Of a DNA stretch of 39,846 nucleotides, positions 1 through 39,846 are shown piece by piece (positions within the stretch are counted from its first letter, which is position 1; each line of letters opens with the position of its first letter). Location of the stretch: NCBI GenBank assembly GCA_034189135.1, contig JAXHVO010000005.1, positions 1 through 39,846 on the forward strand, given 5' to 3'. Below the pieces are notes generated by a model. The model was not told where the DNA came from. It searched no databases and saw only the letters and a program-made list of their open reading frames with translations. This DNA is from Thermodesulfobacteriota bacterium. Its GTDB lineage: Bacteria > Desulfobacterota > Desulfobacteria > Desulfobacterales > JAUWMJ01. A program made the position numbers and the translations under genes.

Positions 1-103
1 GACAGCCCTTACCGGATGGGTTTTGAACCCATTAGACTCCTTCAGCGAATTTCAAATGTGGCTCTTTCGCCACCTATTCCAACGCTCCAGACTTCGCCTG
101 GCG

Positions 104-790
104 CTACGATGTTCGATGTTCTTTTTTGCATCCCCATGCAGACGATGTCGCCACCGCCAGCCCGATGGAAAGAGGCTCTAAAACCAACACTAAAACCAAT
201 ATAAAAATCGAAGCCGCCCGGGTGGGATCGATGCCGAAAGTTTTCGCTGCAGCAAACACCGGTGCAGAAAATGCCCGATCGGTGATGCATTGTTTTTCAA
301 GATCCGAACGCTCTTTTGAGATCTCAACCAGTCGGACCTGCATGCGGCCATATCCGGCTGCCTCTCGCTCTTTAATGCGTTTGGTCACGAACGTATCCGG
401 CAGCCCGGCCAGGGTGGTATCAATGGTCTTGATGCTTTCGCTCAGGATCTTCTCCTCACGATCCAGGGCGACCAGCGCCGTCCGTGCCGCACTCAGCTCC
501 CGGGTCCCCGTAACATGACTCTGGGACAGATACCCCAGGATTTCAACCGAGGTGATCATCACCAGGGCGGCGATCACGGCCATGTAGAAGCCGCGCATGA
601 TAAAATTCAAACCCTTCCATTTCCGGTGCAGGTGTACCACGGTGAGCAGCTTGCCCAGCTCCATGCCCGCGCCCATGAGGACAGCCACCATCCCGGCCCC
701 GGCAAACACCGCCGCCAGGCCGTAAACGCTCATGTATGCGCTGGTTCCAAAAACCATCAATAATGCCGCTGTGATCAGTGTTTTATGCAT
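104..790 (-). CDS. phage multi-pass membrane protein (228 aa), function unknown
   Basis: The protein opens with two hydrophobic segments (about residues 5-48), has a third near 65-88, then a charged, probably coiled-coil stretch (about 95-175), and ends in a strongly hydrophobic helix (about 190-212). It therefore looks like a membrane protein with a cytoplasmic or periplasmic helical domain. It overlaps the upstream 92-aa gene by 8 nt and is the last gene of the leftward early phage operon seen in this window. I do not recognise a named family. Its place downstream of gam in a Mu-like phage suggests an accessory or lysogenic function, but that is inference. Confidence 0.7.
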   Translation of the reverse strand: MHKTLITAALLMVFGTSAYMSVYGLAAVFAGAGMVAVLMGAGMELGKLLTVVHLHRKWKGLNFIMRGFYMAVIAALVMITSVEILGYLSQSHVTGTRELSAARTALVALDREEKILSESIKTIDTTLAGLPDTFVTKRIKEREAAGYGRMQVRLVEISKERSDLEKQCITDRAFSAPVFAAAKTFGIDPTRAASIFILVLVLVLEPLSIGLAVATSSAWGCKKEHRTS

Positions 791-1061
791 ACGCCCTCCC
801 GTTTTCGGCTTCGCTGTGGCAAGCCCTGGTTATCAATGCTTTAACTCCTGGTGAAAGCTTCAACATCGTCCTCCTGTTCTGCAGCCGCAATTTGATTTGA
901 CCTGATTCTTGTTTTACACTCCGGACAAACCCTCTGCGCTTTTCAAGATCAAGCAGGCTGGACGGATCGGCAATATCATGAACAAAATCTCCCGGAACCA
1001 ACGCATCTGCGTCTATCACCTTGAGCGGCTTGCTGAAAAAATCTTTGCTCATTTTATTCAT
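783..1061 (-). CDS. hypothetical phage protein (92 aa)
   Basis: A 92-residue soluble, basic protein. The start chosen (ATG at 1061) has a GAGG about 8 nt upstream; a second ATG lies three codons later. Its 3' end runs 8 nt into the next phage gene, so the two are probably translationally coupled. The last 12 residues are encoded in a stretch (about 800-832) resembling one near 2404-2437, so the C-terminus may have been altered by a small repeat. No family recognised; assigned to the prophage by operon position. Confidence 0.6.
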   Translation of the reverse strand: MNKMSKDFFSKPLKVIDADALVPGDFVHDIADPSSLLDLEKRRGFVRSVKQESGQIKLRLQNRRTMLKLSPGVKALITRACHSEAENGRAYA

Positions 1062-1075
1062 CAGCGTATCCTCAT

Positions 1076-1318
1076 TTATCGGTTCGGCAGGTGCATTAAA
1101 AACCGCATGGCCAGTGCCCCGGCCTGGGCGACTTTTGTTCGCAGGATGTCCACGTCCTCCAGGGCGTCCTGGTTTTCTATCGACGATTCAATCACCTCTC
1201 CGGCTTTTTTGGCCAGAATTATGGCCGCTTCGCCACGGCTGTCCGGCCATACCGGGCGGTTGTTCTCATCGATGGTCAGTTGTTTCAAAATTAAATGAAT
1301 GGCATCCGGTCCCATCAT
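1076..1318 (-). CDS. small helical phage protein (80 aa)
   Basis: An 80-residue mostly helical protein. The central part (R-x-E-A-A-x3-A-x2-A-G-E-V-I-E) and the C-terminal V-A-Q-A-G-A-L-A-M-R-F pattern recall small all-alpha phage proteins of MazG-like type, but the metal-binding ExxE pairs of that family are not evident, so I do not claim it. The first ATG (1318) overlaps the stop of the preceding zinc-ribbon ORF as ATGA; a second ATG follows directly. Part of the leftward early operon of the Mu-like prophage. Confidence 0.6.
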   Translation of the reverse strand: MMGPDAIHLILKQLTIDENNRPVWPDSRGEAAIILAKKAGEVIESSIENQDALEDVDILRTKVAQAGALAMRFLMHLPNR

Positions 1319-1464
1319 TTTTTCTTCCTCCCGCTCACCTTACCCGTGCCGTTACACACGGGACAGGGTTCTCGTGGATGCTGCCTTTCGAAATGTATGC
1401 TCGCCACGGCAGGTTTTTCCCTTTTGATCATCTTTTTTCCTTTGCATTTCGGGCAGGTTTCCAC
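1315..1464 (-). CDS. small zinc-ribbon phage protein (49 aa, GTG start)
   Basis: A 49-codon ORF between gam and the 80-aa gene. It encodes two CxxC knuckles, CPKCKGKK near the N-terminus and CPVCNGTGK near the C-terminus, spaced like a DnaJ-type zinc ribbon. The GTG start at 1464 lies two codons after the gam stop, and its TGA overlaps the ATG of the next gene (ATGA), the tight spacing expected of a real phage gene. Function unknown; small zinc ribbons are common in early phage operons. Confidence 0.6.
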   Translation of the reverse strand: METCPKCKGKKMIKREKPAVASIHFERQHPREPCPVCNGTGKVSGRKKK

Positions 1465-1470
1465 GGCGTC

Positions 1471-1983
1471 TCACTTCGGGGAATTCACCTCGTATTCGAA
1501 CAGCTCTTTATCTTTTCGCTCCGTGCCGAATTTTTTCAGCTTATCGTCCGGCCATTTCTCCAGCTCGTCCCAGTTGACCGTTTCCGTGGTCTTAATGGCC
1601 TTCTTTTCCTTTTCTTTTTTCAACCTGTCCAGCATACCCTTGGCCCGTTTGACCCACTTTTTTACGCTGTACAGCAGCGCACCGTGTTCCAGATCGATCC
1701 GAACGCTCTCGATTTCCTTAACCGGGCCGGGAATGGAAGCCTGTGCCGTGTCGATGAAAAGTCCTTTTTTATGCTTTTTAATCAGCCGCCTGAGTTGGCT
1801 GTCTCTGGTTTTAATAAGCGATTTCAGTCTATCGATATCATCCTGATATTTCCCGGCTATCTCTTCTATCTTGATAGCAATTTCCTTTTCGACCTCGGCA
1901 AGCCTGCTCTGCCATTCAGCGATCTCCTCTAATAGATAATCCGCCTGTTTTTTAATCTCCTTCACGATTTTCAATCCTTTCAA
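1471..1983 (-). CDS. gam: Mu Gam-like host-nuclease inhibitor
   Basis: 170 residues with a long N-terminal coiled coil (about 5-65) followed by a G-L-F-I-D-T segment and a basic, lysine-rich C-terminal half. Length and layout fit the bacteriophage Mu Gam family, whose members bind double-strand DNA ends and protect linear phage DNA from host exonucleases such as RecBCD. Position in the early operon downstream of transposase, MuB and GemA genes matches Mu. Recognition rests on overall pattern and context, not on a short catalytic motif. Confidence 0.75.
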   Translation of the reverse strand: MKGLKIVKEIKKQADYLLEEIAEWQSRLAEVEKEIAIKIEEIAGKYQDDIDRLKSLIKTRDSQLRRLIKKHKKGLFIDTAQASIPGPVKEIESVRIDLEHGALLYSVKKWVKRAKGMLDRLKKEKEKKAIKTTETVNWDELEKWPDDKLKKFGTERKDKELFEYEVNSPK

Positions 1984-1997
1984 CCCGCAACCCGCAA

Positions 1998-2393
1998 CTA
2001 TTCTTTCTTAAGTTCCAGCGACAGCTGTCCCACCAGTTCGGGCAGCGTCATTTTACGGACTTTGGCCTCCATCCCCAGGATTCCCAGGGCGCGTTTTCGC
2101 AACGTTTCGCAATAACTGGTTAGCTCGCTCCCGGCACTGGCCAGCCAGTATCCGCCGCTGTTTTGGGACTGTTTTGAGCAGATGGCCACCCCGTCTTTCC
2201 GCAGCTCGGTAATCAATATTCTGAGCGGGCGGGTGTCGTTGATCCGGTGTTCGTATGTGGTCTCAAATACCTGCTCATACAACTCCCCCATGCCGATTCT
2301 GTTGCTCTTTCCCACATGACCGGCCATGATTATCAGGATGCGGGTCCTGTAGGATTGCTTTTCCTGCTCGGTCATTTTCTTTTTTCGTGACAT
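1998..2393 (-). CDS. phage early protein, probably winged-helix DNA-binding (131 aa)
   Basis: The start is placed at the ATG at 2393 because GGGAGG precedes it by 6 nt; an upstream in-frame start would add 13 arginine-rich residues encoded in the small repeat at 2404-2437. The N-terminal region (R-I-L-I-I-M-A-G-H-V-G-K) followed by a helical segment and G-V-A-I-C-S... G-G-Y-W-L-A looks like a winged-helix fold, in which the GGYWLA strand would be the wing. Such proteins occur between gam and gemA in Mu-like phages. Role unknown, possibly regulatory. Confidence 0.65.
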   Translation of the reverse strand: MSRKKKMTEQEKQSYRTRILIIMAGHVGKSNRIGMGELYEQVFETTYEHRINDTRPLRILITELRKDGVAICSKQSQNSGGYWLASAGSELTSYCETLRKRALGILGMEAKVRKMTLPELVGQLSLELKKE

Positions 2394-2403
2394 TTTATCC
2401 TCC

Positions 2404-2437
2404 CGTCTTCGCCTGCGGCTTCGCCGCGGCAAGCCCT
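2404..2437. repeat. small GC-rich repeat, copy 2 (copy 1 near 800-832)
   Basis: On the minus strand the stretch GGGCTTGCCGCGGCGAAGCC is followed shortly by CGGGAGG. A similar sequence (GGGCTTGCCACAGCGAAGCC then CGGGAGG) lies at about 800-832. Both sit just upstream of a phage gene start and carry the ribosome binding site, so a small duplicated start-region cassette is likely. Significance is unclear. Confidence 0.45.
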
Positions 2438-2463
2438 TAGCCTCCTATCTTTAACCTTCCGCC

Positions 2464-2601
2464 TTAACCGGCCATTGCCAGCATGACCTGCGCCACCACC
2501 AGCAAAATAAATAGAAAAGCCGCCACCGGAATCACCACCCAGTTCATGAACCGGTCAATGCCGCTTTCAATTTTGTCCAAATAGTCATCTCTGATTTCCA
2601 T
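2464..2601 (-). CDS. small single-helix membrane protein of the prophage (45 aa)
   Basis: A 45-codon ORF whose ATG lies inside the last codons of the upstream 87-aa gene (overlap of 17 nt). The N-terminal half is amphipathic and charged (M-E-I-R-D-D-Y-L-D-K-I-E-S), the C-terminal half is one hydrophobic helix (about residues 20-43). Without it the interval 2394-2584 would be empty, which is unlike the rest of this compact operon. Function unknown; it could be a small membrane-acting phage protein. Confidence 0.5.
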   Translation of the reverse strand: MEIRDDYLDKIESGIDRFMNWVVIPVAAFLFILLVVAQVMLAMAG

Positions 2602-2848
2602 TAAAGTTCTCCCGGGTCAAAACCGTGACCGCCATATTTTTTACCCGGTCGATCTTGACCACGATATCCAGATCCGGGTGCCAGTAGATCGCCAGCATAC
2701 GGAACGGCGTGCCGTCCGGATGCTTCAACTCCCTTCCCATTTGTATTCGCACACCCTCTTTCAGTATTTTATGCACCGCCTCTATGGTAGGGTAGATTCC
2801 CACCCGTTTTTTCCAGTTCTCACAGAAATGTTGTGACAATCTCAGCAT
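2585..2848 (-). CDS. DUF4258-like small phage protein (87 aa)
   Basis: An 87-residue protein opening with L-S-x-H-F-x3-W-x2-R-V-G, then a helix and I-L-K-E-G-V-R-I-Q, and a beta-rich C-terminal half (FRMLAIYWHPDLDIVVKID). This H...R...V...G pattern followed by strands resembles DUF4258 and related RelE-superfamily domains seen in phages. If so it might bind or cut RNA, but catalytic residues cannot be verified by eye. It lies 5 nt from the upstream gene in the same operon. Confidence 0.6.
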   Translation of the reverse strand: MLRLSQHFCENWKKRVGIYPTIEAVHKILKEGVRIQMGRELKHPDGTPFRMLAIYWHPDLDIVVKIDRVKNMAVTVLTRENFNGNQR

Positions 2849-2853
2849 GAATT

Positions 2854-3123
2854 TTAGCCTTCTTCCTTAATCGCCTGCCGGTGCTGTTTCTCAAATTCTT
2901 TTTTCACCGGACGTATTCCAACCCAATAAACTATATGACGCCACAAGTAGCCAAAGACGTTGTTACCATCAATATCCGTAAAAAAACCTCCATTCCCGCA
3001 CCAAAGTTCAGCGCCGTTCCTATGGGCAGTGAGGACTTTTTGGGAAATAGGGTTCCATCGCAATTTCCACTCGCCAGCCTTTAGTTGCTTGATTACACAC
3101 ATAGCTCTTTGTCGTTTATTCAT
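2854..3123 (-). CDS. hypothetical phage protein (89 aa)
   Basis: An 89-residue protein with an N-terminal helical basic segment, a middle aromatic and glycine-rich part (N-G-A-E-L-W-C-G-N-G-G-F-F) and a charged C-terminus. It is packed 5 nt upstream of the 87-aa gene. I recognise no family. Assigned to the Mu-like early operon by strand and spacing. Confidence 0.55.
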   Translation of the reverse strand: MNKRQRAMCVIKQLKAGEWKLRWNPISQKVLTAHRNGAELWCGNGGFFTDIDGNNVFGYLWRHIVYWVGIRPVKKEFEKQHRQAIKEEG

Positions 3124-3161
3124 TTATGTCTCCAGGTTCCCGCATTAGGTCGAGTGGCTTA

Positions 3162-3317
3162 TTAGAAAAGTGAGCGTTCGCGTTCCTTTTTTAAGTCGTC
3201 AATTATATTTTCAGCTTCTGAAGAATCCAGTTGGAAAATATTTTCAATGTGGCTTTGGAACGCCATATAATTGGCTTCTAAAAAATCAATGATCATCATC
3301 AAATCAAATTCTTTCAT
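3162..3317 (-). CDS. small acidic phage protein (51 aa)
   Basis: A 51-codon ORF (ATG at 3317 preceded by AGGA about 7 nt upstream) that fills the gap between gemA and the 89-aa gene. The product is acidic and helical (M-K-E-F-D-L-M-M-I-I-D-F-L-E-A-N ... N-I-I-D-D-L-K-K-E-R-E-R) with no cysteines or membrane segment. It may be a small adaptor or anti-host protein; the function cannot be read from the sequence. Confidence 0.5.
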   Translation of the reverse strand: MKEFDLMMIIDFLEANYMAFQSHIENIFQLDSSEAENIIDDLKKERERSLF

Positions 3318-3337
3318 GGTGTTTTCCTAATATAGGG

Positions 3338-3766
3338 TTATGCGTCGTCATGCATTTTTTGTGCTGTTTTATTTCTCTTTTGGTGATACATCAGCGCGGC
3401 CACGATCTTGTGCAGCTGGTGCGCATTGCACCAGCTCGCCGCATCGATGCCGAACATATTGCGAGCAATCGCGTCGGCATAACCTCGTTTCAGGCCCAGG
3501 TCCGCCAGGATCGCATCCACCTTTCCCAGCAGCCGGTCTTTGGAGCTGACCGGGCCTACTGCTTGCTTTCTTCTGCCTTTCGCCTTTTGTCTTTTAAACC
3601 CCAACTTGTAAAAATGCTTTATCACCAGGTTAAACTTGGCGGCATTCAGCTCCTTGGAAGATGCCACCCCCACACCTGCCAGCATGTCCCGGTATTCCGT
3701 TTCTGACATTCCGATCTTTGCCTTGGCCACATGGATGAGCGCTTTTTTTTTATTGCTGATCGGCAT
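3338..3766 (-). CDS. gemA: GemA-type regulatory protein (Mu gp16 / DUF1018)
   Basis: 142 residues beginning with a basic stretch, then I-H-V-A-K-A-K-I-G-M-S-E-T-E-Y-R and M-L-A-G-V-G-V-A-S-S-K-E-L, the signature start of the Mu gp16 (DUF1018) family. The central helix 'KFNLVIKHFYKLGFK' is also typical. In Mu, GemA/Mor affect host gene expression and DNA topology. It overlaps the upstream 181-aa gene by 17 nt. Confidence 0.8.
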   Translation of the reverse strand: MPISNKKKALIHVAKAKIGMSETEYRDMLAGVGVASSKELNAAKFNLVIKHFYKLGFKRQKAKGRRKQAVGPVSSKDRLLGKVDAILADLGLKRGYADAIARNMFGIDAASWCNAHQLHKIVAALMYHQKRNKTAQKMHDDA

Positions 3767-4295
3767 CTTCCGATATCTCCACCACCGCCATCCTGGCCTC
3801 CAGGGCCAGGGTCACCACCTTGTCTATGGCGTCCAGGGCTTTTTTCTTTTCCGCCCTGATCCGGCGCAGCTTTTCCGCCTTTTCCTCATTTTTCGGCATA
3901 TCCACCGGATCTTGAATCATCAGGTAAATCCCGTTTTTATTTTTACGCACAATCCCCCGCCGCACCAGCATCTGCAGCCACTCTTTGACGTATGATTTTT
4001 CCGCTCCGGCCATTTCAATGAGGTCGTCCACGGTCACCTTGCGGCGGTCCCGCAACACCCGCCACATCACCTCCTGAAGCTGAGGCTTTTGTTTTTTGCC
4101 TTTATAGATATAGGCACCCTTTTTTAACGGTTCTATTTCACCGGAACGCTTCAAATCCAGAATCGTTCTGTACAGCTTCCGTTTTTCCGCATCCGATACC
4201 ATGTCGAGCTCGATGGCAATTTCCTGTATCCAGATTTCCCGCCCTTTGCGATCCTGCATAATTTTTCTGACTTTACCTGCAAAAGTTTCTTTCAT
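3750..4295 (-). CDS. phage early protein with winged-helix repeats (181 aa)
   Basis: The N-terminal part (about 1-70) has the layout of a winged helix: a helix, E-I-A-I-E-L-D-M-V-S-D, a second helix and a basic strand pair ending K-K-G-A-Y-I-Y-K-G. A second copy may follow (about 75-130, V-T-V-D-D-L-I-E-M-A-G-A ... R-K-N-K-N-G-I-Y). The C-terminus is helical. Tandem winged helices suggest a DNA-binding phage regulator. It starts with an ATGA overlap with the 72-aa gene. No named family recognised. Confidence 0.6.
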   Translation of the reverse strand: MKETFAGKVRKIMQDRKGREIWIQEIAIELDMVSDAEKRKLYRTILDLKRSGEIEPLKKGAYIYKGKKQKPQLQEVMWRVLRDRRKVTVDDLIEMAGAEKSYVKEWLQMLVRRGIVRKNKNGIYLMIQDPVDMPKNEEKAEKLRRIRAEKKKALDAIDKVVTLALEARMAVVEISEDADQQ

Positions 4296-4510
4296 GCTTC
4301 ACCCAAACCCAGACCCAGATATTTCACCGCTTCATCGAGCGCCTCTTCGTACCCGCAGCCGATGCGCTGGTATAGGGCCGCCTGCATATGTTTGGGCAGC
4401 CTTTTGTAGCAGTCCCAACAAAACGATTTACCAGGCTTTTTATAGTAGCCGCACAGGCACTCGTTGCTCTGTAGCTCCTGCCAGTAAAACTTTTTATCCG
4501 ATACTTTCAT
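4292..4510 (-). CDS. small zinc-binding phage protein (72 aa)
   Basis: A 72-residue protein with C-L-C-G-Y-Y-K-K-P-G-K-S-F-C-W-D-C, a compact CxC...CxxC zinc site, followed by a helical region. It sits between the MuB-like ATPase and the winged-helix gene with 4-nt spacing on one side and an ATGA overlap on the other. Function unknown. Confidence 0.6.
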   Translation of the reverse strand: MKVSDKKFYWQELQSNECLCGYYKKPGKSFCWDCYKRLPKHMQAALYQRIGCGYEEALDEAVKYLGLGLGEA

Positions 4511-4513
4511 GTC

Positions 4514-5233
4514 TTATCCGCTTAACCCCGCCTTGACCGCCACCCTGGCAATAGGGTCCGTGGGGTCAGGGGTTCCGTTGGCATTGGCATATTGCACCAG
4601 GGCCAGCATGTCCCGTTTGACGATCCTGAAATCACCTTCCGACGCACCGTGAAAAATCTTTGCCACAGACATGGAAAGCTTCAAACCCGTCGAGTCTTTG
4701 GCATACAAAAGGATGTCGGATACATCGATGGGTCCAAATTCCATCCGCCTGAAAACTCTGGACCAGACACGCCGGTTTTGCCGCATATAACCCTTCAGTT
4801 CTTCTTCACCGATAAGTATAAACGGTGCGGTGCTCATGTCCGACAGATCCCGGACCAGATCGAGAAACGATCCGGGCAGTTTTTCAATTTCATCAATAAA
4901 CACCGGCATGGGGTTGGCGATCAGCCTGTCAACGATCTCCACAAAACACGGACCTTTTCTGGATGGAGCCGGATTGATTCGCAGTTCACGGCAAAGCGCC
5001 TTTAAGAACTCCAGCTCGCTGGTCCGCCAGATGGTGGCCACCCGAAGATAGATACACCCGGGGTTGTGCGCATGGTACCACTGGCTGGTCCGGGTTTTCC
5101 CGCGACCGGCCCGGCCGTATATCATACCCAGCCTACCTTCGCCCGCGCCCAGCTCCAGGCCGTCCATCATCACCTCAAAATTCCGCACATTTCGTGTTTT
5201 GATAAATACCGGCTTTACTTTTATTTCCTCCAT
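4514..5233 (-). CDS. MuB-like AAA+ ATPase, transposition activator
   Basis: 239 residues with a Walker A motif GRAGRGKT at residues 40-47 and a Walker B motif VFIDE at about 111-115. The family (Mu B, TniB, IstB-like) polymerises on DNA with ATP, selects target sites and activates the transposase. The protein is shorter than Mu B (312 aa) and lacks an obvious N-terminal helix-turn-helix appendage. It overlaps the transposase gene by 13 nt, so the pair is co-translated, as in Mu. Confidence 0.88.
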   Translation of the reverse strand: MEEIKVKPVFIKTRNVRNFEVMMDGLELGAGEGRLGMIYGRAGRGKTRTSQWYHAHNPGCIYLRVATIWRTSELEFLKALCRELRINPAPSRKGPCFVEIVDRLIANPMPVFIDEIEKLPGSFLDLVRDLSDMSTAPFILIGEEELKGYMRQNRRVWSRVFRRMEFGPIDVSDILLYAKDSTGLKLSMSVAKIFHGASEGDFRIVKRDMLALVQYANANGTPDPTDPIARVAVKAGLSG

Positions 5234-7476
5234 ACGTTTATTCCTTCCCTTTCATCCTCCTCGTTCTCCAACTGCCACACCATCATGGTGCGTGCCCGGT
5301 GCTCTTCGAAGCGCTCCATGTACATTTTATATTCACCGGTCTGCTCGTAATAGGTCATGAAAGCTCGATGCTCTTTGGGAATCAGGATATTCCGGGTTTC
5401 CAGCTCGATTAGTTTTTCATACCGGTCGATTTCGTTCATTTTCGGCAGCTCCTGGAATATCATGGCGGTCTCGTCGATGGATTCCGGGATATAATCGTCT
5501 TTCGGCTCCTCGGCGGGCATGTCCTTGTTCAGTTCGACCAGCTCATCATACTTGCGCTGGATCTCCTTTTTCTCGGCCTCTGTCAGCTTTCCGGACAGGT
5601 CGATCTTCTTAACTTCAGCCTTCAGCCCTCCACCTTCGACCTGTCCCTCGATTCCTATTTCAGCCAGCCTGCGCCGGTGTTCCGGAATAACCTCATTTTC
5701 CAGAAACGCCCGGGCGGTGACGTCGGCTTGTTTTTTCTGGTGTTCTTTGTATTTAATGTGTTTGACCAGCCTGGCCTGGTCTTCTTCGTTGCCCAGGACT
5801 GTGGCGGCAGGATGAACTTTTTCCACCGGCCTGGCTTCACAGATGAAATCGCCATTGCCGTCAAACACATATATGGCTGATTTGTCCTGCAGATCGTAAC
5901 GTATGGTCACCTTGTGTTTGCGCCCGTAAAGGGCGGGATCATAATAATTCTGACCGAACAGCCGGATGCCGTTTCTCCGGATGGTGCGAACCTCTATACT
6001 CATCATGAGATATTGCAGTTCGGCCGGATTGACGCCGTCGCCCTTACCTTCCAAAAAAAGATCGAGTGGAGACCGGCCTTTCAAGTGCCCTTTTTGGGGT
6101 CTTTGCGCATAGGCGTCAAACCAGGCCGCGATAGCCATGTGTGCCTGCTCTAAGGTGATACATCTGCCGCCGGTCAGTTTGTCATATACTTTGCGATGCA
6201 GTTTTTCGCCGCGCAGCATCCGGGGCGGTTTTTTATCGATGGATGTGCCGGTATAGGTGGGGCACCAGCGTTCAAGTTCGGCAAAACTGCCGAAAAACCT
6301 TTCCACGGTTTTGCTTTGTCCGTGATACGGCCAGGCAAAGATCGTTTTGATGTCCAGGCGCTCGAAAAGCCCTGTAAAATTTTCCTGATCGAAATCGACA
6401 CCTTTGAAAAACCGGGCTTTAAATGCTTTCCCGTTATCCAAATAGGCCACCTTGGGATATTTCCCCAGGCGCAGGATCGCCCGGCGAAGAGCCGACGCGA
6501 TGGCCTGGGTATTCTCCGTGGGCATGATTTCCCATCCCAAAGGAAAGTTGGATTTCATGTCCTTCCACAGGATCAGCATCATTCTTTTAGGCTTACAGGG
6601 GGGCCAGGGGTTGATGATTTCGAAGTTGAGCACGTGGCCGTCCGCCACCAGGATGTCACCCACGTTGATCAGGCTGTAATCCCGCTCGATATAGTAGGCG
6701 CACTTATCATTCCACGCCTTGGCTCCCTGGCGGGAAAACACCCAGATATGATAGTTGTGCGATTTCCAGTACATCAGCCAGCGCCGGTAGGTGGCATCCG
6801 AATAACCGTCGCGGATATTTTTGTTTTCCATCATCCACCGGGCCTGGCGGATGGCTTCCGATATTTTGGGCCGGTTGGGTTGCAAGGCGCAGCGCAATAA
6901 AATATTTTCCTGGTCTTCGGTTAGACTCTGGCCGCGATGGCAAAACCCGCGTCCATCGGCCAGTTTGAGAGTGTCCCCGCTGTGGCGCATGGTTCGCTTC
7001 CAGCCTTCGACGGTTTTCCAGCTCACCCGGCCAAGCTCTTGATACAGTTTCGGGTAGGCGAGCCCGCTGTTATAGGCACGGATAAAATCCGTCCTGGCTT
7101 TGCTCTTGTTTCCCCAGGCGGATTTTTTCAGCGCCCGGACATACAGCCTAAGCAGGTCGGCCTTTGCCAGGGCATTGTTGATCTGCGCCTGGCAAAGGTC
7201 GTGCAGCCTCCCGGTAGGGACCTGTTGCACCGCTTCCGGAACCCTACAGCCTTGCGGGATGGTGATCTGTTTGGCCTGTTTTTCGATTTGTGCTTTATCG
7301 TATAGGATGCGGATTTCTTCAGGGAGTTTTGCGATGATGAATTCCTTGCGTTTTCCCCCACGGCCGTTGATAGATTTATAACTCCAATTTTGCTTTTTAG
7401 CTGCTATTTGTATCCAGCGAACGCTTTTACAGGTAACCTCCGAAAGTTCCATAGCTGTAACTGTATTGCCGTTCAT
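5221..7476 (-). CDS. MuA-type DDE transposase
   Basis: 751 residues, close to Mu A (663) plus an extended C-terminus. The N-terminus has a winged-helix Mu DNA-binding domain (V-T-C-K-S-V-R-W-I-Q...), followed by Ibeta/gamma-like helices. The catalytic core shows the DDE residues D279 (L-V-A-D-G-H), D347 (A-Y-L-D-N-G-K) and E392 (T-V-E-R-F-F-G), the spacing expected of Mu A. The C-terminal region (about 640-751) is acidic and helical and should contact MuB. It catalyses strand transfer and replicative transposition of the prophage. The gene appears intact. Confidence 0.95.
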   Translation of the reverse strand: MNGNTVTAMELSEVTCKSVRWIQIAAKKQNWSYKSINGRGGKRKEFIIAKLPEEIRILYDKAQIEKQAKQITIPQGCRVPEAVQQVPTGRLHDLCQAQINNALAKADLLRLYVRALKKSAWGNKSKARTDFIRAYNSGLAYPKLYQELGRVSWKTVEGWKRTMRHSGDTLKLADGRGFCHRGQSLTEDQENILLRCALQPNRPKISEAIRQARWMMENKNIRDGYSDATYRRWLMYWKSHNYHIWVFSRQGAKAWNDKCAYYIERDYSLINVGDILVADGHVLNFEIINPWPPCKPKRMMLILWKDMKSNFPLGWEIMPTENTQAIASALRRAILRLGKYPKVAYLDNGKAFKARFFKGVDFDQENFTGLFERLDIKTIFAWPYHGQSKTVERFFGSFAELERWCPTYTGTSIDKKPPRMLRGEKLHRKVYDKLTGGRCITLEQAHMAIAAWFDAYAQRPQKGHLKGRSPLDLFLEGKGDGVNPAELQYLMMSIEVRTIRRNGIRLFGQNYYDPALYGRKHKVTIRYDLQDKSAIYVFDGNGDFICEARPVEKVHPAATVLGNEEDQARLVKHIKYKEHQKKQADVTARAFLENEVIPEHRRRLAEIGIEGQVEGGGLKAEVKKIDLSGKLTEAEKKEIQRKYDELVELNKDMPAEEPKDDYIPESIDETAMIFQELPKMNEIDRYEKLIELETRNILIPKEHRAFMTYYEQTGEYKMYMERFEEHRARTMMVWQLENEEDEREGINVWRK

Positions 7477-7485
7477 TTGATTCTG

Positions 7486-7998
7486 TTACCTTCCCTTTTT
7501 AAGTTCCCGTTTCAGCTTCTGCATTTCGTAAACAGCCGTTTCCATCTTTCCCAGCATCAGCGTTTTTTTCTCATCCTGGGTGATTACATCGCCCTCTTCC
7601 GCCTCCGCAAATGACCGGCAAGGAGCAAGGCAGCCGGTAACATGGTGGATGGCATACAGCATCGGTGCAGGGATGGGATACCGGGCGGGCTTGGACAGAT
7701 GGTGGTTGAACATGTGGATGGACAGATATTTACCTTTTTTGGCATGCCATCCGAAATAGGCGTTGATCCCGTCGACCACCTCTTCCCGACTCATGCCGGA
7801 CTGCCGAACGGCCTTTTTGATGGCCGCCGCCTGTTCGATACAGGCTTCTTCATAACTTTCGATGTTTTTGGCAGGTTTGTTGGTGTGGATTGTCTCCAGG
7901 ATTTCCGACTTTTCTTGCAGATGGGCTTGAACGCGCTTTTCAAAACTAAAATTGAAGGTGCGCTGTATGTGCTCTATATTTTTCTTTTTTTTAGACAT
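7486..7998 (-). CDS. phage early protein between ner and transposase (170 aa)
   Basis: A 170-residue protein with a basic N-terminus, a helical segment (E-E-A-C-I-E-Q-A-A-A-I-K-K-A-V-R-Q-S-G-M-S-R-E-E-V), which reads like a helix-turn-helix core, then an aromatic segment, and a coiled, lysine-rich C-terminus. Proteins at this location in Mu-like prophages are often annotated as unknown DNA-binding proteins. It ends 9 nt before the transposase start. Confidence 0.6.
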   Translation of the reverse strand: MSKKKKNIEHIQRTFNFSFEKRVQAHLQEKSEILETIHTNKPAKNIESYEEACIEQAAAIKKAVRQSGMSREEVVDGINAYFGWHAKKGKYLSIHMFNHHLSKPARYPIPAPMLYAIHHVTGCLAPCRSFAEAEEGDVITQDEKKTLMLGKMETAVYEMQKLKRELKKGR

Positions 7999-8049
7999 TG
8001 ACTTTCTGTGGCCTTTTGCAGTATGTCAAAAATAAAGTTTATTTCTGTA

Positions 8050-8298
8050 TCAGGCGGCCTTGGATGCGACCTTGGATGTGCTTCGGTGTTTCGGCCCCAA
8101 ATAGTATTCCGGGAAGACTTCCGTTTTATCTTTACCGATCGACCGAGCCACCTCTCGCATCGCCTCGTCGGAGGTGGCCTTTTTATTGACCACCAGTGAA
8201 ATGAGCATCTCCGACTTGCCGAGCTTCTGAGCGATTGCCTTTTGTGTTATTTTGTTTATTTTTAAATCATTTTTAATTTCGTCGGGTGTCATACTCAT
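8050..8298 (-). CDS. Ner/Cro-like HTH regulator
   Basis: An 82-residue protein with a clear helix-turn-helix: T-Q-K-A-I-A-Q-K-L-G-K-S-E-M-L-I-S-L-V-V. It is the first gene of the leftward early operon and diverges from the repressor gene at 8388, the same layout as Mu ner versus c. Ner turns down early and repressor transcription. The first ATG (8298) is preceded immediately by GAGG; the ATG two codons later (8292) has better spacing, so the protein may start there. Confidence 0.75.
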   Translation of the reverse strand: MSMTPDEIKNDLKINKITQKAIAQKLGKSEMLISLVVNKKATSDEAMREVARSIGKDKTEVFPEYYLGPKHRSTSKVASKAA

Positions 8299-8334
8299 CC
8301 TCTTTGTCTATTTAGGTTTTAGTTTTAGATAAAT

Positions 8335-8362
8335 TTTATATTACTGAGTAATTATTTGTCAA
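8335..8362 (-). promoter_or_regulatory. prophage early promoter with embedded operator
   Basis: On the minus strand TTGACA (8362-8357), a 16-nt spacer and TATAAA (8340-8335) form a near-consensus sigma-70 promoter reading into the ner-transposase operon. A perfect 13-nt palindrome ATTACTGAGTAAT (8340-8352) fills most of the spacer, and a further AGTAAT half-site lies just before the repressor ATG. A repressor or Ner dimer bound here would block RNA polymerase. Role inferred from position. Confidence 0.75.
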
Positions 8363-8387
8363 GAAAAAAATATATCATAGTAATATT

Positions 8388-8909
8388 ATGTCGCAAAAAA
8401 ATATTTCTAATAAGGAAATTGGCCAGAGAATAAATAAAATACGAACATCGCTAAATTTATCTCAATCCTTATTTGCCAAGTCTTTAGGTGTGACGCAGGG
8501 ATATATTAGCTGTATTGAAAAGGCTGAGAAAGATCCATCGATGACACTTTTGATACTTATTACTAAGCAATATAATATTACTAAGAAATGGCTAATAACC
8601 GGTGAAGGTGAAATGATCCAAGAAAGGGATGTGGAGTGTGACGATCCGAAGATCTCGAAGCTTTTGAAGAAGGTAAGGAAGGTGCTCAAAAGTGGCCACA
8701 AGGTGACGCAAGAAGCCCTGGAGGTTAGCATCCGCTATTTTTCTCAAGCCATAGACGATCTGGAACTTCTACAGGAAACAAAAAAACGCCAGAAAAATAT
8801 GGAATCAAGAATGGCGTCGCTGGAAACGAGGATAAAGAAATCTGAAGACATCAGAAAGGAAGACCCTCCGGAACGGCAGGAAGAGCTTTTAAAACTAAGA
8901 ACCGGATAA
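8388..8909 (+). CDS. prophage c-type repressor, XRE-family HTH
   Basis: 173 residues. The N-terminal XRE-type helix-turn-helix is clear (L-S-Q-S-L-F-A-K-S-L-G-V-T-Q-G-Y-I-S-C-I near 25-45), followed by a linker and a C-terminal coiled coil (about 120-165) that would dimerise the protein. It is divergent from the ner-like gene and should keep the prophage silent. No good Shine-Dalgarno is visible before the ATG, so translation may be weak or leaderless. Its AT-rich composition differs from the early operon. Confidence 0.85.
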   Translation: MSQKNISNKEIGQRINKIRTSLNLSQSLFAKSLGVTQGYISCIEKAEKDPSMTLLILITKQYNITKKWLITGEGEMIQERDVECDDPKISKLLKKVRKVLKSGHKVTQEALEVSIRYFSQAIDDLELLQETKKRQKNMESRMASLETRIKKSEDIRKEDPPERQEELLKLRTG

Positions 8910-9014
8910 CATTGATTTAAGATTAATATCAATGTGTTATAAAAAAGATTCAAATAAATGTAAAAAAATCACGTTTTGTTAGATTTATTTTAGCACCCTT
9001 CTTTTACCACTTTT

Positions 9015-9054
9015 CCCGATTATTCCCAATTAAAAGCGATTACACCCGATTAGA
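9015..9054. repeat. four 10-bp phased direct repeats at the phage left end
   Basis: CCCGATTA, CCCAATTA, AGCGATTA and CCCGATTA start at 9015, 9025, 9035 and 9045, an exact 10-nt period, so all four face the same side of the helix. They lie outside the repressor gene, where Mu-like phages carry transposase-binding sites next to the left end. A possible terminus is the CA at 9074-9075 (TGTCA), which reads TG on the phage strand, but the other phage end is outside the window so this cannot be confirmed. Confidence 0.5.
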
Positions 9055-9242
9055 GAAAAATATACACTTGTGTCAACCCCAACCCGCAAGGCTGTTTTAA
9101 ACGGAAAAACCTGTTCACTTTTCATTTTTTTTAAAATTCTTACTTCGTATTAAAAAATTTAATACCTGTCCTTAAAATTTCGCATCTATATAATAATATT
9201 ATATATTTTATCTATTCGCACTCAATTTTTTAGTTCGCACTT

Positions 9243-9282
9243 CAGTTCGCACTTTAATAAATTAAGTGCGAACTGCTTTTTA
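9243..9282 (+). terminator. intrinsic terminator with TTCGCACT repeats
   Basis: CAGTTCGCACTT (9243-9254) and AAGTGCGAACTG (9264-9275) form a perfect 12-bp stem with a 9-nt loop, followed by CTTTTTAT. TTCGCACT occurs twice more just upstream. The gap 8910-9348 holds no gene; this terminator and the phased repeats are what I see in it. Confidence 0.65.
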
Positions 9283-9348
9283 TGATAAATATTGATTTTT
9301 CCGGCCGGATGATGGTATAATATGCCGGTTTTAAATTTGGAGGTTGGA

Positions 9349-9522
9349 ATGGAAGGAAATGATGAAGTTAAAAAAAATTCCAGTCTGAAATTGCAAAAAG
9401 GTTTATCCGTTCTATTAATTCTCATATCTGTTGTTGCTATTCTGGCCAGCCCTCACGGATTCTGGGCGTTTCTGTTTATCGCAGGTTTAATTTGGTTCGT
9501 TGTGATTAGGATTGTTGAGTAG
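9349..9522 (+). CDS. small two-helix membrane protein (57 aa)
   Basis: The start at 9349 is chosen because GGAGG lies 6 nt before it; an upstream ATG (9322) has no such site. The protein has a charged N-terminus with several lysines and two hydrophobic helices (about 20-35 and 38-55), ending R-I-V-E. It is the first rightward gene of the accessory region. Function unknown; it could be the membrane part of a defence or toxin system, but nothing in the sequence proves it. Confidence 0.6.
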   Translation: MEGNDEVKKNSSLKLQKGLSVLLILISVVAILASPHGFWAFLFIAGLIWFVVIRIVE

Positions 9523-9599
9523 CTTTAGACTATAAACATTGAAAACACACAAACCTGAACCGAATGCTTTTTCAACCAATAGCTTCACCGGGAGGCAGT

Positions 9600-10418
9600 A
9601 TGTACACAAAATGTTCTAACAAACAGTGCGGACAGAAATATAAAATAAAATCCGAGATGATAGGATCAATGGGAAGGTGTAAAAAGTGTAATAATATCTT
9701 TAAAATAATTGAACTTCAGGCTGATCCGCCTCTTAAGAAAAAGCGAAGGTCAGCACTGGAAGTTATGGAGGAAAATATTATTAATATAAAACAAGAAGTT
9801 AGTAATTTTATTCCACGACTGAACACTTCTCTTGAGAAGAAGGAAAATGAAAGCGACACCAGGCTGCTTATTAATAAAATGCTGCAAAAAGTTCTGGGAT
9901 ATAGATTGGAAGATATTAAAACTGAGCAGAAAATAGAGGGACGCAGGGCTGATTATGTTCTATCAATAAAAGATAAAGATGTGATGGTTATTGAGGCAAA
10001 AAAAATTGGAATGCCTCTCAGGGAAAGACAGATATTTCAAGCAACCTCATATGGTGCCTATAGCGGAATTAAATGGTCTTTACTGACAAATGCTATTGTT
10101 TGGCAGCTTTATCATATATCAACAGAAGATAAAATTAAGGCAGACCTTGTTTTCACTATAGATCTGCGAGACGGCATTGATGATGATGAAGCAAAGTATT
10201 TTTATTTAATTTCAAAAGCCGGGTTGTCACGAAAAGATTTGCTGAAAAATCTTTGGCAAAAAATAAGTGCGCTCTGTTACGACAATATTATCGGTGCAAT
10301 CCTCACAGACGATGTAATTTCCAAAATTAGAACAACCTTATCAAAACAGACAGGTTGTAAAATAAATAATGATGAGATCAGAACCGAAATTGAAGAAAAC
10401 ATTTTCCAACTTACATAA
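9600..10418 (+). CDS. zinc-ribbon plus HsdR-N-like PD-(D/E)XK protein (272 aa)
   Basis: The ATG at 9600 is preceded by GGGAGG, so I start there rather than 36 nt upstream. An MJ0042-like zinc ribbon (C5, C10, C27, C30) is followed by a coiled linker and a domain resembling the N-terminal nuclease domain of type I restriction HsdR subunits. D118 (R-R-A-D-Y-V) and E132-x-K134 (V-I-E-A-K-K) match the PD-(D/E)XK core. HsdR proteins are far larger, so this is a stand-alone protein, not a remnant, and no helicase follows. It may cut or bind DNA. The stop codon lies in the R'' box of the attC at 10413, the usual cassette arrangement. Confidence 0.7.
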   Translation: MYTKCSNKQCGQKYKIKSEMIGSMGRCKKCNNIFKIIELQADPPLKKKRRSALEVMEENIINIKQEVSNFIPRLNTSLEKKENESDTRLLINKMLQKVLGYRLEDIKTEQKIEGRRADYVLSIKDKDVMVIEAKKIGMPLRERQIFQATSYGAYSGIKWSLLTNAIVWQLYHISTEDKIKADLVFTIDLRDGIDDDEAKYFYLISKAGLSRKDLLKNLWQKISALCYDNIIGAILTDDVISKIRTTLSKQTGCKINNDEIRTEIEENIFQLT

Positions 10419-10487
10419 CTGTGATTTATGTTACCCCGGAGCGTAACATCCGATGCCATGCGTCCTGTGAAATAGATAGTGTTATTC
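10413..10487 (+). other. attC-like integron recombination site a
   Basis: R'' ACATAAC (10413-10419) and R' GTTATTC (10481-10487) bound a 75-nt imperfect palindrome. Read as reverse complement, the right half follows the left through ATAAC, T(C/T)TAT and (C/T)AC blocks with wobble pairs and unpaired bases, and the centre pairs GGAGCG with CGTCC. Site length and extrahelical bases fit an attC. The nuclease-like gene ends inside R''. Confidence 0.6.
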
Positions 10488-10563
10488 TATATATACAGTA
10501 TCTCACAAAATATAGTTAAATATGTTAGCCTTAAATTAGATAGCCAAAAACGAGAAATCAATA

Positions 10564-10833
10564 ATGACAACATATATAGTCACATTCGAAGTGAATGACA
10601 CCGACAGAAGGGTGGAGCTCAAAGAAAAACTACAGAGTTATAAGAGTTATTGTCCAATCCATGATAATTGTTGGGCAATTATTACAGACCAAAAACCAGC
10701 GCAAATAATAGATTATCTTAAGGGAGGCTTGGTTGATCAGGACCGACTTTTTGTGGTTCGGTCAGGTACTCATGCTGCCTGGTGGAACACCTATGGTGAA
10801 AAGAATAGTGAGTGGTTGAAGGAGAATTTATAG
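10564..10833 (+). CDS. SinR/Cas2-like small protein (89 aa)
   Basis: An 89-residue protein: M-T-T-Y-I-V-T-F-E-V-N then a helix, a Y-C-P-I-H-D-N-C-W-A-I-I-T strand, a helix, and D-R-L-F-V-V-R-S-G-T-H-A-A-W. This beta-alpha-beta-beta-alpha-beta order matches the ferredoxin-like fold of proteins annotated 'SinR family' and distantly Cas2/VapD/GhoS. The conserved W-A-I-I-T and F-V-V-R pattern supports that group. It sits between two attC-like regions. Nuclease activity is possible in the superfamily but not shown here. Confidence 0.6.
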   Translation: MTTYIVTFEVNDTDRRVELKEKLQSYKSYCPIHDNCWAIITDQKPAQIIDYLKGGLVDQDRLFVVRSGTHAAWWNTYGEKNSEWLKENL

Positions 10834-11065
10834 GGTTGCGGGACGTTCCTTGATATATTGACAAGTCGGTTCGAGGCGTTCACTAGAAGTTTATAGCGGA
10901 GGTTCAAGACCTAAACAGGGTGCAGGTTATGCTGATTGTAAAGATTATTTACACCGCTTTCCTGGTATGGCAACTAAGTTTCTTTTTTGCCCTCCTGGAA
11001 AGCCTCTGGGAATCGCGAAAAAATAAAATACCTTAACTGAAATTCTCTCCCAGCGAATAATATCT
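10833..11065 (+). repeat. direct repeat copy 1: MBL tail plus small membrane ORF
   Basis: This segment is highly similar to 11943-12180, offset by 1110 nt. It begins with a fragment that, in frame, encodes the same ending as the metallo-beta-lactamase-like gene (G-C-G-T-F-L-D-I-L-T-S) without the rest of the gene, then carries the small membrane ORF at 10929. A unit of membrane protein, MBL-fold protein and small membrane protein seems to have been duplicated, with the 5' part of this copy lost. Confidence 0.75.
10929..11036 (+). CDS. one-helix small membrane protein, copy 1 (35 aa)
   Basis: M-L-I-V-K-I-I-Y-T-A-F-L-V-W then a hydrophobic run and S-L-W-E-S-R-K. A paralogue at 12039 keeps the same start and the SLWESRK end while the middle differs, and many nucleotide changes between copies are silent (tac/tat, acc/act). 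That pattern argues that the ORF is translated and selected. The remnant S-L-W-E-S-R-K coding end appears again near 13495. It is too short to assign a function; a membrane-active peptide or toxin-like protein is possible. Confidence 0.6.
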   Translation: MLIVKIIYTAFLVWQLSFFFALLESLWESRKNKIP

Positions 11066-11110
11066 AATGCTAGTGGATATAGGCAAATAAAAGGAGTCAC
11101 ACAAATTCAC

Positions 11111-11644
11111 ATGAAAGATATATTAGAAAAGCTCTCCTCTTACAACATATTCAACTATTTGTTTCCTGGGGTCCTATTTGCAGCAATGAGTGACATTATA
11201 CTAACCTCTAACTCGCTGTTATTAGATGATAATGTTGTCGGAGTTTTTTTTTATTACTTTTACGGAATTGTCATTAGCCGCGTAGGATCTCTTTTGATCG
11301 AGCCATTCTTGCGATGGGCACATATTATACACTTCGCACCTTATACCGATTTCATCACTGCTTCAAAACTTGACCACAAAATAGAGTTGTTGTCCGAATC
11401 AAATAATATGTACCGAACTTTGATCTCGGTTTTCTTCTGCTTGCTGCTTCTGAGTTTTTTTGAATATATTGAGCAAGAAATATCATTCTTATCCAACCAT
11501 TCTTTGATAATTGCTGTACTGGTACTACTTATTCTATTTGCTTTATCATACCGAAAGCAGACTGCATACCTCAAATCAAGAATAATGCAAGTGAATGAGA
11601 GTAAAAACACCAGTAACGGAAACGATGAGGAGGCAGAACGATGA
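11111..11644 (+). CDS. membrane protein paired with MBL-fold gene (177 aa)
   Basis: 177 residues with four likely membrane segments: about 14-33, 42-60, 100-118 and 123-142, separated by a soluble loop (about 62-98) rich in charged residues. The C-terminal tail is basic then acidic. The stop overlaps the start of the next gene (ATGA), so the pair should be made together. I do not recognise a named family; the tight pair of a membrane protein with an MBL-fold enzyme suggests a two-gene accessory or defence system. That is inference. Confidence 0.65.
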   Translation: MKDILEKLSSYNIFNYLFPGVLFAAMSDIILTSNSLLLDDNVVGVFFYYFYGIVISRVGSLLIEPFLRWAHIIHFAPYTDFITASKLDHKIELLSESNNMYRTLISVFFCLLLLSFFEYIEQEISFLSNHSLIIAVLVLLILFALSYRKQTAYLKSRIMQVNESKNTSNGNDEEAER

Positions 11645-12006
11645 AAGTAACTATTCATGACGTTGGACATGGTGCATGTGCGAGTTTAATTCACCAGAAT
11701 GGCAACGTCATGCTGTGGGACTGCGGCCGCCGAGATGATTATCGACCTTCCGATTTTCTGCCGTCGATAGGGGTTTCGAAAGTTGATATTTTTTTCGTCA
11801 CTAACTACGACGAGGATCACATTAGCGACCTCCCCAACTTGAGAGATAAAATACGTCTCAGGTCTTTAGCCAGAAATAAGAGCATTTCAGCCGAGCAGCT
11901 AAGATCGTTGAAACTTCAAAGTGGTCCGATCAGCACAGCGATGGGTTGCGGGACGCTCCTTGATATATTGACAAGTCAGTTCGAGGTGTTCATTAGAAGT
12001 TCATAG
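11641..12006 (+). pseudogene. truncated metallo-beta-lactamase-fold protein (121 aa)
   Basis: The N-terminus (V-T-I-H-D-V-G-H-G-A-C-A-S-L-I) and N-Y-D-E-D-H-I-S-D-L-P-N match MBL-fold hydrolases of the ComEC/Rec2-like type: the DEDHISD segment corresponds to the HxHxDH metal motif with the first His changed to Asp. Such domains usually span 200 or more residues, but this one ends at 121, where the sequence enters the direct repeat starting at 11943. The later metal ligands are missing. It is likely a gene truncated by recombination; a short functional form cannot be excluded. Ribosome binding site GAGGAGG is excellent. Confidence 0.65.
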
Positions 12007-12190
12007 CGGAGGTTGGGGACCTAAACAGGGTACAGGTTATGCTGATTGTAAAGATTATTTATACTGCTTTTGTGGTTTGGATGCTATGTGTCCTTTTCGT
12101 CTTCCTGGGCAGCCTCTGGGAATCACGAAAAATTAGAATGCTTTTGCTGGAATTCCATCGTAGCGAATCAATATCTAATGTTAACCATTA
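11943..12190 (+). repeat. direct repeat copy 2: MBL tail plus small membrane ORF
   Basis: This copy matches 10833-11065 and contains the last 20 codons of the truncated MBL-fold gene and the small membrane ORF at 12039. Similarity decays after about 12130. A third trace, only the tail of the small ORF (about 13495-13520, GGGAATCACGAAAAGATTAA), lies upstream of the 66-aa gene. Confidence 0.7.
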
Positions 12191-12191
12191 G
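12039..12191 (+). CDS. one-helix small membrane protein, copy 2 (50 aa)
   Basis: M-L-I-V-K-I-I-Y-T-A-F-V-V-W, a hydrophobic helix to residue 26, S-L-W-E-S-R-K and a longer C-terminal tail of 19 residues that copy 1 lacks. The helix residues differ from copy 1 but keep hydrophobicity, and both flanking motifs are conserved, so the pair looks like diverged functional paralogues. The gene lies 33 nt after the truncated MBL-fold gene. Confidence 0.55.
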   Translation: MLIVKIIYTAFVVWMLCVLFVFLGSLWESRKIRMLLLEFHRSESISNVNH

Positions 12192-12286
12192 TTCCGTAAA
12201 TGGGCAATGTGAAATATATATTATTTTAGAGGATAAGATTGACAGAATGCATCATCCCTGATAGAGTTTTTGAAAATTAAGTATTA

Positions 12287-12393
12287 ATTTCTCGAAAAGG
12301 CAAATCCGGGGGGACCCGGATACGCAAAGCCCTTGAGCCTGAAACACCGGTTATATAGTTCGGTGCACAGGCAGTCAGGCTGCCGAAGGAAAT
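12287..12393 (+). ncRNA. cyclic-di-GMP-I (GEMM-I) riboswitch
   Basis: The aptamer has the GEMM-I core: AGGCAAA, a hairpin TCCGGG-GGGA-CCCGGA with a GNRA tetraloop, then TACGCAAAGCC, a second arm from GAGCCTGAAAC to the GGCAGTCAGGCTGCC hairpin, and a closing P1 helix (ATTTCTCG with CGAAGGAAAT). The order and spacing match c-di-GMP-I aptamers such as Vc2. It is followed by a strong terminator (12401-12441), so c-di-GMP would control read-through into the 119-aa gene at 12486 and perhaps the genes after it. Confidence 0.88.
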
Positions 12394-12400
12394 AAATTAG

Positions 12401-12441
12401 AGGCTGTTTCGTTTCTTTTGGCGGAGCAGCTTTTTTATTTT
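12401..12441 (+). terminator. riboswitch expression-platform terminator
   Basis: AGGCTGTTTC (12401-12410) pairs with GGAGCAGCTT (12423-12432) through 10 bp including wobbles, followed by TTTTATTTT. It starts 8 nt after the GEMM-I aptamer. Whether ligand favours or disrupts it cannot be told from sequence alone. Confidence 0.75.
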
Positions 12442-12485
12442 AAGCGGCTGATCCGCCTCAACCACTATGTGTCCGGTAAAATAAA

Positions 12486-12845
12486 ATGCCTAAGCTGAAA
12501 TTCTTTCACCATAAATCAATATTTGATCTTAATCGCCTGTTAGGAAAAATTAAGCTTAAAACCTTTACAAATATCATCGATTCAGAAACCCGGCTGGTCG
12601 TTTCCATTATTGATAACGGACCGGATTATGATGATGGCTACTCTATTTCAATTACAACCCCGAGATATCCGGATGGAAAAGATGGGGTGCTGATTAAAGA
12701 TAACGATCAACAGTTAATCGATCTAAAAGTATTTATTGACGATTTCATTAAGTCAAACAGAGATCAGAATTATAAGCTTCTTTTTGCAAGATATCTTGAA
12801 GATTTGGCTAAAATTATACGAAAAACTATTATTAAGGTGGTCTAA
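12486..12845 (+). CDS. hypothetical protein downstream of GEMM-I riboswitch (119 aa)
   Basis: 119 residues, alternating strands (R-L-V-V-S-I-I-D-N-G-P-D-Y-D-D-G) and a C-terminal helix with lysines and a final K-V-V. No family recognised. The Shine-Dalgarno before the ATG is poor. The first codons lie in a short sequence (CTNAACTGAAATTCTNNC-like) shared with about 11031 and 15813, so the 5' end may have been joined by recombination. It is the first gene downstream of the c-di-GMP riboswitch, hence its likely target. Confidence 0.5.
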   Translation: MPKLKFFHHKSIFDLNRLLGKIKLKTFTNIIDSETRLVVSIIDNGPDYDDGYSISITTPRYPDGKDGVLIKDNDQQLIDLKVFIDDFIKSNRDQNYKLLFARYLEDLAKIIRKTIIKVV

Positions 12846-12895
12846 ATATGCCTGAAAATAAACTACCTTGATCGCCCCAAAAAGGAGGTGTATAA

Positions 12896-13228
12896 ATGAA
12901 AAGAATGGCAACTCTCACATTAATCGGTGTTTCTGGTAAAAAATATACATTCGATGTTTATCCGTATGGCACAATATTTGAGGCCATTGGCGCGGTTTAT
13001 TATATATCCAGACGAACAGAAAAAGCTGATGGCACCGGCTCCCATGATCAAATATATATAGGCGAAACAGAAGATTTATCTGAAAGGTTTGATAATCACC
13101 ACAAAAAAACTTGCTTTAAAATGTACAGTGCGAATTGCATTAACATCTATGAAGAGTCTGATGAAGGAAAAAGACCCAACATAGAAAAAGATCTCATAGA
13201 TGCATACAATCCCCCTTGTAATGGGTAA
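12896..13228 (+). CDS. GIY-YIG domain nuclease-like protein (110 aa)
   Basis: A compact GIY-YIG domain: A-V-Y-Y-I at 33-37, Y-I-G-E-T at 54-58, R64, H68-H69, E97 and N105. The catalytic residues of the family (Tyr, Tyr, Arg, Glu, Asn) all have a counterpart, so cleavage activity is plausible. It is preceded by an almost perfect AGGAGGTG ribosome binding site. Stand-alone GIY-YIG proteins of this size occur among mobile gene cargo; target unknown. Confidence 0.75.
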   Translation: MKRMATLTLIGVSGKKYTFDVYPYGTIFEAIGAVYYISRRTEKADGTGSHDQIYIGETEDLSERFDNHHKKTCFKMYSANCINIYEESDEGKRPNIEKDLIDAYNPPCNG

Positions 13229-13252
13229 ACATAACAAAGGAAATCTATTAAT

Positions 13253-13483
13253 ATGAAGCATCGCCTTGAATTTGATTTTTATGAAACTAAAGATGATCGC
13301 AAATATGCCTTTTTTTATAATCTTGATGGAAATGTTGCCTGGGCAGTAGGATTTCCACCTCCACTGATTCCAAAACTTGGCGTTGGCAAAGCAGGCCCTG
13401 AAGTAAAAGCTGATTCTCAAGAAGATGCACGCCAAAAATTAATCAAAGCTATCGAATCCGGAAATTATTTAAATGAACCATAG
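13253..13483 (+). CDS. hypothetical protein (76 aa)
   Basis: A 76-residue protein with F-D-F-Y-E-T-K-D-D and P-P-P-L-I-P-K-L-G-V-G-K, followed by a helix. No family recognised. AAGGAAA lies before the start. It is 24 nt after the GIY-YIG gene, so the two may be co-transcribed and possibly form a nuclease-partner pair, but immunity-type features are not visible. Confidence 0.5.
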   Translation: MKHRLEFDFYETKDDRKYAFFYNLDGNVAWAVGFPPPLIPKLGVGKAGPEVKADSQEDARQKLIKAIESGNYLNEP

Positions 13484-13532
13484 ACTACTGTAGAACCTGT
13501 GGGAATCACGAAAAGATTAAAATGGTGAAAAT

Positions 13533-13733
13533 TTGAAGCCTTGTGACGAAAATATTAAGCAAACTTTAGAATTGGTAAATGACATGATCAGCATAGCTGA
13601 AAAAGGCGACGCAGATCGGGAAGATGATGGCTGTGGTATCCTTTATGGAGTTTTACTCGATACGGCCCACAAAATAAAACAAGTTGCAGAAACTGAAAAG
13701 AAAAATCATATAAACAAGGGGTGGTGGAAATAG
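13533..13733 (+). CDS. hypothetical protein (66 aa, TTG start)
   Basis: A 66-residue helical protein starting with TTG at 13533, 5 nt after GGTGA. It contains E-K-G-D-A-D-R-E-D-D-G-C-G and a basic helix at the end. No family recognised. The 3' end of the small membrane ORF remnant lies just upstream. Confidence 0.45.
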   Translation: MKPCDENIKQTLELVNDMISIAEKGDADREDDGCGILYGVLLDTAHKIKQVAETEKKNHINKGWWK

Positions 13734-13737
13734 AGCT

Positions 13738-13776
13738 GTATTAATTTTCTGAGTTTACTTGCAAAAAACAGTTTAA
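13738..13776 (+). repeat. cassette-leader repeat, copy 1
   Basis: AATTTTCTGAGTTTACTTGC followed by AAAAAACAG begins here right after the 66-aa gene. The same sequence starts at R' boxes at 15774 and 16452. This copy lacks part of the R' region, so the cassette boundary here is uncertain. Confidence 0.6.
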
Positions 13777-13865
13777 ATCACTAATATGTTGTATTGTTTT
13801 TACTTTTCAACTTTATAACGCCAAATAGTCGTAATTAAATACGGCTATTAAGCCGTCTAATCTAT

Positions 13866-13872
13866 GTTCGGT
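13866..13872 (+). other. R' box starting cassette 13867-14818
   Basis: GTTCGGT here is the complement of ACCGAAC at 14794-14800 in the same cassette. In an excised circular cassette they would pair, as R' and R'' do. The first base after GTT differs from the GTTRRRY consensus. Confidence 0.55.
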
Positions 13873-13905
13873 CAGGTACAAGACTATTTTGGTAAGGAGC
13901 GCTAA

Positions 13906-14736
13906 ATGACAATCTTTATCCAGGATGGTACTGATCTAAAGATTGACACTTCGAACCTTACATTGCACGAGCGACACTTGATTAAGAGGTTATGGCCTCC
14001 ATTGGAAAGCCATAGGGATCAGTTTGATTCGGCTTCAACAGGGGTATTTCCATCTCCAGATTTCGGCTATTTTATGCTTGCTGAGAGATATTGGCGAGCT
14101 TCCTTGTGCATCTATTTTGCAGGTTTTGGAAAAGGATTTATTGAAGCTGGAGTAGGATTTCTTGAGCCTTGGCTTTTCAATTGCCGTCATGCATTCGAAC
14201 TTTATATAAAAGGGCTTTACCTTTATGCAGCTTGGTATGAAGATTTGACTAAAGATCCTCTAAGGAGAGGCTATAAAACCGAAATGGAAAGGATTGAAAC
14301 CGAACATGCCCCAGCTAAAATATATGACGAATATAAACGAAATTTAAAAACAATTTTGGAGAAATGGGATACTGACGAAATAGGTGAGGTTCCAGAACTT
14401 GATAGAATGATTCTTACTCAACATGCTGAAATAATACTTTCTGAGCTAACTGAAGCAGACCCGAAAAGTTTTAAATTTAGGTATCCGAGTTTGATTCATA
14501 AGAAACCAGTCAATAAGAATAAAATTCATAGGATACAGGAACTGTCTTGGGTCTGGGATGCGGAAAAATTATTCACAGAAACCGGTTTGCCAAAAGAAGC
14601 TGGTGTGATGTTTGAACATATTAGAGTTTTAAACAGTCTCCATGATTTATTTAGCGAGCTATCTCACATAGCCGACTATCATGATGCAATTTATTCGTAC
14701 ATTGATGAGTTACAAGATTACGCATATGAATGGTAG
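13906..14736 (+). CDS. hypothetical cassette protein (276 aa)
   Basis: A 276-residue helical protein with no signal sequence. The segment F-N-C-R-H-A-F-E-L-Y-I-K-G-L-Y (about 99-113) recalls HEPN-type helices but the RxxxxH signature is absent, so I do not assign the family. Rich in aromatic residues. AAGGAG precedes the ATG by 6 nt. It is the single gene of a candidate cassette spanning 13867-14818, transcribed in the cassette direction. Function unknown. Confidence 0.65.
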   Translation: MTIFIQDGTDLKIDTSNLTLHERHLIKRLWPPLESHRDQFDSASTGVFPSPDFGYFMLAERYWRASLCIYFAGFGKGFIEAGVGFLEPWLFNCRHAFELYIKGLYLYAAWYEDLTKDPLRRGYKTEMERIETEHAPAKIYDEYKRNLKTILEKWDTDEIGEVPELDRMILTQHAEIILSELTEADPKSFKFRYPSLIHKKPVNKNKIHRIQELSWVWDAEKLFTETGLPKEAGVMFEHIRVLNSLHDLFSELSHIADYHDAIYSYIDELQDYAYEW

Positions 14737-14793
14737 TATAAAATAGTCCACAAATGAAAATCCTGCATGCAAAACTAAGCGAAATCTTAGATC

Positions 14794-14824
14794 ACCGAAC
14801 CAGCGGCAAGCCGCGACGTTAGGC
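14794..14824 (+). other. attC-like site b, short
   Basis: R'' ACCGAAC (14794-14800), then GCGGCAAGCCGC (a 4-bp stem with CAAG loop), then R' GTTAGGC (14818-14824). The R'' box complements the cassette's own start at 13866. At 31 nt it is shorter than usual attC sites, so it might be reduced or atypical. R' GTTAGGC complements GCCTAAC at 15653. Confidence 0.5.
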
Positions 14825-14863
14825 TGAACCAGCAATGAACAATAAACGCAAGGTGCGCATAAT

Positions 14864-15658
14864 ATGAAGAAAGATTTTCCCCTCTGCGATTTCTTTAATA
14901 ACAACGAAGCACTTCATTGTGCATCCTTGGTTATTACTCCAAATTTAACTGAGGATGACCGTGGGAGAAAAACTTTTTCACAGCCCTCCGAAGTGATTTC
15001 AAACGGGACTATCACATTCATAGAATATGGCGGAAAAACCTACGGCATCACTTGTTGGCACATAATCGAAATATTTCGTAATGCAGAAAATGAGCATGGC
15101 AAACATAGCCATACAATGAGAACTATGGTCAACGGATTCTATGTTATCATGGATCGATTTGTCAGGCCGTCACCGGAATTTGGTCAACCACAAATAGATA
15201 TTGCTATCCGAGAAATCAACCCCGAGCACATTAAAAAAATCGGCAAAGCCCCAATTAAATTAGAGTCCCTTCCAGATATGCCGGATGAGTTACACCATGC
15301 TATCGCAATTGGATTTCCCACTAAGTTAAAGCATAAAAAGCAAGAAAATGAAGCCTTTCATAGAATTTTAATGCCACATGTATCGATTGTCGCAGAACTG
15401 AGTGATGGAAAACCAACTCAGCGATTTAACATGTTTAGTGAACTCGAAGAAAAACCTGATGTAATAGATTATAGCGGTGTTAGTGGCGGACCTATCTATT
15501 GGAGTACCGAGAAAGAGTATGGAATTATCGGAATAAATTACGAGAGTGCTGCTGGTTCAGAATTGTTTGGAGAAAAATCAATTCATGTATCAGGCGAATT
15601 AGCCACCCTGGACATAATCAAAAAATGGATAAAAGAATATCATGATAAAACTGCCTAA
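14864..15658 (+). CDS. trypsin-like serine protease cassette protein (264 aa)
   Basis: The protein has a chymotrypsin-fold triad: H66 in I-T-C-W-H-I, D112 in Q-I-D-I-A-I and S207 in S-G-V-S-G-G-P, with the expected order and spacing. There is no signal peptide, so it would act in the cytoplasm. The ATG follows AAGGTG, and the stop TAA lies within the R'' box GCCTAAC of attC-c. It is the sole gene of a cassette at 14819-15774. Stand-alone cytoplasmic trypsin-like proteases occur as effectors of defence systems, but nothing else here defines such a system. Target unknown. Confidence 0.8.
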   Translation: MKKDFPLCDFFNNNEALHCASLVITPNLTEDDRGRKTFSQPSEVISNGTITFIEYGGKTYGITCWHIIEIFRNAENEHGKHSHTMRTMVNGFYVIMDRFVRPSPEFGQPQIDIAIREINPEHIKKIGKAPIKLESLPDMPDELHHAIAIGFPTKLKHKKQENEAFHRILMPHVSIVAELSDGKPTQRFNMFSELEEKPDVIDYSGVSGGPIYWSTEKEYGIIGINYESAAGSELFGEKSIHVSGELATLDIIKKWIKEYHDKTA

Positions 15659-15780
15659 CGAGACGGTTGCACCTGATCGCAGGATTCGAGCCGCTTAGAA
15701 AGGTTTTCGGTTTTTGAAAATAACTGGTATTTTGAGAGTTTGCTGGAAACCCCTGCGCCAAGTGAACCGCAGCGTTATTT
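15653..15780 (+). other. attC-like site c
   Basis: R'' GCCTAAC (15653-15659) and R' GTTATTT (15774-15780) bound 128 nt. L'' CGGTTGCACCTG...CGCAGG and L' CCTGCG...AGTGAACCG are inverted with extra unpaired bases, the hallmark of attC hairpins. GCCTAAC is the exact complement of the cassette's own start (G)TTAGGC at 14818. Confidence 0.75.
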
Positions 15781-15821
15781 TCTTCTTTTAATTTTCTGAG
15801 TTTACATGCAAAAAATAGCTT
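15774..15821 (+). repeat. cassette-leader repeat, copy 2
   Basis: GTTATTTTCTTCTTTTAATT and then TTCTGAGTTTAC with TGCAAAAAATAG. It starts exactly at the R' box of attC-c and so forms the first 40 or so nt of the next cassette. Confidence 0.7.
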
Positions 15822-15850
15822 AACTGAAATTCTCGCTAAGTTCGATTTTC

Positions 15851-16102
15851 ATGACTTACCGAGAAAACTTTAGAATAAATAGTTTAGTGCCAAATAGGAG
15901 AGATATGAGAATTGGTGAAAAAAACAAGAATAAGCAATGCCTTGTAATGAAAACTGATAAAAAGAGCACTACCCATCCCTATGCTACTATTTGGCATATG
16001 AAGTGTACTCATTGTGGGCATAAATATGGATGCAATAGCTGTGATGCACATATTCGCAAATGCCCTCGTTGTGATAAAGCAGCAACAGGCGAACCTATTT
16101 AA
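15851..16102 (+). CDS. zinc-ribbon cassette protein (83 aa)
   Basis: An 83-residue basic protein whose C-terminal half holds three CxxC-type pairs (M-K-C-T-H-C-G-H-K-Y-G-C-N-S-C then R-K-C-P-R-C), enough for one or two zinc ions. The N-terminal part is basic and may be partly untranslated if a later ATG is used. It is the only clear gene in cassette 15775-16452. Possibly nucleic-acid binding; no family name assigned. Confidence 0.6.
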   Translation: MTYRENFRINSLVPNRRDMRIGEKNKNKQCLVMKTDKKSTTHPYATIWHMKCTHCGHKYGCNSCDAHIRKCPRCDKAATGEPI

Positions 16103-16156
16103 TTGAATTTACCGGCTTGGATATAAGGGTAGGGATTGAACTCAGCGTGAGTATCT

Positions 16157-16298
16157 TGTTTGGGTTGGAAATGAGCATTAAAACCTTGATTAAATTCATC
16201 GTGGAGGTGTTTATGGAAAACTCATTCGTGCTTTTTTCATGCATTTGGTGCGGGGTGGCGTTTCTGCGGGGCCTTGGTGGGACACTTCCAACCCAAAT
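16157..16298. repeat. 12-bp perfect inverted repeat
   Basis: TTTGGGTTGGAA near 16157 and TTCCAACCCAAA near 16287-16298 are exact reverse complements, about 120 nt apart. They enclose most of a small ORF and precede the tRNA-like arm, so a structured RNA is possible. Confidence 0.55.
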
Positions 16299-16308
16299 GA
16301 GAGATTAG
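16213..16308 (+). CDS. possible small hydrophobic peptide (31 aa)
   Basis: ATG at 16213 preceded by GGAGG (5-nt spacing) starts a 31-codon ORF: M-E-N-S-F-V-L-F-S-C-I-W-C-G-V-A-F then L-R-G-L-G-G. The ribosome binding site is the main support. It may be a leader or small protein of the cassette, or chance within an RNA structure. Confidence 0.35.
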   Translation: MENSFVLFSCIWCGVAFLRGLGGTLPTQMRD

Positions 16309-16326
16309 CGTTGTTTAATAGATAAC

Positions 16327-16377
16327 TATCTGTTCCAGGAGAAACGTAGAGAGGTTCGATTCCTCTCCCTCGCACTA
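16327..16377 (+). other. tRNA-like T-arm and acceptor 3' half
   Basis: AGAGGTTCGATTCCTCT has a canonical tRNA T-arm (5-bp stem, TTCGATT loop) followed by CCCTCGCACTA, which could pair with GTGCGGGG at 16249. No D- or anticodon arm of normal shape fits between, and no CCA is encoded. It may be a decayed tRNA or a tRNA-mimicking RNA in the cassette. Confidence 0.4.
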
Positions 16378-16384
16378 AAACATC

Positions 16385-16458
16385 ACTTAACCTCATGTTT
16401 TACTCGGGCAGGTGCTCCGCTTGCCTTAAGCACCTACAGGTAAGTATGGCTGTTATTT
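16385..16458 (+). other. attC-like site d
   Basis: R'' ACTTAAC (16385-16391, matches RYYYAAC) and R' GTTATTT (16452-16458) bound 74 nt. AGGTGCT and AGCACCT pair in the centre, and outer blocks pair with mismatches. The R' sequence equals that of attC-c, and the same leader repeat follows. Confidence 0.55.
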
Positions 16459-16500
16459 TCTACTTTCAATTTTCTGAATTTATCTGCAAAAAACAGCCCA
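16452..16500 (+). repeat. cassette-leader repeat, copy 3
   Basis: GTTATTTTCTACTTTCAATT followed by TTCTGAATTTATCTGCAAAA starts at the R' box of attC-d. A weaker fourth copy (TTATTTTTAAATTTCTGAGT) lies near 16616. No gene follows copy 3, so this is an empty or decayed cassette. Confidence 0.65.
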
Positions 16501-16798
16501 AAAACCCCAAAAAACCGCTAATTTTCTCATCATTAAATTTACTATTAAAATATTTAATACATCTCCCATAAATATCCGTTTCGTCTCATAATAGTCTCCT
16601 ATATAGCTCCATGAATCCTTATTTTTAAATTTCTGAGTTCATTTGTCCCCCCACATTGGGAAAAGCCGAAGGGACAATTTTAAGAAAAGGATTTTGCCGG
16701 AATATCAAATAATGATGAGCCCGAAAAGAGATACAATATTGAAATGATGGCCAGATAAAAAAGGGCCACAGCCAATACCGTAACCCCTTTGAATTCTC
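16501..16798. other. gene-free tail of the accessory region
   Basis: This AT-rich stretch carries the fourth leader-repeat remnant near 16616 and otherwise no convincing gene. A short hydrophobic minus-strand reading frame (about 16688-16808) starts inside the tRNA 3' end and has no ribosome binding site, so I do not call it. The stretch abuts the 3' end of tRNA-Val. Confidence 0.5.
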
Positions 16799-16873
16799 TG
16801 GTAGGCACGAGTGGATTTGAACCACCGACCTCTACCGTGTCAGGGTAGCGCTCTCCCCCTGAGCTACGTGCCT
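16799..16873 (-). tRNA. tRNA-Val (GAC)
   Basis: The cloverleaf is complete: acceptor AGGCACG/CGTGCCT, D-stem GCTC/GAGC, anticodon stem CTACC/GGTAG around CTGACAC (anticodon GAC), T-arm with TTCAAAT, discriminator A and an encoded CCA. Its 3' end points into the accessory region, the side where integrating elements commonly insert. No second copy of the 3' end is visible in the window to mark an attachment site. Confidence 0.95.
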
Positions 16874-17132
16874 GTGAGTTTTTTATTCTGATATCACCGG
16901 CCTATTTTACTGTCAAGGCAAATTGACCTTCCTGCCACATTTATCTTTATCAATAGTGCGTTTTCTTGGCTTATTGGTTTGATAATTGCACAGAAGTTGC
17001 GGGTTTCAAGTGGTGAATGGGAAATAATCCTTTTTAAAACCTGGAATTTAAGAGGTGTGACCTGTCACCATATTGCGTCAGACAAAAGAAGCAATTGCGA
17101 ACCAAAGCGGGAAATTTGCGTGGTCGGTTTGT

Positions 17133-17690
17133 TTACTCTGTATGGTTGTTTGACGAGGCATTCTGAACAATATTTAGTCCCTTGTAAACATAATGCAAAC
17201 CGGACATGATCGTCAGCACTGCTGTTAACCAGTAAAGTGCATATGTGATTGCTGAAACCCCGTGAATTTCTGTTTGAAGGAGAGTAAGAAACACTGTCAC
17301 TAGCTGCGCTGCCGTGGTACATTTGCTGACAATGCTCGGTTTAATCTCGACTCGTATGTTTGTCATTGCAAAAATAAACATTCCGATAGCTATTAAAACA
17401 TCTCGGCTGATTACGATCACCGCAAGCCACGGTGGAATAATATTTAAAATCGCAAGCGATGCATAAGCCGCAGTTAACAAAAGCTTGTCTGCAATGGGAT
17501 CCAGATAAGCCCCTAAAGTTGTGCGCTGATTTAAATACCTTGCAATAAAGCCGTCCAGGCCATCGCTGATACCTGCAAGGGTAAAAACAATCATCGCAGA
17601 AAAATAAAGATGCTTCAGCAGAAAAATAACGAATAAAGGGGTAAGAAGTATTCTGAGAAGCGTTAAGATATTAGGAATATTTATTGGCAT
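17133..17690 (-). CDS. pgsA: CDP-diacylglycerol--glycerol-3-phosphate 3-phosphatidyltransferase
   Basis: 185 residues with the CDP-alcohol phosphatidyltransferase signature D-G-x2-A-R-x8-G-x3-D-x3-D (S-D-G-L-D-G-F-I-A-R ... G-A-Y-L-D-P-I-A-D-K, about residues 42-66) and four or five membrane helices. It makes phosphatidylglycerol phosphate in the inner membrane from CDP-diacylglycerol and glycerol 3-phosphate. The N-terminus (P-N-I-L-T-L-L-R) is typical. It lies 30 nt downstream of the FlgT-like gene on the same strand. Confidence 0.9.
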   Translation of the reverse strand: MPINIPNILTLLRILLTPLFVIFLLKHLYFSAMIVFTLAGISDGLDGFIARYLNQRTTLGAYLDPIADKLLLTAAYASLAILNIIPPWLAVIVISRDVLIAIGMFIFAMTNIRVEIKPSIVSKCTTAAQLVTVFLTLLQTEIHGVSAITYALYWLTAVLTIMSGLHYVYKGLNIVQNASSNNHTE

Positions 17691-17720
17691 ATCCGGTAAT
17701 TTCGATTTGTTACGAATTGA

Positions 17721-18944
17721 TTATTGCTCTATAGAAGATTGACTTCCAATCAGCTCTATCTTTAGCTGGCTATCTGTTACATCATAAATATTTATGCCAA
17801 ACGATTCAAAAGCCTTCAGCATCAAGGCAGCTGCAAGCTCTTTGGTTTTCCCGCTATACTCGACCCGAATCTTTGCCTTATCGGATTTAAGCTCTTTTAC
17901 CTGGACAAACTTTACCCCCTCTATGGTACTCAGCATTCTGCGAAACATAACAAAATTGGCCAGATTCCCGGCTCCTTTTAGAAGGATTTCAAAGTTTTCA
18001 GTGTCTTCATCCTTTTTAAGCCACGCCGATACGATCTGCCTGGCGATCTCTTCACCGGCCAGGGTTCCGGCGCCAGAAAGCGCTTCCCGCCCCCCTTCAA
18101 ATTCATTCACGTTCGCGGTTACTGCTGTTCTGCTTATGGAACCAATCTGCTTGCCCGTTCTTACCAATAATGCACGAATGTCTGTCAGGCCCTTAAACGA
18201 TTTCATGTCTGTACCCATGGTGTTAGACAAATGATTTGCAACTGAACTTCCGATAATGATCACATCCACGTTTATTTTGGTCGCAAAATCGATAGCTTCC
18301 CGGTCCTTAAGATCTGGGTCATCGGCAACCATTCTAACGGCCATATTCTGAATGCGCGGTCCGTGCTTTATTATTTTAAAACCTTTTTCTTTCATTGCAT
18401 CAACAATGGCTTTTTCTGAAGCCAAGTTCACAAAAGGCATGCCCTTCCCCCACCAGTATTTTGGTGAGGTGTCATCAATACTTTGCTGTGCGATGAAAAA
18501 AAGAATCTTCGGCATCGTCATTTTTTCTTTGGTGATTCCAGCTCTTGTCAGGTTTCTTTCTATCGTTCGGCTGGAAACATTGACCTGAACCATTACCCGG
18601 TAAGTACTTTCGAATCTGGCCTCAGTCAGCACCTTGTATCCTCTGATATACTTATCGATATTGGTGTAAAGTATTTCATTAAACGTCTCAAAATTTTCAA
18701 TCATCGAATCAATATTCATCAGGCCGGTTGCCTTGAGACCCACTGCGGTAACCAGACAGTTTTTTATTGCTTCCTTTCTTGCAGCGGAAACGTTTTCTTT
18801 CTTGACACGGCTGGTCCCCATAACAATGAAGGTGTCTTTTGTCTGTTGGGCATCTGCCATGTCAAAGCCGAATGCAATCATCACAGCAGCAATGAAAAAT
18901 ACGGTAATAAATACTTTTTTTACTAAGCTATTAAATAAAGGCAT
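17721..18944 (-). CDS. exported protein with FlgT/LPP20-like N-terminal domain (407 aa)
   Basis: The ATG at 18944 has GGAGGT 7 nt upstream, so I choose it over a GTG overlapping the previous stop. A signal peptide (basic start, hydrophobic 12-27, A-D-A-Q site) leads a domain (about 35-130) with the alternating pattern G-x-S-R-V... A-R-K-E-A-I-K-N-C-L-V-x-A-V-G... I-R-G-Y-K-V-L-T-E, as in FlgT N-terminal/LPP20-like proteins. The rest has no family I can name. It probably lies in the periplasm or at the outer membrane. Gene order with pgsA and polyprenyl synthase suggests an envelope role. Confidence 0.6.
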   Translation of the reverse strand: MPLFNSLVKKVFITVFFIAAVMIAFGFDMADAQQTKDTFIVMGTSRVKKENVSAARKEAIKNCLVTAVGLKATGLMNIDSMIENFETFNEILYTNIDKYIRGYKVLTEARFESTYRVMVQVNVSSRTIERNLTRAGITKEKMTMPKILFFIAQQSIDDTSPKYWWGKGMPFVNLASEKAIVDAMKEKGFKIIKHGPRIQNMAVRMVADDPDLKDREAIDFATKINVDVIIIGSSVANHLSNTMGTDMKSFKGLTDIRALLVRTGKQIGSISRTAVTANVNEFEGGREALSGAGTLAGEEIARQIVSAWLKKDEDTENFEILLKGAGNLANFVMFRRMLSTIEGVKFVQVKELKSDKAKIRVEYSGKTKELAAALMLKAFESFGINIYDVTDSQLKIELIGSQSSIEQ

Positions 18945-18982
18945 TCTTTTTACCTCCACCCTTTTTGGAGTGCTTTGCTCCA

Positions 18983-19963
18983 CTATGCTTTCCGGTGTAG
19001 CGCATAATCTGCCACTTTTATCAGAATTTCTTTTGTTTCTGAAGGATCAAATATCGAAAGGGCTTTTTTTGCCTTCTCAATATGATCCGATGCCAGCTTT
19101 TGTGTATAGGAAATCCCTTTATACTTTAGTAACAACTTTAACAGTGTTTTAAAATCATTAACAGAAAAATCTTTATTTTTTATAATATGCTCCATCCTGT
19201 TTCGATCTTTTATATCCGCCGCTTTAAGAGAATAAATAACCGGCAAGGTCAGCTTCCCTTCTTTTAAGTCAGCCCCGACTTCTTTCCCCAGTGCTTTTGT
19301 ATCTGAGGTGTAGTCCAGAAGGTCATCCGCCATTTGAAACGCAAGCCCTAGATGATAACCGTAATCTGAAAGAGCTTCTTCCTTTTCATCCGATGCAGCT
19401 GAGATGATTGCACTTATGCGACAGGCTCCCTGGAATAAGACGGCCGTCTTCCGTCTGATCACCTCCATGTATTCTTCTTCTGAAATGTCCAACTCTCCTT
19501 TACGCATCAGCTGATGTATTTCACCCTGGGACATATTTTCAGTAATGGTGGCAATGGTTTTGATCACCTTCATATTCCCTGTTTTGACTGAAATAGAAAG
19601 GGAGCGTGCAAGAAGAAAATCACCCACCAGAATTGCCGCAGAATTGCCCCAGATTGAATGGGCCACAGGCTTGCCTCTCCGCATGGTGGCATCATCTATC
19701 AGATCGTCATGTAAAAGGGACGCTGCATGCAGATATTCGAAAACGGTTGAAAACGTCTTGTCATAATCTCCTTTATAGCCGCAAAGTCTTGCAGAAAGAA
19801 CCATAAGCAGGGGTCTCAGCCGCTTTCCTCCGGAGAACAAAATATGACGGGCGACATTTGAAATCAGGTCAAGATACGGATTTAAATTCTGTTCAAGGGC
19901 GACCTCAATCGCCGCAAGGTCATCTTTCACCATGACAAGAATTTCCTGCTTTAGATTACTCAT
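18983..19963 (-). CDS. ispB: trans-polyprenyl diphosphate synthase
   Basis: 326 residues with both aspartate-rich motifs: L-L-H-D-D-L-I-D-D (first, DDxxD) and F-Q-M-A-D-D-L-L-D (second), and G-G-K-R-L-R-P at the start. It condenses isopentenyl diphosphate to build the side chain of a respiratory quinone (menaquinone in this group); chain length cannot be read from sequence here, so the name ispB is by family convention (hepT-like is equally possible). Its start overlaps the rimO stop (ATGA). Confidence 0.85.
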   Translation of the reverse strand: MSNLKQEILVMVKDDLAAIEVALEQNLNPYLDLISNVARHILFSGGKRLRPLLMVLSARLCGYKGDYDKTFSTVFEYLHAASLLHDDLIDDATMRRGKPVAHSIWGNSAAILVGDFLLARSLSISVKTGNMKVIKTIATITENMSQGEIHQLMRKGELDISEEEYMEVIRRKTAVLFQGACRISAIISAASDEKEEALSDYGYHLGLAFQMADDLLDYTSDTKALGKEVGADLKEGKLTLPVIYSLKAADIKDRNRMEHIIKNKDFSVNDFKTLLKLLLKYKGISYTQKLASDHIEKAKKALSIFDPSETKEILIKVADYALHRKA

Positions 19964-21324
19964 ACGGCTTCTCCTCTAAGGTCATATTCTTCTGTTTCAG
20001 TAATTTTGACGTCAGTAAAAGAGCCTATCCTTATACCGGAATGCAACTTGCCGGGCTTAACATAGGTCAAACCATCCACATCCGGTGCCTGAAAAAAAGT
20101 CCTGCCTGAATAAAGGTTTTCTTCAAGTTCTTCTTCCACCAGCACTTTTACAACCCTGCCGGCATATTTTAAATTGTTTTCCCTGGATATTTTCGCTTGA
20201 ACGGACATCAGTCGATTATAGCGCATGTTTGCTACCTGTTGCTCAACATGATCCGCCAATCGGTGCGATGGAAGATCTTTAAAATCAGAATAGATAAAAA
20301 CCCCCAGATGATCAAAGCGCAAGTCCTTAACAAATGAAAGCAGCTTGTCAAAGTCCGTATCTGTTTCTCCTGGGAAACCAACGATTACAGTGGTCCTGAT
20401 CGCAGCATGCGGAATACGCAATCTGATTTTATCAATCAACCTGCGCAGGTCGTCACGGCTGTAATTCCGTCCCATTCTCTTTAGAACCCCGTTGGCGGCA
20501 TGCTGAATCGGAATGTCAAAATATGAACATATATTTTCATTTTCTGCAACCGCTTTGACCACCGAATCTTCAATACTCTCCGGATGCATGTAAAGAACCC
20601 TGACCCACAGATTGTCGGCACAGCCTGCCCTTCCTGAATCACACCGGGTGGATCCGGATATGCCCGCAAGGTCTGTTAAAAGCTGTGAAAAATTAAAATT
20701 CTGAGGTAAACCCCTTCCATAGGCAGTTGTGTCCTGAGCAATCAGTACGAGTTCCTTGATGCCGGAAAAATATAAATGCCTCGCTTCAGTAATGATATCT
20801 GCAGGCAACCGGCTTTTCTGTTTTCCCCGAAGTTCAGGGATAATGCAGTAAGTACAATGCCGGCTGCATCCTTCGGCGATCTTCACATAAGCCATATAGG
20901 AGGAACTTTGAACCCTTGGCGTATTCTGCTCCTGGAGGGGCAACAAGTCAGGATTCGGCAAAAGGCAATCTGAACCAAGGAAGCCCCCGGCAGCCTCTGT
21001 AATTTTGTCAAATGCGCCTGTACCTAAAAAAACGTCTACTTCCGGAAGGGTGTTGACTATCTCTTGTCCAAACCGCTGGGGAAGGCAACCTGTCACGATA
21101 AGCCGCTTTAATGCGCCATTTTGTTTATACCCGGCAAGCTCAATAATGGTATCAATCGATTCATTCGCAGCAGGCTCAATAAAGCTGCAGGTGTTCACAA
21201 TGATGACTTCAGCCTCGGCAGGATCTTCTGTGATGGTCCATCCCTTTTCTCTCAGCCGTCCGAGCATAATCTCACTGTCAACCAGATTCCTGGCACACCC
21301 AAGGCTAACAAGATTCAGTTTCAT
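19960..21324 (-). CDS. rimO: ribosomal protein uS12 methylthiotransferase RimO
   Basis: 454 residues with three domains: an N-terminal methylthiotransferase domain (L-V-S-L-G-C-A-R-N-L-V-D-S-E), a radical-SAM domain with C-S-R-H-C-T-Y-C-I-I-P (CxxxCxxC, about 154-161), and a C-terminal TRAM domain. It methylthiolates an aspartate of ribosomal protein S12 using two [4Fe-4S] clusters. The first-domain cysteines (C14, C47, C80) are visible. Slightly longer than some homologues because of an insertion near residue 230-240. Confidence 0.93.
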   Translation of the reverse strand: MKLNLVSLGCARNLVDSEIMLGRLREKGWTITEDPAEAEVIIVNTCSFIEPAANESIDTIIELAGYKQNGALKRLIVTGCLPQRFGQEIVNTLPEVDVFLGTGAFDKITEAAGGFLGSDCLLPNPDLLPLQEQNTPRVQSSSYMAYVKIAEGCSRHCTYCIIPELRGKQKSRLPADIITEARHLYFSGIKELVLIAQDTTAYGRGLPQNFNFSQLLTDLAGISGSTRCDSGRAGCADNLWVRVLYMHPESIEDSVVKAVAENENICSYFDIPIQHAANGVLKRMGRNYSRDDLRRLIDKIRLRIPHAAIRTTVIVGFPGETDTDFDKLLSFVKDLRFDHLGVFIYSDFKDLPSHRLADHVEQQVANMRYNRLMSVQAKISRENNLKYAGRVVKVLVEEELEENLYSGRTFFQAPDVDGLTYVKPGKLHSGIRIGSFTDVKITETEEYDLRGEAV

Positions 21325-21415
21325 TTTTTAAATACGTCTGAATTTGATAGATTTATAAAAAGTCATTTTTCACCCCAGAGCTCGCAGAGAACACAAAGAA
21401 TATCTTGGTTTAATA

Positions 21416-21761
21416 ATTTCTCAAGTTTCGCACCCCGGTTTGTCGGAAAGTAATGCCCTGACGGCAGGTAACATATAAAATCAGATGTGAATCGAAACGG
21501 TTATATTTTTTTCTGTAAGGGGATATGTGGGTCATCTGCTCTACCTTTTCGCAGTGTACGGATATTTGGGATAGACCGTCCCTTTTATATTGTTTAGCAA
21601 CGGATAGACTGTATCCCAAATATCCGGACACGCTGCAACCGATTCAATTCATATCCCCTGGAAGAAAATAATATAACTGTCTCGATTCACACCCTTAACA
21701 CCAATCGGCGCTTTAACAATTCCGGCTCCACCGTAGATAGGGGGTGCGAAACTTGAGAAAT
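21416..21761. mobile_element. MITE-like nested inverted-repeat element
   Basis: Perfect 21-bp terminal inverted repeats (21416-21436, ATTTCTCAAGTTTCGCACCCC, and 21741-21761) enclose a second, larger imperfect palindrome (about 21481-21705) whose arms share CGGATATTTGGGATA and GGGGATATG blocks. No ORF of transposase size is present, so it would be a non-autonomous element. It fills the rimO-etfA space. Confidence 0.75.
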
Positions 21762-21819
21762 TAATCTGCGAGTTCAGTGCTTTTCCTAGTAAATTCATAT
21801 TTTTACGGCGCCACCAAAG

Positions 21820-21880
21820 TTTAAAGGCTGCCTGAAATACAAGCAGCCTTTAAAAACCTGCCGACACCGAATGGTGTCGG
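21820..21880 (-). terminator. tandem hairpin terminators after etfA
   Basis: The first hairpin on the minus strand, CCGACACC/GGTGTCGG (21861-21880), is followed by CAGGTTTTT. A second, TTTAAAGGCTGC/GCAGCCTTTAAA (21820-21854, 12 bp), follows. Together they should end the etfBA transcript. Confidence 0.7.
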
Positions 21881-21944
21881 ATTCGAAAAACGATCTACAA
21901 GTTCATCAGCTTCACTACTTAGCGGCTATTGCCTACGTGTTCGT

Positions 21945-22910
21945 CTATCCTTTTAACTTTTTTATTTCTTCTGTAACCAGAGGAAGAACCTCAAAAAGAT
22001 CGCCCACTATTCCATAATCTGCTTTTGAAAAAATGGGAGCTTCTGAATCTTTGTTTATGGCAACGATGACTTTGGAAGACGACATACCGGCAAGATGCTG
22101 AATGGCTCCTGATATTCCGGCAGCGATATATAAATTTGGTGAAACAACCTTACCGGTCTGCCCCACCTGGTCTGAATGTGGCCTCCATCCTTCATCCACG
22201 GCAGATCGAGAGGCCCCCACAGCTCCTTCGAGTAATGCGGCCATTTCTTCAACTACAGCATAATCAGAGCCGCCCATGCCTCTTCCGCCGGATACCACTA
22301 CATCCGCTTCAGTCAAATCGATTTTCCCGGTTTCCAGTTTCTTTTCAACGAAATTCATATCGGTTTTCCCGGCATCCACATCGATCTTTTCCACCGATCC
22401 AGCTCCTTCAGACTCTGCAATGGGCATGGCGTTGGGGCGAATCCCCACAATTCTAAGTTTGCCTTCAAGCGCGACATCAGCCAGAATTTTGCCCCCGTAC
22501 ATCGGACGGGTAACAACCAAATTTTCACCGTCTACGCTGACTGACACACAATCCATGGCAAGAGCTGCGCCCAAACGCGCCGAGAGGCGTGCCGAAAGGT
22601 CTCTTCCCTGTACCGATGAACCTAAAATCACGGCTGCCGGATCTTCTTTTTCAATGATGTCTGCAATGACATTGGTATAGGCATCTGTCAGGTATTCGCT
22701 CAATGCCGGGTTATCGCCAACCAGAATCCGGTCAGCACCATATTTCCCAAGGTCTTTTGAAATATCCTCAATACCTGATCCTAAAACCACCGCGGTCAGA
22801 TCACAGCCTAAACTGCCGGCCATGCGTTTTCCCTCGCTTAAAGCTTCATAAGTTACTTTTCGAAAAGCACCATCTATCTGTTCTGCTATTGCAAGTATTC
22901 CCTGTGACAT
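21945..22910 (-). CDS. etfA: electron transfer flavoprotein alpha subunit
   Basis: 321 residues. The C-terminal FAD-binding domain is intact: S-G-G-R-G-M-G, A-S-R-S-A-V-D-E-G-W, Q-V-G-Q-T-G-K-V-V-S-P-N-L-Y-I-A-x-G-I-S-G-A-I-Q-H. With EtfB it carries electrons from acyl-CoA or other dehydrogenases to the quinone pool or to bifurcating partners. Lies 14 nt after etfB, so they are co-transcribed. No N-terminal ferredoxin domain is present, so it is the short form. Confidence 0.93.
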   Translation of the reverse strand: MSQGILAIAEQIDGAFRKVTYEALSEGKRMAGSLGCDLTAVVLGSGIEDISKDLGKYGADRILVGDNPALSEYLTDAYTNVIADIIEKEDPAAVILGSSVQGRDLSARLSARLGAALAMDCVSVSVDGENLVVTRPMYGGKILADVALEGKLRIVGIRPNAMPIAESEGAGSVEKIDVDAGKTDMNFVEKKLETGKIDLTEADVVVSGGRGMGGSDYAVVEEMAALLEGAVGASRSAVDEGWRPHSDQVGQTGKVVSPNLYIAAGISGAIQHLAGMSSSKVIVAINKDSEAPIFSKADYGIVGDLFEVLPLVTEEIKKLKG

Positions 22911-22924
22911 ATTTATCTCCTCAT

Positions 22925-23707
22925 CTAAATGACTTTTGCATCTTCATGTAATAACTTGACCAGTTCAACAGCTTTATCCTGAGCCGTTTCACCTTCAATA
23001 ATAGTCCCTCCCTCTCTTTCCGGAGGAAATTTCATCGCCTTTATCCGGATGACCGGCTCCCCGATTTTTGCCTGATCAAGCCCTATATCAGCCAGCGTTT
23101 TGGTATCTAAAGGCTTCTTTTTTGCTTTCATTATACCGGGAAGAGAAGCATAACGAGGTTCGTTTAATCCCCTTTGGGTAGTAAAAAGGGCTGGTAGCGG
23201 CGCCTCAACAACCGAGGTTCCACCATCAATGCTTCGTTGGCATTTGATCTTTCCGTCAGCAATCTCTTCCTTAATAACCATAGAGATGCATGGAATGCCC
23301 ATAAATTCTGCCACAGCCGACCCCACCTGATAATTATCATCATCAACCGCACGCTGTCCGGCTATAATCAGGTCGTGAGGAAGATCTTTCAGTCCAGCCG
23401 CAAGAATTCGTGCAATACCAAGAGCATCACACCCTGCTGCTGCCGGATCGTTAATCAATATTCCCTCATCCGCACCCATGGCCAGAGCAGTTCGAATCGC
23501 CTCCACGGTTTTATCGGTTCCCACTGAAATGATGGTCACCTTTCCTCCCTGTGCCTCCTTGATTCTCAGCGCCTCTTCCACCGCAATCTCATCATAAGGG
23601 TTCATGACAAACTTTATGTCATCGGTTCTGATTGATACCCCGTCATCAGCGATTTTTACCAGTGATTCTGTTGCCGGAACCTGCTTTAATAAAACGACAA
23701 TTTCCAT
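22925..23707 (-). CDS. etfB: electron transfer flavoprotein beta subunit
   Basis: 260 residues from the ATG at 23707 (AGGAGAGG lies before it); an upstream in-frame ATG would add 11 poorly coded residues. The N-terminus I-V-V-L-L-K-Q-V-P is typical and the V-D-D-D-N-Y-Q-V-G-S segment corresponds to the ETF adenine-nucleotide region. It pairs with EtfA. No dehydrogenase gene is next to the pair, so the electron donor cannot be inferred. Confidence 0.92.
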   Translation of the reverse strand: MEIVVLLKQVPATESLVKIADDGVSIRTDDIKFVMNPYDEIAVEEALRIKEAQGGKVTIISVGTDKTVEAIRTALAMGADEGILINDPAAAGCDALGIARILAAGLKDLPHDLIIAGQRAVDDDNYQVGSAVAEFMGIPCISMVIKEEIADGKIKCQRSIDGGTSVVEAPLPALFTTQRGLNEPRYASLPGIMKAKKKPLDTKTLADIGLDQAKIGEPVIRIKAMKFPPEREGGTIIEGETAQDKAVELVKLLHEDAKVI

Positions 23708-23898
23708 TTTTTTTAACCTCTCCTTTGAAAAAATTTCCACGCTCTCAAAAAAATCAAATCTATCCCTTTAAATTGTTACTCCAATAAAAATAAAAGGGAA
23801 AATACAAAACCAGTCATCGGATGTCAATAATATTGTCACATTATACTGGTTGTCATTATTTTTATACCCGACTGGGCACAATGATGCATGAAACCAAA

Positions 23899-24139
23899 GG
23901 TTCGTCCGGGTAATTGGCTGTTTGCCCGGTACCAGACTGACAAATAAGATCGGCATCGTAAACGTCCCCTATCCTCTCAGTCAAACCCATACAGGCAGAG
24001 ACGATCAACGCCGCCGTGGGATTTTGTCCATTGGGGCTTGGTTCAAATCTAATCTCAGCGAGATAGCTGCCGTACGTTCATTCCCAGATAAGATGGAAAA
24101 GTCTGGCACCGGGCAAACAGCCAATTCCCCGGGCGAACC
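23899..24139. mobile_element. MITE-like element with 40-bp inverted repeats
   Basis: Left arm 23899-23938 and right arm 24100-24139 match as reverse complements at 37 of 40 positions (core AATTGGCTGTTTGCCCGGT). The 160-nt interior has no convincing gene. It lies in the spacer between etfB and the RND gene and its ends differ from the element at 21416, so it is a separate family. Confidence 0.7.
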
Positions 24140-24205
24140 GAACTAAGATTGAAAAACGAACGTTTGTTTCTAATGAATTCCGGTTTAAACAATGAAAAAC
24201 TTATG

Positions 24206-27200
24206 TCATGAAAGCTTTGGGGATTTTTCCTCTCTTGTTTGCCCAAATGCTTTCATGGCTCGGTTCATGAGGTCAAGATAGTTTTTATCCGTATTATGTA
24301 GCAGGTTAACGGTGGTAAAGGAAAGTGTGATAGCCGCATCGTCTATTGTCGCCAGCCTTTCGTTTAACAACTGCTCTAAGCGGTGCCAGACCGTGTGTGC
24401 CTTTTGCACTGTAGCTTGTGTAATGAGCAACGCAAAGGTTTGGTTATCCAGTCTGCAGAGGGTGTCACATCTTCTTATCTCCCTGGTAAGGGTGAGGGCA
24501 AGTACTTTTAAAACCCGATCCGTGGCATCATAATCAGGAGCAGCAGCCGTATCTTTAAAGTCAATGCTCATCAGGCAAAGCGTGATGTCCTCATGATAGC
24601 GTAAAGCTCTACTGGTTTCTACGGCCAGGATTTTCATAAACCCTTTTTTGGTGTACAACCCCGTCAGATCGTCTACCAGACTTTCACTTGAAAAGCAGTC
24701 AGTCACATCTTCCAGGCGGTCGCACAACCGGATCATAAGATTGAAAAGAAATTTCTGCGCAGTCGGTGGGTACAGCCATTGCAACCGTTGTATCATCTTC
24801 CAGTTGATTTGTAATAATTCACTGTCTCTATTGGCCGTTACCGTTGCTGAGCGCGGGGCACTGCGTAAAAGTCCCATCTCACCCACCATATCACCAATGT
24901 AAAGTTTGGTAATCAGTTTTTGAATACCATGCGTCTGGGCCTGCCCCTTGTCCTTATTGTATTCCACCACTTTCAATTCGCCGGAGATGACAACGTACAT
25001 GATATCGCTTTGATCGCCTTGCTGAAACACAACCTGGCCGGCTTCAAATCGTTTAAGAGAACCGGCCATGACAATATAATGAACCTGGGTACGTGACAAC
25101 CCTCTGAAAAGTTGTATGCCCTTTTCCGGTGCCATTCCCAGTTTCAACCGCACCAAATCCCACAAGGTTACCAGTTCGAAATGGAGCATCAAAGAGGGCA
25201 GCAGGATCAGATCTGCAATCAGAGCGGAAAACATGGTAATCACCATCATGACGCCGAAAATTGCGGTGGGTTTGAATCCCGAAAGAGTTAAAATGGAAAA
25301 ACCGATGCTAATGGAAAGCGTTGTAGCGACAATCGGTCGCCCCATGTGCATGATGGTTGTTCTCAGCGCCCGTTTTTCATCAAGATCCTTTTTAAACTCT
25401 CGATTGTATCTAACCAGGTAGTGAATGGTATCGTCCACTGCCAGACCGATGGCGATGCTTGCTATCAGGCTGGTCACTATTGACAGTTCAACTCCGAACC
25501 AGCCCATGATTCCGAAGTTGATGATAATGGGGAAAAGATTCGGCACAATGGCAATAAACCCGACTTTGCTTGACAAAAAAAGTATGAACATGATTCCGAA
25601 AACAAGAACCATGGTAATGGCGAGACTCTTGACCTGACCGGAGGTCAGCTGGTGGCTGCTCTCGGAAATAACGATTCCAAGCCCGGTCACATCCCATACT
25701 ATATCTTTGGAAAAATTATTTTTCACATAATCTAGAATCCTTGCACGGGTTTGCAGGAAGTCCTGTGAACTGGAAATATGCGTTAACAGCATAATGTTGG
25801 TTTGGGAAAAGTCAGGTTTCATAAACCTCACCAGCATGTCCTCCCCGAGCATCATCCGGTAACTGTTGATTAGCATCCTGACTTCAAAGCCTTCTGTGGG
25901 TAGAGTGTAATACTTGGGCTCGTACCGATTGGAGGCATAGTTGACAAGTTGCATGTAATCGGCAAATGATATGGTTTTATCCACCCCCGGAAGGGTATCA
26001 ATAAATTTCTGCAGACGTGCTATATCGGCAACATGTTCAGGATCTTCAAAATAATCTTCCCGGTCTCCCTGCATCGATACGTTAATGGGAAAGCTGCCGG
26101 AAAGATCCCGGTAAATGTCATGAAAGTTTCGGCTGACCGGAATATTTTCTTTGAAATAGTCCACCGGGTTGGTCTCAACTTGAATCTGGAAAATTCCCAT
26201 CAGGCATATCAGGGTGGTAAAGCCAAAGATCGGTAAGGTAACGCGTTGATGGTGCAAGTCCAAACGGACAATCCAGGCGAGCATTCGATCCAAAAATCCG
26301 GCTTTTTCAATACGTTTCCTGTTTTTGCGCAAGGGCATAAGAGCCATGACTGCCGGAAGAAGAATAAGCAGCACAACCAGCAAGCTGAATAAGCCCAGGC
26401 AGGAAAAAACGGCAAATTCCCTTATGGTTGTAATTTTATTGATCAAGAGAGACCCAAGGCCGATGGCCGTGGTAGCCACGGCCAGGATGGTGGGAAAAGT
26501 CGCCGTGGCAAATGTTGCCCTTGCTGCTCCTTTGGGGGATTCTGCCACTTTTACCTGAATTAAGTATTCGGAAACAATGTGCAGGCAATAGGCCGTCCCC
26601 ACAGCGATGAGAAAAACCGGTACAATAAGGGTCAACATTGACAGTGGAATGCGGGTCAAGGCCATGCATCCGAAGGTCCAGGTCAGTGCAAATATAACAC
26701 AAACCAGCGGTAGAAGGAGGTGCAAAAGATTGCGATAAAGACATAACAGCACGACTGCAATGAGAAGAAAGGTGATCGGAGGCAGGTGGAAAAAATCTTT
26801 CTCCGTCAACCGGGCCAAAGCCTGGGAAACCAGTGGCATCCCGATCTGATACAAAGCAAGATCCTCAGCGGCATCGGCGATCATCTTTTTCACATCCCTG
26901 ATCACCATTTCCGCATCAGCTTCTTGCGCCAGCACAAGCGTGATAGCGGTTGATCTATGATCGATGGAAAATAAATTTTTCTGGAACAGCTTGACAGCAT
27001 CCATTACAGCGGCGAATTTTTCAAGGCTTTCCTTACCGGACATATTCACTGATTTGCGGATTCCGGGAAGGCTGATGACACGTCGCACTCCCTTAATTTT
27101 GGCAGCGGTCTCAGCCAACTCCTCGATCTTTTTGAAAGTGACCGGGTCAAAAATATTATTACTTTTGACCACCACCCGTATAATCTCGTCTGATCCGAAA

Positions 27201-27406
27201 AGGTCCTTGAATGTCTGATAACGATGGGTGGCAGGCAGGTCTTCGATGACAAGGTCATAAATCGATGTTTTAAAAGAAAGCCGTGGAATCTGATAGGCAA
27301 ATAGAGAAGTGATGGCAGTAATCACCAAAATAACAAGCCAGGGCCGCTGCAGTATCTTATCCAGCATGGCGCTGTAAGATAGATTTTGCAAAAAGTATTT
27401 ACTCAT
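24206..27406 (-). CDS. RND-family exporter fused to cNMP-binding and degenerate GGDEF domains (1066 aa)
   Basis: Twelve membrane helices form two MMPL-like halves (about 20-370 and 390-760) with large periplasmic loops. A cyclic-nucleotide-binding domain follows (about 770-890, with G-E-M-G-L-L-R-S-A-P-R-S-A-T-V-T-A as phosphate-binding cassette), then a GGDEF-family domain (about 910-1055) starting D-D-L-T-G-L-Y. The catalytic GGDEF is replaced by L-D-N-Q-T-F, so diguanylate cyclase activity is unlikely. Transport of lipids or hopanoid-like molecules is typical of RND (MMPL/HpnN) proteins of this shape. The fusion suggests transport or signalling gated by a cyclic nucleotide. No clear ribosome binding site. 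Confidence 0.8.
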   Translation of the reverse strand: MSKYFLQNLSYSAMLDKILQRPWLVILVITAITSLFAYQIPRLSFKTSIYDLVIEDLPATHRYQTFKDLFGSDEIIRVVVKSNNIFDPVTFKKIEELAETAAKIKGVRRVISLPGIRKSVNMSGKESLEKFAAVMDAVKLFQKNLFSIDHRSTAITLVLAQEADAEMVIRDVKKMIADAAEDLALYQIGMPLVSQALARLTEKDFFHLPPITFLLIAVVLLCLYRNLLHLLLPLVCVIFALTWTFGCMALTRIPLSMLTLIVPVFLIAVGTAYCLHIVSEYLIQVKVAESPKGAARATFATATFPTILAVATTAIGLGSLLINKITTIREFAVFSCLGLFSLLVVLLILLPAVMALMPLRKNRKRIEKAGFLDRMLAWIVRLDLHHQRVTLPIFGFTTLICLMGIFQIQVETNPVDYFKENIPVSRNFHDIYRDLSGSFPINVSMQGDREDYFEDPEHVADIARLQKFIDTLPGVDKTISFADYMQLVNYASNRYEPKYYTLPTEGFEVRMLINSYRMMLGEDMLVRFMKPDFSQTNIMLLTHISSSQDFLQTRARILDYVKNNFSKDIVWDVTGLGIVISESSHQLTSGQVKSLAITMVLVFGIMFILFLSSKVGFIAIVPNLFPIIINFGIMGWFGVELSIVTSLIASIAIGLAVDDTIHYLVRYNREFKKDLDEKRALRTTIMHMGRPIVATTLSISIGFSILTLSGFKPTAIFGVMMVITMFSALIADLILLPSLMLHFELVTLWDLVRLKLGMAPEKGIQLFRGLSRTQVHYIVMAGSLKRFEAGQVVFQQGDQSDIMYVVISGELKVVEYNKDKGQAQTHGIQKLITKLYIGDMVGEMGLLRSAPRSATVTANRDSELLQINWKMIQRLQWLYPPTAQKFLFNLMIRLCDRLEDVTDCFSSESLVDDLTGLYTKKGFMKILAVETSRALRYHEDITLCLMSIDFKDTAAAPDYDATDRVLKVLALTLTREIRRCDTLCRLDNQTFALLITQATVQKAHTVWHRLEQLLNERLATIDDAAITLSFTTVNLLHNTDKNYLDLMNRAMKAFGQTREEKSPKLS

Positions 27407-27624
27407 GGGTAATGTCGCAGATGCCCGCAGTTAACCACGTGGAGTTGCATGTTAAAATAATTGATATAATTCATAATATAAATTATAAATCATGTCAAAT
27501 CAAAAAGGTCTCCGGATCTGAATGCGGCTGGTAAACTTCTCTGGAACTGATGCCATGCGGGTTTTATGTTTTTCCCGAAAGGCGATACTATTAAAGGTTT
27601 ATCTCTTCATAGCCATTCACCGTT

Positions 27625-28647
27625 TCAGGGCTTACCCTTGGCCTGAAATCCGCTGGAAGGGTAATCTGTGAGACGGCCCGCCCGGCGGATGACTACCAGA
27701 CCTTCTACATCAGGAAGGGCATTAATTAGGTCAATGCCTTGGTCAGAGCCCATAACCATTACGGCTGTGGCCAATCCGTCCGCAAAGGTGCAGGTGTCGG
27801 CAATGATCGAAACGCTTACGACAGAGTTTTCCACCGGATATCCTGTCTTTGGATCGAGTACATGTGAAAAGCGTTTCCCATTAACTTCAAAAAAATTCCT
27901 GTAATCTCCGCTGGTGGCAAAGGCCTTGTCTTTAAGCGTTACGATTTTGTATATATCATTATAAGAAGCGTCTTTCCGTGGCCTGTTGATACCGACTCTC
28001 CAACATCGCCCATCCTTTCTAACGCCTGAAGCGTAAACCTCCCCTCCAATTTCCACCAGGAAATTATTCATATTATTTTTTTTAATGAGTTCTGCCACCT
28101 GATCAACTGCATATCCTTTGGCAATCGAGGCCAGATCAATGGATATGGATGCTTTCTGTTTCAAAAGATATCTGTCGTCAACCAGATCAATATGATCAAA
28201 ACCAACATCGTCAAGAAGGCGGGTAATGTTTTCTTTTGCCGGAAGCCGGTTTTTTCTTTCCGACCTTCCAAATCCCCAAAGATTTACCAGGGGGTACATG
28301 CTGCCATCCCAGGCCCCACCGGTCAGCCTAAAAAGTCTTTTAGATTCTACAATGACCTGCGCAAAATCCTGAGAAACCTTAAATCTTTGGCCGGGGACTT
28401 TCAAAGCGTTGAACCTGCTGATTTCGCTGTCTTTTCTATAGGTTGACATGCTTTGGTTTATCTCTTCGAGTCGTTTGCCTATTTTTTCCTTTAGACCGGA
28501 TATCATTGGTAAATGACGGGCAACCACCTTAATATGATAGGTTGTTCCCATGGTTTGTCCGGAAATAAGAATTTCTTTTGCGTGCACAAATGAGGCAAGA
28601 AGGCATAGAAACAGTAAACAAATTGATATTTTTATATTTTTTTTCAC
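27625..28647 (-). CDS. apbE: FAD:protein FMN transferase (ApbE)
   Basis: 340 residues with a signal peptide (hydrophobic 7-21, ending V-H-A) that fits export to the periplasm. Family motifs are present: G-T-T-Y-H-I-K-V near the start, F-V-V-N-L-W-G-F-G-like P-L-V-N-L-W-G-F-G, D-L-A-S-I-A-K-G-Y-A-V-D (FAD binding), V-E-I-G-G-E-V-Y-A-S-G and T-S-G-D-Y-R-N. It attaches FMN covalently to threonine in proteins such as RnfG or NqrC. No rnf genes are in the window. Confidence 0.9.
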   Translation of the reverse strand: MKKNIKISICLLFLCLLASFVHAKEILISGQTMGTTYHIKVVARHLPMISGLKEKIGKRLEEINQSMSTYRKDSEISRFNALKVPGQRFKVSQDFAQVIVESKRLFRLTGGAWDGSMYPLVNLWGFGRSERKNRLPAKENITRLLDDVGFDHIDLVDDRYLLKQKASISIDLASIAKGYAVDQVAELIKKNNMNNFLVEIGGEVYASGVRKDGRCWRVGINRPRKDASYNDIYKIVTLKDKAFATSGDYRNFFEVNGKRFSHVLDPKTGYPVENSVVSVSIIADTCTFADGLATAVMVMGSDQGIDLINALPDVEGLVVIRRAGRLTDYPSSGFQAKGKP

Positions 28648-28701
28648 AACTTCAAACTTTGATGAATTTATAAAGAATTGGTTTTTTAAAATAAGCGTCG
28701 G

Positions 28702-28826
28702 ATGGCATCGTTAAAAGGCTTATATACAAGGCGTAGCGGTTTTTCAGGGACGAGACTATACTTATAGTATGTCGAGTTTCTGAAAAATCGCTACAACGCA
28801 GTAGATGAGCCTTTTAACGATGCCAT
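28702..28826. repeat. 125-nt fold-back element next to hypE stop
   Basis: ATGGCATCGTTAAAAGGCT (28702-28720) is repeated inverted at 28808-28826, with further paired blocks inside (GTAGCGGTTTTTCAG with CTGAAAAATCGCTAC) and a central TATACTTATAGTAT palindrome. The right arm begins right at the hypE stop codon, so it may also act as a transcription terminator. Confidence 0.75.
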
Positions 28827-29836
28827 TAACAGATTCTCGGCAACTGCTCTCCGGTCAGCATATCCACAATCCGGGTTCCGCCGATTTTGGTTTCCATCAC
28901 CACCATGCCGGGAGAATCAGAAGTCACCTCTCCAATGATACACGCATCTTTTCCGAATTCGTCTTCTTTTATAGCCGCAAGAACATCTTCACTGCGATCC
29001 GGTGCCACAAAAGCGAGTAGTTTGCCTTCGTTGGCCAGATAAAGGGGGTCAAAACCCAAAAGCTCACATGCCCCGGCCACTTCACCTTTAACCGGTATTT
29101 TTGACTCAAAAATACGGATACCTATGTTTGACTTTTCGGCAATTTCATTCAGGGCTGTTCCTACCCCGCCACGGGTCGGATCACGAAGTACATGGATATC
29201 CTTACTTGCGGTAAACATCCGCTTAACCATTCCATTCAATGGGGCACTGTCGCTTTTGACCGACATTTTAAAGCTCATCCCTTCTCTTTGAGTAAGTACC
29301 GTAATCCCGTGGTCTGCAATACTGCCGCTCAACAGAATTTGATCTTTCGGCCGGGCATTGCTGATGGCTACATCTATGTTTTGGGGAATAATCCCGATAC
29401 CGGATGTATTAATAAATATCTTGTCCGCCGCACCTTTTGGTACCACCTTGGTATCACCGGTGACAACTTGAACATTTGCTTTTTGCGCAGCGATTCCCAT
29501 TTCTTTTATAATTTCCTTTAGATCTGATATTAAAAATCCTTCTTCAATGATTAAACCTGTGCTGAGATAAAGAGGCGTTGCGCCGCACATGGCAATATCA
29601 TTAACCGTGCCATTTATTGCCAGATCCCCTATATTTCCTCCCGGAAAAAAGATCGGATCAACCGTATAGGTATCTGTTGAAAGAGCCAAACGCTTCCCTT
29701 CGATATCCAAAACCGCACCGTCGTCCAGTTCAGAGAGGATGGCATTGTCAAATACAGGAAGCATGATATCGGTAGTGAGACTATGTGATATTTTTCCGCC
29801 ACTTCCGTGATCTAAAAGTATTTTTTCCGTATTCAT
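28826..29836 (-). CDS. hypE: hydrogenase expression/formation protein HypE
   Basis: 336 residues with the AIRS/PurM fold start D-H-G-S-G-G and a C-terminal P-R-I-C. The last Cys is the carrier of the thiocyanate group that becomes a cyanide ligand of the NiFe site. It dehydrates the carbamoyl-S-HypE made by HypF. It lies in the order hypF, hypD, hypE, all on the minus strand, with 14 nt to hypD. Confidence 0.95.
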   Translation of the reverse strand: MNTEKILLDHGSGGKISHSLTTDIMLPVFDNAILSELDDGAVLDIEGKRLALSTDTYTVDPIFFPGGNIGDLAINGTVNDIAMCGATPLYLSTGLIIEEGFLISDLKEIIKEMGIAAQKANVQVVTGDTKVVPKGAADKIFINTSGIGIIPQNIDVAISNARPKDQILLSGSIADHGITVLTQREGMSFKMSVKSDSAPLNGMVKRMFTASKDIHVLRDPTRGGVGTALNEIAEKSNIGIRIFESKIPVKGEVAGACELLGFDPLYLANEGKLLAFVAPDRSEDVLAAIKEDEFGKDACIIGEVTSDSPGMVVMETKIGGTRIVDMLTGEQLPRIC

Positions 29837-29850
29837 TTTTTAAATACCTT

Positions 29851-30939
29851 TTATTTATGATAACGATAATAAGCCGCACACGTTCCTTCGCTGGACACCA
29901 TGCATGGACCCACGGGGTCAACCGGAGTGCAGACGCTTTTATACAGGGGGCATTGAGGCGGAATTTTTACTCCAGTCAGAATCTCGCCACAGGCACAACC
30001 CTTAGGATCTTTTGAATCCGGCACCGAAAATTCAATCGTCCGTTGGGCATCACAGTTTTCAAACTCATTTCTGATTTCGAGGCCGCTTTTAAAAATGGTT
30101 CCGATACCTCGCCAGGATGTATCCACCGGTTTAAAGACTTCATGCATTATTTCTTTCGCCTTACGGTTTCCATCAGGTGTCACCGCCCGTGGGTAAGCAT
30201 TTTCCAGTTTGGGAGAATCGGATTCCAGCTGTACCACCAACATCGATATCGCCCGAAGCAAATCCGCAGGCTCAAACCCGGCCACCACGCACGGAATCCG
30301 GTGTCTGTCAAAAAACGGCCTGTATGCATTTGTTCCAATAACCAGTGAGACATGACCCGGAAGAATAAAGCCGTCAATTCCGGTGTCGTCCGTTGACATA
30401 AGGGCGTCAAGTGCCGGAGGCACAAGTTTGTGGGCGGAATAAATATAATAATTATTAATACTCAGCTGCCGTGCAGAACAGACTGATGCCGCAATGGTTG
30501 GTGCGGTGGTTTCAAACCCGACTCCTAAAAACACCACCTTTTTTTCCGGATTTTTCCGTGCGATCTCCAAAGCGTCAAAAGTGGAATAAACCATACGGAT
30601 ATCACGACCGTCCGCCCGCTCTTTTTGCAAAGATGACTTTGTTCCGGGCACACGCATCAGGTCTCCAAAAGTTGTAATAACCACATCATCCACCTTGGAC
30701 AGTTCAATAAAGGCATCAATTTCTCTTTGTGTAGTTACGCACACTGGGCATCCCGGGCCGGAAATCAGTGATATTGTATCCGGCAAAATGGACCGGATAC
30801 CGCTGCGAAAAATAGAAACGGTATGGGTGCCGCATACTTCCATCAGCCGGACATGCTTTTTGCTTATCTTCCTTATCTTTTCTGCCAGTCGCCGTGAAAT
30901 CTCTGAATCCCGGTATTCTTCCAGGTGTTTTATAGCCAT
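29851..30939 (-). CDS. hypD: hydrogenase formation protein HypD
   Basis: 362 residues from the ATG at 30939 (AAGGAAG lies upstream); a longer start adds 19 basic residues. Motifs: E-V-C-G-T-H-T-V, G-P-G-C-P-V-C-V-T, and a C-terminal cysteine-rich part (G-C-A-C-G-E-I-L ... C...C) that binds a [4Fe-4S] cluster. HypD forms, with HypC, the scaffold for Fe(CN)2CO. In this cluster hypD is separated from hypF by 240 nt. Confidence 0.95.
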   Translation of the reverse strand: MAIKHLEEYRDSEISRRLAEKIRKISKKHVRLMEVCGTHTVSIFRSGIRSILPDTISLISGPGCPVCVTTQREIDAFIELSKVDDVVITTFGDLMRVPGTKSSLQKERADGRDIRMVYSTFDALEIARKNPEKKVVFLGVGFETTAPTIAASVCSARQLSINNYYIYSAHKLVPPALDALMSTDDTGIDGFILPGHVSLVIGTNAYRPFFDRHRIPCVVAGFEPADLLRAISMLVVQLESDSPKLENAYPRAVTPDGNRKAKEIMHEVFKPVDTSWRGIGTIFKSGLEIRNEFENCDAQRTIEFSVPDSKDPKGCACGEILTGVKIPPQCPLYKSVCTPVDPVGPCMVSSEGTCAAYYRYHK

Positions 30940-31062
30940 AAATTGCTTCCTTCTTTGCCTCGGCTTCAGGCTCCGCTTACAGTTACGCCCCGACAAGACG
31001 CCGTGGCAACCAGCAATTTGAACGCTTTGCTTATAGATTGTTACGCTTGAGGATCGCTTCGC

Positions 31063-31145
31063 TGGTCATTCACAATTGGCAATTAACAATTCGTAATTGA
31101 CAATTAGTTGTGAATTGTGAACAGTTAATTGTCAATTGTTAACTC
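31063..31145. repeat. AT-rich repeats of AATTG/CAATT between hypF and hypD
   Basis: A run of CAATT and AATTG motifs, such as CACAATTGGCAATTAACAAT and TTAATTGTCAATTGTTAACT, forms an imperfect fold-back. It carries no gene and fills most of the hypF-hypD gap. Short repeats like this are common intergenic debris, and function is unknown. Confidence 0.55.
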
Positions 31146-31182
31146 TTAAGTGCCGCTCCTCAAAACCCGAAGGACTGCTCCA

Positions 31183-33504
31183 TTAGTACCGCAGGGACGC
31201 TCCGCTAACGGCTGCTGCAATTACCGCCTGCCCCAGGGATATCCCTCCGTCATTTGCCGGAACGAGCCTGTGGGTAAATACTGCAAAACCTTTCTTTGTC
31301 AGTTCTTGTAAAAGACCGCTTAATAGAAGCGAGTTTTGAAACACACCCCCACTTAAAACAATCCTTTTTAACTGGGTTTCTTTTCTTATGGTCTCACACA
31401 GATCAGTAAAAAGCCTTACCAGTGTGTGATGAAATTTGCTGCTGATCTCAGATGTATGAACCCCATTTTCTATATCTGTTACAATGCCCCTAATCACCGG
31501 CCCGGGCAAAATCCTGTGAACATCTCCCGAAGTCCATTCATAGTCATAAATGTCGTCTGTCTTTTCACCGGCAGCCATTTCGAGTTCCATGGCTGCCTGC
31601 CCTTCAAAATGAACCGTATTTCTTATGCCGCAAATGGCCGCAATTGAATCAAAAAGGCGTCCCAGGCTTGATGTGTCAGGAGAATTGACTTTTTTTTGTA
31701 TCATTTCTGCAACGACGGTTATCTTGTTTTCATCAAATTTATCTAAAACCGGAAGCCGAAGGTTGGTAAACTCCCGACCGAAAGCATCGTGCAGGTAGCT
31801 GACCGCCATTCGCCATGGCTCTTTTATTGCTGCAGCACCACCGGGCATCGGCACGTAGGACATGTGACCTTTACGCAAAAATTTTTCTTCATCGGCCACA
31901 AGAATCTCCCCGCCCCATATGGCCCCATCCGTTCCATAACCGGTCCCGTCAAATGAAAGCCCGATCACATCTCCCACCAGCTTGTTTTCCGCCATGCAGC
32001 TTACCAGATGGGCATGGTGGTGCTGAACCCGAACTTTTTCTACCCTGTCCTGCGCCATGGCATATCGAGTGCTCAGGTAATCCGGATGAAGGTCACAAAC
32101 GATCATTTCAGGGTTAACGTTCAGTATCCGCTTCATATGCCTGATCGTAAGCTGAAAAAACTCATAGGTTGCGAGGTTTTCAAGATCTCCGATATGCTGG
32201 CTTAAAAAAGCCTTGTCATCTTTGGTAAGACAGATGGTGTTTTTCAGCTCAGCCCCGCAGGCAAGAATCGGCGGAACCTTTTTTTTCAAAAATACAGGTG
32301 CCGGAATATATCCCCTGGAGCGGCGTATGAACCGTACTGCACCCGCTGATCTCCTTATAATTGAATCATCGCTTCTAAGATAAATATCCCTGTTATGAAC
32401 CAGAAAAAAATCCGCAATACCTGAAAGCCGTTTGAAAGCATCATCATTGTCAATGGCTATCGGTTCTTCGCTCATGTTTCCACTGGTCATTACCAGTGCG
32501 GTGAAATCCAGTCCCGTTACATCCGGGCTTAAAAGAAGATAATAGAGCGGAGTATAAGGAAGCATGGTACCAAAATACCTGTTTCCCGGGGCAACTTCAT
32601 CTGCCAGTCGTTTAAAATCAGATGCTCCGGACTGCTTTTTTCTCAAGAGAACAATCGGACGCTGGATTGAGGTAAGAAGGGCCTGTTCTTCTGTCAGTAC
32701 GTTGGCATACCGGCGAATATGCTCTACATCGGCAGACATAAGGGCCAGGGGTTTTTCCTCCCTGTGCTTTCGTTTTCTTAAACGGATAACCGCATCACTA
32801 TTTTCCGCATCTGCGGCAAGGTGGTAACCGCCCAAGCCCTTTATGGCCAGAATATATCCCTGTTTTAAAAGAGCCGCGGTTTTTTTCATCGGATTTTCGG
32901 TTTCAATTTCACTGCGGGTATGATCATACAAAGTCACATGTGGCCCGCAAACTTCGCAGGCATTTGGCTGGGCGTGAAATCTTCTGTTCCCCGGGTCATC
33001 ATATTCGGCCTGGCATCTTTTACACATGATAAAATGTTTCATAGAAGTTTTCGGCCGGTCATAGGGAATATCATCAATAATGGTATAACGGGGACCGCAG
33101 TTGGTGCAGTTAATGAATGGGTATTGGTAACGCCGGTCAGCCGGGTCAAAAAGCTCCCTGAGACAATCTTGGCAAACAGATACATCCGGTGATATAAGGG
33201 CGGATCTACCAGTGGTATTTTTACTTTTTGCAATGGTAAATCCGTTGGTATTTTTTACAGCTTCGGGAAAAATCGAAATCTTAGTAATGCGGGACAAAGG
33301 CGGGTTGTCTTGCACGAGATCCTGAGAAAAGGATTCAATATCACTTAAGGGTCCCGATAGATAAATACTCACCCCTGAGGATGTGTTGGCAACATCTCCC
33401 TTTAAATGATACTTTTTTGCCAGTTGATAGACAAAGGGTCTGAAACCTACCCCCTGCACAATGCCACTTACTTCCAGTCTTCTGGCAACATCATCTTCGG
33501 ACAT
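31183..33504 (-). CDS. hypF: carbamoyltransferase HypF
   Basis: 773 residues from the ATG at 33504 (a TTG two codons earlier overlaps the hypC stop). The N-terminal acylphosphatase domain (G-I-V-Q-G-V-G-F-R-P-F), two zinc fingers (CxxC x18 CxxC, about 105-205), a YrdC-like domain and a Kae1-like domain (H-H-H-A-H near 475) are all present. HypF turns carbamoyl phosphate into the CN precursor. It is directly downstream of hypC and probably translationally coupled. Confidence 0.95.
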   Translation of the reverse strand: MSEDDVARRLEVSGIVQGVGFRPFVYQLAKKYHLKGDVANTSSGVSIYLSGPLSDIESFSQDLVQDNPPLSRITKISIFPEAVKNTNGFTIAKSKNTTGRSALISPDVSVCQDCLRELFDPADRRYQYPFINCTNCGPRYTIIDDIPYDRPKTSMKHFIMCKRCQAEYDDPGNRRFHAQPNACEVCGPHVTLYDHTRSEIETENPMKKTAALLKQGYILAIKGLGGYHLAADAENSDAVIRLRKRKHREEKPLALMSADVEHIRRYANVLTEEQALLTSIQRPIVLLRKKQSGASDFKRLADEVAPGNRYFGTMLPYTPLYYLLLSPDVTGLDFTALVMTSGNMSEEPIAIDNDDAFKRLSGIADFFLVHNRDIYLRSDDSIIRRSAGAVRFIRRSRGYIPAPVFLKKKVPPILACGAELKNTICLTKDDKAFLSQHIGDLENLATYEFFQLTIRHMKRILNVNPEMIVCDLHPDYLSTRYAMAQDRVEKVRVQHHHAHLVSCMAENKLVGDVIGLSFDGTGYGTDGAIWGGEILVADEEKFLRKGHMSYVPMPGGAAAIKEPWRMAVSYLHDAFGREFTNLRLPVLDKFDENKITVVAEMIQKKVNSPDTSSLGRLFDSIAAICGIRNTVHFEGQAAMELEMAAGEKTDDIYDYEWTSGDVHRILPGPVIRGIVTDIENGVHTSEISSKFHHTLVRLFTDLCETIRKETQLKRIVLSGGVFQNSLLLSGLLQELTKKGFAVFTHRLVPANDGGISLGQAVIAAAVSGASLRY

Positions 33505-33506
33505 GG

Positions 33507-33755
33507 TCAATCGCCGTCTATCTCTTTTTCTCGCTTATCCACAAAATCAGCCGCCTCTTTAAGGATATTCAACGATTCCATTGCGGTCTTTTCATCAATC
33601 TTATGCAGGGCAAAGCCGGCATGAACGATGACATAATCGCCAACTGACGCATCTTCGACAAGGAGCAGACTTGCCGTTCTTGTTACACCGTCAACATCTA
33701 TGGTTCCGATACCGTTTTCAATTTTTGTAATTTTAGATGGGACTGCAAGGCACAT
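33507..33755 (-). CDS. hypC: hydrogenase assembly chaperone HypC
   Basis: 82 residues starting M-C-L-A-V-P-S-K, the invariant HypC start with the catalytic Cys2; an upstream in-frame ATG would destroy that motif, and AGGAG sits 9 nt before this ATG. HypC carries the Fe(CN)2CO unit to the large subunit with HypD. The gene overlaps the endopeptidase gene by 23 nt. Confidence 0.95.
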   Translation of the reverse strand: MCLAVPSKITKIENGIGTIDVDGVTRTASLLLVEDASVGDYVIVHAGFALHKIDEKTAMESLNILKEAADFVDKREKEIDGD

Positions 33756-34248
33756 TTTTACTGGCTCCTTTTTTATAGGACACACCCAGCCGATCAAGCT
33801 CTGAGAGAACCATATCGATTGCAGGATCAACTTTTTTTTGTATGGCCGGTGTCAATTCAATGCTGAGCTTATCGATATCCTCAGGTTCGACACCGACGAT
33901 TACGGTTTCCGGCACTTTGTCCAGCGCCTGGCACAGGGTTAATGCTTCGAGAAAATCCACCTGATGGAGCGAGTTTTTAGCCCTTATTCTTTCCGGTATG
34001 GCCTCCCCTGTCAGTCGATACATATCACCGACATTTCCCTTATTCCTGATGGCATCCACAACGATCAGATGATCCGGTTGCGATATGACCCCCAAAAGAT
34101 TGACTCCCAAAACCCCGCCATCCACAATAGTCACATTGCGGGGAAATGTATAGTTTTTCTGGATTTTTTCTATCACCCGCACACCGAAGCCTTCATCGGA
34201 ATACAGAATACAACCTACCCCTAAGATCATGATTTGTTTTGCGTTCAT
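33733..34248 (-). CDS. hydrogenase maturation endopeptidase
   Basis: 171 residues with G-V-G-C-I-L-Y-S-D-E-G-F-G-V (the GxGN-like motif with metal-binding Glu; the usual Asn is Cys), V-V-D-A and S-L-H-Q-V-D-F. Members of the HyaD/HybD/HoxM family bind nickel and cut the C-terminal tail of the large subunit once Ni is in. The nearby hynA has a 15-residue tail after DPCxxCxxH, a fitting substrate. Confidence 0.9.
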   Translation of the reverse strand: MNAKQIMILGVGCILYSDEGFGVRVIEKIQKNYTFPRNVTIVDGGVLGVNLLGVISQPDHLIVVDAIRNKGNVGDMYRLTGEAIPERIRAKNSLHQVDFLEALTLCQALDKVPETVIVGVEPEDIDKLSIELTPAIQKKVDPAIDMVLSELDRLGVSYKKGASKNVPCSPI

Positions 34249-34302
34249 TTTGTTACCACAAGTTTATACTATACTGTTTGCCATAGTCAACTTACCAGAA
34301 CA

Positions 34303-34525
34303 TTATAGTAATTCTCAAAAATATGTTCCGTTTTAAATGAGGAAACTGTCTGAGTGTATTAGAAATCGTTAAGAAAGAACTTAAGTACAATATTGCTATT
34401 TTATTGTAGTCGTTGTCATACTCAAATTAATTATAATAAAGACAGATAGTTCTTTCTTTACGATTTCTTATATACGAGTTTTTCATCGTTTAAAACGGAA
34501 TATATTTATGAGAAACAGTATAACC
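34303..34525. mobile_element. fold-back element with about 84-nt imperfect arms
   Basis: Arms 34303-34386 and 34442-34525 share TTCCGTTTTAAA (TTTAAAACGGAA), AGAAATCGT and AAAGAAAGAACT blocks in inverted order, with a 55-nt spacer. It fills much of the gap between the endopeptidase and hynA genes and has no gene. Different sequence from the other elements. Confidence 0.7.
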
Positions 34526-34813
34526 ATACTTACGCGTGCAGGCAGTCATTTATCCAATCTGCTTTTAACATAAAGACTCATTTTGATACGTTTTGCGGAA
34601 ATAGAAGCAGGAGGGTAAAAGTGATAGCAAACCGGCCGGCACTAATTTTTCGTATCCGCCCACACCCATTCGGAACAAAAAGGTTGCCAATCTCCGTCCT
34701 GTCATCGTTCACAGGTTGTTCAGCTTTAGGTGATCAGGGCAATCTGTGATAGTCTGTAAACCGGTTGCCCTGAGCACGTATAGCTGCGGTACCTGCAAAC
34801 GCATAGGAAATTT

Positions 34814-34845
34814 CTTTCAGCCTCCCTGCATCAGGAGGCTGAAAG
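34814..34845 (-). terminator. hairpin after hynA
   Basis: CTTTCAGCCTCC and GGAGGCTGAAAG form a perfect 12-bp stem with an 8-nt loop, 16 nt after the hynA stop. The following minus-strand bases have only a weak U tract, so it may be a stabilising hairpin or a modest terminator. Confidence 0.6.
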
Positions 34846-34860
34846 AGAAAAAGCTTTATA

Positions 34861-36513
34861 TCAACATACTTTAATCTTATAGACCTGGTTGGAATCAGGA
34901 TCTATTATATGAACACCGCAGGCGATGCACGGATCAAAGGAGTGTACCGTCCGTAAGACTTCAACCGGCCGCTTGGGATCCGCTATGGGTGTTCCAATCA
35001 AAGCCTCTTCCACCGGCCCGAGTTTTCCTTTTTCATCTCTGGGCCCAAGATTCCAGGTGGACGGTACCACATACTGGTAGTTCTTTATCTTTTTATTTTC
35101 AATTTCAATCCAGTGTCCCAATGATCCTCGAGCCACGTCATTCAGCCCGACCCCCATACCTTTGTCCGGCATCTTCCAAGGCTGGTAGGTTTTGGTATCT
35201 CCTGATTTAAGGTTTTCAACCAGTTCCATGACCCAGCCCGGCATGGCCTGGCCGATGGCAATGGTTTCAAGACCTCGGGCTGCTGTACGGCCGAGGGTTG
35301 AAAACAGAGCCCCAGCCGGAATGCCGAGTTTTTTAAGGGTACTGTCCACAATTGGTTTGATCTTTTTGTGACCCTTGCCGTAAGCCACCAGAACCCTTGC
35401 CAGCGGTCCCACTTCGCACGGTTCACCGTTATACCTGGGTGCCTTGAACCAGGAATATTTACCGCCTCCGGGCCTGTACTTGGGATCCTCTTGGAGTGGT
35501 CGGGTTTCGCCCTTGTAAGGATGTTTGGGATGGCCTTTTTTGTACCATGCCCGAGCGACATGCTCGGTCACTTTTGACTGATTGGCCATTTTTACCCCGC
35601 CAATGTTTTGTTTCATAATCACACCCCTGGGCATAAAAAGACTTTGCGGTTCCTCATCGGTTTCCGGAAGGTCGCCCCATGCTAGAAAATTGGTGCAGCC
35701 GCCGACAGCGCCCCAGTCCTTGTAAAAGGAAGCAACGGCCAACAGGTCAGGAATATATACGTTTTCCACAAATTCCTGGGTTTCTTTGGTGAGGTAAAGG
35801 AATTCGGCAATGCGATCGGGTACCAAATCCCGGACAGAGGTAATTCCTCCCACCACAAGCGACTGCAGATGCGGATTTTTAGCGCCGAAGATGGCATGCA
35901 TCCTGGCGGACTTGGCCTGCAAACGCAGGGCTTCGATGTAATGCGCCGCGGCCATCAGGTTGGCTTCCGGCGGCATGACATAGGCCGGATGTCCCCAGTA
36001 GGCATTGGCAAAGGGCCCCAGTTGCCCGCTTTCAACAAAAGTCTTTAATCTTTGCTGAACGTTTTTGAAATAGTTCGTGCCTCCCCAGGGAGCATTACTG
36101 ACGTTGTCGGCCAGTTTGGCCGTTTTGGCCGGGTCTGCTTTGTTAACGGCACTGACTATGTCCACCCAGTCCAGCGCATGCAGATGATAAAAATGAACAA
36201 TGTGATCATGCTGGAACTGAGCACCATGAAGAAGATTTCTGATTAAACGTGCATTCTTTGGAATTTTAACGCCCACTGCGTTTTCGACTGCCCTCACCGA
36301 GGACAGAGCATGGGTGTACGTTCAGACGCCACAGGAGCGCTGCACAAAATGCTGAGCATCTCTGGGATCCCGCCCCTGAAGAATAAGTTCTATGCCTCTG
36401 AACATCTGTCCTGAGCTCCAGGCGTTTTTAACCTTGCCTCCCTCAACCTCTACCTCAATGCGAAGGTGGCCTTCTATTCTTGTGATAGGATCTATCGTTA
36501 TTCTCTTACCCAT
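34861..36513 (-). CDS. hynA: [NiFe] hydrogenase large subunit, in-frame UGA (putative Sec64)
   Basis: 550 codons counting the internal TGA at 36324-36322. The N-terminus [10 protein letters not shown] is typical. Ligands: C61 and position 64 in R-S-C-G-V-(TGA)-T-Y-T-H, then C529 and C532 in [12 protein letters not shown] replaces the codon of the Cys that bridges Ni and Fe, and the 486 codons after it are open and conserved. A SECIS-like hairpin follows. I therefore read it as selenocysteine; a nonsense mutation or sequencing error are the alternatives. Length is normal for the family, with a 15-residue C-terminal tail for the endopeptidase. It oxidises H2 in the periplasm. Confidence 0.85.
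36288..36306 (-). promoter_or_regulatory. candidate bacterial SECIS element
   Basis: On the minus strand CTGTCCTC pairs with GAGGGCAG over 8 bp (one G-U) with a GGU loop. The stem begins 15 nt after the TGA and the loop 24 nt after it. Bacterial SECIS elements have a G in the first two loop bases and a loop 16-37 nt from UGA, so both rules are met. The bases also encode S-S-V-R-A, so chance folding is possible. Confidence 0.65.
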
Positions 36514-36570
36514 ATTATCTCCTCCCTTTTTTCTTAAAAAGGATTATTGTTGAATTTTACATGCCCCTCG

Positions 36571-37512
36571 CTACATTTCCTCGTAAAACGGGCTCATCTT
36601 GTCCCAGAAATCCGGTTCACTGCACCCAATGCACGGATGACCCGCTTCAACCGGCCAGCTGGTGCCGTCGTTGAATTTCACCACCGGACAGTTATTGTAG
36701 GTTTCAGGACCTCTGCAACCAAGCTTGTACAGGCAATATCCCATCGCCGCCTCTTCCGAGCCAAACTCTTCAACAAATTCATCGTTTTCAAAATGGGATC
36801 TTCTCGGACACTGATCATGAATGGTTTTTCCATAGGCAAACAGAGGTCTGCCAAGGTCGTCCAAAGCAGGCAGTTTGCCTAGGAGGAGATAGTTTACCAC
36901 GGTTCCCACGAAGTTGACCGGGTTGGGCGGGCAGCCCGGTATGTTAAGGGTTTTGACACCCAGGGCATCACCTACTCCCTTATATCCACCAGGGTTCGGT
37001 GCTGCAGCCTGAACACCCCCGTATGCTGCACATGTACCGATGGCGATGGTAGCCGCTGCTTTGGGAACAACATCTTTGGCGATATCAAGGAAGGAGCGTC
37101 CACCGACCTTGCCGTATCCACCGTTATATTTAGTGGCCACCCCTCCCTCACAAACACAAATAAACTTGCCGTTGTATTTTTTCAATGCGGCTTGAAGATT
37201 TTCCTCAGCCTGGTGACCTGCTGCCGCCATGACGGTTTCATGGTATTCAAGCGAAAGGATTTCCAACACCAGGTCATCAACAAAGGGATAGGTAGATCTT
37301 AACAGGGCTTCGGAACATCCGGTACATTCTGCAAAATGGAGCCAGATAACAGGTGGGCGCTCCTTGGGCGCTGCAAAGACCTCCGCCACTTTCGGAACAA
37401 ACGATGATGAAAGCCCCATTGTTGCTGTGAGGAAGGTACAGTATTTCATGAAGTCTCTTCGTGAAACCCCTTTTTTTCCCAACCTCTCGTAAAATTGTTT
37501 TTCCTTTTCCAT
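36571..37512 (-). CDS. hynB: [NiFe] hydrogenase small subunit
   Basis: 313 residues from the ATG at 37512, which follows AAGGAGG by 5 nt (a GTG two codons upstream is less likely). A Tat signal (S-R-R-D-F-M-K) directs folded export. Fe-S ligands: CTGC in E-C-T-G-C-S-E, G-T-C-A, P-G-C-P for the proximal cluster, and later Cys/His (H-D-Q-C, G-C-R-G, N-N-C-P, H-P-C-I-G-C) for distal and medial ones. A Pro (S-W-P-V-E-A-G) at the medial site predicts the [3Fe-4S] form, as in standard group 1 enzymes and unlike NiFeSe enzymes. Upstream of hynA, spacing about 57 nt. Confidence 0.95.
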
Positions 37513-37693
37513 TGGCACCTCCTTGATGCTGTTAAGGGTTCATAAACCTCCAAACAAACACAATAAGGAAGGGAATGTCTTTACCAACAGCTAGTTCCCA
37601 GCCCTCTTAGCTATATAGTTTCCCTGCCTTAAAAAATAGAATGTATGACTCAAAGTTTAATGTTTCACAACATCTTGAAATATAAAGTTTTGT

Positions 37694-37722
37694 TTAATAT
37701 TGAAAAATATTGAAAAAGTCAA
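37694..37722 (-). promoter_or_regulatory. sigma-70 promoter for hynBA
   Basis: On the minus strand TTGACT (37722-37717), a 17-nt spacer and TATTAA (37699-37694) lie about 180 nt upstream of hynB. The spacer contains two CAATATT blocks. The long leader that follows might be regulated, but I see no known riboswitch in it. Confidence 0.6.
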
Positions 37723-38154
37723 GCCATAATACAATTGGGGCCCTTTCCCGATTGGTGGGTGTTTATCAAGACAAAACAAATGGATAATTTCCAATTGAAC
37801 AGGCGTTTTCCCAGAGGGCACAGGTTCAGTAACCCTCCATAGATCAGGCGGATAACAATTCTAAAAAATTATGAATAATGGGTTTGCTTGCGTATGGGAA
37901 ACTTGAGATATTATTAGCCGGAAATTAGGATTTATTTGAAAAGGTGAATGGAGACCCGTTAACAGAGAGAGATCACAGAAATCGAAAGCATTTTCAACGC
38001 ACAGATAAAGTCTTTAGCAAACAACCCTTAAATCCTTAGCCTCTGTCCCGCTATAAGCAGGATTGAATCCTCATCTCCAACTAAATTGGAGAAGAATTTT
38101 ATTGGTATGGTAAAATAGAAAAAAAGTCAAGCAGTAAAAAGATGTTAAATCGTC
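37723..38154. other. gene-free region upstream of hynB
   Basis: No convincing ORF, RNA or large repeat. A small CTCCAA/TTGGAG hairpin near 38080 could end the 38155 gene. A segment near 37898 (GGGAAACTTGAGATATTATTA) resembles the right terminal repeat of the element at 21741, but without a partner it is only a hint. Confidence 0.45.
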
Positions 38155-38619
38155 TTAAGTAACCACCCCATCGTCATCCTCTGCAATCTTAATGGGGGCT
38201 TTGATATCTTTTATCTTATCTTTATCTACAACTTCTTCCTTAACATCATCTCCAATCAATTCATCAATTTCATCGACGATACTTTCTATTTCGTCGAGAT
38301 CTTCTGAAGTTTCTTGTCCTTTGATCAGTAAATCAATGTCATTAAAAAAAAGCTCCATAGGTGGACTGTCTTTTGAATCAAACATATCGATAACCGCCTG
38401 CGCTATTTTCTCTGCATAAACGCCCGGAGGGTACATATTATTTGTTCTTAATTCAGCAATAAGCGCTTCCTTTCCTTTTGAAATCGCAGATTTAATTATT
38501 TTATAATCATACTCTTCTTCACAAAGAAGAGATAGCCTTTCTTTATCCAGTTCCGCAAACTCTTTGATGATTAGTTTTTTTTGATCATTTTCTTTTGAAA
38601 TCAGATATTTTTGTTTCAT
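38155..38619 (-). CDS. hypothetical acidic protein (154 aa)
   Basis: A 154-residue soluble protein. The N-terminal half is helical and basic (K-Q-K-Y-L-I-S-K-E-N-D-Q-K-K-L-I-I-K-E-F-A), the C-terminal half is strongly acidic (E-T-S-E-D-L-D-E-I-E-S-I-V-D-E-I-D-E-L) and ends V-V-T. No family recognised. Stands alone on the minus strand between hynB and the tRNA genes; ribosome binding site AAAGGATG lies just before the ATG. Confidence 0.7.
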   Translation of the reverse strand: MKQKYLISKENDQKKLIIKEFAELDKERLSLLCEEEYDYKIIKSAISKGKEALIAELRTNNMYPPGVYAEKIAQAVIDMFDSKDSPPMELFFNDIDLLIKGQETSEDLDEIESIVDEIDELIGDDVKEEVVDKDKIKDIKAPIKIAEDDDGVVT

Positions 38620-38827
38620 CCTTTCATCCTTTTTTGTTAATCATTTGTCTAAGTGGTGATTGGCAATGCCAACTTCATTTTCCGGTGCGTTGTAATCATA
38701 CTCAGATGTTGATGTCAACAAACAAAAGGTGTTGATTAATTTTTAGTACGCTGAAACAGAAAATTTCCCGGCAAGAAAGATATTGACCTGTTGTTGGTGA
38801 AATGTTAAAAACGTAAATTTAGACCAA

Positions 38828-38915
38828 GGAGGGATGGCTGAGTGGTCGAAAGCGGCGGTCTTGAAAACCGTTGAGTGTCACAGCTCCGTGGGTTCGAATC
38901 CTACTCCCTCCGCCA
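38828..38915 (+). tRNA. tRNA-Ser (UGA)
   Basis: Acceptor GGAGGGA/TCCCTCC, G discriminator and an encoded CCA, anticodon loop CTTGAAA (anticodon TGA), a long variable arm (GTTGAGTGTCACAGCTCC) and a T-loop TTCGAAT, all as in class II tRNA-Ser. This is an ordinary serine tRNA, not tRNA-Sec. Confidence 0.95.
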
Positions 38916-38961
38916 AAAAATCAAAAAAATCGATTTTCATCGGTTGCCAATAGTATACTGA

Positions 38962-39103
38962 GAGACCTTTGAAAAATGGTAATTTATGTTCGAGTTCAAG
39001 GAAGACGAAAATTTCAACCACAGGAATACATGTAGTATTTCGAGGATTGAAATTTGAGTCTGACGCAGAAATCGGGCATAAAGTGCCGTTTTGCAAAGGC
39101 CTC
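38962..39103. repeat. 142-nt palindromic fold-back element between tRNA-Ser genes
   Basis: GAGACCTTTG (38962-38971) and CAAAGGCCTC (39094-39103) are the ends, and the arms pair through TTTATG, AAATTTCAA and CATG blocks around a TACATGTAGT centre. It lies in the spacer between two tRNA genes and holds no gene. Confidence 0.7.
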
Positions 39104-39122
39104 TTAGATTTATCAGAATCAA

Positions 39123-39215
39123 GGAGAGATGGCCGAGCTGGCTGAAGGCGCTCGCCTGCTAAGCGAGTGTGGGGGGAAACTTCCACCGAGGGTTCGAATC
39201 CCTCTCTCTCCGCCA
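39123..39215 (+). tRNA. tRNA-Ser (GCU)
   Basis: Acceptor GGAGAGA/TCTCTCC, G discriminator and encoded CCA, anticodon loop CTGCTAA (anticodon GCT), a variable arm GTGTGGGGGGAAACTTCCAC, and a T-loop TTCGAAT. A second class II serine tRNA, 207 nt after the first, probably from the same ancestral array. Confidence 0.95.
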
Positions 39216-39218
39216 TTA

Positions 39219-39262
39219 AAAACACAAAAGCACGAATAATAAATTTCGTGCTTTTGTGTTTT
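39219..39262. terminator. bidirectional intrinsic terminator
   Basis: AAAACACAAAAGCACGA (39219-39235) and TCGTGCTTTTGTGTTTT (39246-39262) form a perfect 17-bp stem with A/T tracts on both sides. It should stop the tRNA transcript from the left and the ferredoxin gene from the right. Confidence 0.85.
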
Positions 39263-39278
39263 GGCCATTAAGCTTATT

Positions 39279-39704
39279 TTACTTGTTGATGACCATCATC
39301 TCAATCGCACCCACCGGACAGTCAACTGCACAGAAACCACACGCGATACAGGCCCTTTCATTTTCAAGAATGGGATAACCCCGGATATCCTGATTATCTT
39401 TGGTATACCAAAGCTTAAGACAGTCGACCGGACATGCTTCAATGCAGATATTGCATGACATGCATTTTTCCCGGTGAATAACCGGTTTTTTCCAGCGCGA
39501 TCTGAATCTGATCCTTTTGCAGGTGTTATGAAAAGAATCTTTCACCGATTCCTGGGGACAGATCTTACCACAGGCCCCGCAATCGATACACAGCTTCGGT
39601 TTGATGGTATGAATTTTACCCCTTTTTCCCTCGATCGCATCTGTCGGACAAACCTTTTTACACAAACTGCACCCGATGCACTTATCTGTAATCGAATAAG
39701 ACAT
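39279..39704 (-). CDS. ferredoxin with four [4Fe-4S] motifs (141 aa)
   Basis: Four CxxCxxCxxxCP motifs: C-I-G-C-S-L-C-K-K-V-C-P, C-I-D-C-G-A-C-G-K-I-C-P, C-M-S-C-N-I-C-I-E-A-C-P and C-I-A-C-G-F-C-A-V-D-C-P. So four [4Fe-4S] clusters are expected in 141 residues, a polyferredoxin of the electron-transfer subunit type. A short basic linker (about 62-75) separates the pairs. No catalytic partner is in the window, the next feature upstream being an intron end. Confidence 0.85.
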   Translation of the reverse strand: MSYSITDKCIGCSLCKKVCPTDAIEGKRGKIHTIKPKLCIDCGACGKICPQESVKDSFHNTCKRIRFRSRWKKPVIHREKCMSCNICIEACPVDCLKLWYTKDNQDIRGYPILENERACIACGFCAVDCPVGAIEMMVINK

Positions 39705-39731
39705 TGCCCTTCCTCGGGATTTAGCTTCCGG

Positions 39732-39846
39732 GTAGAACTGGGAGGTTACCCTCCCAGAGCCCCCACAGACCCGTACGAGCGCAATTAACGCATACGGTTC
39801 CTCAGGTTATGGCTTCGCTACACGTATGAATGCACTATTCTCGGTC
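39732..39846 (-). mobile_element. 3' end of a group II intron (domains V-VI)
   Basis: On the minus strand GAACCGTATGCG...GCGC.CGTACGGGTC (about 39781-39812) matches the domain V shape of bacterial group II introns, and CTGGGAGG/CCTCCCAG (about 39738-39757) looks like domain VI, ending ...TTCTAC at 39732. The intron-encoded reverse transcriptase, if present, lies beyond the window. The ferredoxin gene begins 28 nt after the end. Confidence 0.65.

Follow-up and report, generated by a model that had tools for sequence, protein, structure and literature searches.

A predicted c-di-GMP-I riboswitch beside Mu-like phage genes, with a dedicated promoter and terminator

The stretch of DNA analysed here, called the window throughout, is 39,846 nucleotides long and makes up the whole of contig C5 in a genome of 140 contigs. 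Near its beginning, a group of phage genes is read from the minus strand. They encode a Mu Gam-like protein (1471-1983; PF07352, 2e-15), GemA (3338-3766; PF06252, 1.9e-20), a MuB-like ATPase (4514-5233; AAA_22 and phrog_296, 7.6e-40), a MuA-like transposase (5221-7476; Mu-transpos_C and phrog_310, 3.9e-104) and a Ner-like HTH regulator (8050-8298; phrog_769, 6.5e-6, with HTH_35 under its cut-off). A CI-like HTH repressor of the same element was recognised by profile matches on the plus strand (8388-8909). A MuA-like transposase and a MuB-like ATPase together with a divergent Ner-like regulator and repressor, the set by which a Mu-like element was recognised, are all present in the window. Further along the contig that carries the switch described below, positions 24206-27406 encode a protein of 1066 aa that carries a GGDEF domain close to the C-terminus.

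The initial annotation of this DNA had described a complete GEMM-I aptamer with a GNRA hairpin, followed by a good terminator, and each of these features was recovered. When the window was searched with Rfam cmscan at the gathering threshold, positions 12289-12387 of the plus strand matched the c-di-GMP-I (GEMM-I) model RF01051 over its complete length (model positions 1-87), with 58.9 bits where 35 are required and an E-value of 3.7e-9. Model R1, a covariance model made here from 26 aptamers, gave 67.6 bits, a score that is partly circular in that the window aptamer is one of the building sequences. The aptamer match, the fold and the alignment agree that P2 is closed by the GNRA loop GGGA (12311-12314). 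P1 is formed by the 5' strand ATTTCT (12287-12292), placed by the fold, and the 3' strand GGAAAT (12388-12393), placed by fold and alignment. The terminator is a stem-loop of 15 pairs (12399-12434) with a T-rich tail that reaches to about 12441; there are two terminator-like sites in 12150-12550, against a mean of 0.6 in shuffled sequences, and the second lies on the minus strand within P2. The region 12280-12450 folds with -67.5 kcal/mol (z -5.55), and an equally stable fold was obtained for 0 of 200 shuffles. A sigma-70-like promoter (TTGACA-N17-TAGAGT, 12239-12267, plus strand) is predicted 21 nt upstream of the aptamer and agrees with the consensus at 10 of 12 positions. The region holds two promoter-like sites against a shuffle mean of 1.3, which is weak when taken alone. 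Since the lone match hardly exceeds chance, support for this promoter comes from its conservation among the copies of the switch.

The switch is surrounded by cargo genes; the small genes of the module behind it and the two M48 genes before it are read from the plus strand. The 119-aa gene and the GIY-YIG gene that had been placed downstream are both there as open reading frames (12486-12845 and 12896-13228), although the start of the former is doubtful. No family was found for the 119-aa frame in Pfam, PHROGs or PADLOC, and the 110-aa GIY-YIG protein matches PF01541 with 22.1 bits, just below the cut-off of 22.6. A 76-aa frame (13253-13483), taken from the list of reading frames and the comparison of copies, is the third gene of this module. 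Two M48 genes stand upstream of the switch. They encode the candidate-defence protein PDC-M48A (11111-11644; 1.4e-60) and a shortened PDC-M48B protein of the metallo-beta-lactamase fold (11641-12006; 1e-19 over profile positions 1-108 of 270, with PF00753 below its cut-off). SduA is found among the cargo of a second contig, C113, and this further cargo of the two contigs looks defence-like. Defence-like as well is the protein encoded at 14864-15658 in the cargo region of the window, which matches LmuA weakly (2.6e-8). Additionally, an intergenic sequence of 226 nt is repeated between cargo genes (10833-11058 and 11943-12168, 84% alike). Its motifs occur at 11003, 12113 and 13496, and part of it is also found in C66 and C113 and, more weakly, in C9, C61 and C122. 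These repeats look like cassette junctions. An integron integrase lies near a contig end of the genome (G000:C95:18424-19356; TIGR02249, 423 bits), and it prompted the consideration of an integron reading for the repeats.

There are four aptamers in the genome, and all of them score above the cut-off. Besides the one in the window, they lie at C113:4365-4463, C66:6997-7095 and C92:16994-17082. Positions 12234-13530 of the window are 91% identical to C113 4310-5606, a match that spans the promoter, the aptamer, the terminator and the three genes behind it. C66 matches the window in two blocks (12198-12447 at 93% and 12435-13523 at 85%), which are split there by about 0.76 kb coding for a 164-aa protein directly after the terminator. 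These three contigs have the promoter, aptamer, terminator and GIY-YIG cargo module in common at 85-94% identity. Their outer genes, which we take for host genes, differ and include tRNA-Val and others on C5, a chemotaxis protein on C66 and a glycosyltransferase on C113, so that the shared part stands at different host loci. C92 is more distant, with 74% identity across 12214-12441.

In alignment A6, the -35 hexamer TTGACA is present in all four copies and the -10 hexamer TAGAGT in three, with TAAAGC in C66; accordingly placed sites are reported by the promoter scan for C113 and C92, and the scan misses the one in C66. An intrinsic terminator follows the aptamer in every copy. Its arms, GGCTGTTTCG and GGCGGAGCAGC, are identical in all four, and its loop differs among them, as does P3. 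The 5' strand of P1 is invariant in the four copies; the 3' strand reads AGAAAT in C66, a change that turns a U-G pair into U-A and keeps the pairing. The P2 loops of the phage copies are all of the GNRA type, namely GGGA in the window, GAAA in C113 and GGAA in C66.

The mobile setting that had been proposed for the switch is borne out by the transposase, MuB, GemA and Gam genes of the window and by the recurrence of the switch beside Mu-like genes on the two other contigs. C66 codes for a transposase (phrog_310, 2.6e-62), an AAA ATPase and HTH proteins, and its transposase is of a different type from that of the window. The transposase on C113 belongs to the C66 type (92%), and its residues 1-356 are all that lies on the contig. 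Promoter, riboswitch and terminator recur as one unit beside these genes. This recurrence is the reason to include the switch in the mobile unit, and it is probably carried inside the Mu-like element; all three contigs stop before the head and tail gene part would be reached.

The phage copies sit beside a repressor and ahead of the small cargo genes. In C66, the repressor stop codon (6918) is followed 28 nt on by the promoter (6946) and then by the aptamer (6997); in C113, the stop codon is at 4265, the promoter 50 nt on at 4315 and the aptamer at 4365. The terminator scan found no terminator between repressor and switch in either of them. The complete repressor gene of the window is of a different type and is 3.3 kb away from the switch. 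Directly before the riboswitch and joined to it, the window retains a remnant (12198-12238, plus strand) that consists of the last part of a repressor gene of the C66 type and the spacer behind it: window 12198-12447 aligns at 93% identity with L006 6904-7155 (C66), of which 6904-6918 are the last repressor codons. We read this junction as the product of recombination between elements.

The fourth switch, on C92, is chromosomal. It has pyrG on one side and, on the other, a gene that it precedes and whose secreted-looking product has a signal-like start and long repeats; the identification of pyrG and of the signal sequence, like the resemblance to surface proteins, comes from our reading of the sequence by eye. 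Its leader resembles the phage copies, with the same TTGACA and terminator arms and the -10 hexamer of C5 and C113. The simplest account would be that the unit passed between the chromosome and the phages, in either direction. The phage switch may have originated from the host leader, of which the phages would then have a copy.

The direction of control was approached by folding transcripts of increasing length. For RNAs that stop in the T-tract, the lowest-energy fold of all four copies contains P1 as well as the full terminator, so the ligand-bound aptamer should not block termination. Just before the 3' arm of the terminator, the best fold is without P1 in every copy, with margins over the P1 fold of 3.4 (C5), 0.5 (C66), 2.2 (C113) and 0.9 kcal/mol (C92). 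At this length, the probability of P1 is 0.01 in C5, 0.51 in C66, 0.06 in C113 and 0.07 in C92; in every copy this probability fluctuates from one transcript length to the next. The best fold at this point is an antiterminator in C5, C66 and C113; for C92, antiterminator and P1 are level, and the former lies 0.8 kcal/mol higher in energy than the best fold. In the window, the candidate antiterminator would be formed by the 5' strand CCGAAGGAAAT (12383-12393), which overlaps the 3' strand of P1, and the 3' strand GTTTCTTTTGG (12411-12421), which covers the terminator loop. This helix has 11 bp in C5 and C113, for which 68 and 102, respectively, of 5000 dinucleotide-shuffled sequences contained a helix at least as long. 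In C66 and C92 there are just 7 and 6 contiguous pairs, and shuffles with helices as long numbered 2215 and 3043 of 5000. The energy gap was matched or exceeded by shuffled tails in 265 (C5), 435 (C66), 404 (C113) and 361 (C92) of 500 cases. The antiterminator remains a candidate: of the two shuffle controls it passed one, and it is weak in half of the four copies.

Our leading guess from these folds is that the switch is OFF at high c-di-GMP and acts by termination. RNA polymerase would start at the dedicated promoter of the switch and, in C66 and C113, might also arrive from the repressor gene. With c-di-GMP bound, P1 would form, the terminator would fold and transcription of the cargo would end. 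With the ligand absent, the 3' strand of P1 would pair with the terminator loop, the terminator would be delayed and transcription would enter the cargo. The opposite direction, in which bound c-di-GMP prevents termination and the cargo is switched on, is unlikely but deserves to be weighed. There are precedents for it, at least in the excerpts of the sources used here: for Desulfobacca, the predicted direction of both the c-di-GMP and the cAMP-GMP switches is ON (PMC9481103), and cGAMP is thought to stabilise the antiterminator of a Geobacter switch, for which ON was inferred (PMC6456294). The energy-gap control, which does not favour the proposed antiterminator, also speaks for an ON switch. 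The same is true of the folds obtained when about 10 nt more, behind the T-tract, are included, in which C92 retains P1 in its best fold and C5, C66 and C113 lose it; the 3' strand of P1 then pairs behind the T-tract, a pairing that exists only in read-through RNA. Against an ON switch stands the coexistence of P1 and terminator in the T-tract transcripts, for which ON by simple competition between the two was dropped as the leading reading, and no structure in which bound P1 excludes the terminator stem was seen among the folds made.

The state of the cargo bears on whether the switch still controls anything. It may be a passenger relic, carried along with nothing useful left under its control in the window, and some of the changes behind it fit this description. 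The in-frame ATG that stands behind AGGAAA in C113 and C66 is AAG in the window, which deprives the 119-aa frame there of its likely start, and the C66 copy of this frame is interrupted by an in-frame TAA. The gene directly after the switch in C66, which has a DUF4124 match under the Pfam cut-off and whose product is secreted-looking, with a signal peptide read by eye, has no second copy elsewhere in the genome. The 3.3 kb between the window's switch and the complete repressor gene point the same way. Nevertheless, we regard a relic as unlikely: the aptamer, promoter and terminator are intact, and the differences between copies preserve the GNRA loop and the pairing of P1. For the GIY-YIG gene, dN stays below dS in all pairs (dN/dS values of 0.019/0.113 for window-C113, 0.117/0.445 for window-C66 and 0.117/0.392 for C113-C66). 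The corresponding values for the 119-aa frame between window and C113 are 0.075 and 0.288.

The likely ligand of the window switch is c-di-GMP. The host has 16 GGDEF matches, 13 of them above the cut-off (one of these passes only with its neighbours), and is therefore presumably able to make c-di-GMP. The position that decides ligand specificity, which we take to be the first base of GGCAAA, is G in all four copies. Many Geobacter GEMM-I riboswitches prefer 3',3'-cGAMP (PMC6456294, in part), but G at the specificity position goes with c-di-GMP and A with cAMP-GMP (PMC9481103, in part). The G of the window, if it is at that position, speaks against this other ligand, which is highly improbable.

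On balance, we give a little more than even credence to a functional-looking c-di-GMP-I switch with its own promoter and terminator, which is carried by Mu-like phages, has a chromosomal relative and is turned OFF by its ligand. A more far-reaching account is possible, albeit unlikely. According to it, a portable promoter-riboswitch-terminator unit was derived from the leader of a host surface protein and placed directly behind a phage repressor, where it would be fed by repressor transcripts as well as by its own promoter; in a lysogen, the motile or sessile state of the host would switch the cargo on this flank of the phage, and the unit would have crossed from one Mu-like lineage to another, the two having different transposases. 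Should the unit work, the Mu-like phages of this host tune their cargo to its c-di-GMP by means of what appears to be a host regulatory leader. They would then be another type of phage, beside the C. difficile prophages, in which prophage genes answer to a second messenger of attachment, and whether lysogeny cargo follows the biofilm state would become directly testable.

The distribution of the arrangement beyond this genome was followed from the transposase, the cargo and the aptamer. At ten loci with related transposases (L051-L054, L267 and L276-L280), the aptamer model found 0 of 10 at an E-value of 0.01, and the idea that the switch is widespread in Mu-like phages is unsupported. By tblastn, repressor-like matches were seen at L052, L053, L276, L277 (partial, E 0.006), L278 and L279, a Ner-like match alone at L267, and neither repressor nor Ner at L051, L054 and L280. 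The viral Mu-like contigs L053 and L054 carry RNA elements of other kinds, a type II hammerhead ribozyme and a C4 antisense RNA (9609-9675 and 10925-11011 in L053; 4976-5042 and 8465-8549 in L054). For 194 genomes of the order, the lists of transposases and aptamers were compared by eye; among the matches listed, two transposase-aptamer pairs less than 20 kb apart on one contig were present outside the genome studied. The pair on G016:C120 was rejected, its transposase being IS-like from a reading of the locus. That on G012:C1 combines, among the matches listed, a weak transposase match (1.2e-13, in a 385-aa frame) with an aptamer 17 kb away. Relatives of the GIY-YIG protein (E 1e-8) occur in 4 of 394 other genomes searched and on 0 viral contigs. 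No convincing aptamer was found near these four relatives in stretches of 10-19.5 kb (best 13.5 bits, E 0.036), and GIY-YIG alone of 14 query proteins matches at their loci.

GEMM-I aptamers are not unusual on viral contigs. A strict pattern gave 90 stretches. Scoring covered 80 of them and yielded matches with an E-value of 0.001 or better at 71 loci, which lie on 69 contigs. A loose pattern gave at least 120 stretches; among the 120 listed, the model confirms two better than 1e-10 (L108 and L128), and six more of those listed, with E-values of 0.001-0.01, were taken as chance. No relatives of either transposase were detected at the 71 loci (tblastn, 1e-4, up to 15 kb per contig). At six viral loci (L242, L256, L238, L228, L209 and L128), GEMM-I is followed by a small receiver-domain-like protein, the domain being named by eye. 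Separately, the Rfam model shows four to six GEMM-I aptamers arrayed in tandem at L037 (G011:C109, 690-1215), L028 (G018:C75), L033 (G021:C1), G018:C79:7082-7405 and G040:C102:7438-7794. The six cores of L037 are 79-105 nt apart and lie ahead of a secreted-looking protein; model R1 reports only 4, 3 and 3 aptamers for L037, L028 and L033. Such arrays leave little room for separate expression platforms. The part used here of a survey counts 347 doublets and 12 triplets and does not mention longer series (PMC9481103).

In comparison with known systems, the window switch resembles other members of the RF01051 class in its full-length match above the gathering score, the GNRA loop of P2 and the terminator downstream. 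It differs from them in standing beside Mu-like transposition genes and in that its promoter and terminator closely resemble the ones at a chromosomal gene of the same host. Among phages, the C66 type of transposase is about 33% identical to that of JBD25-like Pseudomonas phages over about 91%; the region of the riboswitch, by contrast, is without a blastn match in the phage collection at E-values up to 1. A search of the open-licence literature found no report of a riboswitch in a Mu-like prophage or transposable phage. Prophage GEMM-I switches as such are already in print. The C. difficile prophages phiCD630-1 and phiCD630-2 carry the GEMM-I switches Cdi1_4 and Cdi1_5, with their own promoter and a premature terminator (PMC3649979 and PMC7699646, in the excerpts used here). 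The downstream transcript was reported to be lower at high c-di-GMP, and another report cited there found it insensitive (PMC7699646, in part). Like the window switch, they are, in the same excerpts, prophage-borne, duplicated (there in two prophages) and equipped with a promoter of their own and a terminator. They differ in their surroundings: the C. difficile switch is followed by an antitoxin RNA, within a region that matches a phage lysis module, whereas the switch described here comes after the repressor in Mu-like elements, with small protein genes behind it. The RNA class is ordinary, and the Mu-like setting is unusual.
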